Assembly (NCBI GenBank): GCA_017550745.1
Contig: JAFZOG010000060.1
Coordinates: 1 to 48,078 of the forward strand
Source: Clostridia bacterium
GTDB taxonomy: Bacteria; Bacillota; Clostridia; Christensenellales; Aristaeellaceae
DNA length: 48,078 bases
Reading direction: 5' to 3'
Positions 1 through 48,078 of this stretch are shown piece after piece. The position numbers and the translations under genes are program-made. A model generated the notes under the pieces. It was not told the origin of the DNA. It saw nothing but the letters and a program-made list of their open reading frames with translations, and did no database searches. How positions within the stretch are numbered: position 1 is the first letter of the stretch; each line of letters starts with the position of its first letter.

Positions 1-894
1 AAGGAATGGCTGGGAGATATACGGACGCCGACCCAGCGGGACGGATTGCGCGCCGCCATAGAAGCGGCGCTGGCGCAGCGCCCGAAAGACATGGACGCGC
101 TGCTCGCTCTTTTGCAATCGGCAGGCTGGGAGGTCAAGCGCGGAAAGCATATCGCTCTGCGCGGGCCGGGGCAATCCCGTTTCAAGCGGCTGGATTCCCT
201 GGGCGAAGGCTTTACCCAGGACGATCTGGCGGCAAAGCTGTCCGCAGACACAGGCCGCGTCAGAAAACCCAATCGAGGAAAAACGCGGCATCAGCCCCAG
301 GCGGTCAATCTGATCGTGGACATTCAATCCCGGATGCGGCAAGGAAAAGGCCCCGGCTATGAACGGTGGGCCAGGAAATATAACCTGAAAGAGATGGCCC
401 GGACGCTGACATTCCTGCGGGAACACGATCTGCTGGATATGGAAAAGCTGGAAAAGCGCACGGAGGCCGCCAGCGAAAAGGCTAACGCCGCGTTCAGGCA
501 GATTCAGCAAATCGAGGCCCGGATGAGAGAGATCAGCCAGCTAAAGACCCACATCATCCAATACTCAAAAACCAGGGAGGTCTATGCGCAATACAAGAAA
601 TCAAACTGGTCGCCCAAATTTGCCGCGGCGCATGAGCAGGAAATCGCGCTGCACAAGGCGGCGAAAAAAGCCTTTGACGCCCTGGGCGTGAAGAAGCTGC
701 CGAAGGTTTCCGACCTGAACGCAGAGTACGCCACATTGCAGCGGGAGAAGGATGCCCTATACCCGGATTACAAAAAGGCCCGCGCCGAAATGCGGGAACT
801 CTTGACGGCGCGGGAAAACGTGCGCCGGTATTTGGAAACGGACGGGCAGCCGACAAACCGCGCAGAGCAAAACCGAAAGAAAATCCAATCGTGA
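1..894 (+). CDS. Relaxase/mobilization protein, C-terminal part (5' end outside window)
   Basis: The reading frame is open from base 1, so the gene starts upstream of the window; the ATG at 46 is internal. The visible 297 residues are basic and largely helical. They carry a stretch like the C-terminal half of Firmicutes MobP-type relaxases: a GYERWARKYNLKEMA segment, then a long coiled region containing LKTHIIQYSKTREVY and HKAAKKAFDALG. In that family the N-terminal domain, not seen here, nicks oriT and the C-terminal region is a helical accessory part. The gene marks the right-hand module as part of a mobilizable or conjugative element, consistent with the integrase and excisionase at 7.1 to 8.8 kb. 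Family assignment is from remembered sequence pattern; the catalytic motifs lie outside the window. Confidence 0.75.
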   Translation, partial: KEWLGDIRTPTQRDGLRAAIEAALAQRPKDMDALLALLQSAGWEVKRGKHIALRGPGQSRFKRLDSLGEGFTQDDLAAKLSADTGRVRKPNRGKTRHQPQAVNLIVDIQSRMRQGKGPGYERWARKYNLKEMARTLTFLREHDLLDMEKLEKRTEAASEKANAAFRQIQQIEARMREISQLKTHIIQYSKTREVYAQYKKSNWSPKFAAAHEQEIALHKAAKKAFDALGVKKLPKVSDLNAEYATLQREKDALYPDYKKARAEMRELLTARENVRRYLETDGQPTNRAEQNRKKIQS

Positions 895-960
895 AAACTA
901 CGGAGGGGCCTATGGAAGTGTTTCGCAGAAACGCGCAGCCGCATATCGCAGATATGCGTA

Positions 961-1028
961 AAAGAGGGGCTTGGGGATGCGTCCCCAACAAGCAGTTTTG
1001 TGTCTGGGGCCCCAGACGCATTGCTTGC
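961..1028. repeat. Nested palindromes just downstream of the relaxase gene
   Basis: There are two adjacent hairpins. At 971-988 TTGGGGA and TCCCCAA pair around TGCG. At 1002-1017 there is a perfect 16-base palindrome, GTCTGGGGCCCCAGAC, extended by weaker pairing of CAAGCA with TGCTTG. A GTG-started frame (891-1085, 64 codons) crosses the whole structure and is probably not coding. Similar GC-rich palindromes lie beside mobilization genes of Firmicutes elements. They may be a terminator or part of an oriT-like region; which one cannot be decided here. Confidence 0.6.
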
Positions 1029-1098
1029 AATCTGATAAAAAGATACTTCTTCCTGATCATCCTGATCGTTTTTTTGCTTTGTTAGGAGTGTTATAATC

Positions 1099-1278
1099 AT
1101 GATGTCCAATCAAAATTATGCCACATACAATGGAAAACAGAGACATACGAAAGCAGGTTCGCTGAATCTCATGATTGTGTTTTGGCAAGAATGTTTCAGC
1201 CCAAAATACACCGTAAATTTGTACTTAGATCCAGAAGAAAGTTCATACTTTCCTGTTCTCGTGGTATTTCTCCTATAA
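1099..1278 (+). CDS. Possible small protein, unknown
   Basis: A 59-codon frame starts with two ATGs behind a TAGGAG Shine-Dalgarno-like site at 1083-1088. The product is weakly hydrophobic at its C-terminus, and no family is recognised. It lies in the gap between the relaxase and the first ECF sigma gene. Support is only the ribosome-binding site and the open frame, so it may be fortuitous. Confidence 0.25.
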   Translation: MMSNQNYATYNGKQRHTKAGSLNLMIVFWQECFSPKYTVNLYLDPEESSYFPVLVVFLL

Positions 1279-1309
1279 TTTTCTAAAGTACGAATTTATC
1301 ATCCTACAA

Positions 1310-1319
1310 CGTCTAATAA
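1310..1319 (+). promoter_or_regulatory. ECF-type -10 candidate (CGTCTAATAA)
   Basis: CGTCTAATAA lies 30 bases upstream of the first ECF sigma start codon. CGTC is the usual -10 core for ECF sigma factors of Gram-positives, and the same 10-mer precedes the second ECF gene at 3610. No clear AAC-type -35 is visible at the right spacing. A perfect palindrome, TGTAACGTTACA, follows at 1321-1332 and abuts the ribosome-binding site. Confidence 0.45.
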
Positions 1320-1348
1320 ATGTAACGTTACAGAAGGAGGCGAATGCC

Positions 1349-1813
1349 TTGAATCAGAATTTCTTTGCAAGAGAGGCTGAATCCTGCAAAGGGCTCATGT
1401 ATCGTGTAGCTTACACGATCCTACAAAACGACGCTGATTGTCAGGACGCCGTTCAGGACGCGCTGCTAAAAGCCTGGTCGAAACGAAACAGTCTGAGAGA
1501 TGAGAAGTTATTTCATACCTGGCTGACAAGAATTCTGATAAATTCTTGCCATGATCTGGTCAGAAAGCGTCGCAGAGTGATTCCTTTGGACGCAATTCCG
1601 GAACAATCAGAGGAATTTCCGGACCTTTTGCTGGCTGATGCACTTGAAAAGCTGCCGGAAAAGTATCGTGTACCGGTGATGCTTTTCTACTCCGAAAACA
1701 TGACCTATGCTGAGATCGGCAAAGCGCTCAGAATTCCTGTCACTTCGGTGCAAAGCAGGATTCGCCGGGGAAAGATGCAGTTGAGAAAGGAGCTGAAAGA
1801 AGATGAAACGTGA
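1349..1813 (+). CDS. ECF-family RNA polymerase sigma factor
   Basis: At 154 residues this is the usual length for a group 4 (ECF) sigma factor. Region 2 is visible at about residues 10-75 (AYTILQNDADCQDAVQDALLKAW, given here in part; then HTWLTRILINSCHDLVRKRR). Region 4, a helix-turn-helix that reads the -35 element, is at about 95-150 (LPEKYRVPVMLFYSENMTYAEIGKAL, in part; then SVQSRIRRGKMQLRKEL). The start is TTG at 1349 behind AGAAGGAGG at 1332-1340. The stop overlaps the start of the next gene by 11 bases, so the two are translationally coupled. It probably directs its own operon through the CGTCTAATAA element; the cognate signal is unknown. Confidence 0.9.
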   Translation: MNQNFFAREAESCKGLMYRVAYTILQNDADCQDAVQDALLKAWSKRNSLRDEKLFHTWLTRILINSCHDLVRKRRRVIPLDAIPEQSEEFPDLLLADALEKLPEKYRVPVMLFYSENMTYAEIGKALRIPVTSVQSRIRRGKMQLRKELKEDET

Positions 1814-3116
1814 CTGGAACAAGCCCAATATCAGAGACGCCTATAAACCTGTTCCGAAGGCATTTGATAAAACCGTTTCTGCGACCATTCAATCCCTCCA
1901 AAGAGAGGATGAAAGCAACCAAAGAGTGAAACGCACTTGCTTTTTCTTTGGCACGACCAGACGAACGGCTGTTTTTGCCGCCCTATGCGTTTTACTGGTT
2001 GGGATGGCAGTTGCATATGCGATTACCAGACCTGCCATTCTGAATTGGCTGCTCGGATATGGAAACGCCAATCCATTCTTGGAGCAATCAGCACAGAACA
2101 TCACAGCGGAAAACAGCGCCGACCATATTACCGCAAGAATAAACGGCGTTGTATATGACGGCTATCAATTTGCTTTTTCCTATGAGCTGGAAAATGACCA
2201 GCCTGACCAGCCTGCCATGGTGGTGCTTGACGGCAGTGTGCTTGTCAATGGACAAACGCTGGGTTTGAAAGCCGGCATGTATGACCCAAAACTCGTTCCC
2301 GACACTCGTCAGGATATCCTGCCTGTTCGCCGAAATCCTACCGATGGTGGCGCTTGGAGTTTGCCTGTTCAGCAGGAGCTAACAGATGAAGTAACCTGTG
2401 AAGTCACATTCATTATTTATCGCCCCATCAAAGGATTCGTCGTTGTTTCTGATCCAGAGGACAATATCTATCATCTGGATGCATATGACGCCGATGAACA
2501 GGCCGAAATTCTGGATTCCTGGAACACACTGCGAAGCTTCAAAAACACCATCATTGCTGATTGTACGGATAACGATATTGAAAGATGGTCTCGGGATAAC
2601 TATACGGTCATTGATTCCAGCGGGTGTGCATATATGAGCGAACGGGACATTGGCAAGGGATGGGACGATGCAAACCTGTTCAATCTGCGGGAAACCGCCC
2701 GGATTCTCGTAACGTTCACATTTAACACAGACACGGCTGTCGTCTATGATTTCTCCGATACTGAGGACATCGAGCTTTCGGACTGTATTCTACATATACA
2801 TCGTCTGCGCTTTTCTCCGCTCACCACGATTGTGGATATTAGTTTGATTCCCATGGAGAATAGTAAGGCGGCAGCGCAGGAATTGGCAAAGCGTTATGGC
2901 CCAATCGACTTGCTGGACGAAAACGGAGCGCCTTTAATCTATGCGGATATGGAGTACGAGTTCAGCTCCAATCCTTGGGCAACGGAGCAATGGAAAGATA
3001 ACGGAGGCTGGGCCTGCACTTACAGCATGGAAATGCCCGGATTGCAAGCGTGGCCTGAAAGCATCGGCATCATCACGGGCTGGGGGGAGCTTCTCCACGT
3101 GAAAATAAACAAGTAA
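1803..3116 (+). CDS. Membrane anti-sigma factor, DUF4179-like
   Basis: The 437-residue protein has a basic cytoplasmic N-terminus (1-57), one transmembrane helix at about 58-78 (AVFAALCVLLVGMAVAYAI), and a large extracytoplasmic domain. The segment after the helix (ITARINGVVYDGYQFAFSYE) matches the pattern of DUF4179-type anti-sigma proteins, which pair with ECF sigma factors in Clostridia and Bacilli. The start overlaps the sigma gene by 11 bases. By family, the N-terminus holds the sigma factor inactive and the outer domain senses a surface signal. The immediately downstream DNA is the broken kinase fragment at 3130, so the operon ends here. Confidence 0.8.
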   Translation: MKRDWNKPNIRDAYKPVPKAFDKTVSATIQSLQREDESNQRVKRTCFFFGTTRRTAVFAALCVLLVGMAVAYAITRPAILNWLLGYGNANPFLEQSAQNITAENSADHITARINGVVYDGYQFAFSYELENDQPDQPAMVVLDGSVLVNGQTLGLKAGMYDPKLVPDTRQDILPVRRNPTDGGAWSLPVQQELTDEVTCEVTFIIYRPIKGFVVVSDPEDNIYHLDAYDADEQAEILDSWNTLRSFKNTIIADCTDNDIERWSRDNYTVIDSSGCAYMSERDIGKGWDDANLFNLRETARILVTFTFNTDTAVVYDFSDTEDIELSDCILHIHRLRFSPLTTIVDISLIPMENSKAAAQELAKRYGPIDLLDENGAPLIYADMEYEFSSNPWATEQWKDNGGWACTYSMEMPGLQAWPESIGIITGWGELLHVKINK

Positions 3117-3129
3117 AGCGTCTGTTGAT

Positions 3130-3360
3130 ATGATCTGCTGATCTCCGTGCAGAACATGACCGTTTTGCAAACGCCCATTACCGTTTACTGCACGGAGAAC
3201 ATCGACGAAACCTATCGGCATATCGACGAGCTGACCCGCATGGCGCAGCTTTCCCTACTGGGATGTCTGCTGCTGTGCGGCGTTTTGCTGCTATTGGATC
3301 CTGCGGAAAACGTTGAAACCGCTACGTAAGCTGACCCGCATTTTAGAGAAAATTATGTTA
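3130..3360 (+). pseudogene. Fragment of a sensor histidine kinase (HAMP-proximal part)
   Basis: Translation from about 3139 reads as the end of an extracytoplasmic loop, then a transmembrane helix (SLLGCLLLCGVLLLL). After a +1 frameshift near 3297 it reads LRKTLKPLRKLTRILE. That second stretch is typical of the join between the second membrane helix and the HAMP linker in VncS/BceS-like kinases. The N-terminal half, dimerisation domain and ATPase domain are absent, so this is a decayed remnant. The 3' boundary is blurred by the group II intron remnant that follows. Confidence 0.6.
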
Positions 3361-3462
3361 TTGTTAATGGAAGCTTTAGTCAGACAAAACCGCAAATCAA
3401 AAGCTGAAATGAAAGCGTGGCTTGGTCAGCCCTCTCGACTACTACTTGAAACAACATGCTTT

Positions 3463-3541
3463 GAAATTGAATCGAACCGCCGGATGCCGAACAGCACGTC
3501 TGGTGGTGTAATGGGGAGAGGAAATCTCCTCCTACTTGATT
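3463..3541 (+). mobile_element. Group II intron 3' end (domains V and VI) remnant
   Basis: At about 3475-3508 the sequence folds like group II domain V: AACCGCCG pairs with the later TGGTGGT, around a GCCGAACAGC tip. It is followed at about 3509-3540 by a domain VI-like hairpin (GGGGAGA with TCTCCTC) and CCTACTTGAT, holding a bulged A that would be the branch point. The pattern matches common bacterial intron ends (AACCGCCG ... GGTGGTG ... CCTAC). No maturase ORF or 5' end is present, so it is a truncated relic next to the broken kinase gene. Confidence 0.6.
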
Positions 3542-3609
3542 ATTATGGCAACCTGCGGGGCTTTTTTGTTTTTGATTTCAATTGCAGGTTATTGTTTTTC
3601 AATCGAAAC

Positions 3610-3619
3610 CGTCTAATAA
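3610..3619 (+). promoter_or_regulatory. ECF-type -10 candidate, second copy (CGTCTAATAA)
   Basis: The 10-mer is identical to the one at 1310-1319 and lies 67 bases upstream of the second ECF sigma start codon. Upstream sequence ATTGCAGGTT at about 3584-3593 is a possible -35 region. The shared element suggests that the two sigma factors use closely related promoters or cross-regulate. Confidence 0.45.
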
Positions 3620-3686
3620 GGTGAAAGGACATGAAGGCGTCCTTTTCCGGCTGCAGCAAGAAACTTCAGGAAAGGAGTGTTGCTCT

Positions 3687-4184
3687 TTGGCTGATAAAGA
3701 ACGAGAGATGCAATTTGATAAGCTGATGGAAACCTATCAGAATGATGTCTTGCGATTGTGCTATGGAATGCTCAACAATATGACAGACGCAGAGGATGCA
3801 TTACAAGACACTTTTGTCAAGGTGTGGAAAAGTATGCATCGATATCAAGGGAAAAACAGCAGTTCCATATACACCTGGATTTATCGAATTGCAATCAATA
3901 CATGTAAAGACTATCTCAGGCTGCGATACTTCAAAAGGAAAAAAGACTCTGTAACTGAAGATTCAATCGCAAACGATGAAAAATTTGCTGATGTGAGTTT
4001 TCAGTATTATGAGCTGTGGATGGACATTGCTCGATTGCCTGAAAAAAACAAAGTCGTACTGTTGCTCTATCATTATCATCACATGAGCATCACCAACATA
4101 GCGAGAACTTTGAGAATAAGCCAACCTGCAGTAAGTAAAAGACTACATAAAGCTTATTTGCTGTTGAAGGAGGGAAACGCATGA
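3687..4184 (+). CDS. ECF-family RNA polymerase sigma factor (second)
   Basis: About 165 residues. Region 2 runs from about residue 12 to 75 (RLCYGMLNNMTDAEDALQDT, then YTWIYRIAINTCKDYLR). Region 4 is at about 110-160 (LPEKNKVVLLLYHYHHMSIT, then LRISQPAVSKRLHKAYLLL). The chosen start is TTG at 3687, because AGGAAAGGAG at 3669-3678 sits nine bases upstream; the longer frame from 3582 would read through the promoter element. The stop overlaps the next gene by ATGA, giving translational coupling. Base composition is AT-rich like the rest of the mobile element. The target genes and inducing signal are unknown. Confidence 0.88.
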   Translation: MADKEREMQFDKLMETYQNDVLRLCYGMLNNMTDAEDALQDTFVKVWKSMHRYQGKNSSSIYTWIYRIAINTCKDYLRLRYFKRKKDSVTEDSIANDEKFADVSFQYYELWMDIARLPEKNKVVLLLYHYHHMSITNIARTLRISQPAVSKRLHKAYLLLKEGNA

Positions 4185-5083
4185 ATAACGGAATTGACCG
4201 GGCTCTTTCAATGAAACTTGATCCCATCAAGGTTTCTCCAATGGAACACGAAAAAATGATGATGAATATTACCAGAAAGAATCAAAAGCTCCATTTCCCA
4301 TGCCGATTGTCTCTTGCCGTAACCATTGTTCTGATTTGTTTTGTGTTAACCGCTTCCGCTTTGGCTGTAACCCTTTCAATCATTGAGGCACGTAAACAAT
4401 GGGAAAGTGAGAAGGGAGAAATGAGGTTCTGGTCTATTGAAGATCAGACACAATTCCTGCAGGAGTATGGTGATGAACCTGTACCAAGCCCGAAAGATAA
4501 TGTCGATCAGCGAGTAGAATTGATTGATACAGCCAAGGAGGCTCTTTGCCAAAAATATGGGATCTCGATTGATGAATTAAGTGCTTACACGATGATGGAA
4601 CGCTATGACTATAACGAGACGACTTTAGGAGACGGAACATATACCTTCACCTGGGTATCACAAAAAACGGAGAATAAACCTTTAGCAGACCTATACAGTG
4701 TAACAATAAGCGCTGAAGATCATACAGTTCTTCAGGTAGAGAGCAGCTTTGATATGGCTGGAGCAACTGAACGGGTTGTTGACTGGAGGGGAATAAAAGA
4801 AGGAGACACTATCTCCGTGCATAGGGAAATTCAAAAGAACATTCCTGTTCTTTCCGAGCCCTGGTTGCCATACTTGCCTTCTGCTGAAGAATACTTGACC
4901 GAAGGAACACAAGCGACCGTTATCGGGTTATATGATGCTGTCCAAGCAATTATTCCTGATAATCTTGGACTTGATGAAGATGTCCTGCATGATTTGTGGT
5001 TGCATATATTATATGTAAAGGACGGTAATGTGCATGAGGGTTATATCCTTCTTGATTATGCTGTAAAGATGGAAAACGAATAA
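4181..5083 (+). CDS. Membrane protein, probable anti-sigma partner of the second ECF factor
   Basis: 300 residues. A short cytoplasmic N-terminus (1-45, with MNNGIDRALSMKLDPIKVSP) is followed by one transmembrane helix at about 47-70 (LAVTIVLICFVLTASALAVT) and an acidic extracytoplasmic domain of about 230 residues. The gene begins inside the sigma gene stop (ATGA overlap), the arrangement expected for an ECF/anti-sigma pair. No named domain is certain. Role is inferred from topology and position: the N-terminus would bind the sigma factor and the outer part would sense the signal. It could instead be a sensor effector of unrelated function. Confidence 0.65.
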   Translation: MNNGIDRALSMKLDPIKVSPMEHEKMMMNITRKNQKLHFPCRLSLAVTIVLICFVLTASALAVTLSIIEARKQWESEKGEMRFWSIEDQTQFLQEYGDEPVPSPKDNVDQRVELIDTAKEALCQKYGISIDELSAYTMMERYDYNETTLGDGTYTFTWVSQKTENKPLADLYSVTISAEDHTVLQVESSFDMAGATERVVDWRGIKEGDTISVHREIQKNIPVLSEPWLPYLPSAEEYLTEGTQATVIGLYDAVQAIIPDNLGLDEDVLHDLWLHILYVKDGNVHEGYILLDYAVKMENE

Positions 5084-5284
5084 ATGATGCCAACAGGAGG
5101 AAGCTCACAATGAAGAAAATCGCCTGTGCTAAAATTCTGGCTTGAAAGTAACTTGAGAGTAAAAAAGTATAACGCAGATATAGTCAGTCGTCAGCCGCAG
5201 AACAAGTCTGCATAGTATACTCTTTCATTCCATCATAGAACGAATTCTCCAAAGCTTGAGAAGAATAAAGAAAGCAGGAATAGT

Positions 5285-5482
5285 ATGCAGCGTGCCAGCT
5301 ATTGGATATATTGCCCCGGGTGTAAAAGAAGAACAAGAATAAAAGTCTATGATAATACTGTCCTGATTCATTTCCCACTATACTGTCATTGGTGTAAAAG
5401 GGAGCAAATTATCAGCTATGTGAAAGAGAACTTAATGCTTGAAAAGGAAGAAAAAGCAGAACAAAAACCGTCACCCACCTGA
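5285..5482 (+). CDS. Cysteine-rich KTR-type small protein
   Basis: 65 residues with two CxxC pairs (YCPGCKRRTRIK and LYCHWCKREQ) flanking a short beta-rich segment, then a charged tail. This is the layout of the cysteine-rich KTR family, zinc-ribbon-like small proteins common on Firmicutes conjugative elements. The start is ATG at 5285 with a weak AGCAGGA upstream. A hairpin (ACCCAC with GTGGGT, 5473-5492) follows between it and the convergent repressor gene. The biochemical role of the family is not established. Confidence 0.7.
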   Translation: MQRASYWIYCPGCKRRTRIKVYDNTVLIHFPLYCHWCKREQIISYVKENLMLEKEEKAEQKPSPT

Positions 5483-5490
5483 TATGTGGG

Positions 5491-5838
5491 TTATGTTGGT
5501 TTATGTGTTCTGCGCATAGCTTTAAGCACAACATCTGATACATCAGTTAAAGACTGTGCTTCTTCTTCTGTACATCCAAGCAACATCTGTTGGAGTTGAT
5601 ATGCGGTAGGTGCATTATGTAATTCTTCGTAATTGAAAATCTCACGAGCGTCGATCTTCAAAACCCTTATAAGAGAAAAGAGGTTTTCAAACGTAGGATT
5701 CCCAACATTCCTTTCGATGTTGCTGATTGTTCTTACTTCCACAGTCGATGCATCGGCTAATTGTTCCTGGGACCATTTCATCTGCAATCTTGCCCGTCTG
5801 ATTGCATTTCCTAAGTATTCAGCAGGAAGATGCATCAT
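5491..5838 (-). CDS. XRE-family helix-turn-helix transcriptional regulator
   Basis: 115 residues with an N-terminal HTH_3/XRE domain at about residues 9-65 (LGNAIRRARLQMKWSQEQLA, then STVEVRTISNIERNVGNPTF) and a short C-terminal helical tail. The start ATGATG at 5838 has GGGGTGA upstream. It faces away from the excisionase/integrase end. A perfect inverted repeat ACGCAA-AATA-TTGCGT in its own upstream region (5918-5933) is a candidate operator, so it is plausibly an autoregulated repressor of the element's genes. Confidence 0.85.
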   Translation of the reverse strand: MMHLPAEYLGNAIRRARLQMKWSQEQLADASTVEVRTISNIERNVGNPTFENLFSLIRVLKIDAREIFNYEELHNAPTAYQLQQMLLGCTEEEAQSLTDVSDVVLKAMRRTHKPT

Positions 5839-5917
5839 AATTCACCCCATCTTGTACTTTATTGCTTATTTTACAATATGCCCGAAAAGGAATGAATGTA
5901 TTGTATTGCCGATTAAG

Positions 5918-5933
5918 ACGCAAAATATTGCGT
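5918..5933. promoter_or_regulatory. Inverted repeat, candidate repressor operator
   Basis: ACGCAA and TTGCGT are separated by four bases, 80 bases upstream of the XRE regulator. A related half-site (ACGCAA) recurs at 6009-6014, and TTGCGT forms the -35 of the excisionase promoter at 7060-7065. The rest of the gap from 5839 to 6070 is AT-rich with nothing else recognisable. Confidence 0.4.
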
Positions 5934-6070
5934 GCATTCTTATTCACTCCTAAATTCTTCAGTTCAAGTTATTTTCTCAGCATCAGATAGCCAAATACAC
6001 CCTTCAATACGCAATTTGTTGCTTAGTCAGAAATAGTCAGTGTGAAATAAAATACCTTACTTCTCGCAGT

Positions 6071-6110
6071 CCTCCAATGCATTTCGCCACAACGTGAAAT
6101 GAATTGGAGG
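6071..6110 (+). promoter_or_regulatory. Stem-loop that hides a Shine-Dalgarno site
   Basis: CCTCCAAT (6071-6078) pairs with ATTGGAGG (6103-6110). After one G/A mismatch, CATTTC (6080-6085) pairs with GAAATG (6096-6101), leaving a 10-base loop. The GGAGG at the 3' foot is the ribosome-binding site of the small ORF starting at 6117, so the fold would block its translation and that of the coupled regulator gene. Part of the sequence could instead be a DNA operator. Confidence 0.6.
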
Positions 6111-6116
6111 ATTGTT

Positions 6117-6269
6117 ATGTTAAATAATATATTTACTGTCATTTTCTTCTACTATTTCTCGAAAATGCAGATGGAAGCATGGGCCAAAACTTGGCCTGGT
6201 TTGGTCATACCACAAAGGAATCCTTTGCTGTACAATAACGGTGGTAAAGCAAGGGGGGATGCAAGTTGA
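6117..6269 (+). CDS. Small hydrophobic protein upstream of and coupled to an XRE regulator
   Basis: 50 residues with a hydrophobic, aromatic N-terminus (MLNNIFTVIFFYYFSK) and a polar tail; no family is recognised. It starts with ATG at 6117, six bases after GGAGG. Its stop overlaps the next gene's start as TGATG, so it is probably a leader whose translation opens the regulator gene. The stem-loop at 6071-6110 includes its ribosome-binding site. It is shorter than most annotation cut-offs. The strong ribosome-binding site and coupling are the main support. Confidence 0.5.
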   Translation: MLNNIFTVIFFYYFSKMQMEAWAKTWPGLVIPQRNPLLYNNGGKARGDAS

Positions 6270-6574
6270 TGGATCGGAGCGTGTTCAGTCAAAGGCTGAA
6301 ACAGCTGCGTTCATTGCAAGGCGTCTCCCAGTATGCCCTGGCCGACGCATTAGGCGTCAGCCGCACCAGCTTAAAAAACTGGGAATTGGCAGCAGCCACC
6401 CCACCTTTGGATGTTCTGGTCGATATGGCATTGTACTTCCGCGTTTCTTCGGATTACCTGCTTGGCCTGGATGAGCGTCGTAGCATTCAAATCAGCTTTT
6501 TGTCTGGTCGATATGTGGACGCGCTTACTAACCTTGTGCGGATCATGGAGGAAGATGCTCAACCGACCAGCTAA
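6269..6574 (+). CDS. XRE-family helix-turn-helix regulator
   Basis: 101 residues. An HTH_3/XRE domain occupies about residues 6-62 (FSQRLKQLRSLQGVSQYALA, then GVSRTSLKNWELAAATPPLD, then ALYFRVSSDYLLGL), followed by a short helical tail. ATG at 6269 is preferred over the TTG three bases earlier because it overlaps the stop of the upstream small ORF (TGATG) and stands 10 bases after AAGGGGGG. It is probably a regulator of element transfer or excision. It is followed by an intrinsic terminator at 6591. Confidence 0.85.
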   Translation: MDRSVFSQRLKQLRSLQGVSQYALADALGVSRTSLKNWELAAATPPLDVLVDMALYFRVSSDYLLGLDERRSIQISFLSGRYVDALTNLVRIMEEDAQPTS

Positions 6575-6590
6575 ATCCTATCCTCCTTGC

Positions 6591-6626
6591 GTAAAACGGA
6601 AAAGTTCACTCTTTTTCCTGTTTTAC
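6591..6626 (+). terminator. Hairpin after the second XRE regulator
   Basis: GTAAAACGGAAAA pairs with TTTTCC-T-GTTTTAC around a short loop (GTTCACTC). It sits 16 bases after the regulator stop. No long T-run follows, so termination may be partial. Confidence 0.5.
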
Positions 6627-6718
6627 ATAAATTGGCATAGCTGTTTGTTTGCCGAAGAGAACCTTGACAACTTCACATACCATATTACAGGTACAGTTCC
6701 CTATGGGGAGGAGCGAGA

Positions 6719-6799
6719 ATGACGCTGCGCGACGATGGCATCAGCCGGAGCGGGAAAAGCCGTTCATTCAGCCTGCCATGGCAAGCAGGCCCGCCATGA
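6719..6799 (+). CDS. Possible small protein, unknown (26 residues)
   Basis: ATG at 6719 lies six bases after GGGGAGGAG, one of the best ribosome-binding sites in the element. The 26-residue product is basic (MTLRDDGISRSGKSRSFSLP ...) and no family is recognised. A second short frame, 32 residues, begins at 6815 and ends at 6913. The stretch 6630-7050 is richer in GC than its flanks and holds no longer convincing gene; a 111-codon frame across it (6649-6984) has no good start. Confidence 0.35.
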   Translation: MTLRDDGISRSGKSRSFSLPWQAGPP

Positions 6800-7059
6800 T
6801 CCCTCATAGGTATAATGAGACTTCTTCACAGCCCGTCAATGACTTGGGGGGAGTCCCTGCGGTGCGCGACAGCTTTGGGAAAGCATCGGTACGGTGGGGC
6901 TATGTTGCGGTAAAGCTGGCCGCAGCCTGTAATATGCCCGGGTTCAGCAATGGGCCAGCCGGGGATGCGTGGCAAATACGGTAAAGAGAAAATGATACTG
7001 AGCATTTAGGTTAATTCTCTGCTAAATTGGAGATTCGACCTATTTGTTATACGACATCG

Positions 7060-7114
7060 TTGCGTACAATCGCGCACCGTGTATACTTGTTATTGCAAGG
7101 CATCGCGGTGCGCG
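7060..7114 (+). promoter_or_regulatory. Excisionase promoter with overlapping inverted repeat
   Basis: TTGCGT (7060-7065) and TATACT (7082-7087) are 16 bases apart and form a good promoter. A perfect inverted repeat, CGCGCACCG (7071-7079) and CGGTGCGCG (7106-7114), brackets the -10 and the start region. This is the expected geometry for repression of xis and int. The excisionase ATG is at 7147. Confidence 0.55.
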
Positions 7115-7146
7115 ATCCGCAACTCTCGATGAAAGGAGGGACAGCG

Positions 7147-7353
7147 ATGGAATCCCCTGTTCCTGAAACAAAGCAACCACCAAATACCGAATCAAAAACA
7201 TATCGCGTTGAGGATATATGCAGACTCCTTAATATAGGAAGATCCTCTGCCTATAATCTCGTTCGGGAGGGGCATTTCAAGACCGTGCGGATCGGGACTG
7301 CAATCAGGATTTCCAAGAAGTCCTTTGATGAGTGGTTAGAAGCACAACAATAA
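7147..7353 (+). CDS. Excisionase-like DNA-binding protein (MerR-type helix-turn-helix)
   Basis: 68 residues with a single winged-helix domain at about residues 18-66 (YRVEDICRLLNIGRSSAYNL, then KTVRIGTAIRISKKSFDEWL), the pattern of the excisionase-family DNA-binding domain. The start ATG at 7147 is preferred over the longer open frame from 7027 because AAAGGAGGGA precedes it and the promoter lies upstream. It is 24 bases before the integrase gene, so the two form an operon. By family it bends attachment-site DNA to direct the integrase toward excision. Confidence 0.88.
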   Translation: MESPVPETKQPPNTESKTYRVEDICRLLNIGRSSAYNLVREGHFKTVRIGTAIRISKKSFDEWLEAQQ

Positions 7354-7377
7354 CCAATCATAAAAGGAGGCCTACCC

Positions 7378-8775
7378 ATGGCTACTGTGAAAAAACGCGG
7401 TAAATCCTACAGTGTAGTGTATACTTATCTCAATGAAGTCGGAGAGAAGAAGCAGAAATGGGAAACTTACAAAACCAAGAAGGAGGCGGATAAGCGGCGG
7501 GTTGAGATTGAAGGCACAATGGCTAACGGCACTTTCATTTCTCCCAATAATCAAACCGTTGAGGATTTCCTGAAAGATTTTGTTTCTCTGTATGGTGAAA
7601 AGAAATGGGGAATCTCTATGTATGATTCTTCTACAGGGCTCATAAGGAACTACATAGTCCCCATTATTGGTCAAGTTCCGATCCAGGCATTTAACGCCCG
7701 CACCGTGGACGTATTTGTTCAGAAACTTCAAAAGACGAAGCCCGTACATTGCAAATGGAGAAAGGCAGCGACCAGTTACCTTACACCGGCAAGCATTGAA
7801 AAGATCATCAAACTGCTTCGATGCGCTTTTCAGCAGGCTGTTCGCTGGGAACTTATAGGCAAGAATCCTTTCGATGATCCTATCCTTCCCAAAACAAGGT
7901 ATAAACCTCGTGACATTTGGGATGCCGATATGATCCGAAAAGCATTGGATGCTTGTAAGGATAATCAGTTGTATGTCGCTATGAATCTGGCATTTGCATG
8001 TTCGCTCCGTGTTGGTGAGATTTTGGGATTGACCTGGAACAATGTTCACATCGAAGATGAAGATATTGCTGCAGACAATGCCTGGATTTTCATTGACAAG
8101 GAACTGGAGAGGGCGCACATTGATACCATTGAACGCCTTGGAGAACGGGATGATATTCTCAAAGTATTCGACCCCATCATGTCCGCAAGCAATAAGACCA
8201 GGCTCGTGTTGAAGCGGCCCAAGACGGACAGCAGCGTGAGAAGAATCTGGCTGCCTAAAACGCTCGCCTATATCCTGCGTGAATGGAAAAACGTCCAGGA
8301 AGCCCAAAAACGCTTTCTTGGAGAGGAATACCAGGACTTCGATCTTGTTGTGGCGCTGGAAAATGGCAGGCCATCCGATAACCGCAATATTGAAAAGTCT
8401 TTCAGTAAATTGAGGGAAGCGGCTGGATTGCCGAGGGTATGCTTTCATTCGCTTCGCCATTCCAGTACGACCTATAAGCTGAAACTGAATCATGGTGATC
8501 TGAAAGCGACCCAGGGCGACACCGGCCATGCCCAAGTGGACATGATAACGAAAATCTATGCTCACATTCTGGATGAAGATCGGAAGGTAAACGCGCAGAA
8601 ATTTGAATCGGCTTTCTATTCTGTAACTGACCTTCGGACAGTGACCCCGCCGCCCGAAAAGGAGAATCCCGGAATTGATATTGCTCAGCTGATAGACGGA
8701 TTGCAAAAATCGCCCGAATTAGCAAACACGCTTCTCACGGTCTTGCAAGCCCAAAAATCTGCTAATCTTAATTAG
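7378..8775 (+). CDS. int: Tyrosine recombinase/integrase of the mobile element
   Basis: 465 residues, full length for a Tn916-type integrase. An N-terminal arm-binding domain (1-55) is followed by a SAM-like core-binding domain (about 60-165) and the catalytic domain (about 175-405). The catalytic set is complete: R211 (CSLRVGEIL), K282 (KRPKTDSS), H357 and R360 (HSLRHS), H384 (GDTGHAQ) and Y394 (KIYAHIL). The start ATG follows AAAGGAGG. The gene points at tRNA-Arg(CCT) 140 bases away, so the element most likely integrated at that tRNA. Five ATTAGCA heptamers at its 3' end could be arm-type sites. A roughly 60-residue polar tail follows the catalytic tyrosine. Confidence 0.95.
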   Translation: MATVKKRGKSYSVVYTYLNEVGEKKQKWETYKTKKEADKRRVEIEGTMANGTFISPNNQTVEDFLKDFVSLYGEKKWGISMYDSSTGLIRNYIVPIIGQVPIQAFNARTVDVFVQKLQKTKPVHCKWRKAATSYLTPASIEKIIKLLRCAFQQAVRWELIGKNPFDDPILPKTRYKPRDIWDADMIRKALDACKDNQLYVAMNLAFACSLRVGEILGLTWNNVHIEDEDIAADNAWIFIDKELERAHIDTIERLGERDDILKVFDPIMSASNKTRLVLKRPKTDSSVRRIWLPKTLAYILREWKNVQEAQKRFLGEEYQDFDLVVALENGRPSDNRNIEKSFSKLREAAGLPRVCFHSLRHSSTTYKLKLNHGDLKATQGDTGHAQVDMITKIYAHILDEDRKVNAQKFESAFYSVTDLRTVTPPPEKENPGIDIAQLIDGLQKSPELANTLLTVLQAQKSANLN

Positions 8776-8829
8776 CAAGCGATTAGCAAATAGGGAGAAC
8801 CATTGGAAACGGTTCGTGTCGGATTAGCA
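8718..8829. repeat. Cluster of five ATTAGCA heptamers at the element end
   Basis: ATTAGCA occurs at 8718-8724, 8771-8777, 8782-8788 and 8823-8829 and, inverted, at 8760-8766. They span the integrase 3' end and the gap before the tRNA. Spaced short repeats at this place are typical of arm-type integrase binding sites. Function is inferred from position. Confidence 0.5.
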
Positions 8830-8876
8830 GGATTTTTGAAAAAAACGCCGAATTGTTCTGACTGGCTGAGCAAAAG

Positions 8877-8911
8877 AAAAAACCGTCGCAAATCCTTGAT
8901 TTACAACGGTT
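8877..8911 (-). terminator. Intrinsic terminator after tRNA-Arg(CCT)
   Basis: On the minus strand AACCGT pairs with ACGGTT and TAAATC with GATTT around AAG, followed by a run of six Ts. It begins immediately after the encoded CCA of the tRNA. Confidence 0.75.
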
Positions 8912-8912
8912 C

Positions 8913-8989
8913 TGGCGCGCCCGGCGTGGCTTGAACACGCGGCCTGTCGCTTAGGAGGCGACCGCTCTATCCAACTGAGCTACGGGCGC
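8913..8989 (-). tRNA. tRNA-Arg (anticodon CCT), CCA encoded
   Basis: The cloverleaf is complete: acceptor GCGCCCG with CGGGCGC, D-arm GCTC/GAGC, anticodon stem GTCGC/GCGAC with loop CTCCTAA, T-arm GCGTG/CACGC with loop TTCAAGC, discriminator G and an encoded CCA. It reads AGG codons. It is the only intact member of a four-part array and lies next to the mobile-element integrase, so its 3' half is the likely attachment site. Confidence 0.93.
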
Positions 8990-9008
8990 AAAGCACGTTT
9001 TAACCCTC

Positions 9009-9081
9009 GTCAGGGGGCGGTGTAGACTCGAACTCCTACCGCTTAGGAGGCGACCGCTCTATCCTGCTGAGCTACGGGACC
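9009..9081 (-). pseudogene. Degenerate tRNA-Arg(CCT) copy 2
   Basis: The D-arm and anticodon arm match the intact tRNA (GCTCAG...GAGC, CTCCTAA). The acceptor starts GGTCCCG and has no complement, and only five bases lie between the anticodon stem and the TTCGAGT loop, so the variable loop is lost and the T-stem mispairs. It is not expected to be functional. Confidence 0.6.
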
Positions 9082-9097
9082 ATGTGCCCGGAAAGCC

Positions 9098-9319
9098 TTA
9101 TTTTTTCAAGGATTTCCGAAGCTTGAAGAATTCTGTCTCTTGGTATATACTGGCAATATCCGTTACCAGATCGGGTGACCTGTTAGCTGGAATCTTGCCT
9201 CGGTCGGGTATCAACACCTCATTTTTGACTGAACGCCCGCCTTCTGTTAGCAGTTTGGCGGCCGTCCAGATCGCTTTGGAAGTGCAGATTTGCCCTGTCA
9301 GGGGAATCCCGTCACTCAT
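9098..9319 (-). CDS. Unassigned ORF between broken tRNA copies
   Basis: 73 codons filling the segment between tRNA copies 2 and 3. The product (… TSKAIWTAAKLLTEGGRSVK …) faintly recalls the C-terminal part of a periplasmic sugar-binding protein, but no family can be named with confidence and no ribosome-binding site is evident. It may be a fragment carried in by whatever interrupted the tRNA array. Confidence 0.2.
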   Translation of the reverse strand: MSDGIPLTGQICTSKAIWTAAKLLTEGGRSVKNEVLIPDRGKIPANRSPDLVTDIASIYQETEFFKLRKSLKK

Positions 9320-9343
9320 TTTTGGCGGGCGTCAACCGCTTTA

Positions 9344-9382
9344 TTAGGAGGCGACCGCTCTATCCTACTGAGCTACGGGCGC
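9344..9382 (-). pseudogene. tRNA-Arg(CCT) 5' half, copy 3
   Basis: Sequence is identical to the intact tRNA from the acceptor through the anticodon loop except one base in the D-loop, and it stops exactly after CTCCTAA. The upstream spacer (to 9414) is also shared with copy 1, so about 70 bases at 8952-9021 and 9346-9414 are direct repeats. A fourth, more decayed copy of the acceptor and D-arm is at 9417-9442. Confidence 0.65.
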
Positions 9383-9475
9383 AAAGCACGTTTTAACCCT
9401 CGTCAGGGGGCGGTATATCTATCCTGCTGAAGTATGCGCGCAGGTAGGACGGCGAGCCGCCTTCAATGCCTGCTT

Positions 9476-9504
9476 ATCTTATCATAAACCGGATGCGATT
9501 GCAA
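9476..9504 (-). promoter_or_regulatory. Promoter of the tRNA-Arg array
   Basis: On the minus strand TTGCAA (9499-9504) and TAAGAT (9476-9481) are 17 bases apart. It lies between the era stop codon and the first (decayed) tRNA copy. No promoter is visible directly upstream of the intact tRNA, which suggests the array is one transcription unit. Confidence 0.6.
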
Positions 9505-9555
9505 GCGCTTCAAGAAAAAAGTCAGGCAGATCAAGAAAAAGCCAGACAGAATAAA

Positions 9556-10455
9556 CTATCGGTTCCGCACATAACCCAGGGTCTTCAGGTCTTCGGCGGA
9601 GTCGCGCCAGCCGGGGCGAACCTTGACCCAGAGCTGCAGGTTTATGTGCATTCCCAGCAGGCTCTCGATGTCGGTGCGGGCTTCCGCGCCGATTTTTTGC
9701 AGCATGGCGCCTTTTTTGCCGATGATGATGCCCTTGTGGGAATCACGTTCGCAGTAAATGGTAGCGTCGATTTCCATGAAATGCTCATTCAGCTTCTTCA
9801 TGGCCATCATCTCCACGCCGATGCCATGGGGCACTTCGTCCCGCAGGTTGCGCAGCGCTTTTTCCCGGATCAGTTCGGCGCAGATGTCGCGTTCGGGCTG
9901 GTCGGTGAGCATATCGTCCGGGAAATACTTGGGGCCCGCAGGCAAATGGGCGGTCAGCTCCGCTTTCAGGGCGTCCACGCCGTCGCCGGATTTGGCGCTG
10001 AGGGGCAGGATGGCATCATAACCGGCGTCCTTGAAGGAATCAATGATGCCCAGCAGATTCTTTGGCTCCACCAGATCCACCTTGTTCAGCACCAGCAGCT
10101 TGAACACTTTTTTTCGGCTCATCTCCTCCACGATGCTGCGGTCGTGGGGGCCGACGGCGGTCACATCCACCACCACCAGCAGCGCGTCGATGCCCTCCAT
10201 GGCCTCCTCGATGGACTGCACCATGAACTCGCCCAGCTTGGTGCGGGGGCGATGGATACCGGGCGTGTCCACAAACACGATCTGGCAGTTTTCTCCGCCC
10301 ATGATCCCCATCACCCGGTTGCGGGTCGTCTGGGGGCGGCTGGATACGATGGCGACCTTTTCTCCCACCAGGGTATTAAGCAGCGTGGATTTGCCCACAT
10401 TGGGCCGCCCTACGATGGTGGCGAAGCCGGAATGAAAGCTCTTGTTTTCAGACAT
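9556..10455 (-). CDS. era: GTPase Era
   Basis: 299 residues, the normal Era length. The GTPase domain has GRPNVGKS at 16-23 (G1), DTPG at 63-66 (G3), NKVD at 124-127 (G4) and SAK at 153-155 (G5). A C-terminal KH domain carries GKKGAMLQKIG. Era binds the 3' end of 16S rRNA and helps 30S ribosome maturation. The start follows AAAGGG, 31 bases after the ybeY::cdd stop, making it the last gene of the yqfC operon. In Bacillus the next gene is recO; here a tRNA array follows. Confidence 0.97.
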   Translation of the reverse strand: MSENKSFHSGFATIVGRPNVGKSTLLNTLVGEKVAIVSSRPQTTRNRVMGIMGGENCQIVFVDTPGIHRPRTKLGEFMVQSIEEAMEGIDALLVVVDVTAVGPHDRSIVEEMSRKKVFKLLVLNKVDLVEPKNLLGIIDSFKDAGYDAILPLSAKSGDGVDALKAELTAHLPAGPKYFPDDMLTDQPERDICAELIREKALRNLRDEVPHGIGVEMMAMKKLNEHFMEIDATIYCERDSHKGIIIGKKGAMLQKIGAEARTDIESLLGMHINLQLWVKVRPGWRDSAEDLKTLGYVRNR

Positions 10456-10485
10456 ATGGATCCCTTTCCAATCGCGTATTAGGTA

Positions 10486-11385
10486 TTATTCCTTGCCGAG
10501 AATATCCAGCATCCCGGTGTTGGGGCCGAAGCTGTGGGGCAGCAGGTCGTACAGCATGGCTTCATCCCGCTCATCGCCGCAGGACACGATGACCCGCAGA
10601 GCGGGCGCAAACTCGTTCAGCACCTGGCGGCAGATGCCACAGGGCCAGGCCATGGACTTTTCAGCGGCGATGGCAATGGCCGCAAACTCCGTCACTCCCT
10701 CGCTGACCGCCTTGAACAGGGCGGTGCGCTCCGCGCAGTTCCCCGCGCCATAGGAGGCGTTTTCGATGTTGCAGCCCTGGAACACTCGGCCGTTTCGGGC
10801 CAGCAGCGCCGCGCCGACCTTAAAATGAGAATAAGGAGAATAGGAATACTGCATGGCTTCCTTCGCAAGGGCAATCAACTCGTCGTCCGTGACCCGGCCG
10901 ATCCCGGCACGGTTCAGCGCTTTTTCTTCCATAGCACGCATCCTTTCTTTGTCTTCGTCCCGCATATGGTCGTAACCCATCAAATGAAACATGGCGTGGG
11001 CGGTGAGATAGGCAAATTCCCTGTTCAGGGAATGGCCGTATTCCGCCGCCTGCTCCCGCGCACGGGGGAGGGAGATGACGATGTCGCCCAGAAAGCACCG
11101 GCCTGTTTCGTCCCGCTCCGGCAAGAGTTTTTTTTCGCAGTGTCCCAAAGTGCGGTTCGGCTTACAGTCCGTGGAGGGGAAAGAGAGCACGTCGGTCGCC
11201 CGGTCGATGCCGCGGTATGCCCGGTTGATTTCCCGGATGCCCGCATCGTCGGTCACGCGAAGCTGGGCGTACACCGGTAGCGTAAGGCCCTCCGCCTCCA
11301 CGCAGGCGTTTGCCGCCGCCTGCAGCAGCGTGTCCGCGCCTTGCGGCATGGATTCCTCCCAAACAATGTCCAAAAACGCGCTCAT
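10486..11385 (-). CDS. ybeY-cdd: Fusion of rRNA maturation RNase YbeY with cytidine deaminase
   Basis: 299 residues in one unbroken frame. Residues 1-164 are YbeY, an endoribonuclease acting on the 16S rRNA 3' end, with the zinc histidines H130, H134 and H140 in HAMFHLMGYDH. Residues 165-299 are cytidine deaminase, with NIENASYGAGNCAERTA (C217, E219) and PCGIC (C249, C252) for zinc and catalysis. In Bacillus these are separate genes of the same operon with dgkA between them; here dgkA is absent and the two enzymes are joined with almost no linker. The start overlaps the pgpH stop by ATGA. Both active sites look intact. Confidence 0.93.
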   Translation of the reverse strand: MSAFLDIVWEESMPQGADTLLQAAANACVEAEGLTLPVYAQLRVTDDAGIREINRAYRGIDRATDVLSFPSTDCKPNRTLGHCEKKLLPERDETGRCFLGDIVISLPRAREQAAEYGHSLNREFAYLTAHAMFHLMGYDHMRDEDKERMRAMEEKALNRAGIGRVTDDELIALAKEAMQYSYSPYSHFKVGAALLARNGRVFQGCNIENASYGAGNCAERTALFKAVSEGVTEFAAIAIAAEKSMAWPCGICRQVLNEFAPALRVIVSCGDERDEAMLYDLLPHSFGPNTGMLDILGKE

Positions 11386-13817
11386 GGCTCGTCCTCTTCC
11401 GTTTCGGGCGGCAGCGCGGGTTCAGCAGGCCCGTCCTTTCCCCCGGCCTTTTGTTCCGCAGCTTCCTTTGCTTTCAGCTCCCGCTCCATCTCCTTGGTGG
11501 GCAGGGGCTCGATGGTGATCAGTTTTTCCACGGACACCGGTTTGGAGGCGGGGATCGGCTCCACCGTCACCAGCCTGGAGGGGCCCAGGGGGGTCACCCT
11601 GGGCACCGCGTAATCTTCCTTGCCGGCGCCGGGAGCATTCCCTTCCTTTTCCTGCATGATCTCAGCGGCGTTTTTTTCCGCCTGGCGCTGAACCTGCACT
11701 TCATCCATATCCGGGTATTCGATGCGCTCATGGAACACGCCCACCAGCACTTGGCTGGCAGCGGCGCAGATGCGCTCGATATCGCGCAGGGTCAGGGGGC
11801 TGTCGCTGAGCTGGCCGTCCTCCAGCTTGCCACGCACCAGCTTGACGATGAATTCCTCAATTCCTTCCGGCGTGGGGGTTTTCATGGTGCGCACGGCGGC
11901 CTCGATGGTGTCGCACAGCATCACGATGGCGGCCTCCTTCGTGGTGGGCGGATGGCCGTCGTAGCGGAAAACGTTGATGTCCACCGGGTTTCCGTTGGCC
12001 TGCTGCAGGGCTTTATGGTAGAAGAACATGACGGGGGTATTGCCGTGATGCTGGGCAATGATCTGCTGCACCGCCTCCGGCAGCCGGTATGCCTTCGCCA
12101 AGGCTACGCCGTCCCGGGTGTGGGCGGTGATGATGGCGGCGGAAACATAGGGATCCACATGGTCGTGGGCGTTCACGCCGCCGATCTGGTTTTCGGTAAA
12201 ATAGGAGGGGCGCTTCAGCTTGCCGATATCATGGTAATAGCCGCCCACGCGGGCCAGCAGCGGGTTGGCCCCGATGGCTTCCGCAGCGGCTTCCGCCACG
12301 TTGGACACGATGGTGCAGTGGTGATAGGTGCCCGGCGCTTCCAGCAGCAGCCGCCTCAGCAGCGGCTGATTGGGATTGGACAATTCCATCAGCTTCATGG
12401 GCGTAGGCAGATTAAAGATCATCTCCAAAAGCGGCTGGAACCCGATGCACAGCAGCGCGCCGATCAGCGCCCCGCCGCCCATCCAGGCGGTATGGGCCAT
12501 CGCGCTGGACAGCTCGTTATTGGTCATCAGGCCGATGGCGAGGATGGCGATGAAATCGATCCCCCCTGCCACCGCGCCGGACAAAAGCACCCACAGCCTG
12601 CTGGTATGCCGGTTCATGACCAGCGCCGCCGCCGTGCCGGAGAGCAGGCCGGTGACGATCATGGTCACCATTTTTTCCGTGTATTCCTCGCTGCCGCCCG
12701 CGGCGACGGCCGCCACCAGGACGGTCAGCGCCGCGTTGCAGATCACGGCGGGACGCAGGCCCAGCAGCGCGGTCATCAGCAGCGCGCACAGCACCGTGGG
12801 CGCCAGGTAGGCATTGGCGATGCGCGCCACCAGGCTGATGGCCAGCGTGACGATGAAAACGGTGAACATGAGCAGGATCTTGCTGGTATCCTCCATCACG
12901 CTGTTTTCTTTTTTATACCGAAGCAAAAAGAGCATCACAGCCATCACCAGGGCCACCAGCAGCGCTGCGCCGATATATATGGTCATATCCACTTCGCCGC
13001 TGCTGAGCAGGCCCAGGGTGGACAGCATGGCCAGCTGATTGGCCGTGATCCTGCCCTGGCCCCGCACTACGATATTCTGCCCCTGTTTATAGACGACGGG
13101 TTCCACGGCTTCCCGGGCCGCTTCCCGGGCCGCTTCGGTCACTTCCTGGTCAATGAGCATATTCGCCTGAACGCAGGCGTTCAGCACAGCGGGCACGATA
13201 TTCTGGCCCAGGGTGATGGAGATGCGGTAGTTCACGATCTGGCGGATGTTGTACACCGCCGTGGATTCCTGGCCCTGCGTCACGTGGCCCTGCATGGTGC
13301 TCTGCAAAACGGCGTAGAGGAGCGTATAGGCCTCCTCCAGTTCCTCCATCTTGCAGCGCATCAGGCTGGTCAGCTGGTAATCCGACAGGCTGATCAGGGT
13401 CAGCAATTCCCGGGCGTAAGACAATTCCTCCTTGGTATACACCTTCGCGGTGGAATCGTTGCTGAGGGTACCCGCATACTGGCGCACAGCGCGGAGCTGG
13501 GTAAAAATCTGGTCAAAATCGCTCATGACCTCCTCGGTGATCCCTTCCTGAAAACGGTAGGTGGGGGTCACCTGGGCCTCGGCTTCCTTACGCCTCTGCT
13601 CGGTGCTCAGCTCGTCCACCACGTCCTTGGTGGCGGCGATGGTGGTGGTGGGCACCATGCCCACCTGCAGGTTGTAACGCATGGGCACGATGGCCACCTC
13701 AAACAGGCCGATGATGATTGCCGTGCCCACAGCATAGATGAGCAGTCGGATGGCGTCGGCGGAGCGGAACGCCTCCCTGAGCGGTCTTTTCTTCCCATTC
13801 CGGTCTTTCTGTTTCAT
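11382..13817 (-). CDS. pgpH: 7TM receptor with intracellular HD hydrolase domain (PgpH/YqfF type)
   Basis: 811 residues. An N-terminal membrane helix (about 25-50) and a long extracytoplasmic 7TMR-HDED segment are followed by about seven membrane helices (roughly residues 265-460) and an HD domain. The HD domain has YHHCTIVSNV near residue 500 and GGYYHDIGK near 530. In Firmicutes this family hydrolyses cyclic di-AMP. The last 110 residues are an unusual proline- and glutamate-rich tail with two similar units (VTVEPIPASKP and ITIEPLPTKE). It overlaps phoH and ybeY by ATGA on both sides, so the operon is tightly coupled. Confidence 0.93.
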   Translation of the reverse strand: MKQKDRNGKKRPLREAFRSADAIRLLIYAVGTAIIIGLFEVAIVPMRYNLQVGMVPTTTIAATKDVVDELSTEQRRKEAEAQVTPTYRFQEGITEEVMSDFDQIFTQLRAVRQYAGTLSNDSTAKVYTKEELSYARELLTLISLSDYQLTSLMRCKMEELEEAYTLLYAVLQSTMQGHVTQGQESTAVYNIRQIVNYRISITLGQNIVPAVLNACVQANMLIDQEVTEAAREAAREAVEPVVYKQGQNIVVRGQGRITANQLAMLSTLGLLSSGEVDMTIYIGAALLVALVMAVMLFLLRYKKENSVMEDTSKILLMFTVFIVTLAISLVARIANAYLAPTVLCALLMTALLGLRPAVICNAALTVLVAAVAAGGSEEYTEKMVTMIVTGLLSGTAAALVMNRHTSRLWVLLSGAVAGGIDFIAILAIGLMTNNELSSAMAHTAWMGGGALIGALLCIGFQPLLEMIFNLPTPMKLMELSNPNQPLLRRLLLEAPGTYHHCTIVSNVAEAAAEAIGANPLLARVGGYYHDIGKLKRPSYFTENQIGGVNAHDHVDPYVSAAIITAHTRDGVALAKAYRLPEAVQQIIAQHHGNTPVMFFYHKALQQANGNPVDINVFRYDGHPPTTKEAAIVMLCDTIEAAVRTMKTPTPEGIEEFIVKLVRGKLEDGQLSDSPLTLRDIERICAAASQVLVGVFHERIEYPDMDEVQVQRQAEKNAAEIMQEKEGNAPGAGKEDYAVPRVTPLGPSRLVTVEPIPASKPVSVEKLITIEPLPTKEMERELKAKEAAEQKAGGKDGPAEPALPPETEEDEP

Positions 13818-14785
13818 GCTCCGTCCCCTTCTTTCGCCTCATATGCTTCGTAGGCGCGGACGATCTTCTGTACCAGTTCATGGCGCACCACGTCGCGGGC
13901 GGTCAGCGTAACAACGCTGATGCCCTCCACGTTTCCCAGCACTTCCATGGCTTCCACCAGGCCGCTTTTCCGGCCCTTGGGCAGGTCGATCTGGGACACG
14001 TCGCCGGTCACGATGCAGCGGGAGGACGCGCCCAGGCGGGTCAAAAACATTTTCATCTGTTCGGGGGTGGTGTTCTGGGCTTCATCCAGAATGATGAACG
14101 CGTCGGCCAGCGTGCGGCCCCGCATGAAGGCCAGGGGGGCCACTTCCAGCGTGCCGCGCTCCGTCAGGCGCTGATAGCTTTCCACGCCCATGATCTCGTA
14201 CAGCGCGTCGTACAGGGGCCTGAGATAAGGATCGACCTTCTGGGTCATATCCCCGGGCAGGAAGCCCAGCCTCTCCCCCGCTTCTACCGCGGGCCGGGTG
14301 AGCACGATGCGCTCCACTTCCTTGTTTTTCAGCGCCACCACAGCCATGGCCATGGCCAGGTAGGTTTTGCCCGTTCCGGCGGGGCCGACGCAGATGGTCA
14401 GCTCCCCGTTTCTCACGGCGTTCACATATTCGCGCTGGCCCAGGGTCTTGCACTGGATGCGGCGGCCCCGGTGGGTGATGGCCACCACGTCGCCGAGGAT
14501 TTCCTCGATCTCGTCCAGCCGCCCGTCGCGGGCCAGGGCCACGGCGTAGCGGATGCGGGAGGCGTCCACGATTTCCCCTTTTCGCAGCATGTCCAGCAGC
14601 TTCCGGATCACCTGTTCCGCCATTTCCACGTCCGGCCCGTTCCCCTGCAAAACCAGTTCCTGGCCGCGCAGGGAAGCGGCCACGTTCATCTCCTGCTCCA
14701 GAGCGGCCATATTGCGGTCGTTCATGCCGAACAGGGACAGGTAGGATTCCATGTTTTCAAGTGTCAGCAGCAAAAAATCGCGCAT
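13814..14785 (-). CDS. phoH: PhoH-family ATPase/RNase-associated protein
   Basis: 323 residues. Residues 1-100 are an N-terminal KH-like part and 110-315 the PhoH ATPase core, with Walker A GPAGTGKT at 134-141 and Walker B IILDEAQN at 231-238. Sensor and arginine-finger type residues follow in TGDVSQIDLP. PhoH proteins are cytoplasmic P-loop ATPases linked to RNA processing, and their genes sit beside ybeY widely in bacteria. The start at 14785 is 14 bases after the yqfD stop; a downstream ATG (MESYLSLFG) is a less likely alternative. Confidence 0.93.
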   Translation of the reverse strand: MRDFLLLTLENMESYLSLFGMNDRNMAALEQEMNVAASLRGQELVLQGNGPDVEMAEQVIRKLLDMLRKGEIVDASRIRYAVALARDGRLDEIEEILGDVVAITHRGRRIQCKTLGQREYVNAVRNGELTICVGPAGTGKTYLAMAMAVVALKNKEVERIVLTRPAVEAGERLGFLPGDMTQKVDPYLRPLYDALYEIMGVESYQRLTERGTLEVAPLAFMRGRTLADAFIILDEAQNTTPEQMKMFLTRLGASSRCIVTGDVSQIDLPKGRKSGLVEAMEVLGNVEGISVVTLTARDVVRHELVQKIVRAYEAYEAKEGDGA

Positions 14786-14799
14786 CTCCTTCGGGCTGT

Positions 14800-15933
14800 T
14801 TATTGCCGGCTGCGGCCGATGTCCCGGAGGATCTCGGCTGTGGCCGTCACTGTAATAGTATCCCCTTCTATCATACTGAAATTAATCCATTTGTCAACTG
14901 TTTCGTCATGAATCGTGGCCTGATTCAGTACAAAAATTGCCATTTCCGCCCCTTCGCGCTTTACTTCCTCCAGGTCGCGGCTTTCCTTTCGGAGGGATAC
15001 CTCGGCATACGTTTCCCGCTCAAGCCATACAGGCAGCCACGCCCCGCCCAGGGAGACGGTTTCTCGGCTGAAATCGCTGGTCAGATAATCCGGCTTATCC
15101 TGCATAGTCCAGGAAAACCAGGGCGTCTTAAGCATCCTGCGGCAGGCTTCCCGTCCGGTGGGGTCAGAGATGTATTCCGTGGTGGAAACGCGGGTTTGCA
15201 CGCTGAGCCACTGCCGGGCAATGACCTCGCCCCGGGCTTTGACAGCATGGACAGATTCGTCCTTCCCCCGCTCTTCCCCGCGGATCAGGATCTGCCCTGC
15301 CTTGACAAAATCCCCGGCCTTCACCAGCGGCGTGCCCGCGTATGTGACCATGCGCTGGATCAGCCCGTCCTCGGCGGCCACCACGTCCCCGCTCCCTGCG
15401 CTGCTGACCGTTTCAGGCGGCGGCACCCCTTCCTCCAGGCGCACCACCAGGCTGACCCCCGCCCATTCCACCCGCACCCATTTCACCTTCGGCAGCCGCC
15501 ATTCCAGTTTGTCCCGCAGAGCCGACAGGCTGACTTCGCTTCGCCGGATGCCCGGCCGAATCCCCTGCTCCTCCAAAAACAGGCGCACTTCTCCCAGGTA
15601 CGCCCCGGCGTTTTCCACACGCACTTCCCACACATACCCCAGCGAGAAAACCAGCAAACCCACGGCAATCAGCGCTCCGATCCACAGCCCGGCGCGATTT
15701 GCCATATTATTTTCTATCCGCAGGAAGCCCACCGGCTGAGCCGCGCTGACCCGGAAGCCTTTTTCCTCAGCCAGGGCGCTGAAGGCCTGACAGTCCTTCG
15801 GCGAACACCGAAGCAGCACCGAACGGCTCTTTTCCCGCTTGACCCGGCTGAAAGCAATGCCCTGCTTCCGCGCTTCGTTCAGCAGCTTTTCCACGCTCAA
15901 GCCTGTGATCCGAAATTCCACCTGCCCCTTCAT
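14800..15933 (-). CDS. yqfD: Sporulation protein YqfD
   Basis: 377 residues. A cytoplasmic N-terminus has short FRITG and SAAQPVGFLRI segments, and one membrane helix lies at about residues 80-103 (AGLWIGALIAVGLLVFSLGY). A large extracytoplasmic domain follows with GLIQRMVTYAGTPLVKAGD, typical of YqfD. ATG at 15933 is chosen because it overlaps the yqfC stop (ATGA) and follows GGAGAG; the open frame extends 44 codons further upstream only inside yqfC. The family is needed for forespore engulfment-stage development in Bacillus. Confidence 0.9.
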   Translation of the reverse strand: MKGQVEFRITGLSVEKLLNEARKQGIAFSRVKREKSRSVLLRCSPKDCQAFSALAEEKGFRVSAAQPVGFLRIENNMANRAGLWIGALIAVGLLVFSLGYVWEVRVENAGAYLGEVRLFLEEQGIRPGIRRSEVSLSALRDKLEWRLPKVKWVRVEWAGVSLVVRLEEGVPPPETVSSAGSGDVVAAEDGLIQRMVTYAGTPLVKAGDFVKAGQILIRGEERGKDESVHAVKARGEVIARQWLSVQTRVSTTEYISDPTGREACRRMLKTPWFSWTMQDKPDYLTSDFSRETVSLGGAWLPVWLERETYAEVSLRKESRDLEEVKREGAEMAIFVLNQATIHDETVDKWINFSMIEGDTITVTATAEILRDIGRSRQ

Positions 15934-16184
15934 GCTTTCTCTCCGTCCACCGCCACGTCCTCCACCCTGCCGTGGATCAGCAGATCCTGCACGCCCAGAT
16001 GGTCGATGATCAAGTCCTGCCCAGACACCGTGACCAGGCCGCTTTTCGACCGGATGCGGATGCACTTCGTTTCATAGGAAAAGAGCCCTTTGTGCCCCTC
16101 GATCACTACTTCTTCCCGTCCCGTCAAAATGATTCGCGCCGCTCCTTTTCCCACCTCCGGCGGGGCGATTCCGCTGATTTTCAT
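15930..16184 (-). CDS. yqfC: Sporulation protein YqfC (YabP family)
   Basis: 84 residues, the usual length for YqfC. It carries the beta-rich pattern ILTGREEVVIEGHKGLFSYE, then GLVTVSGQDLIIDHLGVQDL. ATG at 16184 is preferred over the longer frame because GAGGTG precedes it and the upstream part runs through a terminator hairpin. It is the first gene of the yqfC-yqfD-phoH-pgpH-ybeY::cdd-era operon. In Bacillus this promoter is recognised by sigma E; here only a loose match (CATATACT) is visible just before the ribosome-binding site. Confidence 0.88.
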   Translation of the reverse strand: MKISGIAPPEVGKGAARIILTGREEVVIEGHKGLFSYETKCIRIRSKSGLVTVSGQDLIIDHLGVQDLLIHGRVEDVAVDGEKA

Positions 16185-16220
16185 GCGCTTCACCTCAGGA
16201 GAGTATATGCTTTTCCGGCG

Positions 16221-16254
16221 CAAAAAAAGAACGGGAAAGCCGATTCGGCTTCCC
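16221..16254 (-). terminator. Intrinsic terminator between liv operon and yqfC
   Basis: On the minus strand GGGAAGCCGA pairs with TCGGCTTTCCC and is followed by a run of seven Ts. It ends the livF message 115 bases after its stop and isolates yqfC. Confidence 0.8.
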
Positions 16255-16370
16255 CTACGAAAAAGAGCACAGAGTACACATTTATATAGTCGAATGCTAT
16301 TGATCCCGAGAAGCGCACACAATACTATCTGAACGCTGTACTCTAAAAGCATCCATACAGGCTCTGTTCT

Positions 16371-17090
16371 TTATTTTGCTGTTCTGGCCTTGCCGAGATA
16401 CGCCTCCTTGACCTGCGGGTTGTCCAGCAGTTCCCTGCCGGTGCCGTGCATGGTGATGGAGCCGGTTTCCAGCACATACGCGGAATCGGCAATGCGCAGG
16501 GCGGCGTTGGCGTTCTGCTCCACCAGCAGAATGGTGATGCCTTCTTCATGGAGGCGCTCGATGATTTTGAAGATGTCCCGGATGACCAGCGGCGCCAGGC
16601 CCAGGGAGGGTTCGTCCATCATCATCAGCTTCGGCCGCATCATCATCGCGCGGCCTACGGCCAGCATCTGCTGTTCGCCGCCGGAAAGGGTGCCGGCCAG
16701 CTGCCAGGAGCGTTCCTCCAGCCGGGGAAACATCTGGTATACGTGCTCAATATCCGGGGTCAAGTCGTCCTTGCGCAGATACGCGCCGACCTTCAGGTTT
16801 TCCAGCACCGTCAGGTTGGGAAACACACGCCGCCCTTCCGGCACCATGCCGATGCCCTCGGACACGATCTTCTGCGGCGTCTGGCCGCTGATGACCTGGC
16901 CGTCGTAAGTGATGGTACCCTCTTTCAGCGGCACCAGGCCGGAGATGGCCCGCAGGGTGGTGGATTTGCCGGCGCCGTTGGCCCCGATGAGGGTCACGAT
17001 CTCGCCTTTCTCCACATTCAGGGAAATGCCCTTGATGGCCTCGATGCCGCCGTAGCTGACCTTCAAATCCTTGATATATAGCAGGCTCAT
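16371..17090 (-). CDS. livF: Branched-chain amino acid ABC transporter ATP-binding protein LivF
   Basis: 239 residues. It has Walker A GANGAGKST at about 36-44, signature LSGGEQQMLAVGRAMM, and Walker B MMMDEPSLGLAPL, typical of the LivF subfamily. It powers uptake with LivG across the LivH/LivM membrane pair. Its start overlaps the livG stop (ATGA), and a terminator lies downstream. Substrate is inferred as branched-chain or related amino acids from family; other HAAT-family substrates such as urea or short amides are possible. Confidence 0.93.
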   Translation of the reverse strand: MSLLYIKDLKVSYGGIEAIKGISLNVEKGEIVTLIGANGAGKSTTLRAISGLVPLKEGTITYDGQVISGQTPQKIVSEGIGMVPEGRRVFPNLTVLENLKVGAYLRKDDLTPDIEHVYQMFPRLEERSWQLAGTLSGGEQQMLAVGRAMMMRPKLMMMDEPSLGLAPLVIRDIFKIIERLHEEGITILLVEQNANAALRIADSAYVLETGSITMHGTGRELLDNPQVKEAYLGKARTAK

Positions 17091-17929
17091 TCGTCATTCC
17101 CTCCCAGATAGGCGTCGATGACCGCCTGATTGTTTTGGATCTCCTCGGGGGTGCCCTCGGCGATCTGCTTGCCGAACTCGATCACATAGATGCGGTCTGA
17201 GATGCCCATGACCAGATCCATGTGGTGCTCGATCACGAATACGGTGAGGTTGAAGTCCTTCTTGATCTGCTGGATGAACTGGCCCAGCTCCAGCGTTTCC
17301 TGGGGATTCATGCCTGCCGCGGGCTCGTCCAGCAGGAGCAGGGAGGGGTCCGTCGCCAGGGCCCGGGCGATTTCCAGGCGGCGCTGCTTGCCGTAGGGAA
17401 GCGAGGTCGCTTTCTCCCCCGCCACGTCGTCCAGGCCCACGATGCGCAATAGCTCCATGGCCCGCTGGCGGTTGCGCTTTTCTTCCTTCCAGTTCAGGCG
17501 GAACATGGCGGTGAAGATGTTGCTGGTACGGCGCAGATGGGTGGCAATGAGCACGTTTTCAAAGGCCGTCTGGCTTTTAAAGAGGCGGATGTTCTGGAAC
17601 GTGCGGGCGATGCCCATTTTCGTGATTTTATCCGGGGTCATGGCCACGTGCATATGCTGAAATTTCTCCGGGTCTGACCCTGCGTACATGCGCTTCATTT
17701 TCCCGGTCGGGTGGGCGGCGGCAATGACCTTATCGTGGAAGTACACCGCGCCGTTGGTGGGCTCATACACGCCGGTGACGCAATTGAAGGCCGTGGTCTT
17801 GCCCGCTCCGTTTGGGCCGATGAGGGCCACGATTTCGCCCTCGTCGATGCGCATCGAAAGGTTGTTGATGGCCACCACGCCGCCGAACTGCATCGTGATG
17901 TTTTCCAGCCGCAATACGTTTTTGCTCAT
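17087..17929 (-). CDS. livG: Branched-chain amino acid ABC transporter ATP-binding protein LivG
   Basis: 280 residues. Walker A GPNGAGKTT at about 38-46 and Walker B LLLLDEPAAGMNPQE, with the LivG-type insert between them (ARTFQNIRLFKSQTAFENVL). The start ATG at 17929 follows AAAGGAGGGCGGCGAA and overlaps the livM stop; an ATG 48 bases upstream lies inside livM and is rejected. The insert holding HPTGKMKRMYAGSDPEKFQ is longer than in E. coli LivG, as in many Clostridia. Confidence 0.93.
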   Translation of the reverse strand: MSKNVLRLENITMQFGGVVAINNLSMRIDEGEIVALIGPNGAGKTTAFNCVTGVYEPTNGAVYFHDKVIAAAHPTGKMKRMYAGSDPEKFQHMHVAMTPDKITKMGIARTFQNIRLFKSQTAFENVLIATHLRRTSNIFTAMFRLNWKEEKRNRQRAMELLRIVGLDDVAGEKATSLPYGKQRRLEIARALATDPSLLLLDEPAAGMNPQETLELGQFIQQIKKDFNLTVFVIEHHMDLVMGISDRIYVIEFGKQIAEGTPEEIQNNQAVIDAYLGGNDE

Positions 17930-19017
17930 TTCGCCGCCCTCCTTTCCCGTTTTTTGGCAGCCTTGCCGATGTCCCAAAGCTCCCGGTCACCCATGATGCC
18001 GCGCCGGAAGAACAGCACCACGATCATGATGACCACGGAGAACACCACCATACGGAAGCCGGAGCGCAGGAAGGGCACCTGGAAATCGCCGATGAACAAT
18101 TCATTGTCCAGGAACCTCAGCCACCATTCGCTGCACGCAATGTACAGGAAGGAGGCGATCACGCTGCCGCTGACGGATCCCATGCCGCCGATGACCACCA
18201 TCAGCAGGATATCATAGGTCATGGCGGATTTAAAGGAGTTGGCCTGCACCGTACCCTGGAACATGGCCAGCAGCGCGCCGCCGATGCCCGCGAAGAAGCA
18301 GGAAATCACGAAAGCCAGCTCCTTGTGGTGGAACAGGTTCACGCCCATGGCCTCCGCCGCCACCTCGTCGTCGCGGATGGCCTTAAAGGCGCGGCCGTAG
18401 GTGGAGTTGATGATCAGCAGGATCAGCCCGATACAGATGCCTGAAACGATGAACGGGAACAGCACCGTGGTGCCCAAGATCTTTGTGCTGGAGAAGGTAG
18501 GGTAGGTTTTGAGCAGGTTGGAGCCGTTGGTGATCGGGCCCAGAGAGTCCCACTGCACCACGGCGCGGATGATCTCCGCAAAGCCCAGGGTGGCAATGGC
18601 CAGATAGTCGCTCTTGAGCCTGAGCACCGGCAGGCCCACCAAAGCGGCCAGGACCGCCGCCACCACGCCCGCCAGCAGCAGCGCCACCAGCAGGGGCAGC
18701 TCAAACTGGATGATGCCGCCGTTGTAATACTGGTATACCGCCGCGTGGCGTTTCAGCGGGATCGTGAACACCGCGTACACATACGCGCCTACCAGCATAA
18801 AGCCCGCCTGTCCCAGGGAGAACAGGCCCGTGAAGCCGTTCAGCAGGTTCATGGAGACAGCAATGAGGGCGTATACCGCGCCTTTTTTCAGCACGGTGAT
18901 GAGCATATTGTTGGCACCCATTTGGGTTTCGGCGTACCACGCCCCGACGTACAGCAGGGCCACCACGATCAGGCTGACGGTCAGCCGCGTCTTTGACATT
19001 TTTTTCATCCCGGCCAC
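17926..19017 (-). CDS. livM: Branched-chain amino acid ABC transporter permease LivM
   Basis: 363 residues with eight to ten hydrophobic segments. The permease motif YLAIATLGFAEIIR is followed by RAFKAIRDDEVAAEAMGVN, the conserved loop that touches the ATPases. A basic C-terminus (AAKKRERRAAK) is cytoplasmic. It starts one base after livH and ends overlapping livG. Confidence 0.93.
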   Translation of the reverse strand: MAGMKKMSKTRLTVSLIVVALLYVGAWYAETQMGANNMLITVLKKGAVYALIAVSMNLLNGFTGLFSLGQAGFMLVGAYVYAVFTIPLKRHAAVYQYYNGGIIQFELPLLVALLLAGVVAAVLAALVGLPVLRLKSDYLAIATLGFAEIIRAVVQWDSLGPITNGSNLLKTYPTFSSTKILGTTVLFPFIVSGICIGLILLIINSTYGRAFKAIRDDEVAAEAMGVNLFHHKELAFVISCFFAGIGGALLAMFQGTVQANSFKSAMTYDILLMVVIGGMGSVSGSVIASFLYIACSEWWLRFLDNELFIGDFQVPFLRSGFRMVVFSVVIMIVVLFFRRGIMGDRELWDIGKAAKKRERRAAK

Positions 19018-19018
19018 C

Positions 19019-19897
19019 TCACACCTTCTCGGCGGTCTTTTCGCCGAACAGTCCCGTGGGCTTAAACAAAAGCACCACGATCAGCAGCGCGAAGGTAAAC
19101 GCGTCTGAAAACGCGGTATACCCCGCCGCTTTGATCAGATTCTCGCAAATGCCGATGATGAACGCGCCGATCACCGCGCCGGGGATGGAACCGATGCCGC
19201 CGAACACCGCCGCCACGAACGCCTTGAGGCCGGGCATAGCGCCCACCGTGGGCGTGACGGTGGAATAGTTCGTAAAGTACAGCATGGAGCCCACCGCAGC
19301 AAGGCCGGAGCCGATGACGAACGTCATGGAAATGACGGAGTTGATGCGGATACCCATGAGCTGGCTGGTTTCAAAATCGTGGCTCACGGCGCGCATGGCC
19401 ATGCCGATCTTGGTGTGTTTGATGAGCATCACCAGCGCCACCACCAGCCCGATGGTCAGGATGGGGGTCACGATGGTAACGATCTTCGTGGAAGCGGAGA
19501 AGATCATCACGTTGTCGCCCAGCCAGGGCAGCACGGGATACTGCTTCGCCAGGCCGCCGGTGACGTACCACATCAGGTTCTGCAAAAGGTACGACGCGCC
19601 GATGGCCGAAATCATGACCGACATGCGCGGGGCGGTGCGCAGGGGCTTGTACGCCGCGCGCTCCAGCAGGAAGCCCAGCGCCACCGTCAGCACGATCACC
19701 AGGGGGATGGAAAACTGCATGGGCAGCGACGCGGTGAGGTACACCATGAAAAAGCCCGCCGCGGTGAAGATGTCGCCGTGGGCGAAGTTGATCAGCCGCA
19801 GGATGCCGTAAACCATCGTGTACCCCACGGCGATCAGCGCGTACTGTCCGCCCACCGATATGCCTGCCAGGATATAGGGCAGGATTCTGTCAAACAT
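19019..19897 (-). CDS. livH: Branched-chain amino acid ABC transporter permease LivH
   Basis: 292 residues with about eight membrane helices. It has GGQYALIAVGYTMVYGILRL near the N-terminus, NFAHGDIF, and the cytoplasmic loop GMAMRAVSHDFETSQLMGI, all typical of LivH. It is separated from livJ by an intrinsic terminator, so permease and ATPase expression is probably lower than that of the binding protein. Confidence 0.93.
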   Translation of the reverse strand: MFDRILPYILAGISVGGQYALIAVGYTMVYGILRLINFAHGDIFTAAGFFMVYLTASLPMQFSIPLVIVLTVALGFLLERAAYKPLRTAPRMSVMISAIGASYLLQNLMWYVTGGLAKQYPVLPWLGDNVMIFSASTKIVTIVTPILTIGLVVALVMLIKHTKIGMAMRAVSHDFETSQLMGIRINSVISMTFVIGSGLAAVGSMLYFTNYSTVTPTVGAMPGLKAFVAAVFGGIGSIPGAVIGAFIIGICENLIKAAGYTAFSDAFTFALLIVVLLFKPTGLFGEKTAEKV

Positions 19898-19943
19898 GGG
19901 TCGATCCGCCTTTCGTAGTAGTGATTGCGTCCCCCAAAATCAG

Positions 19944-19972
19944 GAAAAGAACCCGCGTTTTGGCGCGGGTTC
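19944..19972 (-). terminator. Attenuator-like terminator between livJ and livH
   Basis: On the minus strand GAACCCGCG pairs with CGCGGGTTC around CCAAAA, followed by CTTTT wording of four Ts. It probably lets only part of the livJ transcripts continue into livHMGF. Confidence 0.75.
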
Positions 19973-20002
19973 GTTTACCCGATGAAGGGGATGTTTACCG
20001 GA

Positions 20003-21181
20003 TCACAGGCCGGCGACGGTCTGGGTCTTGACGAAGTCGAAAGCGCCGGTTTCGGTATTGGCCTGCTTGACGTAAGCCATATCCTTGTTGGCGTCGCCGA
20101 TTTCGTCGAAGGAGATGGAGCCGGTCACAGCGCCTTCGTAAACGAGGGCGGGCAGCGCTTCGGCAATCGCCTTGGCGTCGATGGAGCCGGCAGCCTCAAT
20201 GGCTGCCAGGGCCACGTTGTAGCCGTCAAAGCCCAGGGCGGACACGGCAGCCACGATGTCGTTGCCGCCATTGTTGGTCTTCTTGTCGGCGTTGGCGTTC
20301 AGCCATGCCTTGAAGCCGGAAACGAATTCCGCGGCGGCAGCGCCGTCATCGTTCTCGTCAAAGAAGGTGGACACGTAGACGTTGATGTTCTTGCCCTTGG
20401 CAGCGTCCAGGATGACGGAGGATTCCCAGGTGTCGCCCGCCAGCAGGGGGAAGGACACGTTCAGGGAAGCGGCCTGGTCGATGATCAGGGAAGCATAGGT
20501 GGTGGCGCAGGGAGCGAACACGCAGTCCGCACCTGCATTCAAGGCGTTATTGATGTAAGCGGTGAAATCGCTGGTGCCTTCGGGGAAAGTCGCAATCTCG
20601 TCACCCACTACTTCGCCGCCCAGAGCTTTGAAGGCGTCTTTGAAATAATGGGCCAAGCCGGTGCCATAGTCTTCACCAAGCATGCAGAGTATATAAGCCT
20701 TCTTGGCGCCCAGGCTGTTGGCGAAGTTGGCCATCACGCTGCCCTGGAAGGGATCCAGGAAGCAGATGCGCCAGTAGTAATCGCACAGGGTGGTGACGGA
20801 GGGGTTGGTGCAGGACAGGCCGATGGCAGGCACTTCAGCCGCAGCGAACACGTCGCCGCCGGCCATGGAAGCGCCGGAGCCGTAGGAACCCAGCACCACG
20901 GAGACACCCGCGCTGACCAGCTCCTGCGCCGCGGTGACGGCCTTGGAGGAGTCGGACTGGTTGTCCACGTTCACCAGCTGCACGGTGTATTCCACGCCGC
21001 CCACGGTGACGGTAGGCTTCAGGGAATAAGCGTATTCCACGCCAAGCACTTCCTGCTTGCCGCCGGCGCCGTTATCGCCGGAGGAGGGCTCAAACACGCC
21101 GATCTTCACAATGTTTTCCGCCATGGCAAAAGCGGGAACCATCAGCATCAAAGCCAGGACGAGAGCAATAACCTTCTTCAT
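20003..21181 (-). CDS. livJ: Branched-chain amino acid ABC transporter substrate-binding protein
   Basis: 392 residues. A signal peptide occupies residues 1-21 (KKVIALVLALMLMVPAFAMA), then a type I periplasmic-binding fold begins with IVKIGVFEPSSGDNGAGGK. Unlike most Gram-positive binding proteins no lipobox cysteine is evident at the cleavage site. ATG at 21181 is chosen because it follows GGAGA and starts the signal peptide; the longer frame from 21379 runs through the promoter. Stop is TAG-type in frame at 20003. It is the first gene of the liv operon. Confidence 0.93.
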   Translation of the reverse strand: MKKVIALVLALMLMVPAFAMAENIVKIGVFEPSSGDNGAGGKQEVLGVEYAYSLKPTVTVGGVEYTVQLVNVDNQSDSSKAVTAAQELVSAGVSVVLGSYGSGASMAGGDVFAAAEVPAIGLSCTNPSVTTLCDYYWRICFLDPFQGSVMANFANSLGAKKAYILCMLGEDYGTGLAHYFKDAFKALGGEVVGDEIATFPEGTSDFTAYINNALNAGADCVFAPCATTYASLIIDQAASLNVSFPLLAGDTWESSVILDAAKGKNINVYVSTFFDENDDGAAAAEFVSGFKAWLNANADKKTNNGGNDIVAAVSALGFDGYNVALAAIEAAGSIDAKAIAEALPALVYEGAVTGSISFDEIGDANKDMAYVKQANTETGAFDFVKTQTVAGL

Positions 21182-21236
21182 GAACGATTCATCTCCATAC
21201 TCAGTATTTTGCATCCTTATGCGGATACTGTGAGTT

Positions 21237-21265
21237 ATCTTACCTGTTTTAGTGTATTTTTTCAA
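21237..21265 (-). promoter_or_regulatory. Promoter of livJ
   Basis: On the minus strand TTGAAA (21260-21265) and TAAGAT (21237-21242) stand 17 bases apart, 56 bases before the livJ start codon. It is divergent from the rplS promoter about 80 bases away. Confidence 0.7.
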
Positions 21266-21336
21266 GGGAAAACAGAGAAAAATGCAAAACAGATACAATC
21301 TGAGGTAATTTACCGAAAGAAATTCCGAAAAAAGGC

Positions 21337-21365
21337 TTGCCATGGCGCAGGAGTTGTAGTATAAT
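21337..21365 (+). promoter_or_regulatory. Promoter of rplS
   Basis: TTGCCA (21337-21342) and a perfect TATAAT (21360-21365) are 17 bases apart. Transcription would begin near 21372, leaving a leader of about 80 bases. Confidence 0.8.
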
Positions 21366-21369
21366 ATCT

Positions 21370-21445
21370 CCCGTTGCAACTAACGGGCGGTCCGCTGCGG
21401 GCACATAGATTGCCGCGCATGAACGTCTATGAGGGAAGGAGGACA
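21370..21445 (+). promoter_or_regulatory. Structured 5' leader of rplS, possible L19 autoregulatory element
   Basis: The leader folds into CCCGTT/AACGGG (21370-21387) and a second hairpin with CATAGA/TCTATG (about 21404-21430) just before the ribosome-binding site AAGGAGGA. Firmicutes rplS genes often have a ribosomal protein leader bound by L19. This match is by position and hairpin content only. Confidence 0.4.
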
Positions 21446-21451
21446 CCATTC

Positions 21452-21802
21452 ATGAGCGAAATCATCCGTTCGATCGAACAGGCACAGCTCCGTACCGATC
21501 TGCCCAGCTTCAACGTTGGCGATACGCTCCGCGTATTCGTGAAGGTTGTGGAAGGCAGCCGCGAACGCCTTCAGGCGTTTGAGGGTACTGTGATTGCCAA
21601 GCGCAACGGCTCCAGCCGGGAAACCTTCACCGTTCGCCGCGTGTCTTACGGCATCGGCGTAGAACGTACTTTCCCGCTGCATTCTCCCCGCGTCGACCAT
21701 ATCGAGGTCATCCGCCGCGGTAAGGTTCGCAGGGCCAAGCTGTATTATCTGCGCAACCTGCAGGGCAAGGCCGCCAAGATCAAGGAAGCCGGCCGGCACT
21801 GA
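21452..21802 (+). CDS. rplS: 50S ribosomal protein L19
   Basis: 116 residues, the standard L19 length. Typical segments are [51 protein letters not shown] and [23 protein letters not shown] at 21452 follows AAGGAGGA; the open frame 26 codons upstream is the leader. It is transcribed alone, with its own promoter and terminator, and is flanked by the divergent liv operon. Confidence 0.97.
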
Positions 21803-21810
21803 TCCAAATC

Positions 21811-21850
21811 AAAAAAGCCGCTTACAGAGCATCTGCAGGCGGCTTTTTTG
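21811..21850 (+). terminator. Intrinsic terminator of rplS
   Basis: AAAAAAGCCGC pairs with GCGGCTTTTTT around an 18-base loop, eight bases after the rplS stop. The A- and T-runs on both sides make it usable in both directions, also for the convergent dacF-like gene. Confidence 0.88.
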
Positions 21851-21932
21851 CTGCGCGCGGAATGTTTCATCAGCTGAACGAATACACGGAGGCCAGGCTT
21901 GCATCTCTGTCTTCACGCCTGTTTCCTTCGCT

Positions 21933-23096
21933 TCATCGCCAATTCTCCAGCATCCGGAAGAACCCCTCCAGCAGGCCCGGCAGGCGCACGCTTTGGGCGG
22001 CGACGGCAGGCAGTTCCGCAATGGGCCTGCCGCTGAGCAGTACCTGCACCGTCCCCAGCGGCTCCCCTTCCTCCACCGGCGCGTTCAAGTATTGCGGCAA
22101 ATGGGTTTCAAAGCTCAGCTGTTTCTGCTGTCCGTTCCGCAGCAGCAGCGACAGGCCGCTTCCCAGCGCCACATCCACCTGGTCCCTGGCCCCCAGTCTG
22201 ACCGGCACCTGCACGCCTGTCAAATCTCCCTTTTTCGCCGCCTGGACGCGGCTGTAATTGGAAAAGCCGTAGTCCATCATGGCCCGGGCCTCGTCAAAGC
22301 GGGTCTGGCTGTTGGGCACCCCCAGCACCACCGCGATCAGGCGCATGCCGTTTCGCTCCGCCGTGGCGCTCAGGCAATACTTTGCCTCGCTGGTGGAGCC
22401 GGTTTTCAGACCGTCGCAGTCCTTATAAAAACGTACCAGGCGGTTGGTGTTGGTCAGGTCGGTCACGCGCCCGGAGGGATGGGTCAGGCTGTCCAGCCAG
22501 GTGGAGGAATAGGTAAAATAAGCCGAATAAAGGGCGACCTGGCGGGAAATCTCCCCCACGTCCCGGGCGCAGGTGTATTGCCCGTCGGCCGGCAGGCCGG
22601 TACAGTTGACATAATGCGTGTTTTCCAGGCCCATTTCCCGGGCTTTTTCATTCATCAATTGGACAAAGCCGTCCTCCGTGCCGGCGGCATGCTCCGCCAA
22701 GGCCACCGCCCCATCGTTGGCGCTGGCGATGATTGTCGCTTTCAGGATGTCCTTGAGCGGATAGGAAGCATACGCGTCCAAAAACGCCTGGGACCCAGGC
22801 TGCCCCGCCGCGGCCGGAGAAACAGTGATCTTGTCCTCCAGCGTCATGCTGCCCTCGTCCAGCTTTTCCAGGACCAGCAGCAGCGTCATCAGCTTCGTCA
22901 CCGACGCCACGGGCCGCTGCTCGTCGGCGTTTTTTTCAAAGATCACCGCCCCGGTGTCCGCTTCCAATAGAATGGCCGAAGGCGCGGTCAGGGCCATGGG
23001 CACGCCTTCCTCCAGCGGCGCCGCAAACGCTGCAAGCGGGAAAAGCGCCAGGCTTACACACACAAGGATCGTCAACAAACGGGATAACCGTGCCAT
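21933..23096 (-). CDS. dacF: D-alanyl-D-alanine carboxypeptidase (low-molecular-mass PBP, DacF/PBP5 type)
   Basis: 387 residues. A signal peptide occupies 1-26 (LTILVCVSLALFPLAAFA). The serine peptidase S11 domain has SVTK at 65-68, SAN at 125-127 and KTG at 231-233, all in place. A beta-rich C-terminal PBP5 domain (about 285-370) and an amphipathic last helix (LPGLLEGFFRMLENW) for membrane attachment follow. It trims the terminal D-Ala of peptidoglycan peptides. ATG at 23096 is chosen for its GGGGGAGGAA site and signal peptide; the longer frame adds 26 residues without function. The symbol is by family, not proven orthology. Confidence 0.92.
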   Translation of the reverse strand: MARLSRLLTILVCVSLALFPLAAFAAPLEEGVPMALTAPSAILLEADTGAVIFEKNADEQRPVASVTKLMTLLLVLEKLDEGSMTLEDKITVSPAAAGQPGSQAFLDAYASYPLKDILKATIIASANDGAVALAEHAAGTEDGFVQLMNEKAREMGLENTHYVNCTGLPADGQYTCARDVGEISRQVALYSAYFTYSSTWLDSLTHPSGRVTDLTNTNRLVRFYKDCDGLKTGSTSEAKYCLSATAERNGMRLIAVVLGVPNSQTRFDEARAMMDYGFSNYSRVQAAKKGDLTGVQVPVRLGARDQVDVALGSGLSLLLRNGQQKQLSFETHLPQYLNAPVEEGEPLGTVQVLLSGRPIAELPAVAAQSVRLPGLLEGFFRMLENWR

Positions 23097-23149
23097 GTTT
23101 TCTTCCTCCCCCATTGTTTCTGGTCGTATCCCCTGTATAACAGCATAGT

Positions 23150-23178
23150 ATGATAATCGCTGTTTTATGACCAATCAA
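23150..23178 (-). promoter_or_regulatory. Promoter of the D-Ala carboxypeptidase gene
   Basis: On the minus strand TTGATT (23173-23178) and TATCAT (23150-23155) are 17 bases apart. It diverges from the GGDEF-RHH promoter 35 bases away. Confidence 0.5.
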
Positions 23179-23203
23179 TAAAATTTTCAGAATATTATTT
23201 TTT

Positions 23204-23273
23204 AAATCATATTGACATATATTATAATCTATGATAATATGATTTCAGAAATCATATTCAGGAGGTCATATCA
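23204..23273 (+). promoter_or_regulatory. Promoter and TCATAT operator array of the GGDEF-RHH gene
   Basis: TTGACA (23212-23217) and TAATAT (23235-23240) are 17 bases apart. A perfect inverted repeat with 10-base arms, AATATGATTT (23236-23245) and AAATCATATT (23249-23258), overlaps the -10. The same AAATCATATT recurs at 23204-23213 over the -35 edge, and a TCATATC lies between the ribosome-binding site and the start codon. TCATAT thus occurs four times in about 65 bases in mixed orientation. This is the pattern expected for cooperative binding of ribbon-helix-helix dimers. Confidence 0.65.
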
Positions 23274-23909
23274 ATGAGCAAGAAGAGTGAAGCAGTCAAC
23301 GAAACGCTGAAATTCCCGCTGGGAGACGCCTTTGAGAAAGCTGTGACCGACTTCATGGAAGCGCATCCGGAGGGCGATGCGGAACTGGTGATTGCTGTGA
23401 TCGACATGGACAACTTTCTGCACATCAACGAGAACTTCGGCTACGAAGCGGGAGATCAGGTGCTGATCGAGATGGGCAGGCAGCTGGCATCCGGCCTGCC
23501 TAAAAACGCCGCTATTTACCGCATCGCCGGGGACGAGTTTGGCATCCTGTTCACAGGGATGGAGAAGGAAGAGGTTTTCCTGTTCATGGAGCAGAAGCGG
23601 AAAGCCTTCCGCGTGAAAGCGCCGGACGGCGAGGAAATGACCATCTCCGTGGGCATCGCCGCGGCGTTTGACGACGCCTCCCGGTATCAGGAGCTGATGC
23701 GCAAAGCGGACAGCGCCATGTATCGCGCCAAGTATGCCGGGCGCAACAAGGTGGCCCTGGCGCGGGAAGAAAAAATGGTGCCCAAGACCTCGCATTACAC
23801 TTCCGACCAATTGAAGCGCTTAAGCGCCCTTTCCAAGCGCGAGGGAATCGGCGAAGCCATCCTGCTGCGGGAAGCGCTGGATATGCTGCTGAAAAAGTAC
23901 CCCAACTGA
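23274..23909 (+). CDS. GGDEF domain protein with C-terminal ribbon-helix-helix DNA-binding segment
   Basis: 211 residues. Residues 35-165 are a GGDEF domain, with the metal and nucleotide motif VIDMDNFLHINENFGYEAGD (D44, D46) and signature AGDEF at 85-89 in place of GGDEF. The inhibitory RxxD site is absent. Residues 171-211 (KTSHYTSDQLKRLSALSKRE, then ILLREALDMLLKKY) read as a CopG-like ribbon-helix-helix. No membrane or sensory domain is present, so the protein is a soluble regulator. It starts with ATG after CAGGAGG, within a TCATAT operator array that it probably binds. Whether it makes, binds or ignores cyclic di-GMP or another nucleotide cannot be told; an A in the first motif position is tolerated in some active cyclases. 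Confidence 0.85.
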   Translation: MSKKSEAVNETLKFPLGDAFEKAVTDFMEAHPEGDAELVIAVIDMDNFLHINENFGYEAGDQVLIEMGRQLASGLPKNAAIYRIAGDEFGILFTGMEKEEVFLFMEQKRKAFRVKAPDGEEMTISVGIAAAFDDASRYQELMRKADSAMYRAKYAGRNKVALAREEKMVPKTSHYTSDQLKRLSALSKREGIGEAILLREALDMLLKKYPN

Positions 23910-24018
23910 CCCCCCTCAGCGGCACAGATGCTTTAAGATTCTATTGGAAAACGGATCCCAAAGATCATTATTCTTCAATAGATCATATGGGGATTGTGAA
24001 AACAGTCCTGTCCAAAAA

Positions 24019-24058
24019 ACAGAAATCTCCCGAGCGAAAGTGCCTGGGAGATTTCTGT
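24019..24058. terminator. Bidirectional terminator between convergent genes
   Basis: ACAGAAATCTCCC (24019-24031) pairs with GGGAGATTTCTGT (24046-24058), a 13-base stem. Minus-strand transcripts get a run of six Ts after it, plus-strand ones GTTTTAG. It serves the zinc-ribbon gene and the GGDEF-RHH gene. Confidence 0.85.
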
Positions 24059-24107
24059 GTTTTAGCTATAGAAGCCGGCAATTCGTTCAATAAGGGCAGA
24101 GAAACGA

Positions 24108-24839
24108 TCACCTTTTATGCCCTGACGGGCCGTGGGAAGGATGCTGGGAGGGGGCATGGGGTGCGGACTGCTGCATATTGTGGGCGGATGGATGTCCGGC
24201 GGCCCTATGATTGAACTGCGGTGTCGGCGGAGTCTTCCGGATTGTCCGCCTGGGTTCCACAGGAGCGGTGTTCAGCCTGGGGCGGAAGTTTCGCTGATAG
24301 GCCGGAGGTTCAGGCTTGTAGCGAATGTGGAACAGCCTTTCAAGCAGCGAAGGCTTCTTAAAACGGCGATAGGAACGGATTCTGTTGGAAACGGTCAGCG
24401 CTCCGATGATTGCCGCCGCTCCGGACAGAAGATTTCCGGCTTTATCGAAGATGGAGGACGTGGCGTTGGCCGTCAGATCCACGTATTGATCCGCCTGATT
24501 TGTGATGGACACCTGCGCACCGTATTCAGTAAACAGTTGAGCCACGGTTTGGGCTTCATTGGCGTTCAGTCTTTCGCCCACAACGACGGGGGCCATGTTC
24601 ACCAGATTCGTGGATTCCGCATCCGTATACCCAAATACATCTTCCAGCAGGTCTCCGGTCATGACTTTGCTGCACGTCCCGCAGGAAACCAGCACCAGGC
24701 TGTACTGATTATCCAGATTCGCCGTTGAAACAGCTTTATTCATCAGGGAAATGGACGCTGTTGTTTCAATCAGCGGCTGTCCGCAGTATGAGCAGAAATT
24801 ACCGCCGTTCACTTCGGCTCCGCAGTTCTTGCAATACAT
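24108..24839 (-). CDS. Zinc-ribbon protein with an L7/L12 C-terminal-domain-like segment
   Basis: 243 residues. An N-terminal zinc ribbon has C3, C6, C16 and C19 (CKNC, CSYC). Residues 40-115 resemble the ribosomal L7/L12 C-terminal domain in layout (… DLLEDVFGYTDAESTNLVNM, then APVVVGERLNANEAQTVAQL, then GAQVSI). A hydrophobic stretch at about 134-148 (AGNLLSGAAAIIGALTV) and a long proline-, arginine- and histidine-rich tail follow. It is the last gene after the Gld-type ABC operon, 51 bases downstream of the DUF4340 gene. Function unknown; the domain reading is by pattern. Confidence 0.7.
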   Translation of the reverse strand: MYCKNCGAEVNGGNFCSYCGQPLIETTASISLMNKAVSTANLDNQYSLVLVSCGTCSKVMTGDLLEDVFGYTDAESTNLVNMAPVVVGERLNANEAQTVAQLFTEYGAQVSITNQADQYVDLTANATSSIFDKAGNLLSGAAAIIGALTVSNRIRSYRRFKKPSLLERLFHIRYKPEPPAYQRNFRPRLNTAPVEPRRTIRKTPPTPQFNHRAAGHPSAHNMQQSAPHAPSQHPSHGPSGHKR

Positions 24840-24889
24840 ACGTTTCTCCTCCTACTCATTTACATGGTCCTTTTTACTTCTTTATTTCA

Positions 24890-26197
24890 TCAAAATGTGC
24901 GCACAGTGCGTATGATGGCGTCGATGTCATTGGCAGATACCAGAAGCGGCGTCCCACCGTCCACAACGGCCTGATAGGATTCCGCGCTGTACTCTGAAAA
25001 GATGACTGTGCTTTCCTTGCCGCTCGTGCTGACCGCGTGGATGGACAGCACCTGATCGCCGGTCTTTTCCGTATCCAGGCGTTCTGTGGCTTTCAGACCC
25101 GCCACCTGCGCCCACAGGTTTTTCAGGGCGGCATCATCGGTTTCTTCTGCTGTCTCTTCGGCAGGCTTTTTTAGCTGATAGCTGCCTTTCTCCGTGATCA
25201 GCTCCGCGGATGCCAGGCTGCCATAAGGCAAAGGAAGCACTGCTTTGATCCACATGCTGTCTTTGGAAGCGGAAAGCAAGCTGCCCACCGCACTGCTTTC
25301 CACGGTATAGACCATCACCGATTCCGGCAAACGGGCGTAATAACCGCCGCTGTCATGCTGCGCGCCGATCAGGAGAACAAGGGAGGAACCGTCGCTGCCG
25401 GTGACAGCCAGCTTCGTGGCGGACGCTTCATCCAAATGCCATCCAACCAGTTCTTCATCCGTAGCCGAAGCGCTGACCAGTTCATTCCAAGCGATGCCCA
25501 CTGCGCTGTTTACCAACGATTCGATCTGCGTTCCGTCCAGCGGTTCATCGGTTGCCGCGTCATACCAGCGCTGTTCCGGATCCACCGTTTTGCTTTCGGC
25601 TTCCTTCACAGCGTCCAGGACGCCGCTGACCGTCAGGCGGACGGCCTCCGCCACGGAAGGAATGCTTTCCATGGCGGCCATGTCCTTCTGGGTTTTGTTA
25701 AACGCGGACGCCAGGGAGGAAGCGATGGTGTACACCGTGCTGTCCTGTCCGGAAACGCTCAGGTAATACCCATCCGCAAAGGGCGTCGCGTCGCCCATGC
25801 TGTAGGTGGCGCCGGTTCCGTCTTTCCAGGAAACCTTGACAGAGAAGGCGGGGGTTTCCAGGCCGTAATCCGCCATACTTTTCACGTCTTCCAGCTTTCG
25901 GGTGGCTTCCAGGCTGAGCAGCTGATCCGCCATTCCCTGAATGACATCCTGCTGCACCGGCCAGGCGGGTTCGTCCGTGGTTTTCCACGTGCCGGAGATA
26001 TACCGGAACGAATAGGAAACCCCATCATTTGTCCAGGCAATCGTGTCAAAATCCTCTGCCGCATGGCTGGCCAGCGGGAAAGTACCCGCTGTTTCCGATA
26101 CGGATGCCGGTTTGTTGAGCTGCTGTACGCCGAAGTAAGCGCCGATCAGAACAATGAGCGCACATAGCAGAAAAAGCATCTTCTTTCCCCTTTTCAC
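24890..26197 (-). CDS. DUF4340-type membrane-anchored protein of a Gld-like ABC system
   Basis: 435 residues. It has an N-terminal membrane anchor (8-24, MLFLLCALIVLIGAYFG) and a large outer region with repeats of the pattern FDTIAWTNDGVSYSFRY, WPVQQDVIQGMADQLLSLEA, and LETPAFSVKVSWKDG, typical of DUF4340. Such proteins follow GldG in many bacteria. The start overlaps the GldG-like stop (ATGA). Role is unknown beyond association with the ABC transporter. Confidence 0.82.
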   Translation of the reverse strand: MKRGKKMLFLLCALIVLIGAYFGVQQLNKPASVSETAGTFPLASHAAEDFDTIAWTNDGVSYSFRYISGTWKTTDEPAWPVQQDVIQGMADQLLSLEATRKLEDVKSMADYGLETPAFSVKVSWKDGTGATYSMGDATPFADGYYLSVSGQDSTVYTIASSLASAFNKTQKDMAAMESIPSVAEAVRLTVSGVLDAVKEAESKTVDPEQRWYDAATDEPLDGTQIESLVNSAVGIAWNELVSASATDEELVGWHLDEASATKLAVTGSDGSSLVLLIGAQHDSGGYYARLPESVMVYTVESSAVGSLLSASKDSMWIKAVLPLPYGSLASAELITEKGSYQLKKPAEETAEETDDAALKNLWAQVAGLKATERLDTEKTGDQVLSIHAVSTSGKESTVIFSEYSAESYQAVVDGGTPLLVSANDIDAIIRTVRTF

Positions 26198-27639
26198 TGC
26201 CGTTTCCTCCTTACATAGATGATCATGCCAACAGCGACCAGGACCGCCGGGATGACACCGATCATGACGACGCTCCAGAAGCCGGCCGAAGCTTCGGGCA
26301 CCGTCAACCCTTCTTCATCCATGGACTTGGCCCGGATGGAGATGCTTTCCTCCTGGCCGCCCATCCAGTTCAGGGCGTTGAGCAGCAGGTTGCTGTTGCC
26401 GCCTGCCACGGTACGGTCCACACTGCTGTTGAGCAGGCCGGCGGAAGTGATCCAGAGAAGCTTGCCGTTCTTTTCGCTGATCGCGCCTACGTGGAAGGGG
26501 CCGTCCGTGTCGCCGTCCTCTTTCTCCGTGGTCTTCATGTCCAGCGCCGCCAGCTTGGCATAGGAGGAGGACGAGGTGGTGAGCAGCCAGGTGACGCTGG
26601 CCGTACTGCCCTCCGTCTCCACGATGGGCTGGGCAATGGGCGCCAGAATATAGTATCCGGCTTCGTTCAGCGCGTCCGTGATCTTATGGCTGGCCACGTC
26701 CGGCAGGAGGTAATGGGGATACCGGCTGATGCGCATGTTCCGGTCGGCCTCGATTACGACGCCGTTTTCCACGGTCAGGCCCATGGAAGCCGTCAGCTTC
26801 AGCAGGTTTTCCATCTTGCCCGCTTCAATGTAATCGGTGGTCAGCACCACGTTCCCGCCGTTTTGCAGGTAAGCGATGAGCGCGTCCGTTTCGTCGTCGC
26901 CCAGGTCATCAGCCGGAGCGTTGATAAGCACCGCCGCCGCGTCTTCCGGCACCGCGTCCAGCGTCAGCAGGGAAAGGGATTCGTAAGTCATGTTGTCCTG
27001 ATTGATCATATCCGTGATGGTTTCGGACAATTCTTCCTCGCCGTGCCCGGAAAGCACGTACACCTTGGGCAGATTGTCGCTGGTCACGTAATGGATGGCG
27101 TTGGTGATGGCGTTTTCGCCCGCGAAGGTGGTGGTGGTCTCATAGCTGTAGGTGTAATAATCCATGTTATAGTCGGTCACAAAGATTTCATCGTACCCCA
27201 CCAGGCGGTACCGGCCCCCGCTTTCCACGATCACGCTGTTCTGGTAGAGCCGCGCGGTTTCCAGATCATAGTTTTTGAGGAAGGTGGGCCGCTGGTTGGG
27301 ATCAACGTATTCCACCCTGATATGGCTGGACAGGTCGGCGTAATGGCTGAGGAACCGGGTGATCGTGGCGTCCTCGTTGCCGCTGACGGCCAGCAGATAC
27401 AGCGTCACGTCTTTGTTGAGCGACGCGGCGATGCGCTTCGTCTGGTCGGAGAGGGAATAAAGGGAATTGCCGGTCATGTCAATTTGCGTCGTCGATGCGG
27501 GCAGGCTGTTCACGATCAGGTTGGCCACCACGGCGATCACGATCACGATGACAGCGGCAAAGGCTGACCAGCTTCCGGCGATGAACCGATGGCCGAACAT
27601 CTTTTTCAGGGCTCCCGGCTTTTTTTCCTGATTGCTCAT
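26194..27639 (-). CDS. GldG-like ABC-type auxiliary membrane protein
   Basis: 481 residues. A membrane helix lies at about 24-46 (AAVIVIVIAVVANLIVNSLP), then an extracytoplasmic domain of about 400 residues with NSLYSLSDQTKRIAASLNKD, YVLSGHGEEELS and LNALNWMGGQEESI, which is the GldG pattern. A second helix lies near the C-terminus (FWSVVMIGVIPAVLVAVGMI). ATG at 27639 is selected because it overlaps the permease stop and follows a GGAGGTGG site. In Bacteroidetes GldG works in gliding motility; the Firmicutes relatives have no established role. Confidence 0.87.
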   Translation of the reverse strand: MSNQEKKPGALKKMFGHRFIAGSWSAFAAVIVIVIAVVANLIVNSLPASTTQIDMTGNSLYSLSDQTKRIAASLNKDVTLYLLAVSGNEDATITRFLSHYADLSSHIRVEYVDPNQRPTFLKNYDLETARLYQNSVIVESGGRYRLVGYDEIFVTDYNMDYYTYSYETTTTFAGENAITNAIHYVTSDNLPKVYVLSGHGEEELSETITDMINQDNMTYESLSLLTLDAVPEDAAAVLINAPADDLGDDETDALIAYLQNGGNVVLTTDYIEAGKMENLLKLTASMGLTVENGVVIEADRNMRISRYPHYLLPDVASHKITDALNEAGYYILAPIAQPIVETEGSTASVTWLLTTSSSSYAKLAALDMKTTEKEDGDTDGPFHVGAISEKNGKLLWITSAGLLNSSVDRTVAGGNSNLLLNALNWMGGQEESISIRAKSMDEEGLTVPEASAGFWSVVMIGVIPAVLVAVGMIIYVRRKRQ

Positions 27640-28502
27640 TCGTTCCACCTCCTCTTTTCCATGCTCTGCACCGTCAGGAACAGGAACACGCAAATGATGG
27701 AAAGATAGTAGACAATGGCGGTCAAATCGAACACGCCGCCCACAAAGGCGTCGAAGCGGTCAAACACGCTGACGGCTTGCATCATGTTCGCAAACAGGCC
27801 GGAAAAGAAGGACGGATCGCTCTGATACCAAAGATACAGCGCGCCGCATCCCGCCGCGGCCGTGAGCACGCTGACCAAGGGATTCTTTGCCAGCAATTGC
27901 AGGACCACGGCAAAAACCACCACCAGCGCCATCAGAGCGATGAGGGAGGCGGAACCCTCCATGGGAATGAAGCTGGCAAGGCCGCTCATAAAAAACAACA
28001 GCAGCATGACCACCAAAGTGATGACGGCGGCGGCTACCTGGCTTTCCGTCACGGAAGAGATAAACAGGCCGATGGACAGCAGGCACGCGCCCAGCAGGAA
28101 AAAGGCGGCCAGCGCGCCGTAGGCCGAAGCGTACTGCACCGCGCCGAACTGGGACAGGATGACCGGATACAGGGCCAGGATCAGCACCGGCAGAGCCAGC
28201 GCCACCAGCATGCCCAGATACTTGCCGATCACCACGCTGGACAGCCGCACGGGCAGGGAGTAGAGCAGCTGATCGGTTTTCTGCCGCTTTTCCTCGGCCA
28301 GCGCCCGCATGGAAATAATGGGCACCGCAATGAGGTAGATAAACGAAATGGCGGAGAGAACCGTTTCAAACCGGGCGGTGTAGCCGCTCAGATTATAGGC
28401 CATGCAGTAAATGCCCGCGAAAACCAGCAGGAACGCGGCCAGCAGCCAGCCGGTGATATTCTTGTAATACGATCCGATTTCCCGTTTCAAAACAGCCGTC
28501 AT
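27636..28502 (-). CDS. ABC-2 type permease of the Gld-like system
   Basis: 288 residues with six membrane segments. An N-terminal MTAVLKREIGSYYKNITGWL is followed by ISMRALAEEKRQKTDQLLYS, the coupling loop usual in GldF-like permeases. It overlaps both neighbours by ATGA. It forms the membrane pore for the ATPase encoded just upstream. Confidence 0.9.
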   Translation of the reverse strand: MTAVLKREIGSYYKNITGWLLAAFLLVFAGIYCMAYNLSGYTARFETVLSAISFIYLIAVPIISMRALAEEKRQKTDQLLYSLPVRLSSVVIGKYLGMLVALALPVLILALYPVILSQFGAVQYASAYGALAAFFLLGACLLSIGLFISSVTESQVAAAVITLVVMLLLFFMSGLASFIPMEGSASLIALMALVVVFAVVLQLLAKNPLVSVLTAAAGCGALYLWYQSDPSFFSGLFANMMQAVSVFDRFDAFVGGVFDLTAIVYYLSIICVFLFLTVQSMEKRRWNE

Positions 28503-29509
28503 GCTTTATCCGCCTCCTCTCCGGTTGAGGGTCCTTTACGCTGCTTCCTTCTGGGTTTTGCTTCGTTTTGCGGCGCGGGCGCGTCCTGGGTCAGCTCCAG
28601 GAACACGTCCTCCAGGCTGGCCCGATCCGTACGCATTTCCAGGAGCGGCAGCCCGGCTTCGGCAAAAGCTTTGAAAACCGCCTCACGGATGTCCGCGTTT
28701 TCCTTTGGCTTGATTTCCGCCAGCACCGTCATGTCCTCTCCCGGCTTTACCGCCACATCTTCGATCTGGCCAACGCCGTTCAGCGCCGCGCGGGTTTCCG
28801 CTTCGCCGCCCTTCACTTCCAGATGCAGCGTGGGAACGCCCGCGAAGAGCCGGGTCAGGTTTTCGGGCGTGTCGCTGGCAACCAGCTTCCCCTTGGAAAT
28901 GATCATGATGGAATCGCACACCGCCTGCACTTCGCTTAAAATATGGCTGGACAGGACGATGGTGTGGTCTGCTCCCAGCTCGCGGATCAAATCGCGGATC
29001 TCGATGATCTGCGCCGGGTCGAGGCCGACGGTGGGCTCATCCAGGATAATGACCTCCGGGTTGCCCAGCAATGCCTGCGCGATGCCGACCCGCTGTTTAT
29101 AGCCCTTGGACAGGTTTTTGATCAGCCGGTTCCGTACCTCCCGGATGCCCGTTTTGTCCATCACCTGGTCGATCTGGCTCGCCTGCTCCGGACGGGACAG
29201 GCCCTTGGCGGATGCCACGAACCTCAGGTATTCCGTTGGCGTCATGTCGGTGTACAGCGGCGGCTGCTCCGGCAGGTATCCGATGCGTTTTTTTGCCAGC
29301 ATCGGTTCCTCGCTGATGGAATGCCCGTCCACCAGCACTTCGCCGTCCGTTGCGCCCAGGCAGCCGGTGATCATGTTCATCGTGGTGGATTTCCCGGCGC
29401 CGTTCGGCCCCAGGAAGCCGTAAATCACGCCGTTTTCAATCGTAAAGGATAAATCGGATACGGCGGTATGGCTGCCGTATCGCTTGGTCAGATGCCTGAC
29501 TTCGATCAC
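28499..29509 (-). CDS. ABC transporter ATPase (GldA-like)
   Basis: 336 residues. Walker A GPNGAGKST at about 34-42, signature LSKGYKQRVGIAQAL, and Walker B VIILDEPTVGLDP; a C-terminal regulatory extension ends in a basic tail (KPRRKQRKG). The start is GTG at 29509 behind AAAGGAGGAG. It is the first gene of the operon, with the promoter immediately upstream. It energises the ABC-2 permease that follows. Confidence 0.93.
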   Translation of the reverse strand: MIEVRHLTKRYGSHTAVSDLSFTIENGVIYGFLGPNGAGKSTTMNMITGCLGATDGEVLVDGHSISEEPMLAKKRIGYLPEQPPLYTDMTPTEYLRFVASAKGLSRPEQASQIDQVMDKTGIREVRNRLIKNLSKGYKQRVGIAQALLGNPEVIILDEPTVGLDPAQIIEIRDLIRELGADHTIVLSSHILSEVQAVCDSIMIISKGKLVASDTPENLTRLFAGVPTLHLEVKGGEAETRAALNGVGQIEDVAVKPGEDMTVLAEIKPKENADIREAVFKAFAEAGLPLLEMRTDRASLEDVFLELTQDAPAPQNEAKPRRKQRKGPSTGEEADKA

Positions 29510-29541
29510 TGCTTTCTCCTCCTTTTTTACGGATTGGCATG

Positions 29542-29574
29542 ATTATATACGGCTTACCTTAAATGAACTTTAAG
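29542..29574 (-). promoter_or_regulatory. Promoter region of the Gld-like operon with inverted repeat
   Basis: On the minus strand TATAAT (29542-29547) has only a weak -35 (AAGTTC, 17 bases upstream). An inverted repeat CTTAAA-GTTCA-TTTAAG (29558-29574) covers that -35, so an activator or repressor could bind here. Confidence 0.5.
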
Positions 29575-29720
29575 CCTTTTCTATTTTCTGAATCTGTGCA
29601 GGGAATGCAGGATTTTCCGGTTGCAATGATCCGGTTCGCCTAAGTCAATCAGTCAGATTATGTTTTTTTGGCTCTTCACGAATTGATAGGGAAATGATCC
29701 ATCAAACTACAACCCTACGA

Positions 29721-29845
29721 TGTCATCCCGAGCGAAGCCGAGCCAGAGGCGAGGCATAGTCGAGGGATCTGTCAGTGAATCGTTAAGCCAACCTACAGAT
29801 CTTTCGACTCCGTTCCGCTCTCGCTCCACTCCGCTCAAGATGGCA
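29721..29845. repeat. Imperfect long palindrome, interspersed-repeat type
   Basis: The left arm TGTCATCCCGAGCGAAGCCG ... AGTCGAGGGATCTGT aligns with the reverse of the right arm TGCCATCTTGAGCGGAGTGG ... AGTCGAAAGATCTGT across about 50 bases each, leaving a short centre. GTCATCCCGAGCGAA-type ends are familiar from repeats scattered through clostridial genomes. The rest of the 29.51-29.97 kb gap holds only the promoter region and the terminator at 29921. Confidence 0.7.
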
Positions 29846-29920
29846 ATGAAGGCTCACTTTTTTTCCCTATCTTTCCGTTAAGAACCTATTTTTGCCCTTT
29901 ATAACACCCGCCGGGCAGTC

Positions 29921-29954
29921 AAAAGCCCGGCCCCCTGAAAACAGGAAGCCGGGC
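29921..29954 (-). terminator. Intrinsic terminator of the GH3 gene
   Basis: On the minus strand GCCCGGC pairs with GCCGGGC around TTCCTGTTTTCAGGGG, followed by TTTTG, 20 bases after the stop. Confidence 0.8.
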
Positions 29955-29974
29955 AGGAATATGTTTTTTTCAGA

Positions 29975-32398
29975 TCATTCCGTGATGTTGATGGTCTTGC
30001 TCAGGGTGCCCACGGTAATGGTGTGTTCGCCGGGCTGATCGATGACCACTTCCAGCTCCACCACGCGCCAGTCGCCGCTGTTGATGGCCATGATCTTTTC
30101 GCCGATCACGGTATCGCCGTCCAGCACCTGCACGGTGGTCACGCCGTCAGCGCCATGGTTCCACATGAGGAAGTCCACGGTGAAGGGTTCGCCCGCCTTG
30201 GTTTCGATGAAGCTTTCCGTGCTGGTGGTGGTGCTGCCGTTGCTTTCGGTGGTCACTTCTTTGTTCACCCGGGGCAGGGTCAGGGCGTCGTAGGCAAATT
30301 CGGGCTGTTCGCCGTAGCGCATGCCGTACTTGTAGCAGAACAGCGGATCGCCCCAGTTGCCGGGCACGGAGTGGTTTTCATCGGAGATCATGGTGCCAAG
30401 CAGCATCAGCCTTACCCACTGGGAAGCGCCCTGGTCGCCCGCCAGGTTCTGCCACTGGATGCTGTCGCTCAGGGTATCACGGGCGATTTCTTTCACGATC
30501 ATGCCTTCCGGCACGCGGACGCCGTAGAGCAGTTCAGCGTACACGCAGGGCTCGGTGCTGGTGATGAATCCGCCCGCGCCGGTGCCGTGGTCGGCGGTGC
30601 GGCTGAAGTTCAGGAACAGCACGGCGTCGGCGTTGGTCATGGCGTAGGTGTTGGGATCGGTGCAGTTCGCCACGATCACCAGCTTCTTGCCCTCTTCCAC
30701 AGCGTCTTCCACGAGCATTTCAGCGGCGTCGTTGAACTGTGTGCAGTCCGCCACCACTACGTCCGCGTCCTCGATTTCGTCCACGACGGCGGCATAACCG
30801 GCAATCGCTTGCTTGATGGCCTCAGCGGTGGCCGTGGCGGCAGTGGAGCCGAAGTACACCTTCTGATCGGCCTTCAGGGGCAGCAATTCGCCGTCGTTCT
30901 TCACCAGCACGGCGGACTTGGCCTGCAGCTTGCGCTCGGTTTCCACGGTCTCCGGATTGCGGGCAGCCTGGAGCGTGTCCATATCCTTGATTTCCCAGGG
31001 CTCCGCGATGTAAGCGTCGCTGGCGGACAGGGACAGGGCGTAAGCCGCGTCGGAATAGGGATTCTCGAACAGGCCCAGTTCAAACTTGGTGCGCATCACC
31101 CGGCGGCAGGTTTCGTCCACGCGCTCCATGGAAATGAGGCCGGTGTTGATGGCTTCCACAATGGCGCTCAGGTCGCTGGTGTAGCCGGGGTTCTCCACAT
31201 TATAGCCAGTATCGGGGCTGCCGATCTGGTCCAGGCCCAGGTTAATGGTGTATGCGTAGCGCTCGGGAATGGTCAGGGCGTCCAGGTTGGTTCCGTCCAC
31301 GCCGACGCCGCCCGCGTTGTCCGCGCCCTCGGCGCCCCAGTCGGACAGCACCACGCCGTCAAAGCCCAGCGTGTCGCGCAGGTAGCTCATGGTCAAAGCG
31401 TCGAAGTCCACGTGGGAGCCGTCCCACAGGCCGGTAGAATAACCGTTGGTCATGACCCACTTGGGGCCGCCTTCCAGGGCCTTGGCCCAGGAGGCCATCC
31501 AGTTGTCCACGGTCTTGGTTTCGCTGTTCTCCGTAGCCACGGAGAAGGACGCGTCGCCGCCGCGGGCAATGAAATGCTTGGCGCAGGCATAAGCGCCGCC
31601 CTCGGCCTGGATGGCGATGATTTCTTCCTTGGACATCTCACCGGCGTACACCGGGTCTTCGCCGTTCCAGCTTCCCAATTCCATGCCGTAGGGGTGCAGC
31701 AGCACATGATAGCCTACCGCGCGGGTTTCCTTGGAGTAGCTTTCCCACAGCACTTTGGCCAGTTCCACGTCGTTGGCAGTACCCAGGGCGTCGTGGGGCG
31801 TATCGATCATGCCGCCCCAAGCGTTGTACTGGCGGTCAGAGGACAGGGTGATCGGAATGCCCAAACGGCCCATTTCGCCCATCTGCTGGATGGCGTTATG
31901 GTATTCGATCTGCTTCTCGGGCACGCCGTTGCTGTTATCCAGGAAGTGGGTCACGCCCATCTTCACGATGTAATAATACATGGATTTGCCGGTGGTGCCG
32001 CCCATCTGCGCCTCGGCGAAGATGTCCTCCGCCCACAGGTTTTCGGCAATGGAGAAATCCACGCCGCTGGGGTTGCCGCAGGTGCAGATATGCACGAACA
32101 TGGTGGCTTTTTCTTCTACGGTCATCTGGCTGATCAGGTCGGTGAGGCGGTCCTCGATGTCCGCCCGCCAGTCCTCATACACGTCCAGCGTGCCGTTGCC
32201 GTTCAAATCCTTGAATTGAAGGCCGTCCGCCTCGATGATCTCTTTCGCGGTAGCGCCAAGCTCTGCTTGGGTATCGGTCCCCGGAATGATGATGATTTCC
32301 ATCATCCGGTCGGAATAATCCGCTTCGGCAAAAGCGACGCCGCCCAAAGCCGAAGTTAGCGCAAGAAGCAGCGCCAGAAGCAGGGAGAGTTTTTTCAT
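29975..32398 (-). CDS. Secreted glycoside hydrolase family 3 (beta-glucosidase-like)
   Basis: 807 residues. A signal peptide (1-24, LSLLLALLLALTSALGGVAF) is followed by a calcium-binding-like DLNGNGTLDVYEDW at about 68-81 and an (alpha/beta)8 domain. Motifs are CAKHFIARG and the nucleophile in GVVLSDWGAEG. A second alpha/beta domain (about 500-680) and a beta-sandwich C-terminal domain of about 110 residues (TFLMWNHGADG-type) follow. ATG at 32398 is chosen because the signal peptide and AAAGGTGG fit; a frame from 32419 adds seven codons. It probably releases sugars from plant or host glycans; the precise linkage is not readable. Confidence 0.9.
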   Translation of the reverse strand: MKKLSLLLALLLALTSALGGVAFAEADYSDRMMEIIIIPGTDTQAELGATAKEIIEADGLQFKDLNGNGTLDVYEDWRADIEDRLTDLISQMTVEEKATMFVHICTCGNPSGVDFSIAENLWAEDIFAEAQMGGTTGKSMYYYIVKMGVTHFLDNSNGVPEKQIEYHNAIQQMGEMGRLGIPITLSSDRQYNAWGGMIDTPHDALGTANDVELAKVLWESYSKETRAVGYHVLLHPYGMELGSWNGEDPVYAGEMSKEEIIAIQAEGGAYACAKHFIARGGDASFSVATENSETKTVDNWMASWAKALEGGPKWVMTNGYSTGLWDGSHVDFDALTMSYLRDTLGFDGVVLSDWGAEGADNAGGVGVDGTNLDALTIPERYAYTINLGLDQIGSPDTGYNVENPGYTSDLSAIVEAINTGLISMERVDETCRRVMRTKFELGLFENPYSDAAYALSLSASDAYIAEPWEIKDMDTLQAARNPETVETERKLQAKSAVLVKNDGELLPLKADQKVYFGSTAATATAEAIKQAIAGYAAVVDEIEDADVVVADCTQFNDAAEMLVEDAVEEGKKLVIVANCTDPNTYAMTNADAVLFLNFSRTADHGTGAGGFITSTEPCVYAELLYGVRVPEGMIVKEIARDTLSDSIQWQNLAGDQGASQWVRLMLLGTMISDENHSVPGNWGDPLFCYKYGMRYGEQPEFAYDALTLPRVNKEVTTESNGSTTTSTESFIETKAGEPFTVDFLMWNHGADGVTTVQVLDGDTVIGEKIMAINSGDWRVVELEVVIDQPGEHTITVGTLSKTINITE

Positions 32399-32575
32399 GA
32401 TCCAGCCACCTTTCATCATGTATTGGGGAGAAAGCTTCTCACCATTTCAGCTTTATTGTAAAGGCTGGCGAGGTCGTCCGTCTGTTTATTTTGCGCACAA
32501 CTTGTATGGAGAACGAATATAAAAGCGTGGAATATGGAAAATCCGACCCAAAGAATAAGAAAATATAGTTCAGGA

Positions 32576-33997
32576 TCAGGCAGGTGACGGTTCCGTTTCC
32601 CGGCTGTAGATCCGGCTTCCCACGCGGACGCCCCAAGCGCGGCCGTCCCGGAAGAAAAATTCCAGGCGGGCCCGCATCTTTTCCGGGTCCTTCCGATCCA
32701 TGGCAAGGAACCGTCCCGCGCCGCAATAGACCAAATCCGCGTCATGACCAGAGACCCGGACGTGCCCGGAAGCATCCACCCGGACCACGGCGGGTTCTCC
32801 CTCGTGGGCGATGTAGCTGCCTTCCAGCATGGGCAGATCGGAAAAAACACGGTCCACCGGGCAGAACCAGCGGTGGGATTCCGAAAGCGGCAGGCCAGTC
32901 ACGGCGTTGTACAGCGTCCACATGATATCGTCCATATCTGCGTCGCCCAGGCTGCAAAGCACTGCAAAACCGTATCCTTCCCCCAGCAGCAGCCCGCCCT
33001 TGGTGGAGACCCCGTGGAGGCCGCCGGAATGCTCGCAGACCACGTGCCCGGCTTTCACCCGTTTGTACAGCCCCAGCCCGTACACCGCCTGATCTGTGGC
33101 GGGGATTTCAGCGCCGATCATCCGTTCCACCGCCGCCCGGGGCAGCACCTGGCGGCCTTCGTGAACACCGTAATTGGACAGGCAGCGGTAATATGCCGCC
33201 ATGTCCCGCGCCGTGGATTTCACCATGGCGCAGCCCCGGAAGGGCGGCAGAACGCTCCAGTGATCGTCGCAGACCAGCGTATCGCCCTCATATTCAAACA
33301 GGGAAACGATATTGTCCCCGGCCATGGAATGGGCGCTGACGCAGTCGTTGTCCATCAATGTGCGCGTCATGCCCAGCGGGGCGAAAACCCGCTCCTGGCA
33401 GAAGGCTTCCAGGGGCATGCCCGCCTCCTGATCCACCACATAAGAAAGAACGGCATATCCTTCGTTGCAGTAGCTCATGTTTTCCCCAGGCGCGCCCACC
33501 GTGGGATAAGGGCAGCGGGCGATGTAATCTATGATCTGTTCGATCCGGTCCATCCGGTTCGGAGAGGAAGCGCGCATATTCCGGATCCATTTGCTGTCCC
33601 GGCCCGGAGAATTCATGGCGATCGACCATTCCAGCGGCTCTATGGGCGGGATACCCGCGGTGTGCTGCGCCAGCGTGCGCAGGGTGACCATATCCTTAGG
33701 CGCGCCGGGAACGGAGAAATCCGGGAAATACCGGGCGACGGGATCATCATAGCTCAGCTTTCCCTCGCACTCCAAAATAGCAATGGCCAGGGCGGTGATG
33801 GACTTGGACATGGACGCGATGCCATAAACCGTGTCCCCATCCACGGGGTAGGTAAAATCCTTGTCCCGATACCCGTACCCTTTTTCAAAAATAACGCCGT
33901 CCGGGCCGCATACGCATACGCTGGCATTGGGCAGCCTGTCCCGCCGAATCAATTCCTGAATCCGCTGATCCGCCGCGCAGAAATCGATGGTATTCAT
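32576..33997 (-). CDS. Serine hydrolase, beta-lactamase class C family
   Basis: 473 residues. The active-site motifs are in order: SMSKS (nucleophile Ser, Lys), YCN (Tyr, Asn) and HSG. There is no signal peptide, so it is cytosolic, unlike resistance enzymes. A C-terminal beta domain of about 110 residues (from about 360) adds a lipocalin-like extension, as in peptidase/esterase members of the family. The start ATG at 33997 follows AAAAGGAGC. It is probably a D-aminopeptidase or esterase rather than an antibiotic hydrolase; substrate unknown. It sits between PPTase and the GH3 gene, each with its own start. Confidence 0.85.
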   Translation of the reverse strand: MNTIDFCAADQRIQELIRRDRLPNASVCVCGPDGVIFEKGYGYRDKDFTYPVDGDTVYGIASMSKSITALAIAILECEGKLSYDDPVARYFPDFSVPGAPKDMVTLRTLAQHTAGIPPIEPLEWSIAMNSPGRDSKWIRNMRASSPNRMDRIEQIIDYIARCPYPTVGAPGENMSYCNEGYAVLSYVVDQEAGMPLEAFCQERVFAPLGMTRTLMDNDCVSAHSMAGDNIVSLFEYEGDTLVCDDHWSVLPPFRGCAMVKSTARDMAAYYRCLSNYGVHEGRQVLPRAAVERMIGAEIPATDQAVYGLGLYKRVKAGHVVCEHSGGLHGVSTKGGLLLGEGYGFAVLCSLGDADMDDIMWTLYNAVTGLPLSESHRWFCPVDRVFSDLPMLEGSYIAHEGEPAVVRVDASGHVRVSGHDADLVYCGAGRFLAMDRKDPEKMRARLEFFFRDGRAWGVRVGSRIYSRETEPSPA

Positions 33998-34103
33998 CTT
34001 CTGTCCGCTCCTTTTGTAGATCACGATGTTCACGGCCGCGCCGACGATATTCCCGGTCATGGCAAGGTCTGGGTTGTTTCTTCGCCGGACGGCTATATGG
34101 CTT

Positions 34104-34811
34104 TCATTGCCGTCCCTGCCCACAGTCAAGCGTTTCCAGAACCCATTGAAACGGTTTTACGGATAAGCCTTCCCTGTCCCGAACTGCTCTGCCAACGCTG
34201 CAAACGGCATATCTGTACTCGTCGCCTTGATGAAATTCCTTGAAGAAATACTGTCTTTCATCGACGCTGTGCCTCACGGAGGTTTTTCCCTCTTCAAGAA
34301 GGACACAAAAGGCATCAGGCGGCAGCATAAATCCCAGTCCCGTGGCCTTCATGAAGCTCTCCTTGAGCGTCCAATACCGAAAGAACAGCTCGTTTCGGCT
34401 TTCACCTTCCCCGCAGCTGCAAAGAGACCTGTATTCCTCCGAAAAGAAAAACTGTTCCGCGATTTCGATGCCGATGTCCGTGACCTTCTCAACATCGCAT
34501 CCAATATCACTGTCTGAGATCGCACACATGACCTTGGTGCCCGAATGGGACAGATTGAATTGGATGCAGTCCGTGTTCGTGAGCCGTGGCTTCTGGTATT
34601 TCCCATAGGAAAACGCGAAATCATGTATTCCAAGCCCGGACAGCGCCGCCTCAAGCAGCGCTCCCGCGCCGAGAGACAGGCGCTTATCTTTTGGGAATCT
34701 CATTCGGTTGACCTTTTCCCTGCGTTCCCGCGACACGGATTCATACAGACGCAGATACAGCGAAGGATCCCGAAGCTCATCAACATCCGCTGTGAGTATT
34801 TGAATATCCAT
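34104..34811 (-). CDS. 4'-phosphopantetheinyl transferase, Sfp type
   Basis: 235 residues in two similar halves. Motifs are FNLSHSGTKVMCAISD, GCDVEKV (the acidic Mg2+ residues), and WTLKESFMKATG (Trp, Lys, Glu, Lys). It transfers the phosphopantetheine arm of CoA to a serine on carrier proteins. ATG at 34811 is chosen because AGGAAGAA precedes it; a longer frame to 34892 adds 27 residues with no match. No polyketide or non-ribosomal synthase is in the window, so the target carrier protein is elsewhere. Confidence 0.9.
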   Translation of the reverse strand: MDIQILTADVDELRDPSLYLRLYESVSRERREKVNRMRFPKDKRLSLGAGALLEAALSGLGIHDFAFSYGKYQKPRLTNTDCIQFNLSHSGTKVMCAISDSDIGCDVEKVTDIGIEIAEQFFFSEEYRSLCSCGEGESRNELFFRYWTLKESFMKATGLGFMLPPDAFCVLLEEGKTSVRHSVDERQYFFKEFHQGDEYRYAVCSVGRAVRDREGLSVKPFQWVLETLDCGQGRQ

Positions 34812-35177
34812 ATTTCTTCCTATCGTCACAAATCGGAGCCCAAGGGCGGCCGATTCCGCCACGCACAGCCATTTCAAAAAGCGTGGGCACATCGTCCCTT
34901 ACGGAAAAACTGCTAAAGTTTGAGCAGCAGTTCCTCCGACAGGCGCCATGTCCGGAACAGTGTGTTCCGTTTCAGGGTTTCTTACGGCGAATGGGGCGTT
35001 CAGCGCATTCGGGCCGATCCTAATAATGACCGTGTACAAGCAGCCGGCATCCTGTCGGCCGATGTTTCATTCAAAACGATTATACGTCATCTGCATGGAA
35101 ATGGCAAGATATGCTCCGTCTGCCCCAGAGCCATCTCATTGAAAAGTATTGGCAGCAGGAAAAAGGAGATGGAAAGC

Positions 35178-35285
35178 ATGTACATTATCCGTAAGGGCGA
35201 AATTAGCGCCTGTTTCCAAACCAATAAAAATGCAAAACCAAAAGGGAAAACAAGAAAAACGTCGAATAATCCGTATGCGGTGTAA
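35178..35285 (+). CDS. Possible small basic protein, unknown
   Basis: 35 residues (MYIIRKGEISACFQTNKNAK ... then basic tail PKGKTRKTSNNPYAV). ATG at 35178 stands nine bases after AAAAGGAG; an in-frame ATG at 35169 would place that site too close. No family is recognised. It is the only likely gene in the 34812-35718 gap, which otherwise holds the repeat at 35301 and unremarkable sequence. Confidence 0.4.
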   Translation: MYIIRKGEISACFQTNKNAKPKGKTRKTSNNPYAV

Positions 35286-35300
35286 ACCATCGAAAACATT

Positions 35301-35560
35301 CAGGCTGTCGAAAAACCTCCGGGATGTATCGAAGGGCCGCAGCCCTTCGATTTTTAAATCCGCAGGGGCCGAAGCGCCCGGAAAACGGTACAGTGTACCG
35401 TTTTCAGCGTAGGCCGGGCGGCAGCCCAAGGCGGTCGCCGGGGCCCGAAGCGCCCGGAAAACCTGCCCTTGGGCTGGTTTTCAGCGAAGGGCGGGCCGGA
35501 AGACCCCGGGCAGGCAGCTGAAAGCTGCTTCCGCTATCGAAAATACTTTTTCGACACCCT
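35301..35560. repeat. GC-rich multi-hairpin interspersed repeat, copy A
   Basis: It starts AGGCTGTCGAAAAA and ends TTTTTCGACACCCT, giving terminal inverted repeats. Inside are the hairpins GAAGGGCCGCAGCCCTTC and CAGCTGAAAGCTG. It contains an extra 76-base module (35387-35462) with a perfect hairpin on AAAACGGTACAGTGTACC, relative to copy B at 45466. The rest matches copy B almost base for base, including GCCGAAGCGCCCGGAAAAC. Confidence 0.75.
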
Positions 35561-35718
35561 CAACATTACTCTTCCCCAAATAGTCGGATATAAATCAGTC
35601 CTTGCGGCGGAGAATGCCGGACAGACCGCAGACTTCTTACAGGAATTTTGGTTTTTTTGGAGAATACCAATAATGAGAAACAGAGCGAAAAACAGATGAT
35701 CGCAGAAAGGATACCGGC

Positions 35719-36765
35719 ATGAAAAAGACCAATTTGAAGAAGTATACGGATTTTCTGGTCAAGGAAACGGAAGCGCTCCTGAACATCGATTCTCCCACAG
35801 GCTATACGGAAGAAGCAGTTGCCTGGGTGAAGGGCGAGTTTGAAAAGTTAGGCTTTGAAACAAAGCTGACCAACAAAGGCGGCGTGCTTGTTTCCTTCGG
35901 CGGCAGCGACGTGGAAAACGGGCTGCTGCTGGAAGCGCACGTGGATACGCTCGGCGGCATGGTGGCGGAAATCAAAGGAAACGGACGTCTCCGGCTCACC
36001 AACTTGGGCGGCATGAACCCCAACAATGCCGAAACTGAAAACGTCCGCGTCGTAACAAAGCTCAACGGCAATTATGAAGGAACCTTCCAGCTCTGCAACG
36101 CTTCCATCCATGTGAACGGCGAATACGACAACATCAAGCGGGGATGGGATACCTGCGAAGTCGTTCTGGATGAAGACGTAAAGAAAAAGGAAGATACCGA
36201 GAAGCTTGGCATCGCTGTCGGCGATATCGTATGCTTTGAGCCAAACGTCCGGATCACGAAATCCGGCTACATCAAGTCCCGTTTTTTGGACGACAAATTG
36301 AGCGTCGGCATTCTCCTGGGACTTGCGAAATATATCCGGGATGAAAAAATCGTCCCGAAACGCGCGCTGTTTGCCCATATCACGGTATTTGAGGAGGTGG
36401 GGCACGGCGGCGCAGGCAATGTCCCCGCGGGATGCACGGAAGCGATTTCTGTGGATATGGGCTGCGTCGGCGAAGGCTTGCAGTGTACGGAGAAGCAGGT
36501 TTCCATCTGCGCCAAGGACAGTCACGGTCCGTACAGCTATCCGGTGGTCAAAGGGCTGATCGAAACCGCGAAGGCGTGCGGCGCGGATTACGCAGTGGAT
36601 ATTTATCCGTATTACGGCAGCGATGTGGAAGCGACGCTCAGAGCAGGCAGCGACATGCGACACGGGCTGATCGGCGCGGGCGTATACGCTTCCCACGGCT
36701 ACGAGAGAAGCCACAGAGACGGCGCGGAAAACACGCTGCGTTTGCTGATAGCATATGCACTATAA
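35719..36765 (+). CDS. M42-family metallopeptidase (glutamyl aminopeptidase type)
   Basis: 348 residues, normal for M42. Metal and catalytic motifs are EAHVDTLGG (H74, D76), SRFLDDKLS (D191/D192), FEEVGHGG (E225, E226), SVDMG and a distal SHGYERSH. The usual insert forming the tetrahedral assembly interface (about 85-170) is present. It is cytosolic and releases N-terminal residues from peptides. Starts with ATG at 35719 after AGAAAGGAT. A paralogue follows 137 bases downstream. Confidence 0.92.
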   Translation: MKKTNLKKYTDFLVKETEALLNIDSPTGYTEEAVAWVKGEFEKLGFETKLTNKGGVLVSFGGSDVENGLLLEAHVDTLGGMVAEIKGNGRLRLTNLGGMNPNNAETENVRVVTKLNGNYEGTFQLCNASIHVNGEYDNIKRGWDTCEVVLDEDVKKKEDTEKLGIAVGDIVCFEPNVRITKSGYIKSRFLDDKLSVGILLGLAKYIRDEKIVPKRALFAHITVFEEVGHGGAGNVPAGCTEAISVDMGCVGEGLQCTEKQVSICAKDSHGPYSYPVVKGLIETAKACGADYAVDIYPYYGSDVEATLRAGSDMRHGLIGAGVYASHGYERSHRDGAENTLRLLIAYAL

Positions 36766-36902
36766 ACAGAACAGTACAGTCATGAATCCCATCCCGGTTT
36801 TTTGGATGAAGGGGACATCTCACAGGAAGAATAATATCAGGTTTCCTCAGAAAGCGCATTGTGTGTTTCAACAGGAAAACAAAGAACAGGAGGCATCCAC
36901 GT

Positions 36903-37970
36903 ATGAACCGCCTTGAAATGATTTCCGCCCTCTCCAACGCTTTCGGCCCTTCCGGCTTTGAGGATGACGTATTAGCGCTCGTCCGCCAATTCGCGCCGAA
37001 GGATGCCCGCATGGAGGAAGATTCCCTGCGGAATCTTTACATCCATCGGAAGGAGAATACGGGAAGCCGTCCTGTAGTTCAGCTGGACGCCCATTCGGAT
37101 GAAGTGGGTTTTATGGTGCAGGCCATCCGACCGAACGGGACGCTGAAATACATCACCCTGGGCAGCTGGGTGCATAGCAACATCCCAGCGCATAAAGTGA
37201 AAGTTCGCGCGAAGGACGGCAGCCTCATTTCCGGCGTGGTTGCCGCCAAACCGCCGCACTTTATGACCGCTGAAGAAAAAACAAAAATGCCCGCCCTGGA
37301 CGAAATGTCCATTGACGTGGGGGCATCCAGTCCGGAAGAAGCAAGGGACGGCTTCGGCATCCGCGTGGCCGCTCCCGTTGCGCCGGACGTGGCTTTTGAA
37401 TATGATGAAAAGCATGATCTCATGATCGGAAAAGCCTTTGACAACCGCCTGGGGTGCGCGGCAATTCTGGCTGCAATGGAAGCCTTGGCAGGAGAAGAAC
37501 TCTCTGTTGATATCGTCGGAGCAATGGCCTCTCAGGAAGAGATGGGCACAAGGGGCGCAAATGTCACGGCCCGCCATGTCAAGCCGGATATCGCCATCGT
37601 TTTTGAAGGAAGCCCGGCGGATGATACCGTGGTGGAACCCTGGCTATCCCAAACCGCTGTACACCGCGGCCCGATGCTGCGGCACATTGACGCGCGAATG
37701 ATCACGAATCCGCGTTTCCAGCGCTGGGCGCTGGATCTGGCTGAAGATATGCGCATTCCTGTCCAGGAGGCGGTGCGCACAGGGGGAGCCACCAATGGCG
37801 CTCCGATCCATCTGTCCAATCAGGGCGTTCCCTGCATCGTGATTGGTTTTCCCGTTCGCTATATCCACAGCCATTATGGAATCGCTTCACTGGCTGATTT
37901 TGAAAATGGGGTGAAGCTGGCTGTGGAGATCATCAGAAAACTGGATGCGAAGGTAATCGGAGCGTTTTAA
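36903..37970 (+). CDS. M42-family metallopeptidase (second paralogue)
   Basis: 355 residues. Motifs: DAHSDEVGF (H64, D66), GKAFDNRLGC, ASQEEMGTRGA, and VFEGSPADD, with a terminal HSHYG. ATG at 36903 follows AGGAGG; the longer frame from 36861 lacks a good site. It is in the same orientation as the first M42 gene but shares only family-level similarity, so the two probably prefer different N-terminal residues. The gap between them holds nothing recognisable. Confidence 0.9.
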   Translation: MNRLEMISALSNAFGPSGFEDDVLALVRQFAPKDARMEEDSLRNLYIHRKENTGSRPVVQLDAHSDEVGFMVQAIRPNGTLKYITLGSWVHSNIPAHKVKVRAKDGSLISGVVAAKPPHFMTAEEKTKMPALDEMSIDVGASSPEEARDGFGIRVAAPVAPDVAFEYDEKHDLMIGKAFDNRLGCAAILAAMEALAGEELSVDIVGAMASQEEMGTRGANVTARHVKPDIAIVFEGSPADDTVVEPWLSQTAVHRGPMLRHIDARMITNPRFQRWALDLAEDMRIPVQEAVRTGGATNGAPIHLSNQGVPCIVIGFPVRYIHSHYGIASLADFENGVKLAVEIIRKLDAKVIGAF

Positions 37971-38017
37971 TATTTCCGTTTAACGAAAAATTGAGAGCGG
38001 TACGGAGGAAACGCATC

Positions 38018-38806
38018 ATGGTACAGATCAGGATTGTGGACAGGGATAACGCGGTTCTCGGAGAAACAGAACATCCATCAGAAGCGGGGCTATGTCTCGA
38101 TCATGTGTGGCAGGAAGGGGATTGTATCCTGTTCTTTGCGCCGGCCGGCTCCCATTTGCGTATCGGGATAGATGCCTCCATGCTCCAGGGAGAAGTCTAT
38201 CTTCCATCGGGAGAAATGGCTTGGCGCGTTCCGTTTGGAGAACAACGCCTTGCTTATTCCCCGAGCTTATTTGACGGGAAAAGGCACATCATCACTGCCC
38301 ACGCCATGGGAAAGGACGAAGCAGCGCTGCGCCGCGACCTGGCCCGCAATCCGCTGGATCTGCGCGGGGACACAAATTATTATCCCCATTGTACAGCCAA
38401 TGTGGAAACCAGGAATGAATCCGTGTTTGCCGCCCGAAATGTGATCGACGGCCTGCGTTTCAATACATCCCATGGGGAATGGCCTTTTGAAAGCTGGGGG
38501 ATCGGGGCGCGGGAGGACGCCTGGTGCCTGCTGGACTTTGGCAGAGAGGTTTTTGTGGACAGTATGGCGCTGACTCTGCGGGCGGATTTCCCCCATGACG
38601 CTTATTGGGTTTCCGCCTGCGTGGTGTCTTCCAACGGCAAAGAAATCATGTTTGATTTGGAAAAGACAAAAGAACGTCAATGGATCCATCTGGGCGGTCA
38701 AAACGTGCGCTGGCTCCGGCTGGATAAAATGCTCAAAAGCAATGACCCTTCCGCTTTCCCTTCCCTCCGCGCCTGGGAGGTATATGGATTTGACCACTGC
38801 GAATAA
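38018..38806 (+). CDS. Discoidin-like (F5/8 type C) carbohydrate-binding domain protein, unknown role
   Basis: 262 residues, no signal peptide or membrane helix. The C-terminal half (about 130-262) has the galactose-binding beta-sandwich pattern: AARNVIDGLRFNTSHGEWPF, AWCLLDFGREVFVDSMALTL, then WIHLGGQNVRWLRLDKM and a terminal SLRAWEVYGF. The N-terminal half is beta-rich and unassigned. ATG at 38018 is preferred over the earlier frame start because GGAGG lies upstream. It is 48 bases after the second M42 gene and probably co-transcribed with it. Function is inferred only as a sugar-binding module. Confidence 0.7.
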   Translation: MVQIRIVDRDNAVLGETEHPSEAGLCLDHVWQEGDCILFFAPAGSHLRIGIDASMLQGEVYLPSGEMAWRVPFGEQRLAYSPSLFDGKRHIITAHAMGKDEAALRRDLARNPLDLRGDTNYYPHCTANVETRNESVFAARNVIDGLRFNTSHGEWPFESWGIGAREDAWCLLDFGREVFVDSMALTLRADFPHDAYWVSACVVSSNGKEIMFDLEKTKERQWIHLGGQNVRWLRLDKMLKSNDPSAFPSLRAWEVYGFDHCE

Positions 38807-38997
38807 TATCGCCCGCATATACGCATAAGATTTGTGAAAAAAGACAAGCGATTTCAGAAATTGACGCTTTCGTGTGACACACAACAGCCCTTAAGCCCTT
38901 ATGCCACAATGCTTTCAGGCCTTTTCTCGTGACAAAGCATGTGACAGAAGGGAGAAAAAGCGTATACATCCCGTTTCAGCGTTTCTAAAAGCGCTAA

Positions 38998-39038
38998 GAA
39001 AAACCCGCAAGCCCTTACCTGATAAGGATTTGCGGGTT
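38998..39038 (-). terminator. Intrinsic terminator of tRNA-Arg(CCG)
   Basis: On the minus strand AACCCGCAA pairs with TTGCGGGTT, with an inner CCTTA/TAAGG, followed by a T-run. It starts two bases after the tRNA. Confidence 0.85.
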
Positions 39039-39040
39039 AG

Positions 39041-39114
39041 TACGCCCGGTGCGATTCGAACGCATGGCCTTCAGAGTCGGAGTCTGACACTCTATCCAAC
39101 TGAGCTACGGGCGC
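39041..39114 (-). tRNA. tRNA-Arg (anticodon CCG)
   Basis: The cloverleaf has acceptor GCGCCCG with CGGGCGT, D-arm GCTC/GAGT, anticodon stem TCAGA/TCTGA with loop CTCCGAC, T-arm ATGCG/CGCAC with loop TTCGAAT, and discriminator A. It reads CGG. CCA is not encoded, unlike the CCT tRNA. A strong promoter and a terminator bracket it. Confidence 0.95.
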
Positions 39115-39143
39115 AAGCAGCTTTCTCTTTGGAAAGCGCAAAT

Positions 39144-39172
39144 AGTATACCGTAAAACGCAGCGCTTGTCAA
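39144..39172 (-). promoter_or_regulatory. Promoter of tRNA-Arg(CCG)
   Basis: On the minus strand a consensus TTGACA (39167-39172) and TATACT (39144-39149) are exactly 17 bases apart, 30 bases before the tRNA. Confidence 0.85.
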
Positions 39173-39177
39173 GGTCC

Positions 39178-39440
39178 AATACAGAAAATTCAGGGCTATC
39201 TCATTGGTTCTGCTGCTGGCACATATCTGCGCTTTGGCAGCCGGCACCCAAGCTTCGCTCTCTGTTGATAACATTTGATATCAATTCTCAACGAATCATC
39301 TTCGGAAAACAAACCCCAAATTATACGTTTGTGTTCCTAATAAGTATATACTGTATATATTCACATAGCAATTACACCATATATTGTATTTTACAAAAAC
39401 CACCCGCTAATTGGAATATATAATACAGAAAATTCAGGGC
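39178..39440. repeat. Pair of 19-base direct repeats
   Basis: AATACAGAAAATTCAGGGC occurs at 39178-39196 and again at 39422-39440. The 225 bases between are AT-rich with no gene. It could be the trace of an excised insertion or a duplication. No other gene is apparent from 39115 to 39654. Confidence 0.55.
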
Positions 39441-39654
39441 CATTTTTCGTTCCCAACAGCATCCAACAGGAAATGCTATTTGTATAATCAGATGCGAAAA
39501 TGAGTATGCCATCCTAAATAGATGAAAAGCAAATAAGGATCGTTTGGTTTCCAATCAAGCAAAGGATGACTACTGTGAAGAAGCTGGGATTCCTGTGTTA
39601 TGAAGATGGAGAGCTGCCGGCTTCCGGATCAAAAGTAAGAGAAGGGAAGCAGAA

Positions 39655-40155
39655 ATGAGCAGCTTTGAGAGCCTTCTTATTGTAGACAAGTTCTATCAGA
39701 CATCGCTGTTTTTCCCGATGCCCACCGTCATCATCAGCACCCTGTGCGAAGGCGGCACGACGAATCCGGGCCCGTATTCCCTGGTGCAGCCGTACTACGT
39801 GGCGGGGAAGGATTATTATGCCACGCTGCTGTGCTGCCGGAATTCCAGCAACACCGCCCAGAACATCCAGCGCAACGGAAGTGCGCGCTGTTTTTTCATT
39901 AACGATGATCCCAAGACATTCAAAGAGGCCGTCAAGCTCTCCTGGCCCGGCGAATATCCTGCGTCTGGCTGTTGGCGGCATGCCTGCGGGCTCGGCCTGT
40001 ATAAAGCTTTTTTGAACGGACAACCGGCCAGCGATAAAGAATTGGCCTCTGGCTTTTGCGCCCATGACTGCCCTGCCGCACCTATGACGTCGCCGCGCAG
40101 TTGCAAATCCAGAGATTTGCTTATTTCCTGGGTATTTAGCTGCTTGTTCGCTTGA
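39655..40155 (+). pseudogene. Flavin reductase-family split-barrel protein, probably truncated
   Basis: Residues 1-98 read as a flavin reductase-like split barrel (MSSFESLLIVDKFYQTSLFF, PYSLVQPYYVAGKDYYATLL, RNSSNTAQNIQRNG), ending at FKEAVKLSWPGE. After that the frame turns into cysteine-rich, atypical sequence (GCWRHACGLGLYKAFLNGQP) and stops at 166 residues, well short of the about 230 usual for this family. A frameshift or replacement at about 39955 is likely. The start ATG follows AAGAGAAGGG. Confidence 0.55.
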
Positions 40156-40194
40156 AAAAAGGGCCGCTGCACTTTTGTTAGTGCAACAGCCCCC
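40154..40194 (-). terminator. Intrinsic terminator of the ABC substrate-binding gene
   Basis: On the minus strand GGGGGCTGTTGCACT pairs with AGTGCAGCGGCCC around AACAAA, followed by six Ts, 13 bases after the stop. Confidence 0.85.
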
Positions 40195-40206
40195 AAAGCG
40201 TAAATA

Positions 40207-41361
40207 TCAGTTGCGATGGGCGATCCAGTAGTCGCGCACATCCTCGATGTTGTTGTAGATGAAGTCAAAATCAATGTCCCACAGCGGAATATCCGCCAGG
40301 GCGATATTGCCTTCGGCCGTGGGGTTTTCGGGACGAACGGACCAGGAACCCAGGGATACCAGGGGCTTATAGCCAGCGCCCAGGCCGTCCTCTCCGCCCA
40401 GCCAGAACTTGATGAACAGTTTGGCCGCGTTGGGATGCTGGCACTCGTTGGCGATGCCTAAGAAATTCAGGGCGGGAATGCCGTTGGCGGGAGTCATGGT
40501 TTCAGGGCCATAGTTGATAGCGTATCCATCGCTGGTCTTGCGCAGCTTTACAGAGGAAGAATAGCCCACGGGCGGATTGGCCTGTCCGGCAGCGCCTACC
40601 AGTTCAATGACCTCATCGGAGCCCTTGGCCATAATGGGATCGTTGGCCAGGAAGCGCTTGATGAATGCGTAGCCGGCGTTGGGCTCGTCGGCGTCCAGCT
40701 CGATGGGCTTGCCGAACACGCGCTCATAATCGGCAGCCATTTCATCGGCGTGCTGCACCATGGCGGTCAGGGGCGCGCAGTAGGCGTCGTTGCCCTGGGC
40801 GTCCTGATAGACTACCTTGCCGCGCCATTCTTCCTTGGTGAGGTCCCACCAGGAGGTGATGGGGCATTCGTTATAGACCTCGGTGTTGTAGAACCAGAGG
40901 TTGAGCTCCACCATCAGGGGCGTAAGGGTCATGTAGCTCTCGGGCACATTGCCGAAGATGGACGCGGGCTGATAGTTGTGCAGCCAGCCTTCACCGAAGA
41001 TTTCAAAGGTGTACTCACCCACCTGCTCCTTGCTGTGCAGGATGTCCACGGTGTGGATGCCGCTTTCGTACTCGGTGATGAACTTGTCCTTCAGGGTGCC
41101 GGAGGAAATGTCGTATACTTCCACTTCGATGCCTGGATAGACCTCTGCGAACGCGTTGGCCACCTTCTGGGTGCGGCTGGAAATGGTGTAGATCACCAGC
41201 TTGCCCTCGGTCTTTGCCTTCTCGTAGAGTTCATCCATAGGCTCGTCCAGATACAGGCCGTTGTCCGCCGCCCATTTTTCCTCCGCGTCGCCGGCCAGCG
41301 CCGTGGCAGTCATGGACAGGATGAGCGCCAGGGACAGGATGAGTGCCAGGGTCTTTTTCAT
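40207..41361 (-). CDS. ABC importer substrate-binding protein, Fe3+/AfuA-like family
   Basis: 384 residues. A signal peptide (1-23, TLALILSLALILSMTATALA) is followed by a type II binding fold: GKLVIYTISSRTQKVANAFA, AEVYPGIEVEVY, and HTVDILHSKEQ. Later motifs WWDLTKEEWRGKVVYQDAQG and GIANECQHPNAAKLFIKF match the Fe3+-type and AfuA-type binding proteins. It has no lipobox cysteine. The tyrosine pair that binds iron in FbpA is not apparent, so a sugar phosphate or other anion is at least as likely. It is the last gene of the isomerase-permease-ATPase-binding protein unit. Confidence 0.87.
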   Translation of the reverse strand: MKKTLALILSLALILSMTATALAGDAEEKWAADNGLYLDEPMDELYEKAKTEGKLVIYTISSRTQKVANAFAEVYPGIEVEVYDISSGTLKDKFITEYESGIHTVDILHSKEQVGEYTFEIFGEGWLHNYQPASIFGNVPESYMTLTPLMVELNLWFYNTEVYNECPITSWWDLTKEEWRGKVVYQDAQGNDAYCAPLTAMVQHADEMAADYERVFGKPIELDADEPNAGYAFIKRFLANDPIMAKGSDEVIELVGAAGQANPPVGYSSSVKLRKTSDGYAINYGPETMTPANGIPALNFLGIANECQHPNAAKLFIKFWLGGEDGLGAGYKPLVSLGSWSVRPENPTAEGNIALADIPLWDIDFDFIYNNIEDVRDYWIAHRN

Positions 41362-41421
41362 GGTTCGTCCTCCTTGTCAAATTTTTTCTATGCTTGTACC
41401 CTTTGCCGGGTATCAATGCCG

Positions 41422-42552
<1,131 letters not shown>

Positions 42553-42555
42553 GGC

Positions 42556-44406
42556 TTAACCTCCCAACCCGCCTGCAATATCGGCGTGGAAAAATTTGTT
42601 GGCAACCCAGTAGAAGAAGAACACCATCACGAACATCACAATGGCCACCGCGCTGGCGGGCTGCTGGAAGCCGCTGGTGGAGTATGTGTAGGCCATGTAG
42701 GGCAGCGTGGCCTGGGATGGAGTCATCAGGATCATGATAAGGTCCAGTTCCTTCATGATGCTGATCAGGATCAGCATGAGGCCGCTCATAAAGCCGTTCT
42801 TGGCCAGGGGGAACACGATGCGCAGGAAGCGGGTCGTAAAATTGGCCCCGGACAGCTGCCCGGCTTCCTCCAGCTCGGTGCTGATTTGCAGCATGTTGCT
42901 GGTGCCCGCGCGGGATGCGAAGGGCAGGTGTTTGACGATGGAAACCAGCACCAGGATGGTGAAGGTACCGTACAGCGAAGGAATCAGCGTCACGTCCAGG
43001 CCGAAGAGATTCACCTTGGTGGGCGTGGCAAACATGGCCAGGTACATCGCGCCGAAGGCGATGGAGGGGATCAGGTAGGGAATAAATACCAGCTGCTCCA
43101 CCAGCTTTCCGCTGCGCAGGTGGCGTCCGCGGCTGTTGATGTAACCCAGCATCTGCCCGAACACTGTGGCGATCATGGAGGTGAGGCCCACCAGCAGCAG
43201 GGTGTTTTTCACGAACATCCAGAACTGGGGCGAGCGGAACACGCCGGGCAGGCCGTCGGAAATATTGGGGTCCGCTTCTCCCAGCCAGTAATGCAGGGTA
43301 AAGTTGGACAGGCCATAATCGCCGGCCTTCAGCATGAAGGTCTGGTATAGCAGGATGACCAGCGGCAGCACGACCGCCACCATCAAAAACAGCGAAAGGA
43401 CGATCACGATGGGCCATTTCCAGCCGCCCAGGGAGAGCAGGGTGCTGCGCCCGCCCTTGCCGCCGATGGTGGCATAGCTTTTGCGGCTGCCGATCAGCTT
43501 TTGGTTGATGAAGATGTTGATGGAGGCCAGTAAGATCAGCACCAGGCTGATGGAAAAGCTGATGCCCTTCTGGCTCTGCACTGTGGAATAAAGCGAGGTG
43601 GAAATGGTGTAGTAGCCCACCTTGAGCCCCAGGAAGGAGGGCACGCCGAAGGTGCCCATGGATTTGGAGAAGGTCAGGATGATGCTGCTGAGGATGGCGG
43701 GCAGCACAAGCGGAAAGGTGATGCGGCGCAGGATCAGGCTCTTGCCCGCGCCTACGATTTCGCCCATCTCCTCCAGTTCGCTGTTGATGCTGCGCAGGGC
43801 GGCGGACACCAGCAGGTAGGCATAGGCGTAATAGTGGATGGACAGGACGATGATGATGGCGACGGGGCCGTAGGCCAGCCAGTCCGGGGACTGTATGCCC
43901 AGATAGCTCAGAAATCCCGCCGCGCCGCCGATCTTCTCATTGCGGAACACGCTCAGCCAGGCCATGGACTTGCACCAGGAAGGCAGCATATAGGGGATGA
44001 TGACGGCCAGGGAGAAGAACTTTTTGCCCGGCAGGTCGGTGCGCACCAACAGCCAGGCAATCAGTGAGCCCATGGTGATGGACAGTGCGCTGGTGGAGAC
44101 GGCGATGATCAGCGAATTGCGCAGCGGCACCCAGAACAGGTTGCGGCTCACGTCGCTGAACAGCAGGCGGTTCCAATAATACAGCGTAAATTCGCCCACG
44201 GTGCCGCCCTTCACGCGGCGCAGATCGGATTTGGCCAGAGTGAACGTGGTCTTGATCATCTCGATCAGCGGCACCACGATCAGGTAGGCCAGCAGCAGCA
44301 CGGCGATGAGCGTGATGATGTTGTACGGGTTGGTGAAAATGTTGCGCAGGCGGTTTTTGAAGCGCCGCTTGCGGGAAAACCCCGGGGTCTGCGCTTTTAC
44401 GGTCAT
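42556..44406 (-). CDS. ABC importer permease, two fused domains (FbpB-like)
   Basis: 616 residues with about twelve membrane helices in two homologous halves. Each half has an EAA-type coupling loop: ELEEMGEIVGAGKSLILRRI in the first and ELEEAGQLSGANFTTRFLRI in the second. Both permease halves in one chain are typical of FbpB, so no partner permease is needed. It starts three bases after the isomerase stop. Confidence 0.92.
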   Translation of the reverse strand: MTVKAQTPGFSRKRRFKNRLRNIFTNPYNIITLIAVLLLAYLIVVPLIEMIKTTFTLAKSDLRRVKGGTVGEFTLYYWNRLLFSDVSRNLFWVPLRNSLIIAVSTSALSITMGSLIAWLLVRTDLPGKKFFSLAVIIPYMLPSWCKSMAWLSVFRNEKIGGAAGFLSYLGIQSPDWLAYGPVAIIIVLSIHYYAYAYLLVSAALRSINSELEEMGEIVGAGKSLILRRITFPLVLPAILSSIILTFSKSMGTFGVPSFLGLKVGYYTISTSLYSTVQSQKGISFSISLVLILLASINIFINQKLIGSRKSYATIGGKGGRSTLLSLGGWKWPIVIVLSLFLMVAVVLPLVILLYQTFMLKAGDYGLSNFTLHYWLGEADPNISDGLPGVFRSPQFWMFVKNTLLLVGLTSMIATVFGQMLGYINSRGRHLRSGKLVEQLVFIPYLIPSIAFGAMYLAMFATPTKVNLFGLDVTLIPSLYGTFTILVLVSIVKHLPFASRAGTSNMLQISTELEEAGQLSGANFTTRFLRIVFPLAKNGFMSGLMLILISIMKELDLIMILMTPSQATLPYMAYTYSTSGFQQPASAVAIVMFVMVFFFYWVANKFFHADIAGGLGG

Positions 44407-44409
44407 ATC

Positions 44410-45303
44410 TCACTGCTCCTTTCCGGTCTGCCGGATCATCTCCCGGCCCAAAGCGTTTAAAAAGCGAAGCATATCGCCGCATACGGCTTCGGGCAGTGGA
44501 CGGGTGGCCTGCTTGATTTCCAGGGAAAAATTGCCCGCATAGCCGATTTCCGCCAGCGTCTTCAGGATGGGCGGCCAGTCAATACTGCCGTAATACGGAA
44601 TCAGGTGCTCGTCCTCCTTGGGCCGGCAATGATTGTCGTGGATATGGGTGCATTTGAGCAGGGAGCCGATCAGCCGGATGGCAGCGGGTTGATTCTGCCC
44701 CGCCACTGCGGCGTGGCCTGTGTCCCAGCACACGCCCACCAGCGGCGTACGGAAACCTTCAGCCAAGTCGATCAGCTCCTCGGCAGTGGAACAATAACGC
44801 CGGTGGCAGCCCGATGCGAAGAGATTTTCAAAGGCGATACCCACGCCCTCCCGCGCGGCTAGATCGATAAAGGGCTGCCAGTAGTTTAGGTTGTAGCGCC
44901 GGGCTTTGTCAAAATCGTAATCCGGGTCGGCATCGAAATCCGCCGCGTGCATCACCAGCCATTCCACGCCCAGGCGGGCTGCCGCACGGATGGAGCGGCG
45001 GATACGCTCGTCGTAGCGTGCGCGGTCAATGGTCATGTCGGTGGATTCCCGCGTGCGATAAACGAAGGAATGGGACTGGCGAAAGGATACGCCCAGCCGA
45101 GCCGCCGTTTCACCCACTGCGTCCGCCCAGCGTTCCCATCCCGGCGCCGCCATGGGAAAGCCGGGCTGCACGTGGGTGGCAAAATTGAGATCAATATAGC
45201 GGAAGCCCGCCCCGCGGCAAAGCTCCATGGCCCGGATCAACCGTTTTTCCGGCAGAACAGCGTCCTGATCGCTCAAAATATCGGACGTAATGGATAAAAA
45301 CAT
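44410..45303 (-). CDS. Sugar phosphate isomerase/epimerase-like TIM barrel
   Basis: 297 residues of the AP-endonuclease 2/xylose-isomerase-like superfamily. Motifs are GFRYIDLN, the metal-site histidine in LVMHAADF, IAFENLF (a metal Glu), VGVCWDTGHA (Asp, His), and HIHDNHC (His), with the last acidic residue in FSLEIK. It is the first gene of the ABC-importer operon, so it probably works on the imported compound, which points to a sugar or sugar phosphate. ATG at 45303 follows AGAGAGGACG; the longer frame adds seven codons. Confidence 0.85.
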   Translation of the reverse strand: MFLSITSDILSDQDAVLPEKRLIRAMELCRGAGFRYIDLNFATHVQPGFPMAAPGWERWADAVGETAARLGVSFRQSHSFVYRTRESTDMTIDRARYDERIRRSIRAAARLGVEWLVMHAADFDADPDYDFDKARRYNLNYWQPFIDLAAREGVGIAFENLFASGCHRRYCSTAEELIDLAEGFRTPLVGVCWDTGHAAVAGQNQPAAIRLIGSLLKCTHIHDNHCRPKEDEHLIPYYGSIDWPPILKTLAEIGYAGNFSLEIKQATRPLPEAVCGDMLRFLNALGREMIRQTGKEQ

Positions 45304-45439
45304 GCTTCGTCCTCTCTTTGCCATCCCTGCGGATCATCGGCCCCCAGGATGCATGAGCTTCATTCGTTTACGGATTTTTCTTTGTTCAATTATATGCTTT
45401 TTTCTCCCGATATGTCAAGCCTTATTCCGCCGGGCGCAG

Positions 45440-45465
45440 AAAAAAACCGCCTCCTGCGGGGCGGT
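45440..45465 (-). terminator. Intrinsic terminator between the two ABC units
   Basis: On the minus strand ACCGCC pairs with GGCGGT around CCGCAGGA, followed by seven Ts. Its stem motif CCTCCTGCG recurs at 45710-45718, so the repeat element appears to have split or duplicated this site. Confidence 0.6.
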
Positions 45466-45625
45466 CAGGCTGTCGAAAAACCCCTGGGATGCATCGAAGG
45501 GCCGCAGCCCTTCGATTATTAATCCGCAGGGGCCGAAGCGCCCGGAAAACCTGTCCTTGGGCCGGTTTTCAGCGTAGGGCGGGCCGGAAGGCCCCGGGCA
45601 GGCAGCTGAAAGCTGCTTCCGCTAT
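45466..45625. repeat. GC-rich multi-hairpin interspersed repeat, copy B
   Basis: It begins CAGGCTGTCGAAAAAC and runs to GCAGCTGAAAGCTGCTTCCG, and matches copy A at 35301 without the 76-base insert. The right terminal repeat is not the same as in copy A; instead a separate long hairpin follows at 45627. Unlike the neighbours it carries no ORF. Confidence 0.75.
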
Positions 45626-45626
45626 C

Positions 45627-45694
45627 CATTTCCGACCGCAAAAATAGGGTTTTCGGCCTCCTTGGGAGGTCGAAAACCCATTTTTGCAGGAAAT
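45627..45694. repeat. Long near-perfect hairpin beside repeat copy B
   Basis: CCATTTCC pairs with GGAAATGG, GCAAAAAT with ATTTTTGC, GGGTTTTCG with CGAAAACCC, and CCTCC with GGAGG around TTG, together about 30 base pairs. It lies 39 bases after the permease stop and could act as a processing or termination hairpin for the upstream minus-strand operon. Confidence 0.65.
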
Positions 45695-45732
45695 GGATGC
45701 CTCACCCCCTCCTGCGAGGCGGTTCCCCCCGG

Positions 45733-47397
45733 TCATACGCTGATATCTCTTCTGCCGGTGAGCTTGAAGAACAGCAGCAGGGACAGCACGCTGGTGACGG
45801 TCAGCACGGTAGAGTAGGCCGCGGCGTTGCCGAAGCAGTCGCGGATGACCTCGGTGTACACCGCCACGGTCAGCGTCTGGGTGCTGGCGCGGTACAGCAT
45901 AATGGAGGAACTGAGCTCGCTGATCACTGTCACCCAGCTCATAATGGCCCCGGAAATGACGCCGGGCATCATCATGGGCAGCATGATCTCCCCAAAGGAG
46001 CGCATCTCGGAAGCGCCCAGGGATACGGCGGCTTCCTCAATGGATGGGCTGATCTGGCTGATGATGGCCGTGCTGGAACGGATGGTGTAGGGCATGCGCC
46101 GCACGGTCAGGGAAACGATGATGATGATGGCTGTGCCGGTCAGGGCCAGTGGCGGCTTGGCGAAGGCGTACAGGAAGCAGATGCCCAGCACCGAGCCGGG
46201 GATGATGTAGGGCAGCATGGTCAGCGTGTCCACGGTGCTGGTGACGACGGACTTCCTGCGCACCGCGAGGTAGGAAATCAGCACCCCCAGCACCACAACC
46301 AGCGCGATGGCGGCCAGGCCGAACAGGTAAGTGTTGGGGATCACGCGGGGATTCTTGGAGAAAATCGTCTCATAGTTGATAAGGGAAAACTCGGTGGTAA
46401 AAATGCCGGGGGTAGATTCCTTGAGGAAGGAGGTGACGATCACGGTGATCTGCGGCAGCAGCGCCGTCAGCACCACCAGGTACACAAACAGGTGGCACAG
46501 AATCTTCGGCCAAAGCCTTTGCTTGCGCGGCAGCATAGGCTTGAGGGCGGACATGGCGTAGCTGTGCCGCCGGGCGATCCAGCGCTGGAGGAAGAAGAAC
46601 ACCAGCGTGATGGCCATGATGATGACGCACAGGGCGGCGGCGAAATAGCTGTCGTTGGTCACTTCACCCATGAACTGGTTGTACAGCACCACGGGGAAGG
46701 TGCGGTAGCCTTCGCCGATCAGCATGGGCGTGCCGAAATCGGAGAACACGCGCATGAATACCAGCAGCGATGAAGCCAGCACCGTGGGCAGCACCAGCGG
46801 CAGGATGATGCCGGTGACGCGCTGGAAGTTGTTGGCCCCCAGGCTTTCCGCGGCTTCGTTCAGGGAATTGTCCAGATTTTGCAGCGCGCCGCTCACATAC
46901 ATATACACCAGCGGGAAGGACTGCAGGGAGAACACCAGCACAATGCCAGCGAACCCGTATATGCCCTGGAACTGGATGCCAAACAGGCTGTTGACGATGC
47001 GGGTGAACAGGCCGTTGCGGCCCAGCAGCTGGATCCAGGCGTAAGCGCCGATGAAGGGCGGCGACAGGTAGCTGACCACGATGCAGATGTTCAGCCATTT
47101 GCTGCCTGCGATTTTGTACTGCCTTGTGATATAGGCGATCACCAGGCCCAGCGTAGCGCTGATCAGCGTGGAAACGATGGTGACGCTGAACGAATTCAGC
47201 AGGGTGTTGGTATAGTATTTCCGGGTAAAGAAGCGGGTGAAGTTTTCCAGGGTGAAGCTGTTGTCCGAGGGGTTCACCACGCTTTTATACAGGATCAGGA
47301 TCAGCGGATAAACCACAAAAATGATGAACAGGGCCAGGATCAGCAGGGCCAGGAACATCCAGACGGGGGAATACCTGCGTTTTCTCATGTCCCTCAC
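45733..47397 (-). CDS. ABC importer permease, two fused domains (second system)
   Basis: 554 residues with about twelve membrane helices in two halves. Coupling loops are LNEAAESLGANNFQRVTGII and IEEAAVSLGASEMRSFGEIM. It is homologous to the permease at 42556 but clearly divergent, so the systems are paralogues rather than a recent duplication. The start overlaps the ATPase gene stop by ATGA. No binding-protein gene lies downstream; it is presumably upstream, outside the window. Confidence 0.92.
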   Translation of the reverse strand: MRDMRKRRYSPVWMFLALLILALFIIFVVYPLILILYKSVVNPSDNSFTLENFTRFFTRKYYTNTLLNSFSVTIVSTLISATLGLVIAYITRQYKIAGSKWLNICIVVSYLSPPFIGAYAWIQLLGRNGLFTRIVNSLFGIQFQGIYGFAGIVLVFSLQSFPLVYMYVSGALQNLDNSLNEAAESLGANNFQRVTGIILPLVLPTVLASSLLVFMRVFSDFGTPMLIGEGYRTFPVVLYNQFMGEVTNDSYFAAALCVIIMAITLVFFFLQRWIARRHSYAMSALKPMLPRKQRLWPKILCHLFVYLVVLTALLPQITVIVTSFLKESTPGIFTTEFSLINYETIFSKNPRVIPNTYLFGLAAIALVVVLGVLISYLAVRRKSVVTSTVDTLTMLPYIIPGSVLGICFLYAFAKPPLALTGTAIIIIVSLTVRRMPYTIRSSTAIISQISPSIEEAAVSLGASEMRSFGEIMLPMMMPGVISGAIMSWVTVISELSSSIMLYRASTQTLTVAVYTEVIRDCFGNAAAYSTVLTVTSVLSLLLFFKLTGRRDISV

Positions 47398-48078
47398 ACC
47401 CCCTCCCGGATCAGGGTGGCCCGGGTTTCGGCGTCAAAGATATTCACCTTGAGGGGCATGATTTCCAGCGTCACGTCGCTGCCGTCCGGGATGATATCGG
47501 TCAGGTCGCTGTTTTCCACCACTTCGATTTCCCGGCCGTTTTTCAGCGTCATGAAGTAATGCTGGGTCATGCCCAGGAACACGCTGCTGTTGACGGTGGC
47601 GGAGATACCGGGCGTGCCGTCGGTGTGGATGATGAATTCTTCCGGCCGCACCGCCACATGCACCTTGCCGTTTACGCCGTCCCGGAGAGTGCTGACCGGC
47701 ACGCGGTAGTTTTCCCCAAAATCCAGCGTATTGCCGCTGCAGTCCGCGTTCAGCAGATTGGAAAGGCCGATAAAGGTGGATACGAATTCGTTGGCGGGAC
47801 GCTGGTAAATATGCTTGGGGGTGCCCACCTGCTGGATCACGCCGCCGTTCATCACGGCGATGCGGTCGGAAATGGCCAGGGCCTCTTCCTGGTCGTGGGT
47901 CACATAGACCGTGGTGATCCCGATCTGGTGCTGGATTTGTTTGATCACGTTGCGCATTTCCACGCGCAGCTTGGCGTCCAGGTTGGACAGCGGTTCGTCC
48001 ATCAGCAGCACTTCGGGCTCGATCACGATGGCGCGGGCCAGGGCCACGCGCTGCTGCTGGCCGCCTGAAAGCTGGGTG
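47394..48078 (-). CDS. ABC importer ATPase (PotA/FbpC type), 5' end outside window
   Basis: The visible 228 residues start inside the signature [14 protein letters not shown] and run through Walker [13 protein letters not shown], the switch histidine in YVTHDQEEA, and a TOBE domain (about 130-228). The Walker A part lies beyond base 48078. It pairs with the fused permease that overlaps it by ATGA. It is paralogous to the ATPase at 41422. Confidence 0.92.

Follow-up and report, generated by a model that had tools for sequence, protein, structure and literature searches.

A GGDEF protein of Clostridia with a C-terminal ribbon-helix-helix domain and a conserved predicted operator at its own gene

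A 48,078-nucleotide stretch of a Clostridia bacterium (assembly GCA_017550745.1, contig JAFZOG010000060.1), referred to here as the window, contains a gene (positions 23274..23909, + strand, an open reading frame of 211 aa with an ATG start) whose product joins a GGDEF domain to a ribbon-helix-helix (RHH) domain and whose promoter region carries a palindromic operator that accompanies the gene in its relatives. Judging from the sequence, the product is probably a soluble, free-standing GGDEF protein that would most likely act as a diguanylate cyclase, dimerize through its C-terminal RHH domain and repress its own gene.

The GGDEF domain occupies aa 20-159 (23331..23750, + strand), as placed by Pfam PF00990. 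The window protein scores 96.9 bits against a cut-off of 23.8 with PF00990 and 96.6 bits against 37.4 with TIGR00254, and its predicted whole-protein structure resembles the GGDEF diguanylate cyclases of the PDB. The complete GGDEF layout claimed in a first-pass annotation was recovered, with DMDNF at aa 44-48 and an AGDEF loop, in which the first G is replaced by A, at aa 85-89 (23526..23540, + strand); D44, N52, D61, D87 and E88 are all present. We take D44, N52, D61, R83 and K144 to be the counterparts of the metal- and guanine-binding residues of PleD. No sensor domain was recognised in the protein by the Pfam search, in agreement with the earlier description of a one-component protein, and the RHH is the only partner domain recognised. 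Membership of the PucR/CdaR family was rejected, the Pfam matches consisting of GGDEF, RHH_3 and two below their cut-offs, with no GGDEF_2 or HTH among them.

Toward the C-terminal end, the RHH domain and a nearly invariant lead-in, EEKMVPKT, together span aa 165-209 (23766..23900, + strand), an assignment supported by RHH_3, the model of the isolated segment and conservation. RHH_3 (PF12651) matches aa 176-209 with 31.4 bits against a cut-off of 21.6, and RHH_1, searched with the C-terminal piece alone, stays under its own (14.3 versus 20.5). Modelled in isolation, the C-terminal segment forms an extended stretch followed by two helices, and the best-aligned solved chains include the RHH domains of PutA, CopG, Arc, AmrZ and CdbA. 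The CopG-like RHH that had been proposed for this segment is supported both by the profile and by the alignment of the model with CopG, Arc, PutA and CdbA, and the domain search suggested at that time places GGDEF and RHH_3 alike above their Pfam cut-offs. As to the earlier concern that the segment might be a plain helix, the extended stretch, the two helices and the structural matches speak for an RHH, but the ribbon strand is absent from both structure models, which are monomer-only predictions. RHH domains work as dimers.

Relatives were collected at 66 loci, encoding 59 distinct proteins. Among 150 genomes of the family, counting the own one, 16 full-length orthologs were identified, the window's own being one of them, and another search gave 50 further orthologs from 52 loci, L089 and L090 being dropped because they matched in the GGDEF part only. 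The sources are rumen and gut Clostridia, Lachnospiraceae, one Oscillospiraceae MAG, a Treponema MAG, two Spirochaetes MAGs and one Anaerolineae MAG. The spread is patchy, the RHH profile matching (at 1e-6, with the own genome in both sets) 8/297 genomes in the order and 4/398 in the phylum; the three further phylum matches (L113-L115), which lie outside the 59, look by eye like GGDEF-RHH proteins. Both Pfam families, GGDEF and RHH_3, are matched at E <= 0.01 by 39/39 proteins of alignment A1, which holds 39 of the 66 loci, and GGDEF_2 gives a weak match (E 0.0016) in one of these 39. Across the 59 proteins the commonest residue at a position has a mean frequency of 0.67 for aa 20-164, 0.89 for aa 165-209 and 0.95 for aa 165-176; by this measure of the aligned sequences, the RHH part is conserved more strictly than the GGDEF part. 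The loop reads GGDEF in 43 proteins, AGDEF in 5 (the window's and four others), SGDEF in 3, RGDEF in 2 and GGDQF in 2, and QGDEF, GGDAF, AADRF and GGEEY occur once each. Two observations concern single loci: on contig CAMEEX010000050.1 the closely related GGDEF-RHH genes L068 and L071 lie ~6 kb apart, with one operator each, and the protein of L054, from the Treponema MAG, is 63% identical to the window protein and groups among Clostridia in the tree, which may reflect horizontal transfer or a misbinned contig.

The gene is preceded by a Shine-Dalgarno sequence, AGGAGG (23260..23265, + strand), and by a predicted sigma-70 promoter, TTGACA-17-TAATAT (23212..23240, + strand, 10/12 consensus positions); the latter is putative, a consensus match that is one of four promoter-like matches in 23100-24150. 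Two operator sites, neither assigned to a strand, are spaced 45 bp apart in this region. Operator O2 (23236..23258), AATATGATTTC-A-GAAATCATATT, is a perfect inverted repeat with 11-base arms and a 1-base spacer, and it lies over the predicted -10 (TAATAT, 23235-23240) and the start region; operator O1 (23191..23213) is an imperfect copy of the 23-bp site of O2 and overlaps the first two bases of the -35. The perfect inverted repeat over the -10 reported in the first-pass annotation is this same site and is real, but its arms and spacer, given there as 10+3+10, had to be corrected to 11+1+11. Two more TCATAT sites had also been listed: that at 23208 forms the right half of the imperfect O1, but the other, at 23266 between the Shine-Dalgarno sequence and the ATG, does not read TCATAT in the nearest relatives (L039, L010 and L041). 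A repeat like O2 turned up in 54 of 5000 dinucleotide-shuffled 124-bp sequences, which makes it on its own only moderately improbable in this AT-rich stretch; O2 is considered secure because it is conserved. Positioned as they are over or beside the -35, the -10 and the start region, the sites would fit repression.

An operator, roughly RATATTATTTCnGAAATAATATY, was found upstream in 55/59 relatives, scored as at most 5 mismatches to AATATTATTTCnGAAATAATATT within a maximum of 330 bp of upstream sequence; 2 or 3 mismatches are seen in 44 of these 55, and outside the upstream site the locus has 5 to 11 mismatches in its best match. The upstream palindromes expected of the homologues are present in these 55, but they mostly carry TAATAT and not the TCATAT that had been predicted. 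Two non-overlapping sites occur in 23 of the 55. Site positions 6 and 18 are T and A in 49/55 and G and C in two (the window and L039), where both arms have changed together, and in 4/55 one arm alone has changed. Of the 41 loci for which a promoter was predicted, 30 have the best site centred near -46 to -32, 0 or +13 to +17 relative to the predicted start, and the other 11 fall outside those position classes; a fixed test, with the best site between -45 and +25 of that start, takes in 26/41 only, and promoter prediction was empty in 14 of the 55 loci examined. By the mismatch criterion the operator is missing in L024, L086, L087 and L088 (4/59). The half-site is rearranged in the distant relatives L087 (CAAATAATATG..CATATTATTTG) and L024 (ATAATATC..GATATTAT), no operator-like site was seen upstream of L086, and no clear one upstream of L088 and L113. 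In L115, a distant GGDEF-RHH protein with the ribbon EEMVMKSSYY, the upstream repeat is a different one, CATATATG-n5-CATATATG, which may point to a joint change of ribbon and operator.

In the genomes searched, close matches to the operator were found at no other gene. In the window's 3.75-Mb genome, O1 and O2 are the only sites at <= 3 mismatches to ATATNATTTCNGAAATNATAT (reversed control 0), and a search with ATATTATTTCNGAAATAATAT found a site upstream of the gene in 12/15 other gene-bearing genomes of the family. At <= 2 mismatches, all 10 sites in these 15 genomes (9/15 genomes having one) and all 15 sites in 10 more gene-bearing genomes (10/10), picked from the 50 loci of the second search for relatives, are at the gene, and all 25 lie upstream of the matched coding stretch, no more than ~270 bp away from it. 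The 15 family genomes without an RHH match have no site at <= 2 mismatches, and two of them have one with 3. Off-locus sites, all with 3 mismatches, number 4 in the 15 family genomes, 8 in the 10 more and 2 in the 15 gene-less genomes, versus 1, 7 and 1 in the reversed controls; 11 of these 14 fall inside an open frame, and of the remaining ones L146 overlaps a frame's end, L106 overlaps a possible gene start and L132, in a gene-less genome, lies between frames. Three gene-bearing genomes (G007, G013 and G039) have no site at <= 3 mismatches, and weaker sites, with 4 mismatches, are present at the gene in G007 and G013. As far as the genomes searched can tell, the operator goes with the GGDEF-RHH gene, and the protein therefore looks like an autoregulator without a visible regulon.

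It might instead regulate many genes through weaker or differently arranged half-sites, self-repression being one target among them. Such half-sites, at <= 1 mismatch, do outnumber the reversed control in 6/7 genomes, with 16 versus 6 in the window's genome and 18 versus 2 in G120; however, the sites at the gene are part of these counts, most of the off-locus ones among the matches listed lack the operator core, and once the core is required the own genome holds just O1 and O2, and off-locus near matches in the other genomes searched are at or near control level. We regard a wide regulon as quite improbable. Less credible still, and in our view very improbable indeed, is that the operator belongs to another, unlinked regulator and that the RHH merely dimerizes the GGDEF domain. 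The site co-occurs with the gene and has no close match in the 15 gene-less relatives, the half-site recurs in rearranged form with the distant relatives L087 and L024, and the different palindrome of CATATATG accompanies the different ribbon of L115, all of which argues against that reading.

A further alternative concerns the GGDEF domain, which may mainly be a nucleotide sensor, with GTP, a cyclic dinucleotide or an alarmone in its active site switching the RHH repressor and with catalysis secondary or absent. E88 is missing in 4/59 proteins (GGDQF in two, GGDAF in one, AADRF in one). The tree calls for two or more such changes, of which one falls on a very long branch (L024), and three of the four loci (L020, L022 and L023) retain the operator; retention of the module therefore does not need catalysis. 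The clade of L020, L022 and L023, with a changed catalytic loop (GGDAF, GGDQF) and with RHH and operator kept, offers natural enzyme-dead candidates. The sensor alternative is also favoured by the RxxD feedback site, which the first-pass annotation had rightly reported as lacking and which is absent ahead of the loop in 59/59 distinct relatives, window included, and by MabR of the PucR family, in which a helix-turn-helix accompanies a GGDEF-like domain that reads HGTWL and lacks the catalytic motifs (PMC11617747). Against it, E88 is kept in 55/59 proteins and D44, N52 and D61 in 59/59, of which a pure scaffold would need none, and a sensor regulating its own gene alone would have no other visible output; R83 is likewise kept in 59/59, K144 in 56/59, and position 87 is D or E in 59/59. 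We regard a mainly sensory role as unlikely and retain the active, self-repressing diguanylate cyclase as the preferred reading.

The genome in which the gene resides has 48 GGDEF, 17 EAL and 1 PilZ matches, and c-di-GMP signalling is therefore probably present. The divergent upstream gene is D-alanyl-D-alanine carboxypeptidase-like, with rplS beyond it; no neighbour gene is conserved in the available flanks, the commonest neighbour cluster occurring in 8/66 loci, and no riboswitch reaches the Rfam gathering score within the window. Elsewhere in the window, a dispersed ~100-bp repeat lies at 35300-35410 and 45465-45560, each copy with the inverted repeat ATCGAAGGGCCGCAGCCCTTCGAT, and the 24-bp core of this repeat is present twice in the window and in 0/100 shuffles. 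The 243-residue protein encoded at 24111-24839 (- strand) shows by eye an N-terminal zinc-ribbon-like CxxC pair and has a weak, below-cut-off match (20.7 bits) to ribosomal protein L7/L12.

The scheme within which we infer catalysis, DNA binding, the sign of regulation and nucleotide control for the GGDEF-RHH protein runs as follows. Two RHH dimers would occupy each 23-bp operator, and O1 and O2 would jointly shut the promoter, clamping the protein level. GGDEF domains require two partners to join two GTP and the RHH acts as a dimer, so that an RHH dimer can serve both; it would keep two GGDEF domains paired, as this reaction requires, and the same dimer could make c-di-GMP. Least certain is that GTP or c-di-GMP in the GGDEF domain may alter DNA binding; alternatively, the operator-bound protein may have a changed cyclase activity, and either way the result would be a self-limiting source of c-di-GMP. 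In most diguanylate cyclases, control is exerted by a sensor or receiver domain. Tentatively, and with considerable doubt, a one-gene second-messenger thermostat may be pictured here, in which the cyclase's own operator is both expression brake and activity switch: on the 23-bp site neighbouring RHH dimers would lock the GGDEF domains in a single state, the DNA would be freed once these domains hold GTP or c-di-GMP, and a chromosomal site, not a sensor domain, would decide when the enzyme is produced and active. Provided that the cyclase is active, the locus would form a minimal circuit, with a second-messenger enzyme setting its own amount; the coupling of nucleotide and DNA binding could be addressed with one protein and one 80-bp DNA, and a well-defined operator and a natural family of variants, some with altered catalytic loops, are at hand, mainly from rumen and gut Clostridia.

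A screen of the open-access literature, covering titles and the openings of abstracts, turned up no paper describing a GGDEF-RHH fusion, nor did a broader query for GGDEF fused to a DNA-binding domain return such a fusion; a search of the open-access literature for a cyclase that binds its own promoter also found none. The window protein resembles Arc, CopG and AmrZ in the RHH fold of its predicted C-terminal model; repressors of this type have a short palindromic operator at their own promoter and, to our knowledge, no enzyme domain. With PucR/MabR (PMC11617747) it shares a GGDEF fold and a DNA-binding domain in a single chain, but it keeps the GGDEF-type active-site residues and its DNA-binding domain is an RHH, not a helix-turn-helix. 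CdbA of Myxococcus xanthus is a small RHH protein with mutually exclusive binding of DNA and c-di-GMP and with occupancy of over 500 sites (PMC7156744); both are RHH proteins with a link to c-di-GMP, predicted in our case, whereas the RHH of the window protein is joined to a GGDEF domain and a single target is visible for it. Trifunctional PutA combines an N-terminal RHH with a flavoenzyme for proline and represses the put regulon (PMC5293562). Homology to PutA was rejected, no proline enzyme domain being among the Pfam matches of the window protein, and the likeness would be one of logic: an enzyme-type domain and an RHH in one chain, and a conserved palindrome at the own promoter, here seen in sequence. 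The window protein differs in its GGDEF domain, in the C-terminal position of its RHH and in a close site match at its own gene alone. On our best reading, the GGDEF-RHH module would work on the same principle as trifunctional PutA, except that its enzyme makes a signal and is not a metabolic one.
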